A stretch of 64,000 nt of DNA from the NCBI GenBank assembly GCA_028818695.1, contig JAPPNK010000006.1, positions 12,955-76,954 on the forward strand, in the 5' to 3' direction. Positions 1-64,000 of the stretch are shown in pieces. Origin of the DNA: Candidatus Poribacteria bacterium. Its GTDB lineage: Bacteria; Poribacteria; WGA-4E; GCA-2687025. The notes under the pieces were generated by a model. It saw only the letters and a program-made list of their open reading frames with translations, searched no databases and was not told where the DNA came from. Position numbers and translations under genes: made by a program. Each line of letters starts with the position of its first letter. The stretch's first letter is position 1.

Positions 1-119
1 CATTCAAAGCGATGCGCCTGCAGCGCGGTCTCATACGGGTTCTCGAACTTGAAAATGCCGTTTTTTTCCTGGATGCGGCCAAGTTTTGACAAAACCTCCT
101 TAGCGGCTGAATTGATCAT
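1..119 (-). CDS. partial unknown protein, N-terminus only
   Basis: An open frame starts with ATG at 119 on the minus strand and runs off the left edge of the window, so only about 39 residues are visible. A GGAG lies five bases upstream of the ATG. The residues show no recognisable motif. It sits downstream of the 168-572 gene on the same strand. A ten-codon reading frame beginning at an ATG closer to an AAAGGAG overlaps this start by its TGA, so a short leader peptide or another start remains possible. Confidence 0.5.
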   Translation of the reverse strand, partial: MINSAAKEVLSKLGRIQEKNGIFKFENPYETALQAHRFE

Positions 120-167
120 CGAATCTCCGCGCCCTGTTGTTGATCCATATCGTCGATCTCCTTTCGT

Positions 168-572
168 TTATGTTTTCGTTTCGTTTGCTTCCAGCAGTCC
201 GCGCCATTTTTCATACAGCCGCATGACGGCGTCTCTGTCGACGCTGAACCATATGTCCCAGTCGGCGTCCGAGATGCGCGGGAACCATCTTTTCCAGTCG
301 TCTTCCAACATGCCCGATGGAGGCGACGCTCCATGGGCGGCAACCATCAGCGAATTATAGACCGCTTTCTCGGCGTCCACCCCCTTCGGCGTCGGCCATT
401 GTTCGATCGCATTCAAACAGATGTCTTGAGTGACATGTATGAACTTCATATCAACGCTGAAGCCTACTATGAGGCCCATATCGTTAGGGTCGACAAACGG
501 ACCCTTCACATATGCGCACAGGCAGGCAAAGGCAATCCGTTTTTCGTCGTCGGTCAGCGTTTCAAAGGGCAT
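168..572 (-). CDS. small unknown protein, probably leaderless
   Basis: A 134-residue soluble protein with no signal peptide or membrane segment. It is acidic and rich in tryptophan in its second half (DDWKRW, DADWDIWF). I do not recognise the family. There is no Shine-Dalgarno sequence before the ATG. Instead a near-consensus promoter lies so close (see 580-609) that transcription should begin at or next to the ATG. It lies 33 bases downstream of the mannonate dehydratase-like gene, but the promoter suggests separate transcription. That it is a real gene is supported by the promoter and the long open frame; function is unknown. Confidence 0.6.
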   Translation of the reverse strand: MPFETLTDDEKRIAFACLCAYVKGPFVDPNDMGLIVGFSVDMKFIHVTQDICLNAIEQWPTPKGVDAEKAVYNSLMVAAHGASPPSGMLEDDWKRWFPRISDADWDIWFSVDRDAVMRLYEKWRGLLEANETKT

Positions 573-579
573 CGTGTAC

Positions 580-609
580 TTTATACGCTATGAGCGGGGG
601 CAATGTCAA
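580..609 (-). promoter_or_regulatory. sigma70-type promoter for a leaderless transcript
   Basis: On the minus strand a perfect TTGACA (609 to 604) is followed by an 18-base spacer and TATAAA (585 to 580). Only seven bases separate the -10 box from the ATG at 572, so the predicted start site falls on or beside the start codon. The -35 box overlaps the stop codon of the upstream gene. Confidence 0.6.
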
Positions 610-1808
610 GGCCGGGCGGGGCTTCCGTCCGGCAGTCGCGTCTGCGTCCACTGCTCAACGGCGTCCTTGCATGGATATTTCGCCGCCAGCTCTTCGTTGA
701 CGTCAATGCCGAGGCCGGAGCCGTTGTTCGGGTACATATACCCGTTGCGGACTTCGGGCGTACCTGGGAAGATCTCATACACCAGATCGTTGAAACGGCA
801 CCATTCTTGGATGCCGAAGTTGGGCGCCCACAGGTCTAGATGCAGATTTGCGGCATGTCCGACGGGAGAGGTGTCCCCTGGACCGTGCCACGCCGTGCGG
901 ACGCCGAACATGTTCGCAAACGCCGCCACATGCCGCGCCGGCGTCAGCCCGCCCATTTGGCTCACATGCATGCGTATGAAGTCGATGAGCCGGTCGGCGA
1001 TGAGCGGCTGCCATTCGCGCGGGTTGTTAAAGAGTTCGCCCATGGCGATTGGGGTCGCGCACTGCTGGCGGATGTTTCGGAACCAGTCTAGGTCCTCCGG
1101 TGCGAGCGGGTCTTCTAAAAAGAACAGCTTGAACCGCTCCACATCTTTCGCTAGTTGGACCGCTTCGATAGGGTGCAGCCGTTCATGTATGTCGTGGAGC
1201 AGTTCAACTTCGCCGCCGACATCTTTGCGGACGCGCTCAAACATGCGCAGGACGCCGCGGGCGTATTCTCGGCGGTCGTAGTAGGCGCCGTCGGGGGCGC
1301 CGTCCGGTTTTGGAATGCGCGGGGCGCCGCCGCCGTATCCGCCCATCTGGCAGCGGATGTATCGGCAGCCTTCATCCATGAACCGCTGGACGCTGTTGGA
1401 GACGGCTTCTGGGGAGTTTCCGCCGGCATGGACATACACTGCCGCCGCTTCTCTGCATTTTCCGCCTAGGAGTTCATAGACCGGCATGCCTGCGCGTTTG
1501 CCCTTGATGTCCCAGAGAGCTTGGTCGACGCCGGAGACAGCGTTGCTGAGAACAGGCCCGTTTCGCCAGTAGCCATGCGTCATGGACATCTGCCAAATCT
1601 CTTCGATGCGGGAGACGTCGCGTCCGATCAGAAACGGCTTTAGATGCTTTTCGACCGCTGCGATGACAGCGTGGAACCGCTGCGTGAAGGTGGCGCATCC
1701 GACGCCGTAGAGGCCGTCCTCCGAGGTGAGAACCTTCACAATGAGAAGGCGGGAGCCGGCGGGCTGCGTTGCGATGACGCGCACATCTTGAATTGAAACG
1801 GGAGGCAT
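606..1808 (-). CDS. mannonate dehydratase-like enolase superfamily protein
   Basis: A 400-residue member of the mandelate racemase/enolase superfamily, closest in motif content to the ManD/RspA group, which dehydrates D-mannonate to 2-keto-3-deoxygluconate. Visible signatures are the HDIHERL metal-ligand segment, FFLEDP, GELFNNP, a WHGPGD segment and a C-terminal IDVNEELAAKYP tail typical of ManD. The ATG at 1808 follows AAGGAG by a good distance; the frame opens 10 codons earlier but without a ribosome site. Known ManD/RspA proteins are about 400 residues, so it looks complete. Many RspA-type members have low activity or act on other acid sugars, so the substrate is inferred. An SDR gene at 22624-23430 could supply the preceding fructuronate reduction, though it is 20 kb away. 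Confidence 0.85.
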   Translation of the reverse strand: MPPVSIQDVRVIATQPAGSRLLIVKVLTSEDGLYGVGCATFTQRFHAVIAAVEKHLKPFLIGRDVSRIEEIWQMSMTHGYWRNGPVLSNAVSGVDQALWDIKGKRAGMPVYELLGGKCREAAAVYVHAGGNSPEAVSNSVQRFMDEGCRYIRCQMGGYGGGAPRIPKPDGAPDGAYYDRREYARGVLRMFERVRKDVGGEVELLHDIHERLHPIEAVQLAKDVERFKLFFLEDPLAPEDLDWFRNIRQQCATPIAMGELFNNPREWQPLIADRLIDFIRMHVSQMGGLTPARHVAAFANMFGVRTAWHGPGDTSPVGHAANLHLDLWAPNFGIQEWCRFNDLVYEIFPGTPEVRNGYMYPNNGSGLGIDVNEELAAKYPCKDAVEQWTQTRLPDGSPARP

Positions 1809-2022
1809 GCGAAAGCTCCTTATAATATAGACGGACAATAGCGTTTGGTTGGGACATGCTGGTTTGCAGAGGGACCGTTCTCGACTGAATTATGGATTCC
1901 GCCTGCATCAGCATGGGCGGCGTCTTGCGCAAGAATGGCGGCGCCGTTCTCCAATAGAGAAGCCTTGTCCGCTTCAATGCCCCAACTTAAGACGCCAGAT
2001 CAGTATAGAGGCTGCGCAGTTC

Positions 2023-2051
2023 TTGCGCAACTCCGCCAAATGTGTTATGCT
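2023..2051 (+). promoter_or_regulatory. possible promoter for the lipoprotein gene
   Basis: TTGCGC (2023-2028) and TATGCT (2046-2051) are separated by exactly 17 bases, about 45 bases before the lipoprotein start. Each box matches the consensus only in part, so this is weak support. Confidence 0.3.
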
Positions 2052-2096
2052 TTAGATGTTAAGGCGAGCTCGGCGGAGGCAGCGGGGTCGTATAGA

Positions 2097-2519
2097 ATGA
2101 GATTGGTTTTCATTTTTGTGTTGGCGGCATTTTTGGGCTGCTCTGCAAGTCTTCCGCGTCTGGACCCTGAAGGCGCGATGGAGTCAGGGCTGTCGCCTGG
2201 TAACGCGGCGTATCCGCGGACGACCGTGACGCTGCCTCAAGCGGCGGATATACGGAAAGTGGAGATTGTGCCGCGGGAACCTCTGCGCAGATTTCAGGTA
2301 TGGATACGGACGCCGGAAAGCAAGTGGGAGATGGTGAAAGAGTTCAATGGGCGGTTCAACAGCGCGTTTACGCTGAAGGTTGGCATGGAAGGGGACGCGG
2401 TGCGCGTTCTTAATATGAAGCCTCACCCGAACCGCTTCTCCAAACCGCATGTGTCGGGGGTGTCAGGGACCATCAAAAATGTGCTGATTTACGGTTACTG
2501 GCTGAACGGGGCGCTCTAA
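2097..2519 (+). CDS. predicted lipoprotein, unknown function
   Basis: A 140-residue protein whose start region is a typical lipoprotein signal: positive residue, hydrophobic core and an AFLGC lipobox near residue 15. The frame is open upstream to 1845, but the signal peptide fixes the start at the ATG at 2097. The mature part is beta-rich and could be a small jelly-roll or discoidin-like domain; this is a guess from the alternating pattern. The stop overlaps the next start (TAATG), so the two genes are translationally coupled and the lipoprotein may work with the small membrane protein that follows. Confidence 0.7.
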   Translation: MRLVFIFVLAAFLGCSASLPRLDPEGAMESGLSPGNAAYPRTTVTLPQAADIRKVEIVPREPLRRFQVWIRTPESKWEMVKEFNGRFNSAFTLKVGMEGDAVRVLNMKPHPNRFSKPHVSGVSGTIKNVLIYGYWLNGAL

Positions 2520-2836
2520 TGCAGACGATGTTCATTGCGTTGTTTGCGGTTGCGCTGGTTTTCTTTTCATTTTTTGTGAGCGCCGCCATTTCGTGCGTTG
2601 ATCATGCGCTGCGGGGCGCATGGCCGCCTCTTGGCTCCATTTTGATGGGGGCGCTTTGTTTTGCGCTTTTTCTGGTCAGTTTTGCGGGAGCCGGTTTTTA
2701 TCTATATGAACGGGAGCGGGAAGAAGGGCGCATCATGGAGCGGATCGAACTGTACGAAATGATTTTGCGCTTCCGACGCCCTTCCGCCCACAGCGGCGAA
2801 GCGAAGCCGATCCGCCGACCCGATCCGCCCGCTTAG
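2519..2836 (+). CDS. small two-pass membrane protein
   Basis: A 105-residue protein with two hydrophobic segments (about residues 5-25 and 38-62) and a charged, arginine-rich cytoplasmic tail beginning YEREREEGR. No family recognised. The ATG shares a base with the preceding stop codon, which fixes the start and links it to the lipoprotein gene. Both may form an envelope-associated pair. Confidence 0.65.
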   Translation: MQTMFIALFAVALVFFSFFVSAAISCVDHALRGAWPPLGSILMGALCFALFLVSFAGAGFYLYEREREEGRIMERIELYEMILRFRRPSAHSGEAKPIRRPDPPA

Positions 2837-2855
2837 CCGTTCGGAGACGATATTG

Positions 2856-3821
2856 ATGTTCACCCCGTTATGTTGGACGAGCCGGCCGGATGAATGGCAG
2901 CCTATGTTTGTCAAGTGGGCGGAGTCGTATCCAGAGACGGCGGAGCTGCATCGATGGGAGCAATTTGGCGGAAGAGAAGCGCTCGGGTTGACGCTTTCAG
3001 CGGCGCCGGATCCTCTGGAGCGTCCGTTTCGTCTGCTGGTTGCCGCTCCGTTTGCGCATGCGCCGGCGCCGACCGCCGCGATGGTGGACGCCGCCTCGCA
3101 GCTGCTGACGCGCCGGCATCTCGATCAGTCGATCTCGCTGATTCCGAAAGATATGGTCCTAAGCCGAAGCCTGATCACTCTTTTGCCTGACATGAATCCG
3201 CAAGGGCGCCAGCGCAGCCCCGAAAGTTGCTGGGACGGCTCCGCTTACGACAACGACGCTTTTCGAAAATGGGCATGGGGAATTGATGAGAACGGGGACC
3301 TGTTTGGGCGCAGTCCAGAATGGAAAGCCTCAGAACGCAGCCCGCAGCGGATCGGCATCGTCTATGAGCAGGTGGAGGAGGATCTGTACGTTGAGCCGGC
3401 GGTTTCCAGGAGGTCAACCTTCTCAAGGGCGTTGGACGAATTAATGGCGCGGTACCGTTATACGCATATGCTGGAGATGCGCCAGTGGGAATGTTGCGAG
3501 GCGGTTCAGCTTTTCCCGCGCCCCTCGGACGAGGAGGCGGCGCTCGATTGGGCGTCTCGTTTGGTGGACGCTTGGGAGCGCGTCGGGCTTCATCCGCGTC
3601 GAGAGCCGATTCCGCATGTGGACCAAGCGCGGCGGCGTTTGTTGGATTCGTTTTGGGAAAACAGAGGCGAAGGCATGACGCGCGTCGCATGTTATATTCA
3701 GAATAACCGCCATGCGGATACAGACGAGCCGGCGCGTATGAGCGCTCAGTTTCGCGGGGCGCATGCGGCTCTTGAGGCGTCCTTGCGAATTGCGTTTGCA
3801 GGATGTCGAAAAATCGGGTAA
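2856..3821 (+). CDS. M14 carboxypeptidase-like protein, possibly inactive
   Basis: A 321-residue soluble protein. The order of elements (AHAPAPTAA, LLPDMNPQGRQR, WDGSAYDNDAF, then YVEP) resembles M14 zinc carboxypeptidase-related proteins in which a metal-binding HxxE and an asparagine-proline-glycine segment appear in the same order. Here the expected HxxE glutamate is replaced (HAPA), so it may be a non-catalytic member or a different family altogether. The ATG at 2856 has GGAG nine bases upstream; the frame also opens at TTG 2853. It lies just after the lipoprotein/membrane pair and 34 bases before the DUF1802 gene. Family assignment is uncertain; that it is a gene is not. Confidence 0.55.
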   Translation: MFTPLCWTSRPDEWQPMFVKWAESYPETAELHRWEQFGGREALGLTLSAAPDPLERPFRLLVAAPFAHAPAPTAAMVDAASQLLTRRHLDQSISLIPKDMVLSRSLITLLPDMNPQGRQRSPESCWDGSAYDNDAFRKWAWGIDENGDLFGRSPEWKASERSPQRIGIVYEQVEEDLYVEPAVSRRSTFSRALDELMARYRYTHMLEMRQWECCEAVQLFPRPSDEEAALDWASRLVDAWERVGLHPRREPIPHVDQARRRLLDSFWENRGEGMTRVACYIQNNRHADTDEPARMSAQFRGAHAALEASLRIAFAGCRKIG

Positions 3822-3849
3822 ACTATAAGATAACAGCAGCGAGGCGCAT

Positions 3850-4539
3850 ATGATACATTCCGCTTACAACGACGACCCTGAACGGCTTGCTCTCAAAGAG
3901 TGGAAGTCGGCTGTGGACGCTCTCCTGTCGGGGCAGCTGCCGTTTTTGATGCGCAAGGGGGGCATCCATGAGCCTGCGAATCGATTTTTGCGAAACGCTT
4001 CCCGATTTTGGCTGTTTCCTACTTATGAACATCAGTATGAGCAGCTGGACGAAGGGAAGCGTCTGTTGAAGGAGCCATGGTATAGCCGCCTGCGCGCCGA
4101 GCGTAAACAGCTTCGGTCGGCTGACGAGGGGGAACGGGCGGGTCTCGGCGTCCATACGCCTGAGACGATCGCGTTGGAGGGCTGGGCGGAGACGCTGGCG
4201 GTGTTTGAGTTTTGGGCGCATTCGTCCATCGAGTCGATCTTGGAGTTTGGGATATGGACGCTGTCGTTTGCGGAGGCGCGTTTTCGCTGGAAGCCGCGGG
4301 AGCCTCTGGCGGTGTTTCATCTTCAAACGCATCGCCTTATGGAGCCTTTGCGGCTGTCAGCCGACACGGCTCCGAAGCGGTGCTATAGTTGGTTTGAGTC
4401 GCCTTTTCGGATAGACGATTTTGAGTCGGAGAAAGCTGTCTGCGAGAGAAGCGGAGAGTTTGCGCGGCGATGCGCCGAATTGGCCGCCTCGTCGGAGGAG
4501 AAAGAAGCCCGTCAGATAGGCAGGGTACAGATTGCATGA
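3850..4539 (+). CDS. DUF1802 family protein
   Basis: A 229-residue soluble protein. The N-terminal half carries the DUF1802 pattern: ALKEW, then LPFLMRKGGIHE, then FWLFPTYEHQYEQL around residues 53-66. The function of the family is unknown. The ATG at 3850 is preceded by GCGAGGCGCAT, a weak ribosome site. The C-terminal tail is charged and probably disordered. About 150 bases follow before the protease gene. Confidence 0.75.
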   Translation: MIHSAYNDDPERLALKEWKSAVDALLSGQLPFLMRKGGIHEPANRFLRNASRFWLFPTYEHQYEQLDEGKRLLKEPWYSRLRAERKQLRSADEGERAGLGVHTPETIALEGWAETLAVFEFWAHSSIESILEFGIWTLSFAEARFRWKPREPLAVFHLQTHRLMEPLRLSADTAPKRCYSWFESPFRIDDFESEKAVCERSGEFARRCAELAASSEEKEARQIGRVQIA

Positions 4540-4686
4540 AGACGCAACAGAGGGGAACGAGAATAGCGCCTGAAGGCGGCGGCATTGCGCGGGAAGGACG
4601 GACAGGGTCGGAGAGCCGTCGCATCAAAATGAATGTCGCCGCCTAATAGGTACTGCTCGAACAAGCGCACTTTCAGGATGGAGAAC

Positions 4687-6291
4687 ATGAAAAAACGCAA
4701 CCGCATTCCGTTGATGATACTGACAGGGTTGATACTGATTTTGGCAGGGGTGGTTCTCCTGAGACAAAGCGTCCACGCCCGCATATACGCGCATAAAGTC
4801 GTGAATATGTTAAGCGGAATCGACTCGTCTGCGATTGCCATGGAGGGCGGAGACCAGTCCAGTTTCTTTCAGAGGATTGAGCAGCTGGAGGAGGCGCTGC
4901 TTCTGACTCGAAAGCATTACTACAAAGATGTGGAAATGGACAAGATGCTTGAAGGCGCCATCCGAGGCGCAGTCGCTTCCCTTGACGACCCCTACTCCTA
5001 CTACCAAAGCCCCGTTCAAAAACAGCGTGAAAAAGAGGACCTGTTCCAGGGCCAATTCGGCGGACTCGGCATCCACATCTGGCCGGAGAACAAGGGCGGG
5101 CATTCTGTCGTCACGATCAGCTCCGTTCTTCCCGACAAGCCTGCCAGCCACGCCGGCCTTCAAGCTGGCGACATCATCGCTGAAATCGAAGGCGAATCGG
5201 CTATCCTCGGCGGGCCGAACGGCTTGAGCATGGCCGACATCTTGGAGAAGTTGCGCGGCAGGGTCGGCGAACCGGTCACAATCACCATCCATCGGCGCAA
5301 CAGCCCAAAGCCTATCGAAAAAACGCTTGTGCGCGAGGTCATCGCCCCGAAGAGCATCTTCAGCCAGGTGATTGAGCCGGGCGTTGTGTATATTAAATTG
5401 GAAACATTCAAACGCCAGTCGGTGAATGAGTTTGAGGAAGCTCTCCGCACAGCGGGCGAGGAGACGAAGATCAAAGCGCTCATCTTCGATCTGCGCAACA
5501 ACACGGGCGGCTTGCTGGATGTCGCCGGCGGAATTGCGGACGCTTTCCTGGAAGGCGGCGTCATCGTTTCGACCAAAGGCAAGAGCGACCAGTTCAACGA
5601 TGTGTTGAGAGCCTCGTCTCGAACCATCGTCCCGAAGGATGTTCAGGTGACGGCGCTGGTGAACGACAGGAGCGCGAGCGGCTCCGAGATTGTGGCGGGC
5701 GCCTTGAAAGACCATAAACGCGCCGTTCTGATTGGCGAAAAAACATATGGGAAAGGGCTTGTCCAGCGGCGTTTCAACCTGGAAAGCGGAGGGGCGGTGT
5801 CGCTCACCATTTCCACGTACTTTACGCCCAACGATGTCTCCATCGACGGCGAGGGGATCCGCCCCCACATTGAGATTGAGGACGCCGTTTTGACCGAAGA
5901 GGAGGCGTTCAACCGTCAGCGCGCGCGCGATTCGCATATTCTGAGCGATTACGTTCAGAAATTCATCGCCGACTACGAGAAGCAGCGGAACGGCAAAACG
6001 CCCAAGGACTTCACGCTCCTAGAGCCGAAAATCTCAGAAATCAAGGCGCTGCTGGACGCCGAGGGAATGGACTTGAGCGAGGAGATCATTCGGATAGAGG
6101 CAAGAAGCGTGTTTGACCGCTATGTCGGCATTCAGCGGTTGATTGATCTTCCGAACGATCCGCAGCTGCAAGAGGCGCTGCGCGTCATCAAAAACAATTC
6201 CATTCCGGCGTTGTTGAAAGAGGAGGCGCGTCCGCCGATTGCGCAGGAAGCCGATTCGCCGAATTCTTCGCGGACGACAGACGAACGGTAG
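4687..6291 (+). CDS. S41 carboxyl-terminal processing protease (CtpA-like)
   Basis: A 534-residue membrane-anchored periplasmic serine protease that would trim C-termini of envelope proteins. It has one N-terminal membrane segment (about residues 8-25), an LDDPYSYY segment near 99-106 typical of the family, a PDZ domain around 120-205, and the S41 core with the serine region SASGSEI near 329-335 and the catalytic lysine in TYGKG (K356). A C-terminal extension of about 130 residues follows. The ATG at 4687 follows GGAG by five bases; an in-frame ATG at 4678 lacks such a site. It ends 10 bases before fabV, so the two are probably co-transcribed. Confidence 0.92.
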   Translation: MKKRNRIPLMILTGLILILAGVVLLRQSVHARIYAHKVVNMLSGIDSSAIAMEGGDQSSFFQRIEQLEEALLLTRKHYYKDVEMDKMLEGAIRGAVASLDDPYSYYQSPVQKQREKEDLFQGQFGGLGIHIWPENKGGHSVVTISSVLPDKPASHAGLQAGDIIAEIEGESAILGGPNGLSMADILEKLRGRVGEPVTITIHRRNSPKPIEKTLVREVIAPKSIFSQVIEPGVVYIKLETFKRQSVNEFEEALRTAGEETKIKALIFDLRNNTGGLLDVAGGIADAFLEGGVIVSTKGKSDQFNDVLRASSRTIVPKDVQVTALVNDRSASGSEIVAGALKDHKRAVLIGEKTYGKGLVQRRFNLESGGAVSLTISTYFTPNDVSIDGEGIRPHIEIEDAVLTEEEAFNRQRARDSHILSDYVQKFIADYEKQRNGKTPKDFTLLEPKISEIKALLDAEGMDLSEEIIRIEARSVFDRYVGIQRLIDLPNDPQLQEALRVIKNNSIPALLKEEARPPIAQEADSPNSSRTTDER

Positions 6292-6301
6292 AAAGGACGT
6301 C

Positions 6302-7492
6302 ATGCCAGAAGAAGTTGTTCAGCCGCGCATTCGCGGCTTTATCTCCATCAACGCGCACCCAGAGGGCTGTCGCGCAAATGTCCGCAAACAGATCGATTTT
6401 ACGCAGACGCTCGGAGTCGATCAGCGGAAGATGAACGCGCTGATTATCGGCGCTTCTACAGGTTACGGGCTGGCGTCGCGCATTGCAGCCGCCTTCGGAT
6501 ACGGAGCCGACACGGTCGGCGTCTTTTATGACCGACCCGCCTCTGGACGCAAAACCGCGTCCGCCGGCTACTACAACTCGGTCGCCTTTCATGAAGTGGC
6601 GCAAGAAGCGGGGCTGAAAGCGGGTGCCGTCAACGGAGACGGCTTTTCAGACCCGGTTAAAAAACAGGTCGTTGAGCTGCTGCGCGGCGAATACGGCAAG
6701 ATCGACCTGCTCATCCATTCGCTTGCGGCGCCGCGCCGGACGCATCCCAAAACGGGCGTCACGCACCACTCCGTGCTGAAACCGATCGGGGGCGACTTCA
6801 AGAGCAAGACGATCGACCTGAACACGGGCAAAGTGGAAACGGCGCGTATTCCCCAAGCGAGCGGACTGGAAATCGCCGACACAATACAGGTGATGGGCGG
6901 CGAAGATTTTGCGCTCTGGGTGGACGCGCTGCTGGAAGCGGACCTGTTCGCCGAGGGCGCGCGCGCCGTCGCCTTCTCCTACATCGGACCGGAAATCACC
7001 CATGCCGTTTACCGAGACGGAACGATCGGCATGGCGAAACTCCACCTTGAACAGACGACGCCCTACCTCAGCGAGAGGCTGGAGGAGGCGGTCGGCGGCT
7101 CGGCGTATGTGTCCGTCAACAAGGCGATTGTGTCGCAGGCGTCCGCGGCGATACCTGTCGTCCCGCTCTATATCAGCATGCTCTACCCTGTCATGCGCGA
7201 GGCGGGCGTACACGAAACGCCCATCATGCAGATGAACAGGCTCCTGCGGGAGAAGCTCATGCGGGACGGCGAAACCGAAACGGACAGCGAAGGGCGCATC
7301 CGCCTCGACGACAAGGAGCTGGACCCGAACATACAGCGCGAGATTGCGGCGAGATGGGCGTCGGTGCGCTCCGACAACCTGGTCGACTTTGCCGACTTCC
7401 CAGGGTTCCGCCGCTCGTTTCGGCGCCTTTTCGGGTTCGATGTCGCAGGCGTTGACTACATGGCGTCGACCGAGATCGACCGGCCGCTCTAA
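6302..7492 (+). CDS. fabV: enoyl-[ACP] reductase FabV / trans-2-enoyl-CoA reductase
   Basis: A 396-residue reductase that carries out the last step of the fatty-acid elongation cycle, reducing enoyl-ACP with NADH. The Rossmann segment GASTGYG lies at residues 50-56, and the FabV-specific Y-x8-K motif is present as Y237 and K246. The SQASAAIPVVPLYISMLYPVM-like region follows, as in characterised FabV proteins. Length matches the family (about 400). The ATG at 6302 follows AAGGA by seven bases; an open frame begins upstream inside ctpA but without a ribosome site. FabV is one of several alternative enoyl reductases and is naturally triclosan-tolerant in known cases. mnmA follows 30 bases later. 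Confidence 0.95.
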   Translation: MPEEVVQPRIRGFISINAHPEGCRANVRKQIDFTQTLGVDQRKMNALIIGASTGYGLASRIAAAFGYGADTVGVFYDRPASGRKTASAGYYNSVAFHEVAQEAGLKAGAVNGDGFSDPVKKQVVELLRGEYGKIDLLIHSLAAPRRTHPKTGVTHHSVLKPIGGDFKSKTIDLNTGKVETARIPQASGLEIADTIQVMGGEDFALWVDALLEADLFAEGARAVAFSYIGPEITHAVYRDGTIGMAKLHLEQTTPYLSERLEEAVGGSAYVSVNKAIVSQASAAIPVVPLYISMLYPVMREAGVHETPIMQMNRLLREKLMRDGETETDSEGRIRLDDKELDPNIQREIAARWASVRSDNLVDFADFPGFRRSFRRLFGFDVAGVDYMASTEIDRPL

Positions 7493-7522
7493 CGAAACGA
7501 ACTGAAGGCGGAAAGGCGGCGT

Positions 7523-8608
7523 ATGCGCGTCATTGTTGCGATGAGCGGAGGAGTCGATTCGTCGGTCGCGGCGGCGCTGCTGGCGGAAGAGGGGCGCGAT
7601 GTGGTCGGCGTCACGATGCGCATCGGCAGCCACGACACGGTCGAGCCGAACCCGAACAAGCCGACCTGCTGCGGCGTCGACGGCATACGCGACGCGCGCC
7701 AAGCGGCAGACGCCCTCGGCATCCCGTACTATCCGGTCAATTATGAGCGGCTGTTCGGCGAAAAGGTGGTCAACTACTTCGCTGACGAATATCTGAACGG
7801 GCGGACGCCGAATCCGTGCGTCAAGTGCAACCAGGATTTGAAGTTCGGCGAGCTGACGAAGCTGGCGGACGAACTCGGCGCGGACTATGTCGCGACAGGG
7901 CATTATGCGCAGGTCGAGGAGCGCGGCGGACGCATGCGGCTCCTGCGCGGGGCGGACGCGGACAAAGATCAATCCTACTCTCTCTTTTCGTTGACGCAGC
8001 GGCAGCTGAAACGGTCGCTGTTTCCGATTGGAGAGCTCACAAAAGAGGAAGTGCGGCGCATCGCGCGCGACAAAGGACTCGCCAACGCCGACAAGCCCGA
8101 AAGCCAGGAGATCTGCTTCATCCCTGACGACAACTACAAACGCTTCCTGCAGGAGCGGCTGCCAGGACAGATACGCCCCGGCAAGATCGTGGACGCGGAA
8201 GGGCGCCAGCTGGGCGAACACGCGGGGGCGCCGTTCTTCACCATCGGGCAGCGGCGCGGACTGGGCATCGCGTCGGGGACGCCGAACTATGTGACGGAGA
8301 TCGACGCGCCGCAGAACCGCGTTGTCGTCGGGAAAGCGGCAGACCTGATGCGCTCCGAATGCGCGTTGAGCGGCGTCAACTGGCTCAGCGTCCCGCGCCC
8401 CGAAAAACCGATACGCGCCCGCGTCAAGATACGCTATAAGGACAGGGGGGCATGGGCGAGCGTGGAAGCGGTCGGCGGCGAAAAGGCGCAGGCGCGGTTC
8501 GATGAGCCGCGGCGGGCGGTGACGCCAGGGCAAGCGGCTGTGTTTTATGACGACGAAGGGGCTGTCTTGGGCGGGGGGTGGATTGACGCGCTGAAACGTA
8601 CCGAGTAA
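7523..8608 (+). CDS. mnmA: tRNA-specific 2-thiouridylase MnmA
   Basis: A 361-residue cytoplasmic enzyme that thiolates uridine 34 of glutamate, glutamine and lysine tRNAs. The PP-loop ATP-binding motif SGGVDSS is at residues 8-14. The catalytic cysteine C99 sits in NPCVKC and the second cysteine C198 in SQEICFIPD, both expected for MnmA. The C-terminal beta-barrel domain is present, so it is full length. The ATG has a GGAAAGGCGGCGT upstream region. It lies between fabV and the type III methyltransferase gene, which starts 34 bases later. Confidence 0.96.
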   Translation: MRVIVAMSGGVDSSVAAALLAEEGRDVVGVTMRIGSHDTVEPNPNKPTCCGVDGIRDARQAADALGIPYYPVNYERLFGEKVVNYFADEYLNGRTPNPCVKCNQDLKFGELTKLADELGADYVATGHYAQVEERGGRMRLLRGADADKDQSYSLFSLTQRQLKRSLFPIGELTKEEVRRIARDKGLANADKPESQEICFIPDDNYKRFLQERLPGQIRPGKIVDAEGRQLGEHAGAPFFTIGQRRGLGIASGTPNYVTEIDAPQNRVVVGKAADLMRSECALSGVNWLSVPRPEKPIRARVKIRYKDRGAWASVEAVGGEKAQARFDEPRRAVTPGQAAVFYDDEGAVLGGGWIDALKRTE

Positions 8609-8642
8609 ATGGGCGTTAGATACTATAGGCGGGAGACGAAAC

Positions 8643-10292
8643 ATGCCGACGCTTGAATTTGACGGTAAAACGCACATCCAAACGCATTATCTGACGGTGC
8701 CGCATCGCAGTCTTGACGCTGTGCCTGAAAAGTCGATTGCCGCCGACCCGTCCGCCAGCCGTCCGAACGAAGAAAACCTGATCATCCATGGCGACAATCT
8801 GCATGCGCTCAAAGCTCTGCTGCCAAGATACGCCGGGCGCGTCAAATGCGTATATATTGATCCGCCTTACAACACTGGGAATAAGGACTGGGTTTACAGC
8901 GACAACGTCAACAGCGATCTGATGCGCAAATGGCTAGAAGACAAGAAGGAAGTCGATGACAAAGACCTAGAGCGGCATGACAAGTGGCTCTGCATGATGT
9001 GGCCGCGGCTGCAGCTCCTGCGCGAGCTGCTGTCGGACGACGGCGCGATCTTTGTCTCCATTGACGACAACGAGCAGCACCGTCTGCGCATGATAATGGA
9101 CGAGATTTTTGGGGAGGAAAACTTTAGAAACGCAATTATAGTAAGGCGAGGCGTAAAAAATGTGCAAGCGCAATTTAAAAATGTAGATAAATTAAATATA
9201 GGATCAGAATATTTGCTTTTTTATAGTAAATCGCGCGAGCAAAAATTTCAGCATATGACTGTTGAGAAAGATATTGTGCCAATTGGAACATGGAACTCTC
9301 ATTGGCGTGGCACTGATAGACCGACAATGCGATATGAGCTGATGGGGATAGTACCAGAAACAGGACAATGGCGATGGAGTCAAGAAAGAAGCCTCAAAGC
9401 AATAAAAAACTATTCTCAATTAATTCAAGAATGTGGTGAAAATCCTAGCCAACAGGATATTGATGAGTGGTGGTTTTCTCAATCACCAGAAAAGCCAGAC
9501 TTACTAAGGCTATCAACAACAAATCGTCCAGTACATTATGTCCCACCGTCTAAACGTCGCATATTGAGCTCTCTTTGGACCGATATGACAGTCAATGAAT
9601 CACCATCATTATTGAAAACGCTGGGCATAGAGTTTCCCAATCCTAAGAGAGTCGCTCTCATCCAGCGAATTGTCGGTTATATTACTGATCAGGATGCCAA
9701 TGCTGTTATCCTTGATTCTTTTGCTGGCAGCGGGACTACAGCGCATGCTGTTTTGGCTCTCAACAAAGAGGACGGCGGCAACCGCCAATTCATACTAGTC
9801 GAATGCCTGGATTATGCGGACTGCATCACGGCGAAGCGCGTTCGACGCGTCATCAAGGGCGTTCCGTCGGCGACGGACGAGGCGCTGCGGGAGGGTCTCG
9901 GCGGGTCGTTCACCTACTGCGAGCTGGGCGAACCGATCAGCATTGAGGGCATGTTGACAGGCGAGGCGCTGCCGTCGTATGAGTCGTTAGCGAGTTATCT
10001 GTTATACACGGCGGCGGGCGTTACAGTGGAGAGCGCGCTTCAGCCGCAAAATGAGGACGGGCTGTTTTACCAGGACGAGCGGGCGGACTACTATCTGCTT
10101 TATGAGCCTGATATTGAGTATCTGCGCGGCAAAGACGCTAGGCTGAACCTTGAGAGAGCGGAACGGATTCATGAGACCGAGCGCAAGGCGGTTGTGTTTG
10201 GCATTGACAAATTTATAGGTCAGCGCAAATTAACAACCATGGGCATAACGTTTTGCCAGCTGCCTTACTGCATCTCTTCAAGCTTGACGTAG
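8643..10292 (+). CDS. type III restriction-modification DNA methyltransferase (Mod)
   Basis: A 549-residue adenine-N6 methyltransferase that would also provide sequence recognition for the neighbouring Res subunit. The catalytic DPPYNTGN motif is at about residues 73-80 and the SAM-binding FAGSGTT motif at about 359-365, giving beta-class order. The middle part (about residues 155-350), where type III enzymes carry the target-recognition region, is strikingly AT-rich compared with the GC-rich ends, which points to exchange of that segment. The gene is slightly short for a Mod protein. The res gene begins 10 bases downstream, so the pair forms one operon. Confidence 0.93.
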   Translation: MPTLEFDGKTHIQTHYLTVPHRSLDAVPEKSIAADPSASRPNEENLIIHGDNLHALKALLPRYAGRVKCVYIDPPYNTGNKDWVYSDNVNSDLMRKWLEDKKEVDDKDLERHDKWLCMMWPRLQLLRELLSDDGAIFVSIDDNEQHRLRMIMDEIFGEENFRNAIIVRRGVKNVQAQFKNVDKLNIGSEYLLFYSKSREQKFQHMTVEKDIVPIGTWNSHWRGTDRPTMRYELMGIVPETGQWRWSQERSLKAIKNYSQLIQECGENPSQQDIDEWWFSQSPEKPDLLRLSTTNRPVHYVPPSKRRILSSLWTDMTVNESPSLLKTLGIEFPNPKRVALIQRIVGYITDQDANAVILDSFAGSGTTAHAVLALNKEDGGNRQFILVECLDYADCITAKRVRRVIKGVPSATDEALREGLGGSFTYCELGEPISIEGMLTGEALPSYESLASYLLYTAAGVTVESALQPQNEDGLFYQDERADYYLLYEPDIEYLRGKDARLNLERAERIHETERKAVVFGIDKFIGQRKLTTMGITFCQLPYCISSSLT

Positions 10293-10302
10293 GAGCGGAC
10301 TC

Positions 10303-12861
10303 ATGGAGCTAAAAAATTATCAGTCTTCAGCTTTGGAGACTTTCGAGCGTTGGCAGAAAGCATTGGATGAGGCGCGGTTGGAGTCGGCTAGAATCTCGAA
10401 AGTGATTGAAGATGCGAATGGCGATGTTCCTTGGGAGATTTGCAATTATCCTAAAAGAGCATGGGATGCGCTTAAAGCAGAAGGGATAATCCCCAACAGT
10501 ACTGAGTATGTTGACCGTAAAGATGAAATGGGTCGGCCCATTCCGCATGTGTGCTTCAAAGTGCCGACGGGCGGGGGCAAGACGCTCATGGCGGCGTCCG
10601 CGCTGGAGCGTCTCAACCGCGCGAACGGTCTGACGCTCTGGATCGTCCCGACAACGGCGATCTATGACCAGACGAAAAATGCGTTGTGGCGCCGCGCGCA
10701 TCCCTACCGAAAAATGCTGGAACGCGCGAGCGGCGGGCGCGTTAAGGTGCTAGAAAAGAAGAAGCTAGAAACGGGCAAGGATGGCGCGTTCATAAGGTCG
10801 GATGTGGATAATTTTCTGTGCGTTATGCTGATGACGTATCAAGCCTTAAATCGTACAAATAACAGGGAGTTTTTGCGTCTCTTCCGCGACAACAGCAAAT
10901 ATACCTCCTTTTTTCCCGACAGCGATGATTATGCCGCCCATGAAAGGCTGAAAAAACAGTATCCCGATCTGAAAGATCAGAGTCGGGTTGTGATACGCAG
11001 TCTGCATAATGTGTTCAAGATGATGCGCCCTGTCGTCGTTTTGGATGAAGCGCATAAAACCGTTGGCTCGTCGTGGCAGATTGAAAGGGTGAATAGATCG
11101 GTGCGGGAGCTGAATCCAAGCCTTATCATAGAAATTTCGGCGACGCCGAAGCCGGAAGCGAGCAATCTGTTGGTCAATATCGGCGGCGTTCCTCTGCATA
11201 AAGAAGAGATGATCAAGCTGCCGATATGGGTTGCGGCGTCGGATGAAATTGACTGGCAAGATACGCTTAAGAATGCGCATACGGAAATGGAGAAGCTTGC
11301 TGTCGAAGCGAAAAATCTTTATGAGAATGAGGGGCGCTATATTCGGCCCATCGCTGTTGTGCGCGTGGAGCGGACGGGGAAAAATCACAGGGGAGGCATT
11401 CATATTCACGCGGAAGACGCGCGCGAATATCTACTCGATAACCTGGGAGTTCGCCCTCAAGAGGTTGTCGTTAAATCGTCCGAATTGGATGAACTAGGGC
11501 GGCAAGATCTGCTGTCAGATAATTGCGAAATCCGCTGGATCATCACAAAGGACGCGCTTAAAGAGGGATGGGACTGCTCGTTCGCTTATATGCTTGTGAT
11601 GCTTGACAGGGCGACGGAGAGAGAAAGTGCGATCACTCAGCTGGTGGGGCGCGTTTTGCGGCAGCCGCATGCGCGTCGGACAGGGCGTAAGGCTTTAGAC
11701 CAGTGTTATGTGCATTGCTGCAATACGAATGTGAGAGCGGTTGTTTCAAAGGTAAAAAGCGGTCTAGAGGAGGAGGGGCTAACAGGTCTCGTCGGCGCGA
11801 CGCAAAGTTCCTCCATAGAAGCTCAAAGTGTGACGATCCAGCGGCGCGAAGCGTTTCGTGATCATGAGATTTTACTGCCCAAATTGATGCATAAAGACGA
11901 GAGCGGTTGGATTGAATACGATTACGACATCCATATTCTGTCGGAGATTGACTGGAACGAAATTACGGCTCCTGGTGCGCAAGGCTCCATGCCTCAACCT
12001 TCCAGCATTTACACAGCGGGAGTCGGTCTCAGCGACAGTGGCGACCTGACGTACGATTTTGGATCCAGCGAGATCAGGGTAGACAAACAATTCAAGTTGG
12101 AATGGTATGTCCGCCGGCTGTCCGATATTGTGCCGAACCCATGGCAGGCGGCTAGAATCGTCATGGAGTATGCTGAGAAGATGCGCAGCATTCACAGCGA
12201 AGACGCGCTCTATGACCATCGAGCATGGATTGTTGACCATCTCCGCATGCATGTAAATCAAGAAATTGAACGGATCGCGGAAGAGGTATATTGCGATAAA
12301 TTGGAATCTGGGGCGATGCGATTCGGACCAGATCCGAGCATTTTAGACCATCGGGTCAACAAGAATCCATTTGATCTTTTGATTGATGAGAACGATCGGT
12401 CTCTTGAATGTAATGTAGGACAGCCCATCCAGCGCAGCCTGTTTGATCCAGTGATGGAAACTGAATTTGATTCTAATCTAGAGCGCGAAATTGCATGTTA
12501 TCTGGACGATCATAATGTGATTCAGTGGTGGGATCGGATCGCTGCGCGTCGGAGCGGGGAGTATTATCTGCGCGGCTGGAAGCCGGAGCGGATATGGCCA
12601 GATTTTGTCGCAGCCGCCGGCAAAATAGAAGGGGAGAAGCGTCTACTGGTGCTTGAGACAAAAGGCGAACATCTAAGCGGGAACCGCGACACGGAATACA
12701 AAAAAGAGGTCTTGAAGGTTTTGGAGGACGCTTACAACCGCAGCACCGCGCCTGGTCAAGGCTCTTTTGAGAAAGTGACCCTCCGACTTGTGTACGACAA
12801 AGCGGAATTAATGCCTGTTCTTGCAAGCATGGGCGCCGAGGCGCAGCCGCTTTCTCCTTGA
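10303..12861 (+). CDS. type III restriction endonuclease subunit (Res)
   Basis: An 852-residue superfamily 2 helicase-nuclease that, with Mod, would translocate on and cut unmodified DNA. Walker A is VPTGGGKT near residues 87-94, the DEAH box is VVLDEAHKT near 245-253, and the helicase arginine-finger region QLVGRVLRQPH is near 447. The C-terminal PD-(D/E)xK nuclease is visible as WPDFVAAAGK followed by LVLETKGEHL near 765-790. All key motifs are intact, so the system looks functional. It is followed by two terminator-like hairpins at 12909-12973. Confidence 0.93.
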   Translation: MELKNYQSSALETFERWQKALDEARLESARISKVIEDANGDVPWEICNYPKRAWDALKAEGIIPNSTEYVDRKDEMGRPIPHVCFKVPTGGGKTLMAASALERLNRANGLTLWIVPTTAIYDQTKNALWRRAHPYRKMLERASGGRVKVLEKKKLETGKDGAFIRSDVDNFLCVMLMTYQALNRTNNREFLRLFRDNSKYTSFFPDSDDYAAHERLKKQYPDLKDQSRVVIRSLHNVFKMMRPVVVLDEAHKTVGSSWQIERVNRSVRELNPSLIIEISATPKPEASNLLVNIGGVPLHKEEMIKLPIWVAASDEIDWQDTLKNAHTEMEKLAVEAKNLYENEGRYIRPIAVVRVERTGKNHRGGIHIHAEDAREYLLDNLGVRPQEVVVKSSELDELGRQDLLSDNCEIRWIITKDALKEGWDCSFAYMLVMLDRATERESAITQLVGRVLRQPHARRTGRKALDQCYVHCCNTNVRAVVSKVKSGLEEEGLTGLVGATQSSSIEAQSVTIQRREAFRDHEILLPKLMHKDESGWIEYDYDIHILSEIDWNEITAPGAQGSMPQPSSIYTAGVGLSDSGDLTYDFGSSEIRVDKQFKLEWYVRRLSDIVPNPWQAARIVMEYAEKMRSIHSEDALYDHRAWIVDHLRMHVNQEIERIAEEVYCDKLESGAMRFGPDPSILDHRVNKNPFDLLIDENDRSLECNVGQPIQRSLFDPVMETEFDSNLEREIACYLDDHNVIQWWDRIAARRSGEYYLRGWKPERIWPDFVAAAGKIEGEKRLLVLETKGEHLSGNRDTEYKKEVLKVLEDAYNRSTAPGQGSFEKVTLRLVYDKAELMPVLASMGAEAQPLSP

Positions 12862-12908
12862 CTCCCGCCCCCCAGCGTTGTATGCTTTACCATAATCTCC
12901 TTTCTAGT

Positions 12909-12973
12909 GGTTTCCTTCATGGAAACCTTGGTTTGTTTGATCCCCTCCCCTCCGCTACGGGCAGGGGATTTTT
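12909..12973 (+). terminator. double terminator-like hairpins after res
   Basis: First a perfect 7-bp hairpin (12909-12915 with 12921-12927, five-base loop) followed by T-rich sequence. Then a 7-bp stem, ATCCCCT (12940-12946) with AGGGGAT (12963-12969), enclosing a smaller C-run/G-run pairing and followed directly by TTTTT. The second has the form of a rho-independent terminator. Confidence 0.7.
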
Positions 12974-13029
12974 GTTTGACCTTCGCCTCCGCGCGCGTTA
13001 GCGTTTTATTGAGTTGACGCTGTACAGAC

Positions 13030-14238
13030 GTGAGAAGAAAGGACGGAACGATAAAAGCGCTATCAAAACGGGCGCAGGGAGTCACCCCCTCGGCGACGCT
13101 CGCCATCAGCGCCAAAGCGAAAGCGATGCAGGCCGAGGGTCTGGATGTGATCGGTTTTGGAGCGGGCGAGCCTGACTTCGACACGCCCGACAACATCAAG
13201 GACGCCGCCAAAGACGCGCTGGACGCGGGCTTCACCAAGTACACGCCCGCTTCTGGAACCGTCGAGCTGAAAAACGCTGTCGCCGCGCGGTTTCAAAAAA
13301 CGCACGGCATCGATTACGCGGCAGAAAACGTTCTGATCTCATGCGGCGGCAAGCACGCCCTCTACAACTTTTTTCAAGCCGTCTGCGACCCTGGCGACGA
13401 GGTCATTTTCGCCGCGCCCTACTGGGTCAGCTACCCTGAGATGGTGAAGCTGGCGGGGGGCGTCCCTGTCGTCTTGGAGACGGAGGAGGCGGACAATTAC
13501 ACCCTTTCGCCGGACGCCGCCCGCGCCGCCGTCACCGATCGGACGAAGGCTCTCATCGTCAACAGCCCCAGCAATCCGACCGGCACGATGTATTCGCTGG
13601 AGCGGCTGGAAGCTCTGGCGGAGCTGGCGTTGGAACATGATCTGTATGTTGTCGCGGACGAGATTTACGATGAGCTGGTTTTTGACAATCTGCCGTTTTA
13701 CAGTCTTGCGGCGCTGCGTCCTGGGATGGAGTCTTTGACGGTCATTTTCAACGCCGTTTCCAAGACCTATTCCATGACGGGCTGGCGCGTCGGCTGGACG
13801 GTCGGCGCGGCGCCTGTTGTCAAGGCGATGGCGGGCATTCAGAGCCACAGCACCTCCAACCCGACCTCCATCGCGCAGAAAGCGGCGCTGGAAGCGTTGA
13901 CCGGTCCGCAGGACGCTGTCGCCGTCATGCGCGGGGCGTTCCAGGAGCGGCGCGATCTGATCTGCGGGCTGCTGGACGGCATTGAGGACGTCACATATGC
14001 GCGTCCGCAGGGGGCGTTTTATGTGTTCCCGAACTTTTCGGCGCATTACGGGCGGGAGCTGGGCGGCAAGCGCATCGAGAGCTCCTTCGATCTCGCCGAC
14101 TATCTTTTAGAGGCGGTTCAGACGGCGGTCGTTCCGGGGGGCGCGTTCGGGGACGATCGGTGCATTCGCCTGTCGTTTGCGGCGTCTCCGGAGACGATTG
14201 AGGAAGGGGTCGGGCGCATCGCAGCGGCTTTGGCGTAG
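13030..14238 (+). CDS. aspartate aminotransferase, class I
   Basis: A PLP-dependent cytoplasmic transaminase of the AspC/I-gamma type. Visible are GAGEPDFDTP, the substrate-binding SPSNPTG, the VADEIYDE cofactor segment and the PLP lysine in SKTYSMTGWRVGW, with a C-terminal arginine segment RLSFAAS. The longest frame starts at GTG 13030 with no ribosome site. A good Shine-Dalgarno (GAAAGGA, 13037-13043) lies inside that frame, seven bases before an in-frame ATA codon at 13051, exactly where homologues begin (xLSKRAQG). So either translation starts at ATA or GTG, or an ATG was lost. The real N-terminus is therefore uncertain; the rest is secure. Confidence 0.88.
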   Translation: MRRKDGTIKALSKRAQGVTPSATLAISAKAKAMQAEGLDVIGFGAGEPDFDTPDNIKDAAKDALDAGFTKYTPASGTVELKNAVAARFQKTHGIDYAAENVLISCGGKHALYNFFQAVCDPGDEVIFAAPYWVSYPEMVKLAGGVPVVLETEEADNYTLSPDAARAAVTDRTKALIVNSPSNPTGTMYSLERLEALAELALEHDLYVVADEIYDELVFDNLPFYSLAALRPGMESLTVIFNAVSKTYSMTGWRVGWTVGAAPVVKAMAGIQSHSTSNPTSIAQKAALEALTGPQDAVAVMRGAFQERRDLICGLLDGIEDVTYARPQGAFYVFPNFSAHYGRELGGKRIESSFDLADYLLEAVQTAVVPGGAFGDDRCIRLSFAASPETIEEGVGRIAAALA

Positions 14239-14255
14239 GCGGCTCTTGCGGCAAA

Positions 14256-15971
14256 CTATTTCGCGGCTCCCCAGTTGGGTCCCCAGCCGGCTTCGACGCG
14301 GATCGGCGCGCGGAAGAGGCGTCCGTTGAACCCCCGCACGGGCGCCTGCATGATGTCGACGATCTGCTGGACGCGCTCTTCTGCGCATTCGGCGGGCGCT
14401 TCAAAGACGATCTCGTCATGGATTTGCGCCAGCATTTGGGTGTCGGGGGGCAGCTCCCTGTCTAGGCGGATCATCTTTGCGCGGCAGATGTCCGCGGCCG
14501 TTCCCTGTATCATGGAGTTGAAGGCGGTTCGGGCGTCGCCTTTCGGAAAACGGCGCCTTCTTCCGAACATGCTGACAATATAGCGGCGCTTGCGCGTGTA
14601 GGCTAAGACCTCCTTGCGTATGCTGCGCAGTTTTTTGTAGGCGGTGAAATAGGCATCGATAAACGCTTCCGCTTCGGACAGGGAGAGTCCAGTCGTCGCG
14701 GAGAGCGCCTTTGCTCCCATGCCGTAGATGAGGCCGAAGTTGATCGCTTTGGCGAGAGCGCGCTCTTCAGGGGTTACGTCTTCGATGGGTTTGTGGAGCA
14801 TGTCGGCGATCGTTTTCTTGTGAAGGTCGACCTCTTGCTGAAACGCCGCCATCATCTTCGGGTCTCGCGCGTAATGGGCGGCGCAGCGGAGTTCTACCTG
14901 GGAAAAGTCGACGTCGATGAGAACGCGTCCCTCTCCCGCGACGAAGGCGGAGCGCACCGCGTCCCCCCTTGGTATCGCCTGCAGATTTGGGTCGTTGGAT
15001 GAGAGCCTGCCTGTCACCGTTCCTGTTTGGTTGAAGCTGCAGTGGATGCGGCCTGTTTCGGGGTGGGTCAGTTGGGGGAGTTTGTCGACATAATTGTCAA
15101 GCAGCGTTTTCATTTCGCGGTGTTCTAACAGGAGAGGGACGACGGGATGGCGATGGCGGAGGGCTTCTAAAGCCCATTGATTGACGGACGGGCGCCCCCG
15201 TCGGGTTTGTCGGGTTGCGGGAAGGCTTAGGTCTTTGTAGAGGATGCGGGCGATTTCTATGGGCGAGTTGACGCGGAACGTCTTGCCCGCCGCCGCCCAT
15301 ATTTCCAGCTCTAACTCCTGCATGCGCCGCCGATAAGCGTTTCCGATTCGCTTTAAATGCTCCGTATCGATCAGAAAGCCGGTCATTTCCATCTTGCGCA
15401 GGACGCGCATTGTTGGGAGTTCGCATGTGTAATAGAGGTGCGCGAGCGTCGGTTCAAGATCGATATGCGGCTTGAAGCGCTGGAAGAGCTGAAAGGTGTA
15501 GTCGGCGTCGGCGCAGGCGTATTGCTCTAGCGTGGGTTTGTCGCCGAAGAGGGGGAGCTGGTACGGGTCGTCAAAATAGCCCTCGTTTTCGAGCGCCGAT
15601 TCGTCGCCGAGGAGATCGCGGGCTAGGCGTTTGAGCGACTTTGGGCGGTTTTCGTCCAGCAGGTGAGCGGCGATGAGAGTGTCGAAGATGTCCGCGTTGG
15701 TTAAGTCCACGCCGTGGCGCTGCAGAAGGGTCAGGTCGAATTTGGCGTGATGGAAGATGAGCCGTTTGGAGCGCAGCAGGCGTTCTAGAGGTCGGGGGCG
15801 CAGCTTTTCGGCAGGGAGCCAGAAGGCGCGCCCAGGCTCTCCGCAGAAGGAGACGCCCAACAAGCGCGCTTCCATCTTATTGAGCGAATCGCACTCCGTG
15901 TCGACTGCCAGGTCAGGATACGGCTCCAGTTCGGACAGGCTGCGCAGAACGCGGTACTCTTTGTTGTCCAT
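14256..15971 (-). CDS. family A DNA polymerase lacking the 5' nuclease domain
   Basis: A 571-residue polymerase with a 3'-5' proofreading domain followed by the polymerase domain. Exo I is DTE (24-26), Exo II has D79 in HHAKFD, Exo III is Y151 with D155. The polymerase motif A is VDFSQVELR, motif B has the KAINFGLIYG segment and motif C is HDE in QIHDEIVFE. Cellular Pol I usually has about 850-930 residues because of an N-terminal 5' flap nuclease; this protein begins directly at the exonuclease domain. The start ATG has no strong ribosome site, and no nuclease-like frame is seen upstream. It may be the sole Pol I with a separate nuclease elsewhere, or a phage-type repair polymerase. It converges with the aminotransferase gene, 17 bases apart. 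Confidence 0.92.
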   Translation of the reverse strand: MDNKEYRVLRSLSELEPYPDLAVDTECDSLNKMEARLLGVSFCGEPGRAFWLPAEKLRPRPLERLLRSKRLIFHHAKFDLTLLQRHGVDLTNADIFDTLIAAHLLDENRPKSLKRLARDLLGDESALENEGYFDDPYQLPLFGDKPTLEQYACADADYTFQLFQRFKPHIDLEPTLAHLYYTCELPTMRVLRKMEMTGFLIDTEHLKRIGNAYRRRMQELELEIWAAAGKTFRVNSPIEIARILYKDLSLPATRQTRRGRPSVNQWALEALRHRHPVVPLLLEHREMKTLLDNYVDKLPQLTHPETGRIHCSFNQTGTVTGRLSSNDPNLQAIPRGDAVRSAFVAGEGRVLIDVDFSQVELRCAAHYARDPKMMAAFQQEVDLHKKTIADMLHKPIEDVTPEERALAKAINFGLIYGMGAKALSATTGLSLSEAEAFIDAYFTAYKKLRSIRKEVLAYTRKRRYIVSMFGRRRRFPKGDARTAFNSMIQGTAADICRAKMIRLDRELPPDTQMLAQIHDEIVFEAPAECAEERVQQIVDIMQAPVRGFNGRLFRAPIRVEAGWGPNWGAAK

Positions 15972-16149
15972 CGTTTTTGAGCGCTCATCTTTTCTCTCAT
16001 AACGAAATGGGACATGGCGGCGTTTCGTCTAGTTAAGGATGGTTTGCGCCGCGTTTCGGTCAGGTCCCGAAGCGGATATGCAGCCTGGCTTCGAGGGCGC
16101 GTTCAAAATTAAAGACGACGATCCAGAACATGAAGAGCAAGCGCAGCCC

Positions 16150-16178
16150 TTGACCTCTAAGCGTTCCATTCATAAACT
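16150..16178 (+). promoter_or_regulatory. sigma70-type promoter for the duplicated protease gene
   Basis: TTGACC (16150-16155), a 17-base spacer and TAAACT (16173-16178), 35 bases before the start codon, with an AGGAGG ribosome site between. Confidence 0.5.
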
Positions 16179-16213
16179 ATTATATAGGATGGCGACAAAC
16201 AGGAGGCATTAAA

Positions 16214-18016
16214 ATGCGCAGCCGAACAAAATCAATTCTCGCTCTGATACCAGCCCTTGCGTTTCTCCTTGCAGCTCCTGTACATGCGGAACATGATTAC
16301 CGAAACCCTAGCGGGTGGGTTGACTGGCGAGGCACGGGCTTCCTCGTAGGTCCCGACCTTTTCATGACATGCAACCACCTCGGCAACATCAAAGGCGTCG
16401 CCATCTTCTTTGACAGCTGGATAGACGGCGTCAAACAGGACGACCATTACCGAGTGACCGTCGCCGAAGAGTTGTGGCGCGGGGGCGGCAAGGCTGACAT
16501 AGCGCTCTGGCGCGTATCCCCCATTGATAAGAAGCAGAGCCAGCATTACGGCAAACAGATCGGGGATGTCGTCGGCTTTTACGAGATAGACCTCCAGCCG
16601 CCGCCCGCAAAGGACGCTGCAGTCTTTTTCGGCGGAGGCTCCCACTACTCAGAACGGCATGGCAAAGTCCTGTGGACGAACGATCGGTATATCGTCCACA
16701 ACGCGCAAGGCAGCGGCGGCTTCTCTGGGTCGCCGACATTCGTTGACGGACGATCCGAAGTCGCAGGCGTGTGTGCCACGATTGTATTGGTCAACAATGT
16801 GTTCCGCGAGACCCACAGCGAACGCATCTCTTATGTTTGGGACGACATCAAACAGTTCTTTGTTACGCCGCCTGCCGAGCCTTCCATCAAGCTTGTTGAG
16901 GAACACGACTACCGAAACCCTAGCGGGTGGGTTGACTGGCGAGGCACTGGATTCCTCGTAGGCCCCGACCTTTTCATGACATGCGACCACCTCGGCAACA
17001 TCAAAGGCGTCGCCATCTTCTTTGACACCTGGGTAGATGGCGTCAAACAGGACGGCCATTACCGAGTGACCGTCGCCGAAGAGTTGTGGCGCGGGGGCGG
17101 CAAGGCTGACATAGCGCTCTGGCGCGTATCCCCCATTGATAAGAAGCAGAGCCAGCATTACGGCAAACAGATCGGGGATGTCGTCGGCTTTTACGAGATA
17201 GACCTCCAGCCGCCGCCCGCAAAGGACGCTGCAGTCTTTTTCGGCGGAGGCTCCCACTACTCAGAACGGCATGGCAAAGTCCTGTGGACGAACGATCGGT
17301 ATATCGTCCACAACGCGCAAGGCAGCGGCGGCTTCTCTGGGTCGCCGACATTCGTTGACGGACGATCCGAAGTCGCAGGCGTGTGTGCCACGATTGTATT
17401 GGTCAACAATGTGTTCCGCGAGACCCACAGCGAACGCATCTCTTATGTTTGGGACGACATCAAACAGTTCTTTGTTACGCCGCCTGCCGAGCCTTCCATC
17501 AAGCTTGTTGAGGAATGGCATGGGCGCAACCCCCTCACATTGAGCGGCGACGCTTCCATACAGGTGCGCGTCCCTCGTGTAAATCTAGATTATCTGCACT
17601 TTGTAGTTGCCGAAGACTCCGCGCTGACGGGCAAGGAGTTTGAGATCGACATCCCCTGGAACGCCGCCGCAACCGGCGATGCCTGGTGTAAATCTGTTGA
17701 CGGTCAGGACTGGAAGGAGATAAGCGTCGCCGCGGGCAACCCTATCGTTCTGCCATATGATGAGTTGACCTTCACGCGCGGACAATCGCATGTCTCTATA
17801 CAGATAAACATGCCTGAGATACGGGGCAAAGACCGCGCCGCAGATTGGGAGGAAGGCTCGTACAAAGACCGTCGCTTCTCAATTCGCACGCCTTACTTTG
17901 AGACGTTTCGCTACCGCTTCATCTTCATGGGGTTTGAGCGCGGGGATGTAAACCGAGACAGGTTCTTGTCGCCGCATGATGCGGAACATGTACCGTGGCG
18001 CGTTTGGTGGAGATAA
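16214..18016 (+). CDS. secreted protein with two near-identical trypsin-like domains
   Basis: A 600-residue exported protein: signal peptide with an AHA-like cleavage site near residue 25, two trypsin-like domains of 204 residues each (about 26-229 and 230-433), a beta-sandwich-like region (435-575) and the first half of a dockerin-like module (GDVNRDRFLSPHDA). Each protease copy has an apparent triad: histidine in TCNH or TCDH, aspartate in KADIALWRV and serine in GFSGSP. AACAGGAGGCATTAAA precedes the ATG. The two domains come from a 612-base tandem duplication; the differences all lie in the first 155 bases of the unit. The gene ends at an in-frame TAA in the middle of the dockerin-like module. 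Probably an extracellular protease once attached to a larger assembly. Confidence 0.8.
   Translation: MRSRTKSILALIPALAFLLAAPVHAEHDYRNPSGWVDWRGTGFLVGPDLFMTCNHLGNIKGVAIFFDSWIDGVKQDDHYRVTVAEELWRGGGKADIALWRVSPIDKKQSQHYGKQIGDVVGFYEIDLQPPPAKDAAVFFGGGSHYSERHGKVLWTNDRYIVHNAQGSGGFSGSPTFVDGRSEVAGVCATIVLVNNVFRETHSERISYVWDDIKQFFVTPPAEPSIKLVEEHDYRNPSGWVDWRGTGFLVGPDLFMTCDHLGNIKGVAIFFDTWVDGVKQDGHYRVTVAEELWRGGGKADIALWRVSPIDKKQSQHYGKQIGDVVGFYEIDLQPPPAKDAAVFFGGGSHYSERHGKVLWTNDRYIVHNAQGSGGFSGSPTFVDGRSEVAGVCATIVLVNNVFRETHSERISYVWDDIKQFFVTPPAEPSIKLVEEWHGRNPLTLSGDASIQVRVPRVNLDYLHFVVAEDSALTGKEFEIDIPWNAAATGDAWCKSVDGQDWKEISVAAGNPIVLPYDELTFTRGQSHVSIQINMPEIRGKDRAADWEEGSYKDRRFSIRTPYFETFRYRFIFMGFERGDVNRDRFLSPHDAEHVPWRVWWR
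16290..17513 (+). repeat. tandem 612-bp duplication inside the protease gene
   Basis: Unit one is 16290-16901 and unit two 16902-17513. I see about ten substitutions, all in the first 155 bases of the unit; the remaining ~455 bases are identical. The pattern fits a recent duplication or local gene conversion. Confidence 0.9.
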
Positions 18017-18112
18017 ACATGCTCCCAAATCCACGACCCGTATCTGTATGACGCTAGCGGGGAAGGGCGTACCAACGCCGCTGACTGCAAACACAGCGTC
18101 TTTCAAGATTAG
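18017..18112 (+). pseudogene. detached second half of a dockerin-like module
   Basis: Directly after the TAA of the protease gene the same frame stays open for 31 codons and encodes YDASGEGRTNAADC, which looks like the second calcium loop of a type I dockerin. The distance between the two loops (35 residues) is normal for dockerins. A second frame in the linker (GGDKHAPKS) also looks protein-like, so a pair of compensating frameshifts is an alternative to a nonsense mutation. The rest of the stretch up to 18288 shows nothing I can assign. Confidence 0.55.
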
Positions 18113-18288
18113 CGGACGTCTTCAGCAAAAGCGGCATGGCGGAGGGCGGCCTGACGCCAGGACAAGCGCCATCGCCGCCCCCGATTCATGTCCAAAATTG
18201 CCGCGTACGCCCATCCGAGAGACTATGCCAGCGGGCCCAAAGCAGAAGCGCCGGCCGCATAGCCTCCAGGGGTCATACGCGCGTCCGG

Positions 18289-19059
18289 TCACGCCGCAAG
18301 ACGGCGCGTGAAAGCGAGATTCTTGCGATTCGATTCGTCCGCGTCCCCCCGTACAGGCGTTTCCAGCACCAGCCACGAGTTATAACCGATCTCCTTGATC
18401 GCCTGCCCGACCGCGTCAAAGTCGACGCCGCCCTCGCCGAGGTGGTTGCCGCCCGTGTCTTTCATGTGAATCTGGCTGATATATTTGGATCCGAGTCGGC
18501 GTATTTCACTGGGCGAGTCGTAGCCGGCGCTCGTCGCGTTGCCCATGTCGTAATAGACGCCGACCGATCCGCAGTCGGCTGCGTCGATGAGCGCGATATG
18601 CTGCTCCGCGTTCAAGGTCGTTTCCAGCGCGAGCGCGACGCCGTTCTCTGCGGCGGTCTCTGCGGTTTCTCTGACGCCGTCGATGAGGCGCTGGTCGGTG
18701 ACGCGGTCGGCGGGTATGGCTCCTCCGCCGAAGAACGGCGTCAGTATGACTTCCACCCCGAATTGCGGCGCGACGCTCGACAGATGGTTCAGCTTCTCAA
18801 TGCCTTCCCGCCGCTTTTCATCGTCTGGGTTCAGGTATGAAACGCCGGTAAAAGCCCCCGGCGAGAACGACGAGACCGCGACGCCTGCCTCTTCAGACAG
18901 CTTCAGCGCCAGCTCCACGCCTTCATCCGAGAAGAGCGGATGCTGTCGATAGTCTCCGCCGAGGCACAGCTCCACGCCGTCAAATCCAAGCTCGCCCGCT
19001 TTTTGAAACCGTTCTTCAAACGGAACTCGCAGCATTCCGTCGCGGATTCCGAACTTCAT
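18289..19059 (-). CDS. sugar phosphate isomerase/epimerase-like TIM barrel
   Basis: A 256-residue protein of the xylose isomerase-like/AP endonuclease 2 superfamily. It starts MKFGIRDGML and has the barrel landmarks GFDGVEL, LETTLNA, VYYDMGNA and the metal-binding QIHMKDTGG segment followed by a GEGGVDFDA strand. Such proteins isomerise or epimerise sugars or cyclitols; the substrate cannot be read here. AAGGAG lies 10 bases before the ATG at 19059. It stands alone on the minus strand. Relatives are abundant in the gene-rich sugar catabolism of Poribacteria and Planctomycetota. Confidence 0.85.
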   Translation of the reverse strand: MKFGIRDGMLRVPFEERFQKAGELGFDGVELCLGGDYRQHPLFSDEGVELALKLSEEAGVAVSSFSPGAFTGVSYLNPDDEKRREGIEKLNHLSSVAPQFGVEVILTPFFGGGAIPADRVTDQRLIDGVRETAETAAENGVALALETTLNAEQHIALIDAADCGSVGVYYDMGNATSAGYDSPSEIRRLGSKYISQIHMKDTGGNHLGEGGVDFDAVGQAIKEIGYNSWLVLETPVRGDADESNRKNLAFTRRLAA

Positions 19060-19143
19060 AGGGTTTCGCTCCTTCGCTTATGTGAATTGTTGGAGCATGA
19101 TACGGCAAACCGCCGCCCCGTTCAAGCGGCTTCTCTCTGACAT

Positions 19144-19281
19144 CATGCCTAAAGTTGGGACCTTTGAACGAATGATCGCTCTATTGATGGGAAAAGGCGC
19201 CGCCAACCAGACCGTCATCCCGCCCTTGCGGTGAAATGTGCGGGAATCCAGAGTCCAGCAGACGACGTCTGTCTTCCGCAT
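19144..19281 (+). repeat. dispersed intergenic repeat, copy 1
   Basis: A stretch of about 130 bases that recurs at 33569-33690 with roughly a dozen substitutions. It begins ATGCCTAAAGTTGGGAC and ends in GGGAATCCAGAGTCC followed by GACGACGTC. The internal hairpin is degenerate here. The 19060-19358 gap otherwise holds the promoter described next. Confidence 0.75.
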
Positions 19282-19306
19282 CCAGCTGCGTTTTTTTCAA
19301 CAGGCA

Positions 19307-19315
19307 TGGTATAAT
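19307..19315 (+). promoter_or_regulatory. extended -10 promoter for the ADP-ribosylglycohydrolase pair
   Basis: TGGTATAAT: a perfect TATAAT box (19310-19315) with the upstream TGn of extended -10 promoters. No good -35 box is seen 17 bases upstream. The first gene starts 44 bases later. Confidence 0.6.
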
Positions 19316-19358
19316 CTTGCCAGATACCGCAATTTGAGCGTCAATAGAAAGGAAGCAT

Positions 19359-20144
19359 ATGCTTGGAGCCGTGATCGGGGACATTGTCGGCTCCCCGTAT
19401 GAGGGCAAAGGACGCAAAATAAAGACCAAGGATTTTCGGCTTTTCGGACCTTACAGCAGATTCACGGACGATACGGTCTGCGCGGCGGCGGTCGCGGACA
19501 TTCTGATGCATGACAGGCCGCCCGCGCAGACGATGCAGCGATGGTGCCGGCAGTACCCCGGCCGCGGTTACGGCGGCAACTTCGGCAAGTGGATCTATTC
19601 GTCCGATCCGGCGCCGTACGACAGCTGGGGCAACGGATCGGCGATGCGCGTCTCTCCGGCGGCATTTTTGAACAAGGACAGCCTATCGAACGCGCTTGCC
19701 GCTTCAGACAAAGTAACGCGCATCACTCACAACCATCCCGAAGGGATGAAAGGCGCCCGCGCGACAACGCATGCGATCTGGCTTGCCTTCAACGATGTGG
19801 AGCCACAAGAGATTCGCAGCGAAATTGTCTCGACATACGGATACGACCTGAGCAGATCGGTGGATGAGATTCGCCCCAGTTACTCTTTCGATGTGTCGTG
19901 TCAAGGAACCGTCCCGCCGGCGGTCACATGCGCTTTGGAATCAACCAGCTTTGAGGACGCCGTCCGCAACGCCGTTTCACTCGGAGGCGATTCGGACACG
20001 CTCGCTGCCATTGCTGGACCGATCGCCGAAGCGCTGCATGGAATACCGCGCGCGATTGCGGCGGAAGCGAAACAAAGGCTTCTTGACGCGCTTGACCGCC
20101 CGCTAGACATTCTCGAAGCGATGCGTACGATGTACTTGATATAG
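19359..20144 (+). CDS. ADP-ribosylglycohydrolase family protein, copy 1
   Basis: A 261-residue enzyme of the DraG/ADP-ribosylhydrolase fold, which removes ADP-ribose from proteins or small molecules. The two metal-binding clusters are visible: FTDDT near residue 33 and GGDSDTLAAIAG near 206-217, with the N-terminal GAVIGDIVGSPYE typical of the family. GAAAGGAAGCAT precedes the ATG. The gene is duplicated directly downstream (832-base period), including its ribosome site. Its substrate is unknown; linkage to the unknown 21004 gene suggests a shared role. Confidence 0.88.
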   Translation: MLGAVIGDIVGSPYEGKGRKIKTKDFRLFGPYSRFTDDTVCAAAVADILMHDRPPAQTMQRWCRQYPGRGYGGNFGKWIYSSDPAPYDSWGNGSAMRVSPAAFLNKDSLSNALAASDKVTRITHNHPEGMKGARATTHAIWLAFNDVEPQEIRSEIVSTYGYDLSRSVDEIRPSYSFDVSCQGTVPPAVTCALESTSFEDAVRNAVSLGGDSDTLAAIAGPIAEALHGIPRAIAAEAKQRLLDALDRPLDILEAMRTMYLI

Positions 20145-20190
20145 AAACGCAAAGGCGGAAGCAGATTGAGCGTCAATAGAAAGGAAGCAT

Positions 20191-20973
20191 ATGCTTGGAG
20201 CCGTAATTGGGGACATTGTCGGCGCTCCCTACGAGTTCAGCCCCCATCAAATTAAGACGAAGGATTTTCCGCTTTTCGGATCTTACAGCAAATTCACGGA
20301 CGATTCGGTCTGCACGGCGGCGGTCGCGGACATTCTGATGCATGACAAACCGCCCGCGCAGACGATGCAGCGATGGTGTCGGCGTCATCCTAAAAAAGGG
20401 TACGGCGGCAACTTCGGCAAATGGATCTATTCGTCCAATCCGGCGCCGTACAACAGCTGGGGCAACGGCGCCGGGATGCGCGTCTCTCCGGCGGCGTTTT
20501 TGAACAAGGACAGCCTATCGAACGCGCTTGCCGCTTCAGACAAAGTAACGCGCATCACTCACAACCATCCCGAAGGGATGAAAGGCGCCCGCGCGACAAC
20601 GCATGCGATCTGGCTTGCCTTCAACGATACAGATCCACAAGAGATTCGCAGCCAGATTGCCTCGACATACAGATACGACCTGAGCAAGTCGGTGGATGAG
20701 ATTCGCCCTGACTATTTCTTCAACGAATCATGTCAAGAAACCGTCCCCCAGGCGATCACATGCGCTTTGGAGTCCACCAGCTTTGAGGACGCCATACGCA
20801 ACGCCGTTTCACTCGGAGGCGATTCAGACACGCTCGCGGCCATTGCTGGACCGATCGCCGAAGCGCTGCATGGAATACCGCGAGAGATTGCGGCGGAAGC
20901 GAAACGACGGCTTGTTGACACGCTTGACCGCCCGCTGGACATTCTCGAAGCGGTGCGTATGATGTATTGCTGA
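20191..20973 (+). CDS. ADP-ribosylglycohydrolase family protein, copy 2
   Basis: A 260-residue paralogue of the preceding gene with the same metal motifs (FTDDS and GGDSDTLAAIAG). It has no promoter of its own that I can see; the duplicated leader starts only 20 bases after the first gene, so both should lie on one mRNA. Most differences fall in the residues after the first metal motif (about 10-85) and in the segment around residue 150-190, which may alter substrate choice. Both copies keep all visible ligands, so both may be active. Confidence 0.88.
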   Translation: MLGAVIGDIVGAPYEFSPHQIKTKDFPLFGSYSKFTDDSVCTAAVADILMHDKPPAQTMQRWCRRHPKKGYGGNFGKWIYSSNPAPYNSWGNGAGMRVSPAAFLNKDSLSNALAASDKVTRITHNHPEGMKGARATTHAIWLAFNDTDPQEIRSQIASTYRYDLSKSVDEIRPDYFFNESCQETVPQAITCALESTSFEDAIRNAVSLGGDSDTLAAIAGPIAEALHGIPREIAAEAKRRLVDTLDRPLDILEAVRMMYC

Positions 20974-21003
20974 TATAGAAACGCAAAAGAGGAAAGGCGT
21001 CAG

Positions 21004-21603
21004 ATGAACGCGCTCGCGCAGCTCCCTGAAGGGGCGGAGGGGTTCATACGCCCCGTCGGATACATGGCGAAGCGGATCAAAGCGGCCAACATGTTGGAGC
21101 CAAAGCATATCCGAGAGATCTACTCGGTGAGCGGCCACATCTCGCCGTATTTCATGAAGAGCCGCTTTCGTCTAAAAGAGCCGAACGCCTACTGTCTCTT
21201 CAATTCGCCGGCAGAGATACAGGCGGAGGCGGAGAACGGCGGCGTCGACCTTGAAGGCGCGGCGGCGTTCTATTACGAGGCATACTCGCGCGAATTTGTC
21301 GAAGGCGCATGCGTCTGGCAGAGCAGCGAGACGAACTGGGACGGCTTGAAACAGATCGCCCCGCCGGTTGAGCCGGTCTTCCGCGGCTTTGACGCCGTTA
21401 CCTACTGCGGCGGGAACGACGCCGAATGCTCCACCCTCTCATGCAATTACATGGCGCATGAGACGCCCGACGCGGTGAACGCCTACTGCCTTTTCGATAC
21501 GTTTGAAACGGCGGTTGAGAATCTTGAAAAAGAACGGATCATCGCGGAGCCTGGGCCGTATCGGCTTCTGGCGGTCTATACGGTCCGCGCGCCTTGGGAA
21601 TAG
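21004..21603 (+). CDS. unknown protein downstream of the ADP-ribosylglycohydrolases
   Basis: A 199-residue soluble, acidic protein with no family I recognise. It contains the phrase NAYCLFNS near residue 60 and NAYCLFDT near residue 160, hinting at an internal repeat of about 100 residues. Several cysteines lie around 140-150 (CGGNDAECSTLSC). GGAAAGGCGTCAG precedes the ATG, 30 bases after the glycohydrolase gene, so it is likely co-transcribed. It could be a target, partner or regulator of the ADP-ribose hydrolases, which is inference from position only. Confidence 0.7.
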   Translation: MNALAQLPEGAEGFIRPVGYMAKRIKAANMLEPKHIREIYSVSGHISPYFMKSRFRLKEPNAYCLFNSPAEIQAEAENGGVDLEGAAAFYYEAYSREFVEGACVWQSSETNWDGLKQIAPPVEPVFRGFDAVTYCGGNDAECSTLSCNYMAHETPDAVNAYCLFDTFETAVENLEKERIIAEPGPYRLLAVYTVRAPWE

Positions 21604-21665
21604 TGGATAAATCTGCCGATTCGGCGTATCTTTAAAGAAAAGAACGCTCACCCTGGGACGACGGC

Positions 21666-22631
21666 ATGGCATCTCCGCCCCGCGACAAAATAGAGAACGC
21701 GCTCATCGTGACGCATTACGATCTGGACGGGTTTGTGTGCGCGCTGTCGCTCATTGAGGCGTTTCATCTGGGGGTCGGCCGCGTTCTGTTTTTGAGTTAC
21801 GGCTCGCACAGGTCCAGCATGATCGAAAACGCGGTCCAAAAAACGAACGCCGAGTCGATCTTTGTGTGCGACATCGGGCTGTCGGCTGACGACCTTGAAG
21901 CGCCATGGGCGGCAGATCCACGGCTCTACCGCGTTCTGTTTGACCATCACCGCTCCACGCTGGACCTCAACCTAGACAGGTTCGATGAGATCTATGTGGA
22001 CGCTTCGGGCGATGTATGCTCCTCGGACCTGGTGTTTCAGTATCTACAGCGGCGCCTGCCCGCGCATCTTGAAGAGAAGCTGCGTCAATGGACGGCTCTG
22101 GCGCATGACCGCGACCTATGGATCAACCGAGACCGCGAGATGGGGCAGCGCGTTTCTTGGCTGTTGAAAGACCGCATCCATCAGCGTCTCGAAACGGCGC
22201 TGACCGCCTCGGCTCCCGCTGAGTTTCTCAAACGGCTGCACGGAAAATGGAAGCGTGGGGAGGAACTTTTTGCGGACGCCGCCGCCTGCGCGCGCAACAC
22301 GGCGCACCTGTTTGAGGACGGCCCCGTCCCGGTCAAGATCGCCTATGTGAAACGCGACACGTCGGACGTGGCTGAAGAGCTGCAGGAGGGCGGACAGCTG
22401 ATTGTGCTGCTGAACCTGTTTGGTCAGCATGTCGGGGTGAGCCTGCGCGCCGACAGGGAGGATATCGACGCGGCAGAGATTGCGCAGCGCTGCTTTGGCG
22501 GAGGCGGTCACCGCTCGGCGGCGGCCGGTTTTCTGGATACGCGGCTCCTTCTGGGCGGATACCGCGCAATCTACGAGGCTCTCCTGCCGGTTCTAGAGAA
22601 GCAGTTGAAGTCGGCCGACTCGTCTAAATAG
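21666..22631 (+). CDS. DHH/DHHA1 family phosphoesterase
   Basis: A 321-residue metal-dependent phosphoesterase. The DHH domain shows THYDLDGFVCA near residue 16, CDIGL near 75 and FDHHRST near 97, and the DHHA1 substrate-binding motif is FGGGGHRSAAAG near 278-289. NrnA and related proteins with this layout degrade short oligoribonucleotides or cyclic-dinucleotide products. A REase-free, single-domain length of about 320 residues fits NrnA-like proteins. The ATG has only a weak ribosome site. The specific substrate is not readable from sequence. Confidence 0.85.
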   Translation: MASPPRDKIENALIVTHYDLDGFVCALSLIEAFHLGVGRVLFLSYGSHRSSMIENAVQKTNAESIFVCDIGLSADDLEAPWAADPRLYRVLFDHHRSTLDLNLDRFDEIYVDASGDVCSSDLVFQYLQRRLPAHLEEKLRQWTALAHDRDLWINRDREMGQRVSWLLKDRIHQRLETALTASAPAEFLKRLHGKWKRGEELFADAAACARNTAHLFEDGPVPVKIAYVKRDTSDVAEELQEGGQLIVLLNLFGQHVGVSLRADREDIDAAEIAQRCFGGGGHRSAAAGFLDTRLLLGGYRAIYEALLPVLEKQLKSADSSK

Positions 22632-23430
22632 TGGTCGCCAAAAATCCCCCATCGACGCGGATGTCGGCTCCTGTCACAAAGGAGCTTGCTTTTTCAGAGG
22701 CGAGAAATACAGCCGCGCCGACCAGCTCGTCCGGGTTGCCAAATCGTCCGGCGGGCGTATGCCCCAGTATTTGCGCGGCGCGTTCGGTCGGCGTTCCGTC
22801 TTCGTTGTAGAGCAGCCGCCGGTTCTGCTCGGCGGGGAAAAAGCCAGGGGTGATGGAGTTGACGCGGACGCCTTTGGACGCCCATTCGCGCGCGAGAAAC
22901 TGCGTCAAGCTGAGAACAGCCGCTTTTGCCGACGAGTAAGCCGCCACGCGCGACAGCGGGATATGCGCAGCGACGGAGGCGATGTTGACGACGCTGCCCC
23001 GCCCCGCGCGAACCATGGCGGCTCCATACTCTCGGCAGGGGTAGTAAACGCCGCCGCAGTAGTTGAGCGTCATGACGGCGTTCCATTCGTCCGTATCAAC
23101 CTCTTCAAACGGGTTCTCTTGCGTGACGGTCGCTTCGGGTCGGTTGCCGCCGGCGGCGTTGACAAGTATGGTAGGCTCTCCGAGCAGCGCGGTCGCTTTT
23201 TCGCGCGACTCTCGGACGCTTTCAGGGTTTGTCGCGTCGCAGAAGACAAAGGCGGCTTTTCCGCCGGCGCTTTCTATTTCGCGGACGCGCTCCATCCCGG
23301 CTTCTTCGCGCCGCCCAAGGATCGCCGCCGAGGCGCCCGCTTCCGCCAACCCGACAGCGATCCGCCCGCCCAAGACGCCCGTTGCGCCGATGACGACAGC
23401 CGTTTCTCCGCTTAGATCGAATCTGCTCAT
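22624..23430 (-). CDS. SDR-family oxidoreductase, fructuronate reductase-like
   Basis: A 268-residue short-chain dehydrogenase. The cofactor motif is GATGVLGG near residue 15-22, the structural NAAGG follows near 87, and the catalytic serine, tyrosine and lysine are visible in the ASVAAHIPLSRVAAYSSAKAA segment. The C-terminal GRFGNPDELVGAAVFLAS and VDGGFLA resemble SDR-type mannonate/fructuronate reductases (YjmF-like). The start is given at the ATG at 23430; an in-frame ATG at 23442 lacks a ribosome site too. It converges with the DHH gene, overlapping by eight bases. Pairing with the ManD-like gene of this window would complete fructuronate to ketodeoxygluconate, but this is inference. Confidence 0.82.
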   Translation of the reverse strand: MSRFDLSGETAVVIGATGVLGGRIAVGLAEAGASAAILGRREEAGMERVREIESAGGKAAFVFCDATNPESVRESREKATALLGEPTILVNAAGGNRPEATVTQENPFEEVDTDEWNAVMTLNYCGGVYYPCREYGAAMVRAGRGSVVNIASVAAHIPLSRVAAYSSAKAAVLSLTQFLAREWASKGVRVNSITPGFFPAEQNRRLLYNEDGTPTERAAQILGHTPAGRFGNPDELVGAAVFLASEKASSFVTGADIRVDGGFLATTI

Positions 23431-23494
23431 GATCTCATCCATTTCAATTTTGCAAAGCGTTCTTTGTTGTCAGACCTCTATTATCCTGCGGGAG

Positions 23495-24409
23495 TCAGAG
23501 TTCAAACAAGCGCAGCTGCGCAGTCCACAGACTCACGCGCGCTTCCGCCAGCGCGCAGTATCCCGCATCGATCTCAATGCCGACGCCGCGCCGGTTGTTT
23601 GAGACCGCCGCCACAAGAGTTGTCCCGCTGCCCATGAACGGATCCAGAATCGTATCGCCGACATAGCTGAACAGCTTGACGCACCGTCTCGGCAATTCCA
23701 CAGGAAACGGAGCGGGATGGCCTATGCGTTTCTTGCTTTCGCCGGGGAATGTCCAAAGCCCATTCGTCCATTCCATAAACTCCTCCTTGCTCATGTCCGA
23801 TTCGCCGCTTCCGCTCGTCTTTTTCCACCGCTCTTTATAGAGAACGACAATCAGCTCCACCGGCGCGATCACATACGGCGCGGACGCGCGCATCCATGAG
23901 CCCCACGCCGTCCGCTTTGAGATGTTGCCCTCGTTCCAGACGATGGTGGAATGGTACTGGAAACCGACCTCGGTCGCCAACTTCGTCAGGTCGGCTCCGA
24001 CATGCCGCTGCCCGCCCTTGTTGATGTCCAGCGGGATGTTGAGGCAAAAGCGCCCGTCCGGCTTCAGCCAGTCAAGGCAGCGAGAGAACCATTCTTTGGA
24101 GAAATGGAGATAGTCGGCGTAGGCAAGCTCGTCTTCGTTCGAGTCGTATTCGATGCCGACATTGTACGGCGGCGATGTGACGACCAGGTCAATGCTGCCG
24201 TCCTCAATCGCCTGCGTTTTCAGGGCGTCGTCGTTGATGATCCAAAACCGTTTACTATCCATGCTTGCATTCCTGGGTTTGCTTTCGCCGGGATAGTACG
24301 TTTGGTCAGTAATGTCAATATGAAAAAATCGGTTCGGATCGTCGTTCTCTCGTATGTGGAATTCGAACAAGGGGAGACGGGATGATCGCGCATCGAGAGC
24401 TTCGTTCAT
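23495..24409 (-). CDS. site-specific DNA methyltransferase, last gene of R-M operon
   Basis: A DNA methyltransferase with the catalytic motif TSPPYNV near residue 78 and the SAM-binding DPFMGSGTT near 256, in beta-class order. TSPPY is seen in both N4-cytosine and N6-adenine enzymes, so the modified base is open. The longest frame begins at TTG 24427, overlapping the endonuclease stop (TTGA); the first ATG is at 24409 and I use that. Either way it is tightly coupled to the endonuclease gene upstream. The VWNEGNISKRTAWGSWMRAS segment is typical of type II methylases. Confidence 0.88.
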   Translation of the reverse strand: MNEALDARSSRLPLFEFHIRENDDPNRFFHIDITDQTYYPGESKPRNASMDSKRFWIINDDALKTQAIEDGSIDLVVTSPPYNVGIEYDSNEDELAYADYLHFSKEWFSRCLDWLKPDGRFCLNIPLDINKGGQRHVGADLTKLATEVGFQYHSTIVWNEGNISKRTAWGSWMRASAPYVIAPVELIVVLYKERWKKTSGSGESDMSKEEFMEWTNGLWTFPGESKKRIGHPAPFPVELPRRCVKLFSYVGDTILDPFMGSGTTLVAAVSNNRRGVGIEIDAGYCALAEARVSLWTAQLRLFEL

Positions 24410-24423
24410 AGCGGGGCTGCGTA

Positions 24424-25101
24424 TCAACTTTCAGACAATCGCTTCAGGTCCGCGATGAAACGCTCAAAAAGCTTCACTTTGCCGCTTTGTTCGAAATCGG
24501 CGTCTGTCAGGACATACGTGCAGTCAAGCTCCGTTTCCACAATCGCTCTTCCTTTTTTCGGAGCGTCGGAGGCTCTGAAAGCGCCGTCTTCGTCGGGCGT
24601 GACAAAATAAACCTTGATATGCTCAGTGGATTCGTACGCCAACAATTTCAGTTTCCAATATCCTGTCTGGGCAATTCGCTCGCGCAACGTGATTTTGCTT
24701 GAAATGACCGCAACGATCCGCAGCGTCTCCGGCTTATAAACCACGATATCCACATCGGGCAAATGCAACCCAAATTCATCGTAGTTGATCATTAAATTGT
24801 TTTTTACGGTACTCAATTCCTCGGATAAATTCCTGCTTCGTTCCAATCTGTTCCCGTTGACAACTTTCATCCCAAGGTCTTCTACCGATTCTGTGATGAT
24901 CCGCTGGATCAGCTTCTCAAAGTTTTTTCCTTTGAACGACCTCCAGCTCTGCTCATGATCCCCGTCAGGCTTTCTTTCGAAAAAGTCCCTGCGATGACGC
25001 TCTTTTGCGTCTTTCAGAAGCTGCGAGATATGCTTGTAGGAATCTTTCCCGTATTTTTGATGTAACTCGACGTACATTTCCCATAAATCGTCAAACGTCA
25101 T
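24424..25101 (-). CDS. restriction endonuclease of the CCGG-family type (BsaWI-like)
   Basis: A 225-residue protein flanked by two methyltransferase genes. Around residues 110-145 it shows LPDVDIVVYKPE followed by SSKITLRERIAQTGYWK. The PD with a downstream S-x-K and the RER segment matches the PD-(D/E)xK nucleases that recognise CCGG-type cores (BsaWI, AgeI, NgoMIV group), in which the K-x-x-x-RER element binds the GC pairs. The target sequence is therefore predicted to contain CCGG, or CC/GG in a related form. The ATG lies six bases after the stop of the methyltransferase gene. Similarity is judged from motifs only. Confidence 0.72.
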   Translation of the reverse strand: MTFDDLWEMYVELHQKYGKDSYKHISQLLKDAKERHRRDFFERKPDGDHEQSWRSFKGKNFEKLIQRIITESVEDLGMKVVNGNRLERSRNLSEELSTVKNNLMINYDEFGLHLPDVDIVVYKPETLRIVAVISSKITLRERIAQTGYWKLKLLAYESTEHIKVYFVTPDEDGAFRASDAPKKGRAIVETELDCTYVLTDADFEQSGKVKLFERFIADLKRLSES

Positions 25102-25107
25102 GTCCGA

Positions 25108-26421
25108 CTATTCCTTCAATCCGAGCACGATATATTCGGTCGGGTACGCTTCCGAATCCGCCTTGTCCCTGCTGGCGAATCGCCCTGTTTTTTCATCTCG
25201 GCTTTGCGGAAGTATCTTCAACGGAATGACCCGTTTGATGAGCCTGTCCAGCTTAAATCCTGAAATCTGCAGCGCCTCCGCAAACGCTTCTCCGTTCAGA
25301 ATGCTGACGCCTTTCAGCTTCGTGTTTCCAATCACATAGCAGCATCTGCCGCCCGGCTTTAGGATCCGATAACTCTCATCAAACACCTTCTGCATGTCGA
25401 TAAAGAACGCCTTGATCTCCTCCGCGGTCTTTGCGCTCTTCTTCTTCATCTCGCGAACAATGTTGGACGCGATGCGGCTGTCCAGCGGCTTGAGACTATG
25501 CCGCCTGTAAGAGGTGCCGATGAACTCTTTTCGATACTCTTTTAGATCGTCCGCTAAATTGAGCCAGAGCGTAGAAAGTTGATGCAGATCGGCATATTCG
25601 TAGCTCGTCACATACGGGCTTGAGCTGACAATCAGATCAACGCTGTTGTCGGGTACATTTTGCGCTTCGGCAGAGCCGACCTGGATATTGACATGCCCGT
25701 TCGGATCCTCTTTCACGTGAGACGGCACAACATCGTAAAATTGAAGATTGCCTTTTTGCATTTTCAAAAGATGCCGTTTGACAGCGTCGCGGGGGGGAGT
25801 CGGCCGCTTTTTGAAGTCGCGCGTCGGCTTAGTGCTGCCTTGATTCCATATAGAGCAAGTTTTGAGAACATGGCTGAACGCGACCAATAGAAACGACTTG
25901 ACCGAAGAATCGGTCTCATTGCGAATCAAGGCTAAAATTTTTCCAAGCTCATCCCGCGCCGATTTCGTAAACCAGTAGTCGATCCGTTCCTTATGTTTCT
26001 CAGGAATATACGGCTCAATTTGTGAACCGCTGAACAGCCGACCATTCTCCTCCAGGCTCCATACCTTAGACAAAAAAGCGTTTATTTTTTTATCGAGATC
26101 CCCAGGCGGCAAAGCCCTCGCTTTGGCTCCCGTGATCAGATGAGCGACCTTGTTGATGTCGGTGCCGCTCGCATGAAAGCCGCGCGAAACAGCGCTGACA
26201 ATTGTTGTGCCGCACCCCATAAACGGATCGTTGACGCTTGCGCTTTCTCCCTCGATATACTCATCCATCAGCCTCTCCACCAGCTGCGGAATGAACTTGG
26301 CGGGATAGCGGTGGTACCCATGCGTCCATTTGCCTGTGTCGGACGGTTTGCATTCGCTGAACGACCATGATTGGTCAGCGCCTGTTTGGTCAAACCATTC
26401 CAAAATCTGGTCTGGGGACAT
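25108..26421 (-). CDS. second DNA methyltransferase of the R-M operon
   Basis: A 437-residue methyltransferase with a different layout from its neighbour: KWTHGYHRYPAKF then the SAM motif NDPFMGCGTT near residue 67, and the catalytic SSSPYVTSYEYADLHQ near 286. SAM motif before catalytic motif is unlike the beta-class gene at 23495. Such two-part DNA methylases are often N4-cytosine enzymes. The frame opens at TTG 26430, but the ATG at 26421 has GGAGAT at a better distance. It starts five bases after the TPR gene ends. Confidence 0.88.
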   Translation of the reverse strand: MSPDQILEWFDQTGADQSWSFSECKPSDTGKWTHGYHRYPAKFIPQLVERLMDEYIEGESASVNDPFMGCGTTIVSAVSRGFHASGTDINKVAHLITGAKARALPPGDLDKKINAFLSKVWSLEENGRLFSGSQIEPYIPEKHKERIDYWFTKSARDELGKILALIRNETDSSVKSFLLVAFSHVLKTCSIWNQGSTKPTRDFKKRPTPPRDAVKRHLLKMQKGNLQFYDVVPSHVKEDPNGHVNIQVGSAEAQNVPDNSVDLIVSSSPYVTSYEYADLHQLSTLWLNLADDLKEYRKEFIGTSYRRHSLKPLDSRIASNIVREMKKKSAKTAEEIKAFFIDMQKVFDESYRILKPGGRCCYVIGNTKLKGVSILNGEAFAEALQISGFKLDRLIKRVIPLKILPQSRDEKTGRFASRDKADSEAYPTEYIVLGLKE

Positions 26422-26426
26422 GCGAT

Positions 26427-27359
26427 TCAATCTCCGTCTTTGCCGTCGGTTAGATTCAGCAATTCGGCGATCTTGGGGAGAAGCGGGACGCCGACCCTCG
26501 CCTCAAATTCGGCGGCGCTTCCAAACAAGTCGGCAAATTCGGCGGCAATGTCCATCCCGTTCTCTTTTGCCGCTTCTAAGTCCATTTTAGCCCTGCTCCA
26601 TCGTCCTCGCCTCATCCGCTGACAGCCGCGAATAAAATATGCGGCGCCGAGATTCTTGCGCGCGCCGGCGTCTTTTGGGTTCAGCTCAATCGCTTTTTCA
26701 AAAGACCGAATGCCCTCCTCCATCTGATTCATTCTGACGTACGCGATGCCGAGGTTGTTGAAGGCGCCGGCGTCTTTTGGGTTCAGCTCAATCGCCTTGT
26801 TGAAATCTCGGACAGCGTCGTCGTACTTGCCCGCATCGAGAAATACGGAGCCGCGCCCAAAAAAGAGGTCGGGATCCTGCGGTTTAATATGGATCGCCTT
26901 GATAAATTCATCAACGGCGCGGTCGTAGTCGCCTTGTTCTTTGCGGGAGTGGCCGAGTCCGTTGTAGGCTTCAACCGATTTTGGGTCGCGCCTGAGAGCC
27001 ATGTTGAAATCGCTGATGGCGTTGTCGTACTGCTCTATGCAAGCGTAGGCGTTTCCTCGGTTGACATACATTTTAGCCATATCTGGTCTGAGCTCAATGG
27101 CTTTGTTGTAGCATTCGATCGCCTTGCCGTACTCGCCGATTTTGAAATAGACGACGCCGAGATTAAAGCGCGCGGGGGTGAAATGCGGCTGCATTTTTAG
27201 AACTTCTTTGTATTGCTCAATTGCAATCCGATACCATTTTCGCCGTTCTTTTTCTTCTGGGCCCGCATATTTTGGATTCAACCTTATGGACGCCGCAAAG
27301 CGGCAATTCGGCAATTGAGGTTGATCATGAACGCCGCCGCGTTTAATTTCCGTTGCCAT
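26427..27359 (-). CDS. TPR-repeat protein in the defence operon
   Basis: A 310-residue protein made mainly of tetratricopeptide repeats. At least seven 34-residue units are recognisable from phrases such as FNLGVVYFKIGEYGKAIE, NRGNAYACIEQYDNAI and two copies of AIELNPKDAGA. No signal peptide. AAAGGAG seven bases before the ATG at 27359 fixes the start; the longer frame to 27521 has none. Its first 17 bases overlap the end of the FRG gene, so it is translated with it. TPR proteins usually bind other proteins, so it could bridge the FRG protein and the R-M enzymes. Confidence 0.85.
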   Translation of the reverse strand: MATEIKRGGVHDQPQLPNCRFAASIRLNPKYAGPEEKERRKWYRIAIEQYKEVLKMQPHFTPARFNLGVVYFKIGEYGKAIECYNKAIELRPDMAKMYVNRGNAYACIEQYDNAISDFNMALRRDPKSVEAYNGLGHSRKEQGDYDRAVDEFIKAIHIKPQDPDLFFGRGSVFLDAGKYDDAVRDFNKAIELNPKDAGAFNNLGIAYVRMNQMEEGIRSFEKAIELNPKDAGARKNLGAAYFIRGCQRMRRGRWSRAKMDLEAAKENGMDIAAEFADLFGSAAEFEARVGVPLLPKIAELLNLTDGKDGD

Positions 27360-28032
27360 TACCATCTCCTTTGTTTTCGGAGGTGAGAGATCTGTAAAAA
27401 CCCGCATAAACGCTCTCATGCGCGTCTTGGTTTCTGATATACCCATGCAGATCGTTGTAGATCGTCTCTGACGAGATGCCATGACGTTTTCGAAGACGAT
27501 CCAGCAGACGCTGTTTCTCATCGGAGGGAATCGTCACGCTAGAGTATAAGCTCGGCTCAATGATCCCGTTCGGCGCCAGAACAAAAATGCTTTTCTGCGC
27601 AATAACTCGGTTTCTGGGAAAACGAGGCGACTCAATGCGCTCTTTCAATTCGCCTTCGCGATTCAAAATGTAAATCATGCCGTCCTCGTTAGGAAAGCCG
27701 TCGCACGCGAAAAACAATGCGATCAGGTAATCAATCGTGAAATCGATGAGATTGGTTCTGCCTCCGTAATGTTGGAGCCATGTCAGAAGCTCGAAATCGC
27801 TCTCAATTTCGTTGTCGTAGGTCCTAGCCCATTCCAAGATTTCTTCTTGAACTCGACCGATGTCGAAAAACTCCGATTCGATGTCGTCCGCATAGCGCCG
27901 ATAGAGGCTTGAAGAGACGGGATGTTCAAACGCCTTCGGCTCGCCGCGAAAGATATAATTTCCATCGTCCGACTCCCGGTCTATTGCTTGAATGATCTGC
28001 CTGACCGCGTCCAAGCCGCCTCCGTCGTTCAC
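27343..28032 (-). CDS. FRG-domain protein, first gene of the defence operon
   Basis: A 229-residue FRG-domain protein. The defining features are YIFRGE near residue 27, SSSLYRR, and LLTWLQHYGGRTNLIDFT near 82-99 followed by ALFFACDG. FRG domains are common in phage-defence and toxin-like loci, but their biochemical activity is not settled. The start is GTG at 28032 with GGAG five bases upstream. The tail is low complexity (GDGNGNGN) and overlaps the TPR start. Being first in the operon, it may have an effector or sensor role. Confidence 0.85.
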   Translation of the reverse strand: MNDGGGLDAVRQIIQAIDRESDDGNYIFRGEPKAFEHPVSSSLYRRYADDIESEFFDIGRVQEEILEWARTYDNEIESDFELLTWLQHYGGRTNLIDFTIDYLIALFFACDGFPNEDGMIYILNREGELKERIESPRFPRNRVIAQKSIFVLAPNGIIEPSLYSSVTIPSDEKQRLLDRLRKRHGISSETIYNDLHGYIRNQDAHESVYAGFYRSLTSENKGDGNGNGN

Positions 28033-28077
28033 ACTCGCTCCGTTCGTTCAGCTCATCAACTCTGCCTGCTCATTTAA

Positions 28078-28106
28078 TTGATGGCGCGCTTCGGCTCAGT
28101 TGTCAA
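28078..28106 (-). promoter_or_regulatory. possible promoter of the FRG/R-M operon
   Basis: On the minus strand a perfect TTGACA (28106 to 28101) lies just past the stop of the upstream membrane protein gene. Seventeen bases later is CATCAA (28083 to 28078), a poor -10 box; AT-rich sequence follows. The -35 is convincing, the -10 is not. Confidence 0.35.
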
Positions 28107-28113
28107 GCGTCCC

Positions 28114-30030
28114 TCAACCCGGCATGATACGGTAAGGAACCCCCGTAAACAACCCAACCAAGATCCAGACACCCCCTATCAGCGCATCCCCGACCACAAC
28201 CCCCAAGAAAAACGGGCGCCACCGCCGATACCCTCGAAAACCGAGAGCCTTCAAAATCATAAACTTGAACGCCCAGCCCCAAAAAAACGAAAACCAGACC
28301 GTATGCGGCGCCCAACTGGTCGTCATCGCATAACCCAGCGGATGCAAACGCCACCATGTAAACCGATAGCGCAAAAAGATGAGACCCGACATCGCCGCCG
28401 TCCCAACGCCGATATAACCGAGCTCCGTCCAGCTCGTGTCCGACTGCGCCAGTATCTGCCGAGACGCCCGCTGAAACGGCTCCGGCGCCGGCCAATAACC
28501 CAGATTCAAACCGCCTTTGGAATACCAGAGCCATACGCCCGCAATATACGCCGTGAATATCCCCAGCAGTATCGCCGCCGCCATCGGAACGATCGTCTTG
28601 CGGCGCCGAACCTTGACCGCATCCGCCGCTTTCAACGAGTTCATCATATGCGGCATCATGAACTCCCGCATATCGAACATGAGCGTCTTTTCATACGCCA
28701 AGAGCGTCAAATCCCGCGGGGGAATGCGCGACGTCCCAAGCGGTATGACAAGATAATCGGACGGGCGGAAGATCGCCAGCAGGAAAAAGAAGCCGCCGTC
28801 TGTCACCATCCAGGTCAGCACAACGCACATCGCAAAAAACAGCAGATGAACCGACAACGCGACCCAAAACGACATCCCCGCCAACTTGCATAGAAAGCTG
28901 AGCGAAAGGATTCCTCCGACAACGCCGAAAAACGCCGCGCGGTACGGCAGCGCCTCATCCTCGTCCGAAGCGTTCGTCTTTATACCGAGAGCCTTGCGGG
29001 CGATGCCGCCTAGATGATGCCGCGCAAGCCACAGAACGTACACAAACAGCGCCAGATACCCGCCCATTTCCTGGCGGTTCGCCATCGTCCATCCGCTCAC
29101 ATTCAACCCGAACGCGATAGACGCGACGCTCTGCGCCTTATACACAAGATAAAAAAGCCAGAAGCTGAGCGACACATCCAAAGGCAGCAGGTAGGTGAAA
29201 CCGATCACGGTCGGATAGATATGCATATGCAGCCAACGCAAGCCTGTCCAAGGCCTGTCTGAAAAGAGCGGGTTCGGGTTGAAGCCCATCGGTATTTGTG
29301 GGAAGGACGGGATATGCGCATGGACGCCGTTGACGAGATGAATCGCAACTGGTATGGAGCATCCGAGCCATGTCATTTTGTTGCGGAAGAAGGCGTTGAA
29401 CGCGCCGCCTCCGCTTGGCTCCATCGTCATTTCGGCGGGCAGCTTCACCAGCGGGAAGGCGAAACGCTCATGCTCAACCCACTGCTTGCGCAGCATGACC
29501 GACCCGCACAGCATGACAATATAGCTCAGAAGAACATAGCCGATCCAGATGAGCGCCGGGCGGATCCACAGCTCCCATGGGATGCGCCCGTTCGGTCCGA
29601 CGCCTTCATAAAATTGACGCGCCGCCTCCGAGTCGCTCACGACAAGCCATTCGGGGATATGCGGATACAGCAAGTTTGCCCAGTCGTTCGACTCGTTGGC
29701 GAAATAGTACGGGGAGGTGAGCATGAACAGGTGGTAGCGCAAAAACCCGGAGGACGGGATGCCCGACGCGACGATCATCATGATCCATATGACCATCAGC
29801 TCCGCGGCGGAAAAGGCGGCTGAGGGGCGTATGCGCCGAAGGGCGGGGTTGATCGCCAAGATCAGCAGCGAAAAGAGGAAAAACTGCCCTATCGGAAAAT
29901 GGTTGCCTGCGATGAACGTGTTGCGGACATAGTAATCGTTGTAGGGCGTCAAGGCAGACAAAAAAAGAACATACAACGCCCCGACAGCAAACGCGCGCCA
30001 TGTGAAGCCCCGCGGCGCATCGCTTTTCAT
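28114..30030 (-). CDS. multi-pass membrane protein, DUF6785/DUF6784 type
   Basis: A 638-residue integral membrane protein with a dozen or more hydrophobic segments beginning at about residue 13. Conserved-looking loops include TPYNDYYVRNTF near the N-terminus and IPMGFNPNPLF in the middle. Proteins of this kind are frequent in Poribacteria and Planctomycetota and have an oligopeptide-transporter-like fold by annotation; their substrate is unknown. It starts three bases after the thiamine pyrophosphokinase stop (TAATCGATG), so they share an mRNA. A second member of the same type is at 62350. Confidence 0.7.
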   Translation of the reverse strand: MKSDAPRGFTWRAFAVGALYVLFLSALTPYNDYYVRNTFIAGNHFPIGQFFLFSLLILAINPALRRIRPSAAFSAAELMVIWIMMIVASGIPSSGFLRYHLFMLTSPYYFANESNDWANLLYPHIPEWLVVSDSEAARQFYEGVGPNGRIPWELWIRPALIWIGYVLLSYIVMLCGSVMLRKQWVEHERFAFPLVKLPAEMTMEPSGGGAFNAFFRNKMTWLGCSIPVAIHLVNGVHAHIPSFPQIPMGFNPNPLFSDRPWTGLRWLHMHIYPTVIGFTYLLPLDVSLSFWLFYLVYKAQSVASIAFGLNVSGWTMANRQEMGGYLALFVYVLWLARHHLGGIARKALGIKTNASDEDEALPYRAAFFGVVGGILSLSFLCKLAGMSFWVALSVHLLFFAMCVVLTWMVTDGGFFFLLAIFRPSDYLVIPLGTSRIPPRDLTLLAYEKTLMFDMREFMMPHMMNSLKAADAVKVRRRKTIVPMAAAILLGIFTAYIAGVWLWYSKGGLNLGYWPAPEPFQRASRQILAQSDTSWTELGYIGVGTAAMSGLIFLRYRFTWWRLHPLGYAMTTSWAPHTVWFSFFWGWAFKFMILKALGFRGYRRWRPFFLGVVVGDALIGGVWILVGLFTGVPYRIMPG

Positions 30031-30033
30031 CGA

Positions 30034-30729
30034 TTATGACCAGTTGTGCGCAACATAGACAGGAGGAGACCGCTCATCCAGCTGAATGCGGACATGGTCG
30101 GCGTCCGGAAGAAACTCGTTGCGGAGCGCGTTCGCGCGGCGGTTCGACAGGCTAAAGCTGAGAAGCGGCCAGCGCAAGCCCTCTGTCCAGCAGACGCGCG
30201 CCTCGCCGGCAAACGGAAGGAACGACACGCGGTTGAGTCCAGACCCTTTCCGCCGAAGAGACAGCTTTTCAACGCACAGATAGAGCGCCTCTTTCGGCTC
30301 TGACAGCCGCGCTTCGGCTCCCAGGTCATGCGCTTCGTATAACAGCAGCATATTGCCAAGAAAATGGTCATGGTCGAAGGCGTCCTGCCGCGGGAACGCT
30401 CCGTGGATGTCGATCTTCCGCCTTTGAAGTTCAAGGGCGGCATGCAGGGCGAGCTGCCCGTCGGTGAGGTCTTTGTCGGTTTGTCCTTCCCATCTGCGTT
30501 CGATATGCGCGAAAGAGCTGTCTTCGAGAGCAGACAGGTTGAAGGAGTCGAAGTCGCCGATGATAAGCGCGGCGTTCGGCGCGGCGTCAAGCCACTCAAG
30601 CGTTTCGGCTCCTCCGTCCGCAAAGACGCAGACGGTGTTCGCCTGCCGCGCGGAGCGTTCATAAAAGGCGCGCGCCGACAGGTCGTACCGTCCATTCAAA
30701 AACAGCGCGGCGCGCAAGCGATTTGACAT
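30034..30729 (-). CDS. thiamine pyrophosphokinase
   Basis: A 231-residue enzyme that transfers pyrophosphate from ATP to thiamine. Motifs in order: FADGGAETL near 36-44, IGDFDS near 57-62, QTDKDLTDGQLAL near 82-94 and a FDHDHFLGNMLLL segment near 117 in place of the usual GGRxDH. The C-terminal beta-rich thiamine-binding part is present. Promoter and ATG are so close (see 30737-30765) that the mRNA is probably leaderless. The downstream membrane protein could be a transporter linked to thiamine, but that is only suggested by co-transcription. Confidence 0.88.
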   Translation of the reverse strand: MSNRLRAALFLNGRYDLSARAFYERSARQANTVCVFADGGAETLEWLDAAPNAALIIGDFDSFNLSALEDSSFAHIERRWEGQTDKDLTDGQLALHAALELQRRKIDIHGAFPRQDAFDHDHFLGNMLLLYEAHDLGAEARLSEPKEALYLCVEKLSLRRKGSGLNRVSFLPFAGEARVCWTEGLRWPLLSFSLSNRRANALRNEFLPDADHVRIQLDERSPPVYVAHNWS

Positions 30730-30736
30730 GCCTGCA

Positions 30737-30765
30737 AGTGTAAGCCGTCATGACATATCTGTCAA
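30737..30765 (-). promoter_or_regulatory. near-consensus promoter giving a leaderless thiamine pyrophosphokinase mRNA
   Basis: Minus strand: perfect TTGACA (30765 to 30760), 17-base spacer, TACACT (30742 to 30737), then seven bases to the ATG at 30729. The same seven-base spacing is seen at 580-609. Confidence 0.65.
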
Positions 30766-30881
30766 CGCCTGCGCCGATCTGGCATCCCTGATCGAATAGC
30801 GGCTCCCTCATTCCCGTCCGTCTTTCTGTGATTCCTGCCCATTTCTCCGTTTCTCCCCGTGATTCCCGCCCTTTTCTCCGT

Positions 30882-30903
30882 CATTCTCGCGCAAGCGGGA
30901 ATC
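30882..30903. repeat. dispersed palindromic repeat (CATTCCCGC...GCGGGAATC type)
   Basis: A hairpin with the sequence form CATTCTCGCGCAAGCGGGAATC. Related copies lie at 33642-33663 and 54091-54112, always between genes. This palindrome is widespread in many bacterial genomes. Confidence 0.75.
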
Positions 30904-30950
30904 TTATCGTTGGCGCGATAATTGCATAGAAACTCCCAAGAGACTATTCT
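30904..30950 (+). promoter_or_regulatory. clpB promoter region with adjoining palindrome
   Basis: TTATCG (30904-30909) and CGATAA (30916-30921) form a 6-bp inverted repeat directly beside a candidate promoter: TTGCAT (30922-30927), 17-base spacer, TATTCT (30945-30950). The palindrome could be an operator. No CIRCE element or heat-shock-sigma pattern is seen. Confidence 0.4.
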
Positions 30951-30969
30951 TTAGAAGAAAGGTTGAACA

Positions 30970-33561
30970 ATGAGAATGGAACGACTGACCGTCAAGGCAA
31001 AAGATGCGCTTCAGCTCGCCCATGAGTACGCCAGCGAGCGCGATCATCCGGAGCTGTCGCCTGAGCATACGCTGCTAGCGCTCCTAGACCAGACCGAATC
31101 GCCCGTCTCCGCGGTCTTGCAAAGCGCCGGCGTTGAACCAGCGCAGGCGCGCGCCGAGGTACTGGCGGAGGTGGAGAAAAAGCCGCGCGTGACCGGCGCC
31201 GCCGACCTGCTCATGTCCTCCAGCTCCCGCCGCGCCCTGGACGACGCTTGGAAACAGGCAAAAGCGCTCGGCGACGAATACTTGAGCGTGGAGCATCTGC
31301 TGATCGGCATTTTAAAACAGAAAGAAACGCCGGCGGCGAAGGTCCTGCGCGAGCTGGGTCTCACAACCGAAACGGCGCTGGAAACGCTTGAGACCGTGCG
31401 CGGCGGACATACCGCCGACAGCCCCAACGCCGAAGAACGGTACCACGCTTTAGAACGGTACGGACGCGACTACACCGCTCTTGCGGAAGCCGGCAAGTTA
31501 GATCCTGTCATCGGGCGCGACGCGGAAATACGGCGCGTCATGCAGGCGCTCTCTAGACGCACTAAAAACAACCCGGCGCTCATCGGGGAGCCGGGCGTCG
31601 GCAAAACGGCCATTGCGGAAGGCTTAGCCCAGCGCATCGTCGCCGGCGATGTCCCAGAAAGCTTGAAAAACAAACGGCTTGTCGCGCTTGACATGGGCGC
31701 GCTCGTCGCCGGCACAAAATTTCGAGGCGAGTTTGAAGATCGACTCAAGGCGCTACTGAAAGAGGTGAACAAGTCGGACGGGCAGATCATACTCTTCATT
31801 GATGAAATGCATACAATCGTCGGCGCGGGCGCCGCGGAAGGCGCCATGGACGCCTCCAACATGCTCAAGCCCGCTCTCGCGCGCGGCGAACTGCGCTGCA
31901 TCGGGGCGACGACGCTGGACGAATACCGCAAGCGCATCGAAAAGGACGCCGCGCTGGAACGCCGTTTTCAACCTGTCATGGTGGATGAGCCGAATGTGGA
32001 GGAAACGGTCGCCATTCTGCGCGGACTGAAGGAACGGTACGAAGTCCATCATGGCGTTCGGATACAGGACTCGGCGCTGGTCGCGGCGGCGTCGCTTTCC
32101 CGCCGTTACATCTCCGACAGATTTCTGCCGGACAAGGCGGTCGACCTCATGGACGAATCCGCCTCGCGCCTCCGCATGGAGATCGACAGCGTCCCAACGC
32201 CCATTGACGAGGTGGATAGGCGCATGATTCAGTTGGAGATTGAACGGCGCGCCCTAGAAAATGAAAAAGACGCCGCCTCAAAGGAACGGCTGGAACGGCT
32301 CAACGGCGAAATGGCGGAGCTGAAAGAGCGCGCCGCCGCGCTCAAATTGCGCTGGGAATCTGAAAAACAGGCGATACAGGACCAGCGCGAAACAATGGAG
32401 CGCATTGAACAGCTGAAAATCGACCTGGAGCAAGCGCAGAGAGAAAGCGACTTTGCAAAAGCGGGGCGCATCCAGTACGGGGACCTGCCTGAAATGGAGC
32501 GGCAGCTGGAAAACGCCATGAAAGCGCAGGACGGAATCGAGCCGATGCTCAAAGAGGAGGTGACGCCGGACGACATCGCCGAAGTGGTCGCCTCATGGAC
32601 AGGCGTTCCCGTCTCGCGTATGATGGAAGGCGAAACCAAAAAGCTGATACAGATGGAGAAGATCCTGCGCGAAAGGGTCGTCGGACAGGACGAAGCGGTC
32701 GAAGCGCTCTCAAACGCGGTGCGAAGGGCGCGGGCGGGACTGCAGGACGCGAACCGCCCCATCGGCTCGTTCATCTTCCTAGGTCCAACAGGCGTCGGCA
32801 AAACAGAACTCGCAAAGACGCTCGCCGACTTCCTGTTCGACTCCCCCGACGCAATGACCCGAATCGACATGAGCGAGTATATGGAGCGGCACTCCGTCGC
32901 CCGGCTCATCGGCGCGCCCCCTGGCTATATTGGACACGACGAAGGAGGTCAGCTGACCGAAGCCGTGCGCCGCAAGCCGTACTCGGTCGTCCTATTTGAC
33001 GAAATCGAAAAGGCGCACCCGGAGACGCTGAACGCCCTGCTGCAAGTCCTGGACGACGGAAGAATGACCGACAGCCAAGGGCGCGTCGTCGACTTCCGAA
33101 ACGCCGTCATCGTCATGACCTCCAACATCGGCAGCCAGTGGATACAGGAGGCGGAAGATGTGGACTCGGCGCGCGAAAAGTCGGGAGCCGAATTGAGATC
33201 AACCTTCAGACCTGAATTTTTGAACCGCATTGACGAGATCATCTTCTTCAACCGCTTGACTCCGGAGGCGCTGGAGAAGATTGTCGACATTCAGTTTGCG
33301 GAGCTGAAACAGCGCGCGGCAGAGAAAAACCTGACGCTTTCGCTGACGGAACAAGCGCGCCGATGGGTCGCTAAAAAAGGGTACGACCCCGCCTACGGCG
33401 CCCGACCTCTCAAACGGCTCTTTCAGCGCGAGGTGTTGAACCCGCTGGCGAAGAGCATGTTAAAGGGCGAGATAAAAGACGGCGCCGAAGTCAAAATCGA
33501 ACTGAACGAAGACGGCGGCGTCCTCTTCAACATCGACTATCCCGTTCAGCAAGCCTCATGA
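30970..33561 (+). CDS. clpB: ATP-dependent disaggregase ClpB
   Basis: An 863-residue hexameric AAA+ chaperone that pulls aggregated proteins apart with DnaK. It has the N-terminal Clp repeats, a first nucleotide-binding domain with GEPGVGKT near 206-213 and LFIDEMHT, the middle coiled coil (about 400-525, rich in E, K and R), and a second domain with GPTGVGKT near 606-613 and [12 protein letters not shown]. Length equals that of typical ClpB (about 860), and the middle domain separates it from ClpA/ClpC. The ATG at 30970 follows GAAAGGTTGAACA. A candidate promoter and palindrome precede it. Confidence 0.97.
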
Positions 33562-33568
33562 ACTGACG

Positions 33569-33690
33569 CCATGCTTAAAGTTGGGACAGTTGAACGAATG
33601 ATCTCTCTATTTATGGGAAAAGGCGTCGCCAACCAGGCCGTCATTCCCGCGAAAGCGGGAATCCAGAGTCCAATCGACGACGTCCGCATT
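33569..33690 (+). repeat. dispersed intergenic repeat, copy 2
   Basis: Matches the 19144-19281 element almost base for base from ATGCTTAAAGTTGGGAC onward, and contains an intact palindrome (33642-33663). The remaining gap to 33862 holds a degenerate palindrome-like stretch near 33812 and no gene I can support. Confidence 0.8.
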
Positions 33691-33862
33691 CACAATCAGA
33701 TTTGTCCTAACTCAAGGCGTAAGCTCAGTATGAACGGTCCGCCTCTTATGTGTTGGGACATCGTATCGGATGAATCGTTTTGGAAGCGAACAAGCCTCCG
33801 CTTAACGGAGTGTCATTTCCGCGCAGGCGCAAAACCAGAAGCGCGCCAGGAACCGGCCGCGC

Positions 33863-36800
33863 ATGGTTAAACGCGCGCTAAAGGCGGCAGGCGCGTTGGT
33901 CTTGCGTCTCTTTTTTGGGGCGGCGACGCTGTGCGCCCTCCAATCCACGCCCGCCGACGCGCAAACGCTCCCTCAGCAGTGGCTCCCTGCGTCCCCGCTG
34001 TCGCTTCAAGACGGACGCGCCGCGCCGCGGCAGGCAGACATCGCTGCGGCGGGGACGTATGCCGCGGTTGTGTGGAGCGCAGATCCGTTCGGAGTTCAGA
34101 CGCTGTTTTGGAGAGAAAGCGTAGACAGGGGCGAAACATGGGAGCCTGTAACGCTGCTATTCCCGCCGGACGCCGAAAGAACGGAGCCGGCCGCGGCGCA
34201 CGACGGCTCCTCGCTCTGGGTCGCATGGACGCAGCGCAGCCCGGACGGCGGAACCGACATCTGGACGGCGCGCCGTTCCGAAAACGGATGGACAAGCCCA
34301 ACCCGCGCAACAGCGGCAGGCTCCGCCGCCCGTCCGCGGCTCGCTGTCACGCGCTCAAGCCCGCGCCGGGCTGCGCTGGCGTATGAAGATCGTTCCGGCG
34401 CCTTTCCGCGCGCCATGCTTGTGGAATCGGAGAACGGCGGAACCGTATGGTCTGCGCCGCGCCCTCTGGGAGACGCTGACGCGCCGACCGCTCAACCGGA
34501 CGTCGCAGCTATCAACGGCGTCTTTCATCTGGTGTGGCAAGATTTTCGGACGCCTCAACCGCATCTGTACTACGCGGCGCGCGGCAGAGGATTCGCCTCT
34601 CCGATTCGCCGTCTGTCGCAAACGCCCGGCGTTCGCTCGCCTTTTATCGACGCCAGGGACGGCAAGCTTCTCGCCGCCTGGGAAGGGCAGCCGGGCGCCG
34701 GCGGTCCCGACATCTACGCGGCTCTCGGCGATTCAAACACGCGCGAATGGACTCCCCCCTCTGCCTTGACAAACACCGCCTCGCAGTCGGCGCGCCCAAC
34801 CGGCTCCGTCTGGGGCGGGGGCGCCGTCGTCGTTTGGCAGGACGGCAGAAGCGGTCTGTTTGATCTCTACGCCGCCCAAATGCAGCCGGACGGATCTTGG
34901 GACGCCCCTTTCGCGCTCATCGAATCGCCCGCGCCATCGACGCTGCCGAGAATGTCGGCGTCCTTCGATCTGCCGGGAGGACAGGCGCAGCTGATATGGA
35001 TGGAAAACGGAGCCGTTCTTCATTCAGCGCGTGACTCGATTCCGCCCGATAGACCCTCCCAGCCCGTTCATTTTGACCTCTCCGCCAACGCGGGATGGGA
35101 CGACGACGGAACGCTCCTGTTTAGATGGGAAGAAACGCTCGGCGCCCATGCCTATCAAGCCGACCTAACGATAGACGGAGCCGAAACCCAAACCATCATG
35201 CTGGACGCTCCGACTCTCACGCTGACGCTGGCGGCGGGAACGGCGGTCTTAACCGTAACCGCCGTAGACGCGGTCGGAAACGCAAGCGAGCCGTCCATTC
35301 CGAGCGTCCCTGTGCGCGTTGACTCCATCCCGCCGGCGGCGCGAATTTACCGCCCTGTCGACGGCGAACAGCTCTTCGCAGAATACGCCGCCCTCTTTTC
35401 ATGCGTTGACGCGAACCTGAAATCATGCGTCGTTGAGATCGGCGAGGGGGAGAACCCGTCTGAATGGGCGCCGCTGGCAGGTCCGTTCATCGAATCGTTT
35501 GAGGAGCCGCAGTCGGCGCTGTTTCAAGTGAACCGGCGCAGCGGCGTCGTAACCCTCCGCGTCCGCGCCGAAGACGCCGCCGGCAACAGGTCCGAAGCGG
35601 TCGCGCGCGCCGTTGTGGATGTTGAGGAGCCGCCGGCAGCGCAGATTGAGAGCCACTCTCCGCTTTGGGAGGAGCCGATCTTAGCGACAGGCAGGCGAGA
35701 CGCCGACTGGTCCGACGCGGCGCAGCGGCTCGCCTATATCTCGGATGAATCTGGAGCCGCCGATCTCTGGACTGCGCGGCTGGACGGCTCCGACGCCTCT
35801 CCCGCGGCGGCGGACGCTTTTCTAGACGCCTCCCCGTCATGGCATCCGAACGGGAGATGGATCGCGTATGCGTCGCTGCGCGGCGGCGTGTGGCAGATCG
35901 CGGCGCGCGACTGGCGCACAGGCGAGGAAAAGCCGCTCGTCATATCGGAATACGAGGACCGCGAGCCGTCTTGGTCGCCAGACGGAAGCGCGCTGGCGTT
36001 TGTGAGCGCGCGAAGCGGCCGCGACGAGATCTATCTGCTTGAAAACGCCGAGGCAGCGTTGAACGACGCGCCCCCGCTCATTCGACGAGCCGTTCGAGGC
36101 GGCGTCCCCGGCAGACGCCCCAGTTGGCATCCGAACGGAACGGCGCTTGCGTATGAATCGCTTCAAGGAGGCGCGCCGCATATCTGGACGCTAGACCTAT
36201 ACGAAGGCGCGCCCCGTCCGCTGATTCAGATCGCCGACTCCCGCGCTCCCGTTTACAGCCCCGCAGGAAAGCGCGTCATGTTCACTCGATTTATCAACGG
36301 CTCCCCGTCGCTCTGGGTATGGAGCGCGTTGAGCGGCGACGTTCATCGACTCACCCCCCTAGGGCTGGAGGCGCAATTCGGCGTCTGGACAGCGGGAGAA
36401 TCGGCGGCGTTTGAAACGGGAGGCGATCTGGCGGTCGCCCCGCTTGTTGCGCCGGCGCCTGATCTGGAAGCGCGTATCGCGTCGCCGAGAAGCGGGTCTG
36501 TCGTCAGCGGACGGGTGAAGGTGACAGGCTCCGCGCGCGGCGAACGCTTCGATTCATACGACCTAACCTACGCCCCCGCAGACCGCTCCGCCGCGCCGGT
36601 CTCCGTCACGGGCGTCGCCTCCTCTCCAGTGGAGCGGGACGGGTTCTTGGGCTTATGGAACGCGGAAGGTTTGTCGGGCGATTTCATTCTTCGGCTCATG
36701 GTGAACGGCGCGGACGGTCAGCCCGCCGCATCTGCCGAATCGCGCGTGTCCATTTTGGCGCCGTCCGCCGAGCTGGACATCCGGGAGCCAGGAAACGGCA

Positions 36801-38872
36801 TGCAAACTTTGGAAAAGGAGATACGCCTGCGCGGCAGGGCGCGCGGTCTGCTGTCGGTCAACGGCGAACGCCTGCCGCTCAATGAAGAGGGTTACTTTGA
36901 CGCTGTCTATCCGATTCAGCTGGGGGAGAACCTGCTGAATTTCGTTCTCCAAGACCATGCAGGAAGAACGACCATGGATGAGCGCGTCGTCCGCCGCGTT
37001 TCGTCGACTTTTGAGATACAGCTGGACGCGCCGTCCGACTTTGAGCTGCTTGAAACGCCGTATGTGCGCGTGTCGGGGCGGGCGGCGGAAGCGCGAGCCG
37101 TTTGGATCAACGGAGAAACGGCCGCCCTCAGTGAAAACGGCGCCTTTGAGCGGTGGACGTCGGCGCCGTCCGAGGGGGGGTATATCGAGGCGCGCGCCAT
37201 CGATGCTCTGGGTCGAGAGGCGTCCGTCCGCCGCTGGGTCGCCGTCCGTTCCGACGGCGCTTCGTCCCTGGTGGACTCCATTCCGCCGGCGCTTGTTGAT
37301 CCCAGCCCTTCGTTCAATGCCGTTTTGAACGATTCGCTCCCAACCTTCCAAGCGCGCATCTTAGACAACCGCCCGCTGGAGGGGTTAAGCCTATCCGTAT
37401 TTTTAGACGGCAAAGAGATCGAAGAAGGCGGATGGCAGCTGGACGCGCAAACGGGCCGCTTCCGCTTTGATCCGTCGACCGCTCTGCAAGACGGGGCGCA
37501 TTTGCTGCTGATAACGGGCGCCGACGCCGCCGGCAACGCGCTCATCAACGGCGAATGGAGCGTGACCATCGACTCGGTTCCATTGCTGGCGCAGCTGTCC
37601 CTTTTTCCCTCTTCTGTGGATGAGTTCACGGCGGTTCTCTTAACCTCAAACCAGCCGCTAGAGCGCATTGAGCGGGCGCAGCTGCGCCTCAACGGCCAGA
37701 TGATCGGGGCGCCGTTCCGGCTGAACCGCATCGAAGAGGCGGCGCAATGGCAGGCGCTGGAGCCGTTTTTTGCGCGCGGCTCCGCCGAGTTTGCATACGC
37801 CGCGGTTCTGAATGCGCGTTTGGCGGGCGGAGGCGCCGCGTTCATCGAAGCGCGCGGGCGGGGCGACAAAGCGGCGCTCCTGTCGGGAGAATATGCGCGT
37901 GGGTCGTTGAGCGCCGACCGAATGCTGAGCCTGCGTTTGATAAACGGCGTCCAGGCAGATTTCTTCCCCGCGCAGACAGGGGGAGAGGCGGTCGTCCGCT
38001 CGGCGGACGGACTGGACGCCGACCTTGCCGTTTCGCAATGGCGCGAGGCGGCGGAGCGCGGCCTGATTCCAGACGCCCTCGGGGCTTTCACCTACTCCAT
38101 TGAGACGACCGCGCCGGAAGCGCAGTTTCGGCTGTTGGCGCCGCTTGACGCGGACATGCCCCGCGCGTGGATGCTCTGGGACCGCATACGCCGCCGATGG
38201 CGCCCCATGCCGGACGTCGCGGCGGTTCCGTCGGGAGAGCGCGCAGTGGCGGCTCTTCTTGGAGATCCCCATCCGCCTTATTTGACGCGAGTCGACCTGC
38301 CCTCCGCCGCAGCGTCCCGTTTTTATTTGGAAGCCGAATTCGCGGACGACGGAGTCGGCATCGACGCGCCCCGCACAACAGCGCAGCTGAACGGCGCGCC
38401 GGCGCCGGTGAGCCTCCTATCGATCGAGAACGCGGCGCGCGTCCGCTTTATTCCGTCCGATCTGCGGCGCGGCTTGCACACGCTCACATTGAATGTGTAC
38501 GACCGCGCCGGCAACCGCGCCTCCGAGTCGTTCGAGTTTTTCACAGAGGGCGAATTCGGCTTCGCCGCGTTTCAATTGGCTCCCAACCCGGCGCCCAACG
38601 GCGAGGGCCGCGTTCTGTTTCAACTGACCCAGCGCGCCGATGTGACGATGGAGATCTATGCGATAGACGGATCGCTCGTCTACCGAGACGACCTGTCAGA
38701 TGTGACAGGCGACGAATTTGCGCAGAAAGATTGCCGCGAATGCTTCACTTGGAACTTCGTCAACAACGAGGGGCGGGCTGTCGCTCCAGGCGTGTACATC
38801 GTTCAGCTGACAGCGCGCAACGGAAGCGGACAAACGGCGCGCGTGACAGCAAAGTGGGCGGCGATTCGTTGA
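33863..38872 (+). CDS. giant secreted protein with propeller, Ig-like and FlgD-like C-terminal domain
   Basis: A 1669-residue exported protein. Signal peptide (residues 1-33, cleavage after ADA), then an N-terminal BNR/sialidase-like propeller with repeated WxxxxDxxWTARRSENG-type units (about 40-400), Ig or fibronectin-like modules (about 410-590, with DxxGNxSEP endings), a TolB-like PD40 propeller (about 610-870: WHPNGRWIAYAS, SWSPDGSALAFVSARSG), more Ig-like modules (880-1560) and a C-terminal FlgD/type IX sorting-like domain with NPAPNGEGRVLFQL and FxWNFVNNEGRAVAPGVYIVQL. The C-terminal domain suggests surface attachment or type IX-like export. Stop is two bases from the convergent sulfatase stop. 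Confidence 0.85.
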   Translation: MVKRALKAAGALVLRLFFGAATLCALQSTPADAQTLPQQWLPASPLSLQDGRAAPRQADIAAAGTYAAVVWSADPFGVQTLFWRESVDRGETWEPVTLLFPPDAERTEPAAAHDGSSLWVAWTQRSPDGGTDIWTARRSENGWTSPTRATAAGSAARPRLAVTRSSPRRAALAYEDRSGAFPRAMLVESENGGTVWSAPRPLGDADAPTAQPDVAAINGVFHLVWQDFRTPQPHLYYAARGRGFASPIRRLSQTPGVRSPFIDARDGKLLAAWEGQPGAGGPDIYAALGDSNTREWTPPSALTNTASQSARPTGSVWGGGAVVVWQDGRSGLFDLYAAQMQPDGSWDAPFALIESPAPSTLPRMSASFDLPGGQAQLIWMENGAVLHSARDSIPPDRPSQPVHFDLSANAGWDDDGTLLFRWEETLGAHAYQADLTIDGAETQTIMLDAPTLTLTLAAGTAVLTVTAVDAVGNASEPSIPSVPVRVDSIPPAARIYRPVDGEQLFAEYAALFSCVDANLKSCVVEIGEGENPSEWAPLAGPFIESFEEPQSALFQVNRRSGVVTLRVRAEDAAGNRSEAVARAVVDVEEPPAAQIESHSPLWEEPILATGRRDADWSDAAQRLAYISDESGAADLWTARLDGSDASPAAADAFLDASPSWHPNGRWIAYASLRGGVWQIAARDWRTGEEKPLVISEYEDREPSWSPDGSALAFVSARSGRDEIYLLENAEAALNDAPPLIRRAVRGGVPGRRPSWHPNGTALAYESLQGGAPHIWTLDLYEGAPRPLIQIADSRAPVYSPAGKRVMFTRFINGSPSLWVWSALSGDVHRLTPLGLEAQFGVWTAGESAAFETGGDLAVAPLVAPAPDLEARIASPRSGSVVSGRVKVTGSARGERFDSYDLTYAPADRSAAPVSVTGVASSPVERDGFLGLWNAEGLSGDFILRLMVNGADGQPAASAESRVSILAPSAELDIREPGNGMQTLEKEIRLRGRARGLLSVNGERLPLNEEGYFDAVYPIQLGENLLNFVLQDHAGRTTMDERVVRRVSSTFEIQLDAPSDFELLETPYVRVSGRAAEARAVWINGETAALSENGAFERWTSAPSEGGYIEARAIDALGREASVRRWVAVRSDGASSLVDSIPPALVDPSPSFNAVLNDSLPTFQARILDNRPLEGLSLSVFLDGKEIEEGGWQLDAQTGRFRFDPSTALQDGAHLLLITGADAAGNALINGEWSVTIDSVPLLAQLSLFPSSVDEFTAVLLTSNQPLERIERAQLRLNGQMIGAPFRLNRIEEAAQWQALEPFFARGSAEFAYAAVLNARLAGGGAAFIEARGRGDKAALLSGEYARGSLSADRMLSLRLINGVQADFFPAQTGGEAVVRSADGLDADLAVSQWREAAERGLIPDALGAFTYSIETTAPEAQFRLLAPLDADMPRAWMLWDRIRRRWRPMPDVAAVPSGERAVAALLGDPHPPYLTRVDLPSAAASRFYLEAEFADDGVGIDAPRTTAQLNGAPAPVSLLSIENAARVRFIPSDLRRGLHTLTLNVYDRAGNRASESFEFFTEGEFGFAAFQLAPNPAPNGEGRVLFQLTQRADVTMEIYAIDGSLVYRDDLSDVTGDEFAQKDCRECFTWNFVNNEGRAVAPGVYIVQLTARNGSGQTARVTAKWAAIR

Positions 38873-38873
38873 T

Positions 38874-40331
38874 TTACCCGCTTTGAAATTGCGGTTTCTC
38901 TCCAGGGGCGGGCGAATTCGTGAAGGTTCCGCGCCTCAGCACCGCCTCCCGTCCGCCATGCTTTTCAATGAGCGCGCGCTGGTCGGCTTTCGCGCGGGCG
39001 TCCGTTTCCTCTGGGTTCAGTATCGACAAAAGCCGCGCCTCGCATGCCCGCTCCGCCTCCCGATGCCGCGCCTCGTCCGCAAGGTTGATCGTCTCGAGCG
39101 GGTCCTCCTCCAGATGAAACAGCAGCGGAGGATAGCCGACATGACGAATATACTTATACGCCCCCTCCCGAACCATGTAGCATCCGCACAGCGACGAAAC
39201 CGCATGGTATTCGCTGACCGCATAGCCTTTAGACGCGCCGCCATTTGCGACCGCCCACAACGACTCGCCCGGCAGATCGGCTTCCGCCTCGTTCGGTTGA
39301 ACGCCCAGCGCCTCTAGGAAGGTCGGGTACATATCCACGAGCGACACGATTTCGCCGCTCGTTTCGCCTTCGGGAACATCCGGCCCCGCCATGATGAGCG
39401 GAACGCCTGCCGACTCTTCATACATCGTGAATTTGCCGAACAGCCCTCGGCTGCCGAGGCTCTCCCCATGGTCGCTTGTGTAGACGACGCGGGTTGTTTC
39501 GTCTAAGTTCATCTCTTCCAGCGCGTTCAACACCCGGCCGATCTGCGCGTCCAGACGCGCGCATGTGCCGTAATACGCCGCCGCGGCGCGCTGAATCTGC
39601 TCCTCGGTGAACGGCGCGTCGTAACGAAACGCGGCGCGAAACTGATCCAACACCGGATGGCGCGGCCATTCATCTTCCCGCCCCTGAACAGGCGCCGGCA
39701 GCTCCTGCGACATAAAATGCTCAAACAGGTCCGGCGGAGCCGTGAACGGCGGATGCGGACACACAAAACCGACAAAAAGCAACCAAGGCTTCTCAGACGG
39801 ACGGCGAACCGCCTCTTGAAGCCAGCGGATCGTTTCATCGGCGATCTGTTCATCGTAGGCGAGGTAGCTGCTTGTCCCATGCCCCGCCTCCAAGACCGAC
39901 TCGCGCGAACCTTTGCGTATCGGCATGTCGTCCCGAACGGCTCCCATGAGATCGCCGACGCCGTCCACCACATTGAGCGGGACGATCTGTTTGCGAAAAC
40001 CTTCCGCCGATCCGACGCCTTTGTAATGCAACTTGCCGATGGAATCGACCGCATGACCTTCTTCCGCCAGCCGGCGCCCCCATCCAGGTACGGAGCCGTC
40101 GTACGGGAAGGCGTTGTCCCAGTTTCCGATCTGATGGACATACCGCCCGGTCGCTAGGCTTGCGCGGGCGGGGACGCAGATCGGGCAGTTTGTGTAAGCG
40201 TTGTTGAATCGGACGCCCCGTTCGGCGAGCGCGTCCAGATGGGGCGTTCGCGCGGCAGCGTTGCCGTAGGCGCCTGCGGCGTCCCGCCGGTGCTGGTCAG
40301 ACAGGATGAAGAGCAGGTTGGTCGGCTTCAT
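38874..40331 (-). CDS. sulfatase
   Basis: A 485-residue type I sulfatase that removes sulfate esters. The formylglycine motif CxPxR is CVPAR at residues 52-56 within NCPICVPARASLATGRY; metal ligands include D12 in SDQH and the YTSDHGESLG segment near 290. It needs a formylglycine-generating enzyme, not present in this window. No signal peptide is visible, so it may be cytoplasmic, acting on imported sulfated sugars. The length fits the family. Expansion of sulfatases is typical of Poribacteria and Planctomycetota from sulfated-polysaccharide habitats. Confidence 0.92.
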   Translation of the reverse strand: MKPTNLLFILSDQHRRDAAGAYGNAAARTPHLDALAERGVRFNNAYTNCPICVPARASLATGRYVHQIGNWDNAFPYDGSVPGWGRRLAEEGHAVDSIGKLHYKGVGSAEGFRKQIVPLNVVDGVGDLMGAVRDDMPIRKGSRESVLEAGHGTSSYLAYDEQIADETIRWLQEAVRRPSEKPWLLFVGFVCPHPPFTAPPDLFEHFMSQELPAPVQGREDEWPRHPVLDQFRAAFRYDAPFTEEQIQRAAAAYYGTCARLDAQIGRVLNALEEMNLDETTRVVYTSDHGESLGSRGLFGKFTMYEESAGVPLIMAGPDVPEGETSGEIVSLVDMYPTFLEALGVQPNEAEADLPGESLWAVANGGASKGYAVSEYHAVSSLCGCYMVREGAYKYIRHVGYPPLLFHLEEDPLETINLADEARHREAERACEARLLSILNPEETDARAKADQRALIEKHGGREAVLRRGTFTNSPAPGEKPQFQSG

Positions 40332-40352
40332 ATTCTCTTTCGCGTTCGCCCG

Positions 40353-42038
40353 TCATTCGATATAGGAGAAAGAGAAGCCCAAGCCGCAGAAGCCTTCCCC
40401 CTTCATGACATGCAAGCCGTTGAAGTTGGCATGGTATATCCAACAGTTGAGAGGGCGTCCGTCCTTCCCGGCTCCCCATCCATTATTCTTATGGTATGTT
40501 TTGTTCTTCTCATCAGACAGGTTAATCTGCGTAATGCGGCGCTCTTTCATGTTCGTTCCGAGCGTTGCGCCGTCTCCAAAGCGGCCGCCGATCTGCTCTT
40601 TGTAATAATTTCCGCTGTTTTCATCCGCAGCCATTGGAACGAAGCCCGACTCGCGCGCTCTTGAGAAGACAGGATTCCCGTCCGTTTCAACCATCAAGCT
40701 TGTGGTAATCTCAGGCTCTGGACGGGGCGACTCTTCGCTAATATAAAAGCGAGGACGAACCCAGCTAGTGATATGGAATGTGTGAACGCCTTCCACTTTC
40801 ACCTCCAGCTTCCAGCCGCTTCCGTTGATGTCGGGTTCCGCTGACCAGATCCCCTTTGCGTCATGGGCGTAGAGAAGCGTTGAGTTGCGCGGCCATTCAA
40901 GGCGGGAGCTGGAATGGAACTCCGGCTGCGTTTTACCGCCGATGCGGCGCGGCGCGGAGTCGGCGTCTCCAATAAAGGCGCCGCGGCGGCTGAGAAACGC
41001 ATACTGCGTTCCGTCCGGGCTGAATCGGGCTGACCATCCTTCTCCCAGATCGCGCGGGCGCGCGCCCTCCGATTCCAGATCAACGACTGCGACCCGGCGC
41101 TGTTTTGAGCCTATCTCAAGCAGCATCCGTTTTCCGTCCGAGGAGAGCTGAAATGCGCGGACATTTTTCGTTGGATAAAACAAGCTCCACTCGGTATTGC
41201 GGGGGGTTGGGCTGAACGGTCTGCGCCAGACGCCTTCTTTGTTATGGACATACAGCGCGCTCGAATCGGCGGACCAAACAGGCTGTGTCTCCTCATGGAT
41301 TTTGGGCTGGCGCGCCGTGATATAGGAAGGCGGAGCTGCAGGTTCCTTTGCGGGGAGCCATTTCAGACGATGGACGATATTCATTTTGGGAGTCTCGCCT
41401 TGAATGCTGACATACCTGTACGCCTCATTTTCAGAATGGACGCTCTCTTTTTCTAGATAGCGCAGGTAGCCGCCATCTTCGGAGAATTGGAGATTCCGCT
41501 TGACGGTTTTGATCGTTTCGTGTTGACGCCAAGGAAGGACTGAAAAAGGCACATCGGGCGTACGGTTTTGGAACTTTCGATAATCCTCTTGAACGACGCC
41601 GAGAATATACACATTGTATTGATCCGACGCTCCTCTCATCTCCTTCGTGAGATAGGCGATCACGGACGGGTCGGGTCCTTCCACAACTTCGGTATACTCA
41701 GGCGTCAAAGGAAACTTGTATCTTCTTTGCCCGCCATTGGCGTCGCCGAAAACGTACGCCGCACCTTGCGCTTGACCGTTTGTCCATCTATCCAAGACGA
41801 ACGCGAGCCAGTTGCCGTCCTGAGAACCTGTTATGGCGCGCGTTACGACGGGCAAGGGTTTGGCGATCGTTGTTTGCGGCTTGTCCGCTTCCTCAACCAA
41901 CTCTGCGGAAATGGATTCATTGGTTGAGGGGGTTGAGAGAACCAACAGCAGCGCTCCTAAAAGAACGGCAAGCGCCGCAAGAAAAGAGATCCCTGTTTTC
42001 AGCAGCTTTTTCTGCCTGGGAAATTTCCAGTTTTTCAT
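40353..42038 (-). CDS. membrane-anchored TolB-like propeller protein
   Basis: A 561-residue protein with one N-terminal membrane segment (about residues 16-34) and a periplasmic beta-propeller. PD40/WD40-like units are recognisable, for example QPVWSADSSALYVHN, FQLSSDGKRMLLEIGS and ARFSPDGTQYAFLSRRG. The last 100 residues (from NGWGAGKDGRPLNCW) form a different domain. AAAGGAATCAACCG precedes the ATG. It lies just upstream of the sulfatase gene on the same strand, 21 bases apart, so the two may be co-transcribed; the functional link is unknown. Confidence 0.75.
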   Translation of the reverse strand: MKNWKFPRQKKLLKTGISFLAALAVLLGALLLVLSTPSTNESISAELVEEADKPQTTIAKPLPVVTRAITGSQDGNWLAFVLDRWTNGQAQGAAYVFGDANGGQRRYKFPLTPEYTEVVEGPDPSVIAYLTKEMRGASDQYNVYILGVVQEDYRKFQNRTPDVPFSVLPWRQHETIKTVKRNLQFSEDGGYLRYLEKESVHSENEAYRYVSIQGETPKMNIVHRLKWLPAKEPAAPPSYITARQPKIHEETQPVWSADSSALYVHNKEGVWRRPFSPTPRNTEWSLFYPTKNVRAFQLSSDGKRMLLEIGSKQRRVAVVDLESEGARPRDLGEGWSARFSPDGTQYAFLSRRGAFIGDADSAPRRIGGKTQPEFHSSSRLEWPRNSTLLYAHDAKGIWSAEPDINGSGWKLEVKVEGVHTFHITSWVRPRFYISEESPRPEPEITTSLMVETDGNPVFSRARESGFVPMAADENSGNYYKEQIGGRFGDGATLGTNMKERRITQINLSDEKNKTYHKNNGWGAGKDGRPLNCWIYHANFNGLHVMKGEGFCGLGFSFSYIE

Positions 42039-42118
42039 CGGTTGATTCCTTTCTCCGCCGCGGCGGTTCGGCTTCCGTATTCATCATAACATGGGCGCGG
42101 AGAAATGCGAACAGGAGG

Positions 42119-42904
42119 TTACTCGAACGGATGCTCGCTCAAACATACATACAGACGATCCGAGGCGGGCGCATGCGGATCCACCCGCTCCACGTACTGA
42201 ACGGATATCGCAAGCGATTCCCATACCCGCCGCGTCTCCTCTTTGCCGCCGATGAGAAAGCCGATATCCGCCTCCAACAGCGCCGGTATGTCGTTCAAGG
42301 CGTCCCCTACATAAACAACCCGACCGCCTGAAGCGCGCATCTGTTGAACGCAGGCGCGCTTGTCCATCGCCGAGACGACGCGCCGATGGATGCGCCCCGT
42401 AGAGACGCCGAACCTGTCAAACTCCAGCGTGTTGGAGCGCACATCGTCAATGCCCGACCCTTCCCGCGCCAAATCTTCCGACCAATTCGCCGAAACGACA
42501 ACGGCGCGTCCCCCGTTCCGCCTCCAACGCTCCGCCATTTCGCGCGCGCCTTCCCGCGTTGGCGTCCGCCTTCCCGCCTCTTTCAACGCAGACCGCCGTA
42601 TCCCCGCCAGAATCCCCGCCTTCTCCACCGCGTCAACGGCGCTCCGCTCATAAGCGTCCAGCTCCGCATAAAACCGCTTCACCCGCGCCTCAAGCAGACC
42701 TCCGCGCGGGACAGCGTCCAGAGCCGCCTGAATGATTCGCCGACGTTCATGCCGGTATTCTCGAACGCTGCGCCCCCAAAGGTCCAGCAGGGCGCGCGCC
42801 TCCTTCGGCGGACGGCTCGCCGCCGCAAGACGAACAATGTCGTCTGTCGTGTCGCGCGCCGCGATCGTTTCATCAAAATCAAGAGCGAGAATGGGAGCCT
42901 TCAT
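42119..42904 (-). CDS. HAD-family phosphatase
   Basis: A 261-residue hydrolase of the haloacid dehalogenase superfamily. Motif I is DFDET near residue 8, motif II the serine in VVVSANWSED, motif III the lysine of MDKRAC, and motif IV GDALNDIPAL. The helical cap between motifs I and II fits phosphoserine phosphatase-like or MtnX-like enzymes. The start is uncertain: ATG 42904 places motif I at the usual position, while ATG 42937 adds 11 residues; neither has a clear ribosome site. It is divergent from gltX. Confidence 0.78.
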   Translation of the reverse strand: MKAPILALDFDETIAARDTTDDIVRLAAASRPPKEARALLDLWGRSVREYRHERRRIIQAALDAVPRGGLLEARVKRFYAELDAYERSAVDAVEKAGILAGIRRSALKEAGRRTPTREGAREMAERWRRNGGRAVVVSANWSEDLAREGSGIDDVRSNTLEFDRFGVSTGRIHRRVVSAMDKRACVQQMRASGGRVVYVGDALNDIPALLEADIGFLIGGKEETRRVWESLAISVQYVERVDPHAPASDRLYVCLSEHPFE

Positions 42905-43017
42905 TGCGATACCATGCTGTAGTTGCGCCGCGTCCATAAGAACATGTTAGCCGTTTCAGGCTCTATATGGCATCATATTCGACGATCGGGCAATGAATTG
43001 AGAGAAAGGAGACGCAT

Positions 43018-44466
43018 ATGAGCGCGCCGCGCGTTCGATTCGCCCCCTCGCCGACAGGTTCGCTTCACATCGGAAGCGCCCGAACCGCCCTCTTCAACTG
43101 GCTCTACGCGAGGCGGCATGGCGGAACGTTCATCCTGCGCATCGACGACACAGACGCCGAACGCTCCACTGAAGAATCGACCAGCTCCATCTTCGAGTCG
43201 ATGAAATGGCTGGGTTTGGACTGGGACGAGGGACCTTACGCCCAATCGGACAGGCTTGAGCTTTATCAAGAGCGGGCGCGGCAGATGATCGAGAATGGCG
43301 CGGCGTATTTTTGTTACTGCTCAAAAGAGGAACTTGCCGCCAAACGCGAAGCCGCTCGAAAAGAAGGACGACCATACCGATACGACGGAACATGCCGCAA
43401 CCTGTCCGACAGCGAACGCAAGCGGTTAGACAGCGAAGGACGCCCAAAGGTCGCGCGGCTTAAAATCGAGCCTGACGAGAGCATCCTAACGCCGGACCTG
43501 ATCCTCGGCGACGTCGTCTTCGACTCCTCAACGCTGGACGATTTCATCTTCATGAAGCCCGACTTCACGCCGCTTTACAACTTCAGCTCCGCCGTCGACG
43601 ACGCCGATATGAACATCACGCATGTCATACGCGGGCAGGATCATCTGCCGAACACGCCGAAGCAGATACTCATCAGCAAGGCGCTTGGGATGGAGCCGCC
43701 AAAGTTTGCGCATCTTCCGATGGTGCATAACGCGCGCGGACAGAAGCTCAGCAAGCGGGACGGCGCCGTCGGAACGCTTGAATTTCGGGAGATGGGCTTT
43801 CTGCCTGAAGCGCTGGTGAACTATCTGGCGCGCCTTGCCTGGTCGGCGGAGGGCGAACAGGAGATCTTCACGACCGAGGAGCTGAAAGCGAAATTCGACC
43901 TGGACAGGGTCGGCAAAAGCCCCTCCCGCTTCGATCTGAAGAAGCTGACATGGCTGAACGGGCAGTATATGAACGAAAAGCCGCTGTCTGAGAAGACGGA
44001 GGGGGCGGCTCTTTTCTTGAATAAAGCCGGCTATGAACCTGAAAACGCCGAGCGCCTAGAGCGAATCGTTGAGGCGGTCGGCGACAGGCTCCACACCTGG
44101 CCGGACATCGTCACATACGGCTCCTATTTTTTTGAAGAGGACGGCGCATACGAGTTCGATCCTGCGGCGGTCAAAAAATGGTTTCGTTCAGAGGCGGAGC
44201 TGGAAACGGTTCGCGCCGCCGAATCTCTTATAGAGAGCATCGACCCGTTTGAGGTTGATGAGATCGACAAGCGGATGCGCGCCTGGGCGGAGGAGCGCGG
44301 CGAGAAGCTGATACGGGTTCTACAGCCGCTGCGCGTCGCCGTCACAGGCAAGCAGGTCGGTCCGAGCCTGCTTGAAACGCTGGAGATCTTAGGCAAAGAA
44401 TCGGTCTTGAACCGCTTGGAGCGCGCGTCAGAAGAGTTGCCGAAGATGTACGCGCAAAAGGGCTGA
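43018..44466 (+). CDS. gltX: glutamyl-tRNA synthetase
   Basis: A 482-residue class I aminoacyl-tRNA synthetase that charges tRNA-Glu (and possibly tRNA-Gln). The HIGH signature is HIGS at residues 17-20 and the KMSKS motif is KLSKR near 243-247. The anticodon-binding helical domain fills the C-terminal 160 residues. GAAAGGAG eight bases upstream fixes the ATG. The stop codon lies inside a hairpin that also acts as a terminator for the structured RNA coming from the other side. Confidence 0.96.
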   Translation: MSAPRVRFAPSPTGSLHIGSARTALFNWLYARRHGGTFILRIDDTDAERSTEESTSSIFESMKWLGLDWDEGPYAQSDRLELYQERARQMIENGAAYFCYCSKEELAAKREAARKEGRPYRYDGTCRNLSDSERKRLDSEGRPKVARLKIEPDESILTPDLILGDVVFDSSTLDDFIFMKPDFTPLYNFSSAVDDADMNITHVIRGQDHLPNTPKQILISKALGMEPPKFAHLPMVHNARGQKLSKRDGAVGTLEFREMGFLPEALVNYLARLAWSAEGEQEIFTTEELKAKFDLDRVGKSPSRFDLKKLTWLNGQYMNEKPLSEKTEGAALFLNKAGYEPENAERLERIVEAVGDRLHTWPDIVTYGSYFFEEDGAYEFDPAAVKKWFRSEAELETVRAAESLIESIDPFEVDEIDKRMRAWAEERGEKLIRVLQPLRVAVTGKQVGPSLLETLEILGKESVLNRLERASEELPKMYAQKG

Positions 44467-44481
44467 CGCTTCCGTCAACCC
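44456..44481 (-). terminator. terminator-like hairpin ending a minus-strand RNA
   Basis: Read on the minus strand, GGGTTGACG and CGTCAGCCC form a nine-pair stem (one G-U) closed by a GAAG loop and followed at once by TTTT. On the plus strand the same hairpin has no T run. It overlaps the gltX stop codon. Confidence 0.65.
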
Positions 44482-45056
44482 TATCGGAGTATCGTATCGG
44501 CTTACGGGGCGCCGAGGGGCGGCTTTCTCGCACTGCCGCCGCCTCGACCCGCGCCGTAATCTTTCGGCGAAACCGGTTGCCCGGCCGGGCGTCTCAAAGC
44601 GTCGCTGAAACGCGCCGCCGTTGGGCTTGCGCCGTCTCTCGGTCCCAAGCGCAAAGCCTTGGAAGCGAAGATCAGGCGCTGCCGCGCAGGCAGCTTGTTT
44701 CGGACATCTCCGAAACGACCCTGTGAAGAGGGCCCTCAACCGCTGACGCTCCGCCGCGGCGCGTCAGCTGGCTCGCTTGACGGGGCGAACCGATCGCGTC
44801 TTCGGTTCGCCTACCGTCCCAGATCAATCGGGCGGCTTGTCCGCGTCCGACGCAACAGATCGTTGGCAACAACCGCCTCGGAGTTCCGAGGCTCCCGTTC
44901 GGGTTGGCGCTGAGCCGCTCCGTCGCGCGTAGGAACGTTCAGCTCCGCGCCGGCAGGGAGTTCTTTCCGCCCTTGGCGGCTGCCCCGCTGACCTGCCCGC
45001 CGCGTCCGACTGGATCGTCGTCAAGCATCAATACAGGATACGAAGAGCGTATAGGG
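44456..45056 (-). ncRNA. candidate large structured RNA, class unknown
   Basis: About 600 bases without a credible reading frame but full of perfect hairpins. Paired segments (plus coordinates): 44513-44523/44535-44546, 44645-44649/44658-44662, 44678-44683/44689-44694, 44697-44704/44709-44716, 44742-44749/44761-44768, 44784-44793/44802-44811 (10 bp), 44875-44881/44886-44892 and 44967-44971/44975-44979. A long-range closing stem joins 44479-44484 with 45051-45056 and 44493-44498 with 45037-45042, with a symmetric 8 by 8 internal loop. Loops are purine-rich only when read on the minus strand (GATG, AACT, AAG, GAAG), and the terminator is on that strand too. I find no tmRNA, RNase P, SRP or 6S signature. 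No clean promoter was found; a lone TTGACA is at 45134 to 45129. 45057-45157 holds an A-loop hairpin at 45072-45090. Confidence 0.6.
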
Positions 45057-45083
45057 CGGGTTACAGGTTTCCGCATTTTTTTC
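45057..45083 (+). terminator. weak plus-strand terminator-like element
   Basis: A short GC stem (GCGGG with TCCGC) is followed by A and seven T. It could stop read-through from gltX before the paralogue operon. The stem is short, so support is modest. Confidence 0.35.
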
Positions 45084-45157
45084 TAATGCGTCCCAAAAAA
45101 CGCCGTGAGCGGAAAGCGTCTGAAGATGTGTCAAGCGCCGACGCCTGTCTCTGTCGG

Positions 45158-45186
45158 TTGAGAGCTCAACGCGCGCCATGTAAAAT
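45158..45186 (+). promoter_or_regulatory. strong promoter of the four-paralogue operon
   Basis: TTGAGA (45158-45163), 17-base spacer and TAAAAT (45181-45186): five of six matches in each box. The first gene starts 41 bases downstream after a GGAGG. Confidence 0.7.
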
Positions 45187-45227
45187 GCCTATAGAACCGG
45201 CATATTCATCATGGAGGCGCAAATAAA

Positions 45228-47168
45228 ATGCGGCGGATATGGCGCCTGGCGTTGATCATCTGGACGCTGTTCTTGGCGCATGAAGTTGACGCTGTCAACG
45301 TATACGGCGATATAACGATGTGGGACGGCTTTAAAGACTATCCAGATACGGAGGGCGAGCGCGGATACGCGATACGGCGGTTCAAGATACAGAACCGGTC
45401 GACGGACAAAACCCGCCGCGTCACGCTGCGCCTGCCGTATGACAAGATGAGCGGAAAGCTCGCCGATGTCCGTCTTCACAGCATTTCGAAAACGATTGAA
45501 ATGGCGCCTTCCTCGATAGAATGCGTGACGCTGTTTCAGCCCGCTCTTCCGTTATACGGCGATGGGTGCGCCGTTTATATTGACGGAAAGCGGCAGCAAG
45601 AGCCTGTGGAACCGATCGCGCGGCTAGCCGACCATGGGACGGTTTTCAGCTCCGCTCCGTCATCCGCGGCAGGGTCTTTGATCGGATCGTCTGCGCCGTT
45701 TGAGCCGAAAATCTTCATGACCAATATCAATCTCAGATTCCATGAAGCGTATATGGGCGGTAAAGCGGCTGAGTTCCTTTCCCGCGCAGGCGCAAGCGGC
45801 GGCAAATCGTTCTCGACTCCGCAATTCATCAGCGCTAACGAGTTCGATATTCGATTCAGGAGAGCGTTTAAAGTCGACGAGACAGATGTCCGCCATTCCA
45901 ATCATTTCGGGCCGAGCTGGCTGAATTATTCTTCTGTCGAAGGCGTTGTCTATGACGATGGTTATGTAGCGTACATGACAGGGCCGGCGCGTCTCGCTCT
46001 GTGGCGGTATGTGGAATGCGGAGGGACGCTCACTTTCATTGCGATTCCGGATAAGGTGGAGGTGTACGATGGGACGTTAAGGTATAGTAGCAGGAAGCTG
46101 CTCAGCGAATGGGCGTCTTTAGACTCTCGACTGAAAAATCGACGCATCTATGAGGATACGTACGAGCGGTTCGATGTTGGCTTTGGCGTTTTTCACCTGG
46201 TCGGACAGAACAGCTTCGGTTCCGGCGATATTGCCGACACAGGCATTGCTATACCGGAAACATGGTATGAGGCGGAGCCAGCAAGGAATCAGCTTCACAC
46301 CGCATACGGAGCGAATCAGGTTCTGCCGATGGCGGAGCCTGTCGATTCGCGCGCTTCTTATCGGCGTTTCTTTTTTCTAATGCTCATCCTTGCCGTCCTG
46401 ATCGGACCCGCAAATCTATATTTGTTGAAACGCATAAAGCGGCGCGAGTGGGTTTATTGGACGACGCCCGCCGTGTCGATCTTGGCGTGCGGCGCGTTTG
46501 TGTTGTATGCGTCCGTTACGATCGGTTGGCGTCAACAGACGCGCGTCGTCAGCCTGACGCATTTAGACCAGCAAACTGGACGGGCGGCGACCATCGGATG
46601 GGCGGCGTACTACTCGCCCATGACGAGCGGGACCGAGCTGCGTTTTGACGAGAACACGGAGCTGACGCCCCTAGCCTTCGGCGAAAAGCTGGTCGGCTCT
46701 ATCGACTGGACGGACGGACAGCGGCTGACGGGCGGATGGCTTCCCGCGCGCATCTCTCGACACTTCAAACTGCGCAAGAATGAAGACCGCCCCGAACGCA
46801 TCGACCTCAAAAAGGAGGGCGGCGCTTTAAAAGTCATCAACCGCCTCGGCGCGCGCCTCAAAAGCTTCTGGTATGCCGACCATGACGGCAAGGTCTATCA
46901 AGCGTCCAAAGTTCCAAACGGCGCTGAATCCGTTTTAACCGAAACAAAGGGCGTAAAAATTGGCTTGAAAAAGCTGCGCGATGTGTACGTCTCTCAAGAC
47001 TGGGTCGCCGAGATCGAGGCGGTGAAGGCGTCGCCCGCGGCGTATCTTCAACCAGGGCAGTATTTCGCCGAGCTGGAAGAGAATGCGTTTGTGGAGAAGG
47101 CATTGAAGGGCGCGAAGGCGAAGCCGTCCATATCGCTTGTCATCGGACAGATGGAGGCGAAGAAATGA
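45228..47168 (+). CDS. membrane protein paralogue 1 of 4
   Basis: A 646-residue protein: signal peptide (about 1-22), an N-terminal beta-sandwich (25-130), a central alpha/beta domain with WLNYSSVEGVVYDDGY and LWRYVECGGTL (about 225-330) resembling a glutamine amidotransferase-like fold without an obvious catalytic triad, two membrane helices (about 380-430) around KRIKRREWVYWTTPAVS, and a C-terminal domain of about 215 residues. GGAGG lies 10 bases before the ATG. Similar proteins occur beside MoxR/DUF58/vWA clusters in related phyla, but none is seen here, so the role is open. The next gene overlaps by four bases (ATGA). Confidence 0.8.
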   Translation: MRRIWRLALIIWTLFLAHEVDAVNVYGDITMWDGFKDYPDTEGERGYAIRRFKIQNRSTDKTRRVTLRLPYDKMSGKLADVRLHSISKTIEMAPSSIECVTLFQPALPLYGDGCAVYIDGKRQQEPVEPIARLADHGTVFSSAPSSAAGSLIGSSAPFEPKIFMTNINLRFHEAYMGGKAAEFLSRAGASGGKSFSTPQFISANEFDIRFRRAFKVDETDVRHSNHFGPSWLNYSSVEGVVYDDGYVAYMTGPARLALWRYVECGGTLTFIAIPDKVEVYDGTLRYSSRKLLSEWASLDSRLKNRRIYEDTYERFDVGFGVFHLVGQNSFGSGDIADTGIAIPETWYEAEPARNQLHTAYGANQVLPMAEPVDSRASYRRFFFLMLILAVLIGPANLYLLKRIKRREWVYWTTPAVSILACGAFVLYASVTIGWRQQTRVVSLTHLDQQTGRAATIGWAAYYSPMTSGTELRFDENTELTPLAFGEKLVGSIDWTDGQRLTGGWLPARISRHFKLRKNEDRPERIDLKKEGGALKVINRLGARLKSFWYADHDGKVYQASKVPNGAESVLTETKGVKIGLKKLRDVYVSQDWVAEIEAVKASPAAYLQPGQYFAELEENAFVEKALKGAKAKPSISLVIGQMEAKK

Positions 47169-48979
47169 GGTTTGCGCGTGTCTTGTGCGCGGCGACGTTG
47201 TTCGGATACGCGCTGAGCGGATCAGCATCTTACCCTTTCGGTCAGAATTACGGCGACATCTCAATCGAAGTGAGGCGTTCTCTTATCGGAGCCAGCGGCT
47301 CTAAGATCCATGGCTACGCCGCTCTCCGCATTAAAGCGAGCAATCGCTCTCCCGACAAGGCGCATCGGGTCGAGATACGCTTCCCGTCCGAAGGCGCCAA
47401 CTCCTTCTGGGGGCCAGGGCGGCTCAAAAGCCTCTCCAAGACGATTGAGGTCGCTCCCGACTCAACCGCAGAAGCCTACTTCTATAAACCGTGGATACGT
47501 CTAGACGGCCGCGGCGAGGAAGCGATTGTGTATATTGACGGAAAGAAGCAGGCGCAGAATGTTCACGCGTTTGGCACAGGCTTACATGGGGCAAGCGGTT
47601 CGTTCGGCGGTCCGTTCGGCGGCGGGTCATGGGTTTACTCTTCAGCAGAGCCGACCGTGTCGTTTGGCGCGATTCGTAAGAGCAGTTTTCCCGTACCTTC
47701 CAAAATCAACACACGGACGCGCCATTCGTTTGATTCAACCTGGCTCGCTTATTCAGGTTACGACGGGATTATCCTGTCACTTTCCGAAGCCAATACGTTG
47801 AGCGCCGATGAACGCGCCGCCCTCTGGGAGTATGTCAAAGCCGGCGGATCGCTCGCCGTGATGGGATTAGGGCAACTATCCGATGATTGGGCGCGATTGG
47901 ACAGCCGTTTGGCGAATCGAGAACTTGTCAGCGACTCGTCTGAGCGGTATGAAATCGGGTTTGGGCTTCTTTTTTTGTCGGAGCCGCCGTTCTTCCCGAC
48001 CTCGTCTCGGCCCCCCGCGCATACAGCGATTTACGATTCATGGCTTGAAACGCAAGAACCCTGGCTGTTAATCTACACCGCGGCCGGCGCAAACAAAGTC
48101 TTTCCTGTCGCCAAGCCGGTCGACACCATGGCAAGTCTCCGCCGCATGTTTTTTCTGGCGCTTCTGTTTGCGGCGGTTATCGGTCCCTTGAACATCGCCG
48201 TTCTGCGGCGAAAGAAACAGATGATGCGCCTCTATTGGACGGCGCCCGCGATCTCCTTGACCGCATGTTTGCTGTTCGTTCTCTATTTCGCTGTCTTTGA
48301 AGGCGTAAGCAAGTATACGCGCGTCGCCAGCTTGACGATGATTGATCAGGAGTTGCGCTTGGCGACGACGATCGGTTGGATCGGCTTCTATTCGCCGACC
48401 GCGCATCCCGACGGGCTTCTCTTTGACGAAGTAACGGAGCTGACGCTGCAGGAGGAGGGCTTGCCCAGATTCAGCCCGCCAGCGATGGGTACGACGGTGG
48501 GCATGGACAGGGTAGGTTCCGTCGACTGGACAGACGGGCAGCGTTGGTCGGGCGGATGGATACAGCCGCGCATCCCGCTGCATTTCAAACTGCGTAAAAG
48601 CGAATCCCGCCCTGAACGCATGGACCTCAAAAAAGAGGACGGCGCCTTAAAGGTCGTCAACCGCCTCGGCTCCCGCGTCAAATCTCTCTGGTACGCCGAC
48701 CATGACGGCAAGGTTTATCAAGCGGCTGACATTTCTAACGGCTCCGAATCCGTTTTAACCGAAACAAACGACGTAAAGATTGGCTTGAAAAAGCTACGCG
48801 ATGTGTACGCCTCCCAAGACTGGGTCGCCAAGATCGAGGCGGTGAAGGCGTCGCCCGTGGCGTATCTTCAACCAGGGCAGTATTTCGCCGAGCTGGAAGA
48901 GAATGCGTTTGTGGAGAAGGCATTGAAGGGCGCTAAGATGAAGCCGTCCACATGCCTTGTGCTGGGCATCTTGGAGTAG
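47165..48979 (+). CDS. membrane protein paralogue 2 of 4, most divergent
   Basis: A 604-residue paralogue with the same layout: signal peptide (1-20), beta-sandwich, alpha/beta domain (WLAYSGYDGIILSLSEA, LWEYVKAGGSL), two membrane helices (LALLFAAVIGPLNIAVL and LTACLLFVLYFAVF) and C-terminal domain. Its membrane part and the start of its C-terminal domain differ clearly from the other three copies, but the last 150 residues (from HFKLRKSESRPERMDLKKE) are nearly the same. The ATG overlaps the preceding stop. The second membrane helix differs in sequence, suggesting a distinct role in a multi-subunit complex. Confidence 0.8.
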   Translation: MRFARVLCAATLFGYALSGSASYPFGQNYGDISIEVRRSLIGASGSKIHGYAALRIKASNRSPDKAHRVEIRFPSEGANSFWGPGRLKSLSKTIEVAPDSTAEAYFYKPWIRLDGRGEEAIVYIDGKKQAQNVHAFGTGLHGASGSFGGPFGGGSWVYSSAEPTVSFGAIRKSSFPVPSKINTRTRHSFDSTWLAYSGYDGIILSLSEANTLSADERAALWEYVKAGGSLAVMGLGQLSDDWARLDSRLANRELVSDSSERYEIGFGLLFLSEPPFFPTSSRPPAHTAIYDSWLETQEPWLLIYTAAGANKVFPVAKPVDTMASLRRMFFLALLFAAVIGPLNIAVLRRKKQMMRLYWTAPAISLTACLLFVLYFAVFEGVSKYTRVASLTMIDQELRLATTIGWIGFYSPTAHPDGLLFDEVTELTLQEEGLPRFSPPAMGTTVGMDRVGSVDWTDGQRWSGGWIQPRIPLHFKLRKSESRPERMDLKKEDGALKVVNRLGSRVKSLWYADHDGKVYQAADISNGSESVLTETNDVKIGLKKLRDVYASQDWVAKIEAVKASPVAYLQPGQYFAELEENAFVEKALKGAKMKPSTCLVLGILE

Positions 48980-48984
48980 ATGAA

Positions 48985-50907
48985 ATGAAGCATATGCGCG
49001 TTGCGTTGGCGTCGCTTTTTGCGTTGATTGCCGCGGATTTATCCGCCTCCCCGACCATTCGGAGGATCGGCGATATCGGGATCGTGACAAACTCGCGCTC
49101 CTCCACTCGAGACGCTTCGAGCGGCTATGCGATGCATCGCATTGAGCTCTGGAATAGCTCGTCCAGCGAAACGCATCAGGTTCATCTGCGCATTCCAGCA
49201 GAGCCGCGCGGTTTGCCTGGCGTCAACGTCTATCTTCACAGCGTCTCTAAGACGTTTGTAATTCAGCCTTCCTCTCGTATGGACGCGCTGATTCATCAAC
49301 CGCCTCTGCCGATGTACCTAGATCCGACGATCGCCGTCTCTATCAACGGAAAGCTGGAAGAGAGCGTTCATCTTCGTATGCCGAAGTCACATGCCGCCGC
49401 GGCGCCGACAGCGGTCCATCCCTCCTTCGTTTCTTATGCGTTTGAACCGCGCATCTCGATGAACGGATGGGTATGGACGTACGACAACATATATAGCGCC
49501 GTAAAGGGTGCCGTAGAGGATCAAGCGGGCAAGTTCGTCTCGTCCGCTTCTGCCGGCGGGAGATCTATTGCGCTTCCTAGGATCGTTGATGGCCCTCATT
49601 ATGACGGGTTGAGAAGCGCCTATTATACGATCCCGACGGATATTACGAGCGGTTTATTCAAAGAGAGCGGTTCCAAACCGATCTGGCTCAATTACACAAC
49701 ATTTGAAGGGGTCGTCTATAACGAGAAATACGCGGGGGATACAACGCCGGCGGGCAGGAACGCGCTCTGGCGGTATGTGGATTGCGGCGGTTCGCTCGCC
49801 TATTTCGGCAACGGAAAAATGCCGGCATGGTGGTCGGAGCTGGACCCGCGGCTGGCGGACAAGGATCTCAAACATGGCGCGTTTGAGAAGTATGAGATCG
49901 GGTTCGGCGCTCTCTATTTGGTCGGCATTGATGAAGAAGCGCTTGCGGCGTCAACCGGTTCTACGGAAACACATGAACTGCCAGACAGCGCCATCGACAT
50001 GGCTAGGTCATGGTATGAGACGGAGCCAGCAAGGAATCAGCTCCACACGGCATACGGAGCGAATCAGGTTCTTCCAATGGCGGAGCCGATCGATTCGCGC
50101 GCCTCTTATCAGCGCGTCTTTATTCTGATGCTCATCCTTGCCGTTCTGATCGGACCCGCAAATCTATGCTTGTTGAAACGCATGAAGCGGCGCGAGTGGG
50201 TTTATTGGACGACGCCCGCCGTGTCGATCTTGGCGTGCGGCGCGTTTGTGTTGTATGCGTCCGTTACGATCGGTTGGCGTCAACAGACGCGCGTCGTCAG
50301 CCTGACGCATTTAGACCAGCAAACTGGACGGGCGGCGACCATCGGCTGGACGGCGTACTACTCCCCCTTGAAAAATGTCGCCGAGCTGCGCTTTGACGAG
50401 AACACCGAGCTGACGCCCTTAGCCTTTGGCAGCGAGCTGGTCGGCTCCGTCGACTGGACAGACGGGCAGCGGCTGACGGGCGGATGGCTTCCCGCCCGCA
50501 TTCCCCGACACTTCAAGCTGCGCAAGAACGAAGACCGCCCTGAACACATTGAGCTCAAAAAAGAGGGCGGCGCTTTAAAAGTCGTCAACCGCCTCGGCGC
50601 GCGCCTCAAAAGCTTCTGGTATGCCAACCATGACGGCAAGGTCTATCAAGCGTCCAAAGTTTCAAACCGCGCCGAAGCCATATTAACCGAAACAAAAGGC
50701 GTAAAGATTGGATTGAAAAAGCTGCGCGATGTGTACGCCTCTCAAGACTGGGTCGCCAAGATCGAGGCGGTGAAGGCGTCGCCCGCGGCGTATCTCCAAC
50801 CAGGGCAGTATTTCGCCGAGCTGGAAGAGAACATGTTTGTGGAGAAGGCATTGAAGGGCGCGAAGGCGAAGCCGTCCACATGCCTTGTGTTGGGCATCTT
50901 GGAGTAG
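48985..50907 (+). CDS. membrane protein paralogue 3 of 4
   Basis: A 640-residue paralogue. The start ATG at 48985 (MKHMRVALASLF) follows GGAG by about nine bases and begins a clear signal peptide; upstream codons in frame are inside gene 2. The alpha/beta domain reads WLNYTTFEGVVYNEKY and LWRYVDCGGSLAYFG. The membrane and C-terminal parts from about residue 350 are almost identical at DNA level to copy 1. The leader TTGGAGTAGATGAAATGAAGCAT is repeated before copy 4, which shows that copies 3 and 4 arose by duplication of one unit. Confidence 0.8.
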   Translation: MKHMRVALASLFALIAADLSASPTIRRIGDIGIVTNSRSSTRDASSGYAMHRIELWNSSSSETHQVHLRIPAEPRGLPGVNVYLHSVSKTFVIQPSSRMDALIHQPPLPMYLDPTIAVSINGKLEESVHLRMPKSHAAAAPTAVHPSFVSYAFEPRISMNGWVWTYDNIYSAVKGAVEDQAGKFVSSASAGGRSIALPRIVDGPHYDGLRSAYYTIPTDITSGLFKESGSKPIWLNYTTFEGVVYNEKYAGDTTPAGRNALWRYVDCGGSLAYFGNGKMPAWWSELDPRLADKDLKHGAFEKYEIGFGALYLVGIDEEALAASTGSTETHELPDSAIDMARSWYETEPARNQLHTAYGANQVLPMAEPIDSRASYQRVFILMLILAVLIGPANLCLLKRMKRREWVYWTTPAVSILACGAFVLYASVTIGWRQQTRVVSLTHLDQQTGRAATIGWTAYYSPLKNVAELRFDENTELTPLAFGSELVGSVDWTDGQRLTGGWLPARIPRHFKLRKNEDRPEHIELKKEGGALKVVNRLGARLKSFWYANHDGKVYQASKVSNRAEAILTETKGVKIGLKKLRDVYASQDWVAKIEAVKASPAAYLQPGQYFAELEENMFVEKALKGAKAKPSTCLVLGILE

Positions 50908-50912
50908 ATGAA

Positions 50913-52817
50913 ATGAAGCATGCGCGCGTTGTGTTGGCGTCGCTCTTTGCGTTGATTGCCGCGGATTTATCCGCCTCCCCGACCTTTCAGGCGATCGGCG
51001 ATATCTGGATTGTGAGAAACCCGGGCCCCTACGCTCGAGACGCTTCGAGCGGCTATGCGACGCATCGCATTAAGATCTGGAATAGATCGTCCAGCGAAAC
51101 GCATCGGGTTCATCTGCGCATTCCAGCAGAGCCGCGCGGCTTGCCCGGCGTCAACGCCTATCTTCACAGCGTCTCTAAGACGTTTGTAATTCCGCCTTCC
51201 TCTAGTGTGGACGCGCTGATTCATCAACCGCCTCTGCCGGTGTACCGCGAGCCGACGATCGCCGTCTCTGTCATCGGAAAGCAGGAAAAAGGGCGCGTTC
51301 ATTTTCGCAGTATGGAGTATTTGCATGCTGCCGCCTTGCCGACAGCGGTTCATCCCTCTTTCGTCTCGTATGCGTTTGAACCGCGCGTCTTGATAAACGT
51401 ATGGAGGAACCACTACGCATATATCGTACTGGATCAAGCGGACAAGCTTATCTCGTCCGCTTCTGCCGGCAGCAGAAGCTCTATGGCACCTCCTAGGCCC
51501 GTCAATGGCAGCCACTACGACGGGTTGAGAAGAGCCTATTATACTACCCCGCCGGATGTAACAAGCGGTATTTTCAAAGGCAACGGTTCCAAACCGATCT
51601 GGCTCAATTACACAACATTTGAAGGGGTTGTCTATAGCGAAGAATACGCGCAGCATCTGACGCCGGCGGGCAGGAACGCGCTCTGGCGGTATGTGGATTG
51701 CGGCGGTTCGCTCGCCTATTTCGGCAACGGAAAAATGCCGGCATGGTGGTCGGAGCTGGACCCGCGGCTGGCGGACAAGGATCTCAAACATGGCGCGTTT
51801 GAGAAGTATGAGATCGGGTTCGGCTCTCTCTATTTAGTCGGCGAGGTAGATGCGCCCGCGGCGTCAACCGGTTCTACGGAAACGCATGAACTGCCAGACG
51901 GCGCCATCAACATCGCAAAGTCATGGTATGAGTCCGAACCGACGACAGCCCGACGCCACACAGCGCAAGGGGCGGCAGATATTCTTCCTCTAGGGAAACG
52001 GTTCAACTTTATCGCGTCTCTACAGCGCTTTTTTCTAATGGGGCTGCTTCTGGCCGTTCTGATTGGTCCAGCGCAGCTGTTCGTATTGAAACGCATCAAA
52101 CGGCGCGAATGGGTTTATTGGACGACGCCCGCCCTGTCGATCTTGGCGTGCGGCGCGTTTGTGTTGTATGCGTCCGTTACGATCGGTTGGCGTCAGCAGA
52201 CGCGCGTCGTTAGCCTGACGCATCTAGACCAGCAAACCGGGCGTGCGGCGACAATCGGATGGGCGGCGTACTACTCGCCCATGACGAGCGGGACTGAGCT
52301 GCGTTTTGACGAGAACACCGAGTTGACGCCTCTAGCATACGGCGATAAGCTGGTCGGCTCCATCGACTGGACAGACGGGCAGCTCCTCACCGGCGGATGG
52401 GTTCCCGCGCGCGTCCCCCGACACTTCAAGCTGCGCAAGAACGAAGACCGCCCTGAACGCATCGACCTCAAAAAAGAGGGCGGAGCCTTAAAGGTTATCA
52501 ACCGCCTTGGCGCGCGCGTCAAAAGCTTCTGGTACGCCGACCATGACGGCAAGGTCTATCAAGCGTCCAAAGTCTCAAACGGCTCCGAATCTGTTTTAAC
52601 CGAAACAAACGGCGTAAAGATTGGATTGAAAAAGCTGCGCGATGTGTACGCCTGCCAAGACTGGGTCGCTGAGATCGAGGCGGTGAAGGCGTCGCCCGCG
52701 GCGTATCTTCAACCTGGGCAGTATTTCGCCGAACTGAAAGAGAATGTGTTTGTGGAGAAGGCATTGGAGGAGGCTAAGGCGAAACCGTCCATATCGCTTG
52801 TCATCGGGAAGTTTTAA
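50913..52817 (+). CDS. membrane protein paralogue 4 of 4
   Basis: A 634-residue paralogue that starts MKHARVVLASLF at 50913. The N-terminal 120 residues are very close to copy 3, residues 130-200 diverge strongly, the WLNYTTFEGVVY to YEIGFG block is again nearly identical to copy 3, the segment before the first membrane helix is unique, and the C-terminal half matches copies 1 and 3. This block-wise mosaic is what repeated gene conversion would leave. It is the last of the array and is followed after 95 bases by the PH-cytochrome gene. Confidence 0.8.
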   Translation: MKHARVVLASLFALIAADLSASPTFQAIGDIWIVRNPGPYARDASSGYATHRIKIWNRSSSETHRVHLRIPAEPRGLPGVNAYLHSVSKTFVIPPSSSVDALIHQPPLPVYREPTIAVSVIGKQEKGRVHFRSMEYLHAAALPTAVHPSFVSYAFEPRVLINVWRNHYAYIVLDQADKLISSASAGSRSSMAPPRPVNGSHYDGLRRAYYTTPPDVTSGIFKGNGSKPIWLNYTTFEGVVYSEEYAQHLTPAGRNALWRYVDCGGSLAYFGNGKMPAWWSELDPRLADKDLKHGAFEKYEIGFGSLYLVGEVDAPAASTGSTETHELPDGAINIAKSWYESEPTTARRHTAQGAADILPLGKRFNFIASLQRFFLMGLLLAVLIGPAQLFVLKRIKRREWVYWTTPALSILACGAFVLYASVTIGWRQQTRVVSLTHLDQQTGRAATIGWAAYYSPMTSGTELRFDENTELTPLAYGDKLVGSIDWTDGQLLTGGWVPARVPRHFKLRKNEDRPERIDLKKEGGALKVINRLGARVKSFWYADHDGKVYQASKVSNGSESVLTETNGVKIGLKKLRDVYACQDWVAEIEAVKASPAAYLQPGQYFAELKENVFVEKALEEAKAKPSISLVIGKF

Positions 52818-52912
52818 CTTCGTTTTAAAGAATGCCGGTGCAGCCCGCCATGACGCGCCCGCCCCATCAGCGCTACAATACGCCTTCAGTCAAAACAAAG
52901 CGGTGAAGCGGC

Positions 52913-54019
52913 ATGTCTAAAATGGAACCGGAACGGGAGATATGGGCGGCTCAGTCCGTTTGGATGGGTTACGCCTCTCTAGCCGCAGCGCTTGCGGCCG
53001 CCTTGACGGCGCCTCTTTTTGCGTTGTCGGGGCATTCGATTCCCGCAGCCGTTCTCATCCTCGCTGCTGTCGCTGCCGTCTCCCGCGCCGCTTGGAAACG
53101 CTCCGGCTACCGATACTCCATGACCAACGCGATGCTCCGCAGGGAGCGCTTCTCCTTCCGCAAACATGACCGCGAAACGGCGTATCTTCCGCTCGCCGCC
53201 ATTGAGCGTCTAGAAATCAAGCGCAGCGCGTGGCAGCGGGCGTTGGGCGTAGGCGACATCCTTCTTTACGCTCACAGCGTCTCGGTCCCCGTGATGCGCC
53301 TTATCAATATCAGCGAGCCTGAAATAGCCGCCCAGCGCATTCAACATCAGATGAGCGGGACGCCGGGAGAGGTTGTTCCGTCCGCCGCCGTCCGTCCGTC
53401 CATCCCTGTTGAAGAGCTTCTGGCGCAGGACGGACGCCGCGTTCAACGCGCGCTGTCCATTGCGGCGGCGGCGTTGATATTGACAGCCGCCCTTGCAGCC
53501 GCGCTGCATACCAGCTCCCAAAGAACGCATGAGATCCAGCCCGCTTACGCCGAAAACGACCCGATCTACTACCCGGACGGAACGCGCAAGCCGTTCTTAG
53601 CCGTCAAGGCGTATATGCAGGCGCGCGTCATGCCGTTCGCCAAAGAGGCGCTGGGACCTGTCGTCGGGGATGAAAATGTGCGGTGCGAAACATGCCATGG
53701 AGAGAATCCCGAAGCGCGCCAATACCGAATGCCGGCCGTCTCTGCCCTGCCGAACAGCCGCCGTCCAGGGAAGTCGGCGCAGCGCTCCGCCTCCTCAACC
53801 GATCTGCAGATACACAACGCGATTGTCGGGCATGCGCACGACTTTGAAAATGCGCCGATTGCGGAACAGATGCGGCGCGTTGTGCTGCCGGGCATGGCAA
53901 AACTGCTCAATCGACCCGTCTACGACCGCTCAAAAACCTACCAGTTCAACAAAGCAAACGCCGCCTTTGGCTGCTACCATTGCCATCAGCTGAACAAATC
54001 GCAAAGCGGAGAGAACTGA
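52913..54019 (+). CDS. fusion of bacterial PH domain and di-haem cytochrome c
   Basis: A 368-residue membrane protein. Two N-terminal helices (about 18-38 and 43-60) are followed by a bacterial PH-like domain (65-150; YRYSMTNAMLRRE, LPLAAIERLEIKRSAWQRALGVGDI), a third helix (181-199) and a periplasmic part with two haem-binding CxxCH motifs, CETCH at 258-262 and CYHCH at 354-358. The PH part resembles the YdbT/DUF304 type. Its position right after the four paralogues on the same strand suggests a common envelope complex with electron transfer. A TACAAT box at about 52873 could give it a separate promoter. No strong ribosome site precedes the ATG. Confidence 0.82.
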   Translation: MSKMEPEREIWAAQSVWMGYASLAAALAAALTAPLFALSGHSIPAAVLILAAVAAVSRAAWKRSGYRYSMTNAMLRRERFSFRKHDRETAYLPLAAIERLEIKRSAWQRALGVGDILLYAHSVSVPVMRLINISEPEIAAQRIQHQMSGTPGEVVPSAAVRPSIPVEELLAQDGRRVQRALSIAAAALILTAALAAALHTSSQRTHEIQPAYAENDPIYYPDGTRKPFLAVKAYMQARVMPFAKEALGPVVGDENVRCETCHGENPEARQYRMPAVSALPNSRRPGKSAQRSASSTDLQIHNAIVGHAHDFENAPIAEQMRRVVLPGMAKLLNRPVYDRSKTYQFNKANAAFGCYHCHQLNKSQSGEN

Positions 54020-54090
54020 CCCTTCGCGTCGGCGGTACACCCATGCGGGGATTTTCATTTTGACTCTAAAGCGTTCGCGTCGCCGGCAGT

Positions 54091-54112
54091 CATTCCCGCA
54101 TAAGCGGGAATC
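54091..54112. repeat. dispersed palindromic repeat, third copy
   Basis: CATTCCCGCATAAGCGGGAATC, the same palindrome as at 33642. Beside it, at 54143-54176, a C-run and G-run (CCCCCTAGCCCCCC...GGGGG) form another hairpin of a type found dispersed in many genomes. Confidence 0.75.
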
Positions 54113-54237
54113 TTAAGGCATCGCAGCCGCAGCGCGTTCTTTAAACCCCCCTAGCCCCCCTTTTCAAGGGGGAATCGGACGCGGCGCCGCGAATATCCCC
54201 ATATGAGCGTACTGCCGAGGCATCGTATCTGTTGTGT

Positions 54238-55026
54238 TCAGGTGAGATATTTGCCGGGGGTCTGCGATTTCGGATACTCTCTCTTTTCATCGCGGTTGGC
54301 GACAGGTTCAGGTATTTCGCCGCTCCAGTAGGCGGGTACCGTATTCGGCCGGACAATCCAGACAAGGAGCATCGTTCGCCGCTCATTCGTTCGGTTTCGG
54401 CGCGCTGAATGCAAGAGGCGGGCGTCCCGCATCACTAAAGAACCGGCTTTAACGCAGACATCTATCTGGTCTGGACGTTCGCTGAACATGATCGGATGTT
54501 CCTTTTCGAGTTCCAGCCCGTGTTTAATGTCTCCGCCGTATAAAAGTTGGTCATGAAAATCGATGCGCTCACAATGCGTTCCTGGAATGACTCTCAAGCA
54601 GCCGTTTTCGAGCGCGGTGTCGGTCAGGTAGTACTTCAGGAAAAGATGCTGCGGCCAAGGCGCACAGCTGATCGGATCGTTCCAATGGTACCAATCTTGA
54701 TGCCAGTAAAGAGGCGGCCCGCCAGGATCTTTCGTCAGGACGATGATCCCTTTTGCCGGTTCAAAATCGTCAAACCTCATTTCGTCTAGGACGCGGCGCG
54801 TGGAAGGCGACTCCAGCAGCTTCTGGACAACAGGGCTGTCGGCGCCTGAAACCATAAGATGCTGTCCATGGTAAACGGCATGATCCGACTGCGTATGGCG
54901 GGCGATCAAACGCTCCGATTCGACGCGAAGCTCCTGCAGGAATTCTTCGCTCAGAATGTTGTCGACAACGCAAAACCCGTCGCGGATCATCTGCCCGCGT
55001 TTCTCTAAGGCTGTTTGAGGCGTCAC
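54238..55026 (-). CDS. phytanoyl-CoA dioxygenase family protein
   Basis: A 262-residue Fe(II)/2-oxoglutarate-dependent oxygenase. The HxD pair of the iron triad is in YWHQDWYHW near residue 109-111 and the distal histidine in RLLHSARRNRT near 205, followed by the arginine that binds 2-oxoglutarate. PhyH proteins hydroxylate varied substrates and are strongly expanded in Poribacteria; the substrate here is unknown. A minus-strand TTGACA (55091 to 55086) with a weak -10 box 17 bases on lies upstream. The gene is divergent from the giant FtsX fusion. Confidence 0.87.
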   Translation of the reverse strand: MTPQTALEKRGQMIRDGFCVVDNILSEEFLQELRVESERLIARHTQSDHAVYHGQHLMVSGADSPVVQKLLESPSTRRVLDEMRFDDFEPAKGIIVLTKDPGGPPLYWHQDWYHWNDPISCAPWPQHLFLKYYLTDTALENGCLRVIPGTHCERIDFHDQLLYGGDIKHGLELEKEHPIMFSERPDQIDVCVKAGSLVMRDARLLHSARRNRTNERRTMLLVWIVRPNTVPAYWSGEIPEPVANRDEKREYPKSQTPGKYLT

Positions 55027-55141
55027 AGCGCGGCTCCTTTTTTAGTCCCGTTGGGCTGCTATCCTATGGGTAACGCCGCTTCACTTGTCAAGTTTCATGT
55101 GCGGCTTTTCGGCAGATCGTCGCGGTTTCCTCGCCGTTGAT

Positions 55142-55160
55142 GTCACAACTTTAGGCATGA
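55142..55160 (-). repeat. short third match to the dispersed repeat
   Basis: On the minus strand CATGCCTAAAGTTGTGAC matches the beginning of the 19144 and 33569 elements at 17 of 18 bases. The rest of the element is missing, so it may be a remnant or chance. Confidence 0.35.
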
Positions 55161-55176
55161 GGTCGGTAGAAACAGG

Positions 55177-55205
55177 TTGACATCGCGCCCGCGTTCGCGT
55201 ATAGT
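55177..55205 (+). promoter_or_regulatory. near-consensus promoter for the giant FtsX fusion
   Basis: Perfect TTGACA (55177-55182), 17-base spacer, TATAGT (55200-55205), 46 bases before the ATG at 55252. The best promoter in the window. Confidence 0.75.
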
Positions 55206-55251
55206 GTAGGCTGTGCGTTGAGGCGTCCATCGAAAGTTGACAGAACGCGGT

Positions 55252-58200
55252 ATGAAAACGATTTGCGGTTCTCAAAAGAGGCTCTTGCTTGCCGTTATTT
55301 TTTTGCTGGCGGCGCTCCCGTTCATCTCCCCGCATGCGCAGCGTTCCAAGTTGACGCTTTCAGAAGACGCCGAAGCGATTCGGCAAGCCGTCGAGATCGA
55401 TCGGATCAAGCGCGACATGGCGCGTTTGACGGCGCTGGAGTCGCGCATCGTCGGCTACCCAGGAGCCGACAGCGCCGCAAAATATGTGTTCGACCGGTTC
55501 CATGAGCTTGGGCTAGAGGAAGTCGAGTCGCGCTCCTTCTCTGTCGCAACGCCCGTGGAGCGCGAAAGCGGACGCCTGACCGTCTCATCGAACGGAAAGA
55601 TACTGCGCCAAATCGATGTGCGTTCGATCTGGCCGAATTTGGCGCGGACCTCGTTCATTCCAAACGGGTTGAAACGGCGCGTTCAGGCGGGCGAAACGTT
55701 AGCCTCCCTTGCCTCCGATTACCGCGTCAGCGCGGACGCGATCGTGAACGACCCGCGCAACGCCTCCCTCCGAGGTCAACGCGCAGACGGCTTAGACAAC
55801 GACAACGACGGCTATGTGGACGACGCCGACCCGGACGGAGAGATAACGCCTGTAGAAGGCGCGCCCATCTTCATTCCGACGGGCGGGCTTCAGGGGCGTT
55901 TGGCATACGGCGGGACGGGCGATCTGTCCGATTTTGACGGACAGCCGATTGGCGGCTTTTGGGTCTCCGTTCAACCGGACGACACCTTAGAATCGGTCGC
56001 GCGCCGCCACCGCGTGACGACGGGAGCCATTCTGGACGACATCCTGAACCTGCATTTGAGCCGCTCTACGGACGGCATCGACAACGACGGAGACGGCGAA
56101 ATCGACGAGGACGGCGAAATCGATCCGCTCTCCACCATCGCCGGCTGGGCGTCCGACGGGATCGACAACGACGAGGACGGCAACATAGACGAAACGGCGG
56201 ATGAAGACCCTGCCAAGGCGGACGAAGCCTCCATTTTCATACCGCAGGGCGCTGTCGCGCTCATTGACTTCAACGCAAGCTCCAACTGGATCAACGCGGC
56301 GATGCTGGGCGCGCAGGCGGTTTTGTTCATAGAGCCTGAAGACACTTTGCGCGGCGCCGCCGAAAACAAGTTTTTGACGGTGCCGGCAAGCATTCCCCGT
56401 TTCTGGATCGGACGCGAAGACGCCGAGTTTTTATTGAAAGAGATGAATGCCGGGGCGGCTCTGGACGCGCAGCTCACCTGCGATGTGCGCTGGGAGAGCC
56501 GGCAGGGGCAGAACATCACGGGGCTTCTGCGGGGAAGCGATCCGTCTCTCCGCGACGAGCTGATTGTCATTCAGACCTATTACGATTCGATGTCGGTCGT
56601 TCCGTCTCTGGCGCCGGGCGCGCAGACAACAAGCGGCATTGCATCGATGATGGAACTGATACGCCTCTTGAGCCAGCCGGAATTTCGCCCTAGCCGTTCA
56701 GCGCTGTTTTTAGCGACGGGAGGGCATTTTTCAGGCTTGTCAGGCATGCGCGCTTTCATGGAGGGGTTGAGTCAAGACAATGTCGAGGCAATGCGGGAAC
56801 TTCGGCGCGACCTGAATTCAGACGCCATCGAGTTTTCAGAGCTGGGGCGCAAGATCGCGCTTTCGATTGACCGCGGCTATCTGGTCGAGTTTCCGCCCTC
56901 CTTCTTTCATCGAGTGGAGGCGTTGTCGAACGATCTGAAATCGGTTGAGTTGAGTTTAGAAGATTTGAGCGCCGTTCAGTCGCGCGTGGATCGGCTGAAG
57001 GAGCAGCAGCGCGCCTTTAAAGAGGATGAGCGGAAGCGCAAGACGGTCGACCTTTCCAAGAACCGCGACCGTCAGGAGTTCACCGACGAGGAGCGCGCCC
57101 TTCTGGATACAGGCTTGGCGCGGGCGGAGTTTTTAGGGATTCAGACGGCGCAGTTTCTAAAGAGCATCGCGGCGCGCGTCGGCGAATTGAAAGCGGCCGC
57201 CTTACAGCAGGCGCGTGAAACGGAGCGGCGGCAGATCATCGAGATTGCGCTGCCGTTGGCGAAGGTGGATGTCTGGGCGATGGACGCGATCGCCGAAAGC
57301 CTGGCGAAGGGAGAATACGGCGGCGAATATCCGCGCGGCGAGACTGACTCGCTTCTTCCGCTTTATCTGCGCGCGGAGCTGTTGAGTTCAGCCCCCCAGA
57401 TGCCGTCCGCCGAGATACCGGGCTACGGCGAGATCGACCCGAACGAGGCGCTGGCAAGCCTAGCGGAGCCGCAGGCGCTGGAAGACTGGGAGATCGAAAA
57501 GGGACGCATCGCCCGCATGTATGTCCCAGACAAGATACTCGGGCGGCACCTGACGGCGCTGGAACTGGGGCGCATTCGCCGCGCGCGCGCGACGCTGCAT
57601 GAACGGGAGACGGACAGCGAGAGCTATCTGTCCAACGAAAGGCGGCTGCTGAATGAGGCGTTGGAATCGGCGGTAGCGTTTGAAACCTCCGGCGAACGCG
57701 CCGCCGACATAGAGGCGATGGACGGCTTGCTGGACGGATCGTTCCGAGACGCGAAACGTCTGCTGGAGATGTACTTAACCGAAGAGGAACTGGCTGCAAT
57801 GGGGCGCATTTATGAAGAGATGCGCGACCCGAAAGCGAAGGAGCCGGCGTCCCGCGAGGCGGCGCGTTATCTGGAAATCGCCCGCCGGCGCATTGAATGG
57901 GAGCCGCGCCGCATTGAGCAGCTGTTGACGCTGTCGGAGTCGGACATGCTCAAGCGCGAGTTTCGCCATGAGGAGTTTCTCGCCCTCCGCCGGCATCTCT
58001 CCAAAGAAAAGATGGAGGCGCTGGAGACAGCGCGCCGGCAGCTGTTTGCGGAGCATGAGGAAAAATCGCTTCTGGAAAAGGCGCTGCGTCAGGCGCGCAA
58101 CGACATTCTAGAGCTGAACCGCCTCGCCCAAGAGATCTCCTCCATGGACAGAGCCTACAACGAAGACGAAAAACGGCTCCTGCGCAACAACCTCCTGACG

Positions 58201-61200
58201 ATGCGCAACTCGCGCGTACGGAATGTGCATAAACGTGTGGAGCGGCTCTCGCGCATCGACACGGCAGAGTATTCGGAACGCATCGGCAATGTGATTCAGT
58301 CGCTTCAGCTTCAACAGGAACTGGGTCAGTATTACCAGTCGCTCGTCGTCTCGCTTGATCTTTCGACGCAGAGCAAAGATTTTGGCGTTTTTTACAAGGG
58401 CTGGTTTTACGACGACAACCGCGAATTCAGCCTGCGCCGAGAATACGCCCCCATCGGCAACAAGCTGTCCGAATATGCGTTGAACGCGAACCTGAAGCGG
58501 AACCTGGAAACGCTGCGCAAATTTCCCGACGACCATATCAAACAGGCGATTTTGACGAGTCAATGGGCAATCGCCGACCGGCTGGCGGACCTGGAGGAGC
58601 TGGAAGGCAAAACGCTTGAAACGCTTGTCTTTAACCATTACGACACCTTGAAAACGCTGGGCGGCGTGAGCCGCTTGATGAAGCTGCAGTTTGAAGACAT
58701 GCGCGAGAAGGGGGAGCCGTCCAAAACGATGTTGAAAGACATCGACTACATCCGCAAGGAGGCGGAGCGGTTTGTCCGAAACGACATACGCGAGACGCGC
58801 CGCCGCCGCAAATCGACGAAACGGCTCTTCGCGCGCGTTGAAAAGATGCTCGCGCTCAAGAATGTTCCCATCGAAGAGCTGACGGAGGATGAGATCAGCG
58901 ACCTGCGCGCCCTGACGAGCATGGCGGGCATCCGCTCCGAGACCAACTTTGTGAACGCAATCAGCGCCAGCGGCGGAAACACATGGCAGACCTATATCCC
59001 CGGCAAGATCGCCTTCGACTCGGAGGTGGCGACGCTGTCGGGCAAGACCGGCATCGCGTTCGCCACCGTGAACGACGGGCGCGTTTATACGGACACGCCG
59101 CTGGACACCTACGACAGGCTCAATTTTGAGAACCTGAGCGAGCAGGTACAGACGCTCGCGTCGCTCATGGTTCAGATGCTGCGCGACCCGAAGATGCCGA
59201 CCTCGGCGCGCGTCGGCAACTTTTATGTGACGCTCACCGGGCGCGTCGTCGAGTATGACGCGCGGGAGAGCGCCGTTCCGCAGACGCCCGTTCAGAACGC
59301 TGTCGTCGTCGTCCGCCGGCGAAACAAAACGATGATGGGCGTACGGGGCGACCTGACTGTTTTGGGCAACCAGAAGGGCAAATATGTTGTCGCCGGTTTG
59401 GCGATGGAGGGGCGGGCGACGCGCCGTCCAGGCGGACGCCAGACGGTCGAGGCGTATGTACTGGACGAGGATTCGGGCGACATTGTGTACGCGCCCGACC
59501 TGGGCGAGTTTGGCGACAAGATCTATCCGCGCAATGTCGCTGTGAACCGCCGGCGCGTCGGGGCGAATGTGGTCGCGTTTCCGTGCGTCAGCGTGACGAT
59601 CTACGACCTTGTCGACCAGCGCTATCTGCGGACGTTGACCTCTTTGCAGGTGTTTGACGCCTTTCGGGACGCGCCGCCGGAACGTTACGGGGTGTCCGCG
59701 CCATGGTCGCAGCCGATGGTGTCCGCGGCGGAGCCGATCGCGCTCGTCTATTCGGAACCTGGCGCGCGCGTCAAGATCAGCATGACCTCCGGACTTCTCG
59801 GCAAGCTGCTGCTTCTGGTGAAGGCGACCGAAACGAACGTCGAGAACCCGACGCTCTACACAGGCGAGGGGTATCTGGCGCTCGAAAACGGCTCTATCCG
59901 CGTGACCCCGTATGTGGTCGTTCAGGACATGTGGCGTCTGGATGAGGCGCGCATCGGCATGTACAGACGTTACGGCATCAGCAACCAACGGCTTGAGGAG
60001 CTGCATGGAGAAGCGGCGCGCCTGCTGGAAGAGGCGGAGAAACTGCTCGCGGCGAACCAGTACTCTACGGCGCTCAAAAAGGCGCGGGCAGGCTGGGGCA
60101 ACGAATCGATCGCCTATCCGGATGTCAAAGCGACGGGCAACGATGTTATTCGCGGCGTCATGTTCTACCTGTTTTTGCTGCTGCCGTTCTCGCTTTTTGG
60201 GGAGCGGCTCATCTTTTCGGCGACAAACATCAACAAGCGCATCATCTATACGTTCGGCATCTTCTTGGCGGTCTTTTTCTTCTTGAGCCGCGTCCATCCG
60301 GCGTTTGAAATCGCCGAAACAGCATTCATTATCCTGATCGCGTTCATCATTCTAGCGCTCACCATCGTCGTTATCTCGATCATTTTGCGCAAGTTCAACG
60401 AGCAGCTGGAGCAGATGCGGCGCGAGAAGTCGCGCATCTACAAGGCGGACGTCGGACGTCTGTCGGCGAGCGCGGCGGCGTTCTCCCTCGGCATCTCCAA
60501 CATGCGCAAGCGGCGCGGGCGCACCCTGTTGACCTGCGCGACGCTCATCGCCCTCACCTTCACCGTCATCTCCTTCACCTCGGTGCGAACGGAGATACGG
60601 GCGCACTCAACGCGCATACCGGGCGTGACGCCGAGCTATCAAGGAGCGCTCATACGCGATCAGTACTGGCGTCCGCTGGAAGAGCCTGTCGTCGAAGGCA
60701 CAAAGACAAACTTCTCTAAATCGACCATCGAAGTTCGCGCGGACGGCGAGACGTACCAGATAGAAACGACAAACGTCGTCGCCCCGCGGGCATGGTATGA
60801 GTCGGCAAGCGTCGGGAACCAGTCGGCGATACGCATCGAAAGCCTTATGGAGCCGGACAAGGCGTACAACGCCGCCATGCTGGTCGGCATGACTCCTGAA
60901 GAGAAGCGGGTAACGCGCATCGATTCGAAGCTGGCGTACGGACGCTGGTTCGAGGAGCGGGAGCGGGACGCCTACGTCTGCGTTCTGCCGAAAGGGATGG
61001 CAGACTCGCTTGGAATAACAGAAGAAGCGGTTGTGAATGGAACGGCGCAGGTCCGCCTTCTCGGCGCCGATTTCACCGTCGTAGGCGTTCTCGGCATCGA
61101 CTTCAAGGAGCTGCGCGATCTGGACGGCGAGGAGCTGACTCCTGTCGATTACACGCTCCTGCAGCAGCAGCAACAGCGGCAATCGACCGATGAGACGCTG

Positions 61201-62325
61201 GAAGGCGAGCTGCAGAAATATCAGCACCTTCCGCCCGATCAGATCGCCGTCATACCGTACCAGCTGGCGCTCGATTCAGGCGGCAATGTGAAGTCGGTCG
61301 CTGTCAACATGCAGGATCTGAACAAGGAACTTCCCGAAGGAGTCTCGGTAGAGCAGAAGATCGACGCGGTCATGGCGCCGGTGATGAAGCGGTCGGGCTT
61401 GGACTTTTTTGTCGGCAAGGGGCGCAACGTCTATCTCTACAGCTCCATCGGCGGCTCATCGACGGAGCAGATGAGCAACCTGTTTATCCCGATTTTGATT
61501 GCCGCGCTGATTGTGTTGAACACGATGCTGGGCGCAGTGTATGAGCGCGTTCGCGAGATCGGCATCTACAGCGCGGTCGGCTTGGCGCCTGTTCATATCG
61601 CCTTTTTGTTCATGGCGGAGGCATGCGTCTATGCGGTTCTGGGCGCGGTTGTCGGATATTTGATTGGTCAGGCGACCGCGTGGACGCTTGTACAGACCGG
61701 CTGGCTCGCCGGTTTGACGCTCAACTATTCGGCGCGTTCGACGGTGTATGCGACGATGATCGTCATGTTCGTCGTTTTGGCGTCAACGCTTTATCCGGCA
61801 ATAAAAGCGGGGCGCATGGCGGTTCCAGACATTGAACGCAAATGGAGGCTCCCCGACCCGGACGGGGATGAGTGGAATTTCGACCTGCCGTTTACGGTTT
61901 TGGGCGAAGAGGCGCTTGGGTTGAACATCTTCATGCGCGATTACTTTGAAGCGCATGCGGATGAATCGGCGAGCGATTTTTACGCCGACAATGTGACATT
62001 TAAGCGGGAGCGCCTAGAGGGAGAGTCTAAGGAGCGGTTTGCAATTGAGATGATGATCTGGCTTGCGCCGTATGATCTTGGGGTGAGCCAGCGGATCAGT
62101 CTGCAGACGTCGCCCGTCGGGGGAGAAGAGGAAGACCTGTGCCGCATTCATCTGACGATCTACCGCGAGAGCGGGGAGATCGCGTCTTGGAAGCGGGTCA
62201 ACCGACGCTTTCTCAACTTGATACGCAAGCAATTGTTGATATGGCGTACGTTCAATGTGGAATTGCGGGGCGAGTTTCATGCGCGCGGGCGCGAGGAAAG
62301 TCAACCTGCGTTCGCTTCCGACTAA
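55252..62325 (+). CDS. giant peptidase-like protein fused to an FtsX-type permease
   Basis: A 2357-residue envelope protein. After a signal segment (residues 9-27) come two LysM-like units (about 143-168 and 238-262), three calcium-loop repeats of the DGIDNDxDGxID type (about 178-198, 273-290, 301-318), and an M28-like region (about 440-505) in which the zinc ligands seem lost (YYDS and TTSG where HxD and DNxSG are expected). A long charged coiled-coil region (530-1150) follows, then beta-rich modules, three helices (about 1633-1712) and an FtsX/MacB-type permease core with helices near 1757, 2077, 2115 and 2165. The ATG at 55252 is preceded by a strong promoter; the TTG five codons earlier is rejected. 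It could act as a mechanotransmitter that couples an ATPase to peptidoglycan or surface ligands; no ATPase gene is adjacent. Confidence 0.82.
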   Translation: MKTICGSQKRLLLAVIFLLAALPFISPHAQRSKLTLSEDAEAIRQAVEIDRIKRDMARLTALESRIVGYPGADSAAKYVFDRFHELGLEEVESRSFSVATPVERESGRLTVSSNGKILRQIDVRSIWPNLARTSFIPNGLKRRVQAGETLASLASDYRVSADAIVNDPRNASLRGQRADGLDNDNDGYVDDADPDGEITPVEGAPIFIPTGGLQGRLAYGGTGDLSDFDGQPIGGFWVSVQPDDTLESVARRHRVTTGAILDDILNLHLSRSTDGIDNDGDGEIDEDGEIDPLSTIAGWASDGIDNDEDGNIDETADEDPAKADEASIFIPQGAVALIDFNASSNWINAAMLGAQAVLFIEPEDTLRGAAENKFLTVPASIPRFWIGREDAEFLLKEMNAGAALDAQLTCDVRWESRQGQNITGLLRGSDPSLRDELIVIQTYYDSMSVVPSLAPGAQTTSGIASMMELIRLLSQPEFRPSRSALFLATGGHFSGLSGMRAFMEGLSQDNVEAMRELRRDLNSDAIEFSELGRKIALSIDRGYLVEFPPSFFHRVEALSNDLKSVELSLEDLSAVQSRVDRLKEQQRAFKEDERKRKTVDLSKNRDRQEFTDEERALLDTGLARAEFLGIQTAQFLKSIAARVGELKAAALQQARETERRQIIEIALPLAKVDVWAMDAIAESLAKGEYGGEYPRGETDSLLPLYLRAELLSSAPQMPSAEIPGYGEIDPNEALASLAEPQALEDWEIEKGRIARMYVPDKILGRHLTALELGRIRRARATLHERETDSESYLSNERRLLNEALESAVAFETSGERAADIEAMDGLLDGSFRDAKRLLEMYLTEEELAAMGRIYEEMRDPKAKEPASREAARYLEIARRRIEWEPRRIEQLLTLSESDMLKREFRHEEFLALRRHLSKEKMEALETARRQLFAEHEEKSLLEKALRQARNDILELNRLAQEISSMDRAYNEDEKRLLRNNLLTMRNSRVRNVHKRVERLSRIDTAEYSERIGNVIQSLQLQQELGQYYQSLVVSLDLSTQSKDFGVFYKGWFYDDNREFSLRREYAPIGNKLSEYALNANLKRNLETLRKFPDDHIKQAILTSQWAIADRLADLEELEGKTLETLVFNHYDTLKTLGGVSRLMKLQFEDMREKGEPSKTMLKDIDYIRKEAERFVRNDIRETRRRRKSTKRLFARVEKMLALKNVPIEELTEDEISDLRALTSMAGIRSETNFVNAISASGGNTWQTYIPGKIAFDSEVATLSGKTGIAFATVNDGRVYTDTPLDTYDRLNFENLSEQVQTLASLMVQMLRDPKMPTSARVGNFYVTLTGRVVEYDARESAVPQTPVQNAVVVVRRRNKTMMGVRGDLTVLGNQKGKYVVAGLAMEGRATRRPGGRQTVEAYVLDEDSGDIVYAPDLGEFGDKIYPRNVAVNRRRVGANVVAFPCVSVTIYDLVDQRYLRTLTSLQVFDAFRDAPPERYGVSAPWSQPMVSAAEPIALVYSEPGARVKISMTSGLLGKLLLLVKATETNVENPTLYTGEGYLALENGSIRVTPYVVVQDMWRLDEARIGMYRRYGISNQRLEELHGEAARLLEEAEKLLAANQYSTALKKARAGWGNESIAYPDVKATGNDVIRGVMFYLFLLLPFSLFGERLIFSATNINKRIIYTFGIFLAVFFFLSRVHPAFEIAETAFIILIAFIILALTIVVISIILRKFNEQLEQMRREKSRIYKADVGRLSASAAAFSLGISNMRKRRGRTLLTCATLIALTFTVISFTSVRTEIRAHSTRIPGVTPSYQGALIRDQYWRPLEEPVVEGTKTNFSKSTIEVRADGETYQIETTNVVAPRAWYESASVGNQSAIRIESLMEPDKAYNAAMLVGMTPEEKRVTRIDSKLAYGRWFEERERDAYVCVLPKGMADSLGITEEAVVNGTAQVRLLGADFTVVGVLGIDFKELRDLDGEELTPVDYTLLQQQQQRQSTDETLEGELQKYQHLPPDQIAVIPYQLALDSGGNVKSVAVNMQDLNKELPEGVSVEQKIDAVMAPVMKRSGLDFFVGKGRNVYLYSSIGGSSTEQMSNLFIPILIAALIVLNTMLGAVYERVREIGIYSAVGLAPVHIAFLFMAEACVYAVLGAVVGYLIGQATAWTLVQTGWLAGLTLNYSARSTVYATMIVMFVVLASTLYPAIKAGRMAVPDIERKWRLPDPDGDEWNFDLPFTVLGEEALGLNIFMRDYFEAHADESASDFYADNVTFKRERLEGESKERFAIEMMIWLAPYDLGVSQRISLQTSPVGGEEEDLCRIHLTIYRESGEIASWKRVNRRFLNLIRKQLLIWRTFNVELRGEFHARGREESQPAFASD

Positions 62326-62349
62326 ATCGGACGCCTTAGAGGGAGTCGA

Positions 62350-64000
62350 GTGGCAAGACGACAGCGCAGATCGGAGTCCCTGGCTGAGGAGATGCAGTCA
62401 TGGGCAAAACGTTATGAGACGGACGAAGGCTCGCGCCGTTTTGAATCGGGCTTGACGCTGAAGGTGCTGTTTGGCGCCTTTTTTGTCGGCTTTTTGATGA
62501 TGCCTGGAGCGTTGTATCTGTCGATACAGACGGGTCAAGGCGCGGGAGGCGCCGCGGCGCCGTGGGTCGCGGTGATCCTGTTTACCGAGATCGCCCGCCG
62601 ATCCTTTCAAACGGCGCGCCGGCAGGAGCTGTATATCCTGCTGGCGTTGACGGGCGCAGCCGTCGGCGCGGGGGGGCAGTACAGCCACTACATCTTCGAT
62701 TCCTACTTCATCAACTCGCAGCAGGCTGAATCGTTTGAGGTCTCGGACAAGGTGCCGGACTGGTCGATACCGCCCAAAGACTCAGAGGCGCATGCGGAGC
62801 GGTCGCTGTTGCATAAGGACTGGTGGATCGCCGCCCGCGACAAGCGTACGGTGTTCGGCATCGCTGTCGGTCCGATCACGCTCATGCTCATCTTGCAGCT
62901 GTTAGGGAGGATGCGCCATCTCTCCGGCAGCTACTTTTTATACAGGTTGACGGCTGACTTTGAGAAACTGCCGTACCCGATGGCGCCCGTCCACGCGCAG
63001 GGAGCGACCGCTTTAGCCGAAAGCACGACAAAGACCGAGACATGGCGCTGGCGGGTATTCAGCATCGGATCCATCATCGGCATGGCTTGGGGGGCGGTGT
63101 ACGTCGGCATACCGCAGGTGAGCGGGGCTTTGGGCATGTCAGAGCCGCTGCGCATCATACCGATTCCGTTTATCGATTTCACGCAGAGCGTCGAGAGCTT
63201 CGCCCCGACAGGCGTCTTCGCAATCCATACGGACGCGAGCCAGATCTTGCATGGGTTCGTCATGCCGATTCCTGTCGTCATTGCGCAGTTTGTAGCGGCA
63301 TGTTTTTCGCAGTTTATCTTGAACCCGTTCCTATATCGACACGATATATTGAACACGTGGGAGCCGGGCATGGATGTCCGGGTGACGATGCTGCGCAACA
63401 GCCTCGATTTTTGGATGAGTTTCGGATACGGGCGCAGTTTCGCTTTTGCCATCCTGGGCTTGGGGACGATTGCGTCCATGCTCTGGGCGAGGCGACGCAG
63501 AGAAGCGTCCGCGCAGGCGCAGGCGGTCGGCGGCGGAGGCGTCTGGAAAGCTCCGCCGGGGAGGGGCGATTTTCCGCTCTGGGCGACGCTGCTCATCTGG
63601 GCGTTGGGCATGACGGGCTATGTGTATGTGGTTCACCGCCTCATCCCAAATTTCCCGCTCGCGTTTCTGCTGGGCTTCGGTTTCTTATACACGCCGCTCA
63701 ACTCGTATATCAGCGCGAGGACGTTCGGAATCATGAGCCGCGACCTGTTCGACATACCGTATATCCGCGAGGCGACCTTTATCCTCAGCAAATACGACGA
63801 GATCGACATCTGGTTCGCCCCCTTCCCGAATGAGGATTACGGAACGGAGACGGAGCGCTGGCGCGTTCTGGAACTGACCGGCACCACGTTTACGAGCCGC
63901 GTTTTGGCGGATTTCATCGCGTGGCCTGTGCTGCTTATTGCGGGCATTGCGGCGTGGCATTTCATCTGGAAGTTGGCGCCTATTCCGTCGGCTCAGTACC
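62350..64000 (+). CDS. DUF6785/DUF6784-like multi-pass membrane protein, cut by window end
   Basis: At least 550 residues, open to the right edge. A soluble N-terminus is followed by many hydrophobic segments beginning LKVLFGAFFVGFLMMPGALY (about residue 38). Loops include YPMAPVHAQGATALAES and SYISARTFGIMSRDLFDIPY. It resembles an oligopeptide-transporter-type membrane protein and the protein at 28114-30030. GTG at 62350 has GGGAG five bases upstream and is taken as the start; the ATG at 62392 follows GAGGAG with no spacing. It starts 24 bases after the FtsX fusion, so they are probably one transcription unit. Confidence 0.75.
   Translation, partial: MARRQRRSESLAEEMQSWAKRYETDEGSRRFESGLTLKVLFGAFFVGFLMMPGALYLSIQTGQGAGGAAAPWVAVILFTEIARRSFQTARRQELYILLALTGAAVGAGGQYSHYIFDSYFINSQQAESFEVSDKVPDWSIPPKDSEAHAERSLLHKDWWIAARDKRTVFGIAVGPITLMLILQLLGRMRHLSGSYFLYRLTADFEKLPYPMAPVHAQGATALAESTTKTETWRWRVFSIGSIIGMAWGAVYVGIPQVSGALGMSEPLRIIPIPFIDFTQSVESFAPTGVFAIHTDASQILHGFVMPIPVVIAQFVAACFSQFILNPFLYRHDILNTWEPGMDVRVTMLRNSLDFWMSFGYGRSFAFAILGLGTIASMLWARRRREASAQAQAVGGGGVWKAPPGRGDFPLWATLLIWALGMTGYVYVVHRLIPNFPLAFLLGFGFLYTPLNSYISARTFGIMSRDLFDIPYIREATFILSKYDEIDIWFAPFPNEDYGTETERWRVLELTGTTFTSRVLADFIAWPVLLIAGIAAWHFIWKLAPIPSAQY

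Follow-up and report, generated by a model that had tools for sequence, protein, structure and literature searches.

A candidate large structured minus-strand RNA between gltX and a membrane-protein operon in a Poribacteria genome

A non-coding stretch of 600 bases in a genome of the Poribacteria, a sponge-associated phylum, probably specifies a large structured RNA, read from the minus strand. The stretch lies in a 64 kb window, by which we mean the whole piece of DNA that was analysed (positions 12955-76954 of contig C28 in a genome of 3.57 Mb and 35 contigs); coordinates without a prefix refer to this window. The element has strong non-random structure, no coding signal and no known family, and it occurs as a single copy. 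We give a probability of roughly 0.55 to the reading that it is a single-copy, lineage-restricted large structured noncoding RNA (~600 nt), transcribed independently from the minus strand and probably acting in trans. As a single sequence without homologues, it is a lead for collecting relatives and not a discovery.

Genomic setting and coding potential

The original prediction of a non-coding region between gltX and an operon of paralogous genes was borne out. The element (44459-45056; Table 1) lies in the 761 bases that separate gltX, which ends at 44466, from the first paralogue gene at 45228. Long GC-rich gaps are places in which structured RNAs have been looked for (PMC8723152, PMC11109978); the GC content of the element is 66%, compared with 58% over the window and 44-61% in the other intergenic gaps. 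The gltX product shares 62-64% identity with those of Poribacteria relatives, the closest named one being that of Candidatus Poribacteria ARS61 (63%). The paralogue operon was not found in other members of the family to which this genome belongs; paralogues of its membrane proteins form a second cluster on contig C20 (at about 9-15 kb), and three other Poribacteria genomes contain more distant relatives of these proteins. The 64 kb window contains no tRNA.

That the element holds no credible protein frame, as had been proposed, agrees with its composition: the three codon positions hardly differ in GC (0.65/0.69/0.65), unlike those of gltX (0.61/0.42/0.73), and neither of its two longest ORFs has a Pfam match. 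A protein-coding or decayed gene is unlikely on both counts.

Strength, strand and architecture of the predicted fold

The minus-strand fold is considerably more stable than that of dinucleotide shuffles, with z scores of -4.6 (631 nt) and -5.5 (578 nt, 44479-45056), the latter stability being matched by none of 80 shuffles; the plus strand gives -2.6 and, for 44479-45056, -3.5. In the same test, the RNase P RNA of this genome scores -2.0 and its tmRNA -0.5. The element also holds the top-ranked 300-base folds of the 64 kb in a dinucleotide-corrected sliding-window scan. For comparison within the genome, 20 further stretches of 20 kb (400 kb) were sampled. Eight comparable or near-comparable segments of this sample were read, and each proved to consist of REP/MITE-type repeats, a tandem repeat, coding sequence or some mixture of these; set beside them, the element was the sole single-copy non-coding stretch of such extent seen. 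At least eight perfect hairpins had been predicted. An excess of stems is indeed present, but the number of perfect ones is smaller: with loops of 3-12 bases, four stems of at least 7 bp (0.7 expected) and six of at least 6 bp (1.7 expected) were counted, and the remaining local hairpins contain G-U pairs or mismatches.

Several kinds of palindromic repeat were recorded elsewhere in the genome. A REP-like palindrome, TCATTCCCGCGAAAGCGGGAATCCAG, lies at 33641-33668, 30881-30903 and 54090-54112 and is matched 33 times by BLAST across the window and the 400 kb sample together. A MITE-like family, ~150 bp in length, carries the REP palindrome centrally between inverted ends GTCTCTACAGGCGATGAT...ATCGTCGCCTATAGAGAC; at least eight long copies, 84-100% identical, occur in the part of the genome that was sampled (L200:3872-4041, L189:19443-19592, L184:16835-16984, L203:5178-5330, L197:3629-3767, L192:4715-4860, L192:5805-5907 and L191:6197-6340). 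The segment L185:13351-13650 consists of tandem repeats with GTGCAACGCAACGGATCTCGTGTTGCAC-type palindromes and folds strongly on both strands. Within the reading frame 16214-18016, an identical 30-base palindrome-containing segment recurs 612 bases apart (16671-16700 and 17283-17312), which suggests an internal duplication in that frame.

Both parts of the closing stem that had been proposed are present, CCCTAT (44479-44484) facing ATAGGG (45051-45056) and CGTATC (44493-44498) facing GATACG (45037-45042), and the stem was also recovered blind as an inverted repeat (I1) with two 20 nt arms. Two in-register 6 bp blocks in the end arms occurred in one of 5000 shuffles and in ten of 9058 segments of equal length from the window, frequencies that apply to ends picked post hoc. 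The duplex energy from end to end is ordinary, the only unusual property being the in-register two-block pattern, and each half of the stem has a probability of only 5-33% in the thermodynamic ensemble. The predicted nine-pair terminator hairpin of the minus strand exists (P 0.95), but with ten pairs including one U-G; the U-tract that follows is UUU, or UUUU if a pairing U is counted. This hairpin overlaps the gltX stop codon (44464-44466). Bases 44479-44482 are needed both for its stem and for the outer closing-stem block, and these structures would thus compete or alternate.

Table 1. Positions of the candidate element, its predicted parts and its neighbours
Feature	Positions	Strand	Remarks
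Whole element, candidate large structured RNA of ~600 nt	44459..45056	-	Fold z, 300 nt stability, GC
Closing stem, 5' half, two blocks	45037..45056	-	Inverted repeat I1
5' domain, predicted closed multibranch (model R2)	44844..45014	-	
Hairpin GCCTCGG-AACT-CCGAGGC	44875..44892	-	P 1.00; perfect 7 bp stem
Central array of local hairpins (model R1)	44629..44811	-	z -3.9 minus, -4.7 plus
10 bp hairpin GGCGAACCGA/TCGGTTCGCC	44784..44811	-	P 1.00; inverted repeat I7
8 bp hairpin GCTGACGC/GCGTCAGC with inner 3 bp stem	44742..44768	-	P 1.00
Hairpin GGCCCT/AGGGTC, one G-U	44717..44734	-	P 0.96
Hairpin GTTTCGGA-GATG-TCCGAAAC	44697..44716	-	P 0.97
3' domain (model R3)	44456..44628	-	
Closing stem, 3' half, two blocks	44479..44498	-	Inverted repeat I1
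3' end hairpin AGGGUUGACG-GAAG-CGUCAGCCCU, then UUU (44456-44458)	44459..44482	-	Intrinsic-terminator-like; P 0.95
gltX (glutamyl-tRNA synthetase)	43018..44466	+	Convergent to element
Operon of four paralogous membrane proteins	45228..52817	+	Divergent from element; no Pfam match
Sigma-70-like promoter TTGAGA-17-TAAAAT of paralogue operon	45158..45186	+	Outside element; consensus scan

Several features favour the minus strand as the probable one. Its fold is 15.8 kcal/mol better than that of the plus strand (p about 0.04), a bias resembling that of RNase P, and the end hairpin is oriented for it, the plus version having a C-A mismatch and lacking a T run. Purine-rich loops had been claimed for the minus strand only; the bias is there but modest, A making up 38% of the unpaired bases on the minus strand versus 24% on the plus strand (z about 1.9, p about 0.04 for the loop A-bias). 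For the central hairpins the two strands give equally good folds (z of -3.9 minus and -4.7 plus). Consensus scans of the minus strand found neither a promoter nor a terminator with five T, the U-tract of the end hairpin being too short for the latter, and inspection by eye found a TTGACA near 45134-45129 without a matching second hexamer. Because of the equal central folds and these two negative scans, we treat the strand assignment as probable. That the plus strand is folded as well (z -3.5) is expected of near-perfect DNA palindromes.

We infer the transcription, strand, ends and trans action of the element as follows. The transcript would start near 45060 on the minus strand and end, where gltX has its stop codon, with the hairpin 44482-44459 and the U-tract that follows. 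Three parts are predicted in its fold, a 5' domain in the form of a closed multibranch, a series of stable hairpins in the centre and a 3' domain, and the two-block closing stem would tie them together. Action in trans, as a scaffold for an RNP or an RNA-only assembly, appears most likely since only gltX, in antisense, lies downstream on the minus strand and nothing is there to be regulated in cis.

Searches for homologues and known RNA classes

BLAST of the element against 84 genomes of the phylum, none of the same genus, returned only the self-match, as did a covariance model of the central array run against 82 genomes of the class and models of the 5' and 3' domains run against 38 class genomes each. 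These models were built from a single sequence and may therefore miss strongly diverged copies. Weak covariance-model matches in four genomes (G001, G004, G005 and G035) had chance-level scores, lay in or overlapped long reading frames and were discarded. Among phages, plasmids and viral contigs only short chance matches were found. By eye, a 600-base gap downstream of gltX is absent from the three family members that have gltX (G002, G004 and G005), in each of which the next reading frame follows closely. The element is single-copy, and a REP or MITE copy is rejected because no part of it recurs in the genome.

A search of Rfam for a known class, as the original prediction had called for, left the window without a match at gathering thresholds, and a scan of the element against all families at E up to 10 yielded sub-threshold matches only; a known Rfam class is rejected. 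The best structured one among these, Termite-flg RNA (RF01729; minus strand, 44693-44795), is at chance level, scoring 24.9 bits where the gathering threshold is 40 and containing many non-standard pairs. The element has no match to the RNase P model and none to tmRNA by ARAGORN. A divergent form of either is rejected because both are found elsewhere in the genome with strong scores, RNase P at C21:200629-201027 and tmRNA at C26:70815-71170.

Competing readings and comparison with large bacterial RNAs

Given the abundance of palindromic REP and MITE copies in this genome, the element could be a structured relic, the now inactive remnant of a palindrome-rich insertion that was once mobile or selfish. 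Its restriction to this genome among the relatives searched, its GC content unlike that of the surroundings and the folding of both strands would fit such an origin. However, no part of it has a second copy in the genome, it lacks the REP core, its hairpins are intact and each different in sequence, and no target-site duplication is seen at its ends; we regard a relic as unlikely. Structure on both strands would also be compatible with a function on the plus strand, where the element, lying between the two genes, might be a long structured 3' UTR of gltX or a 5' leader of the paralogue operon involved in attenuation or decay control. This is less probable still, since the operon has a promoter-like site of its own (45158) downstream of the element, the plus fold is weaker than the minus fold and no such region accompanies gltX in the relatives.

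The near-perfect central hairpins, with their equal folding on the two strands, bring to mind instead a DNA-level element, that is, a cluster of palindromes between two transcription units serving as protein-binding sites or forming cruciforms. The palindromes share no common motif, unlike repeated binding sites, the full-length fold is better and the loops are A-rich on the minus strand, and a long-range closing stem is hard to account for in DNA; of the readings considered, this appears the least probable. We thus retain the independently transcribed minus-strand RNA as our preferred reading. More tentatively, and as a possibility that we would not favour, such an RNA may represent a new class of large ornate bacterial RNA that is confined to a single lineage of Poribacteria, has no relationship to OLE, ROOL or GOLLD and acts as a scaffold or an RNA-only assembly.

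The suggested resemblance to these three RNAs holds for size and heavy folding but for no feature that was tested. OLE RNA (RF01071), which has the membrane protein OapA among its binding partners (PMC12286853), is like the element chromosomal, about 600 nt long, rich in stems and not a same-strand leader; its model has no match in the element or the genome at E up to 10, but the control genomes of the genome search were equally silent, so that the sensitivity of that search is uncertain. ROOL (RF03087) and GOLLD are likewise large, highly folded and of unknown function. The ROOL model matched neither the element nor the genome, with control genomes again silent and the same doubt about sensitivity, and GOLLD gave no match in the scan of all Rfam families. 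Phages or prophages carry both of them, frequently close to tRNA islands (PMC12286853), a setting different from that of the element, the window of which is without tRNA. Class A RNase P RNA and tmRNA, both housekeeping RNAs, are similar to the element in being large and structured with joined ends. Besides ribosomal RNA, RNase P, tmRNA and introns, few bacterial RNAs of more than 500 nt are known, and three of these few form unusual RNA-only complexes (PMC12286853). A further class, from an uncultured phylum such as this one, would enlarge this small set.
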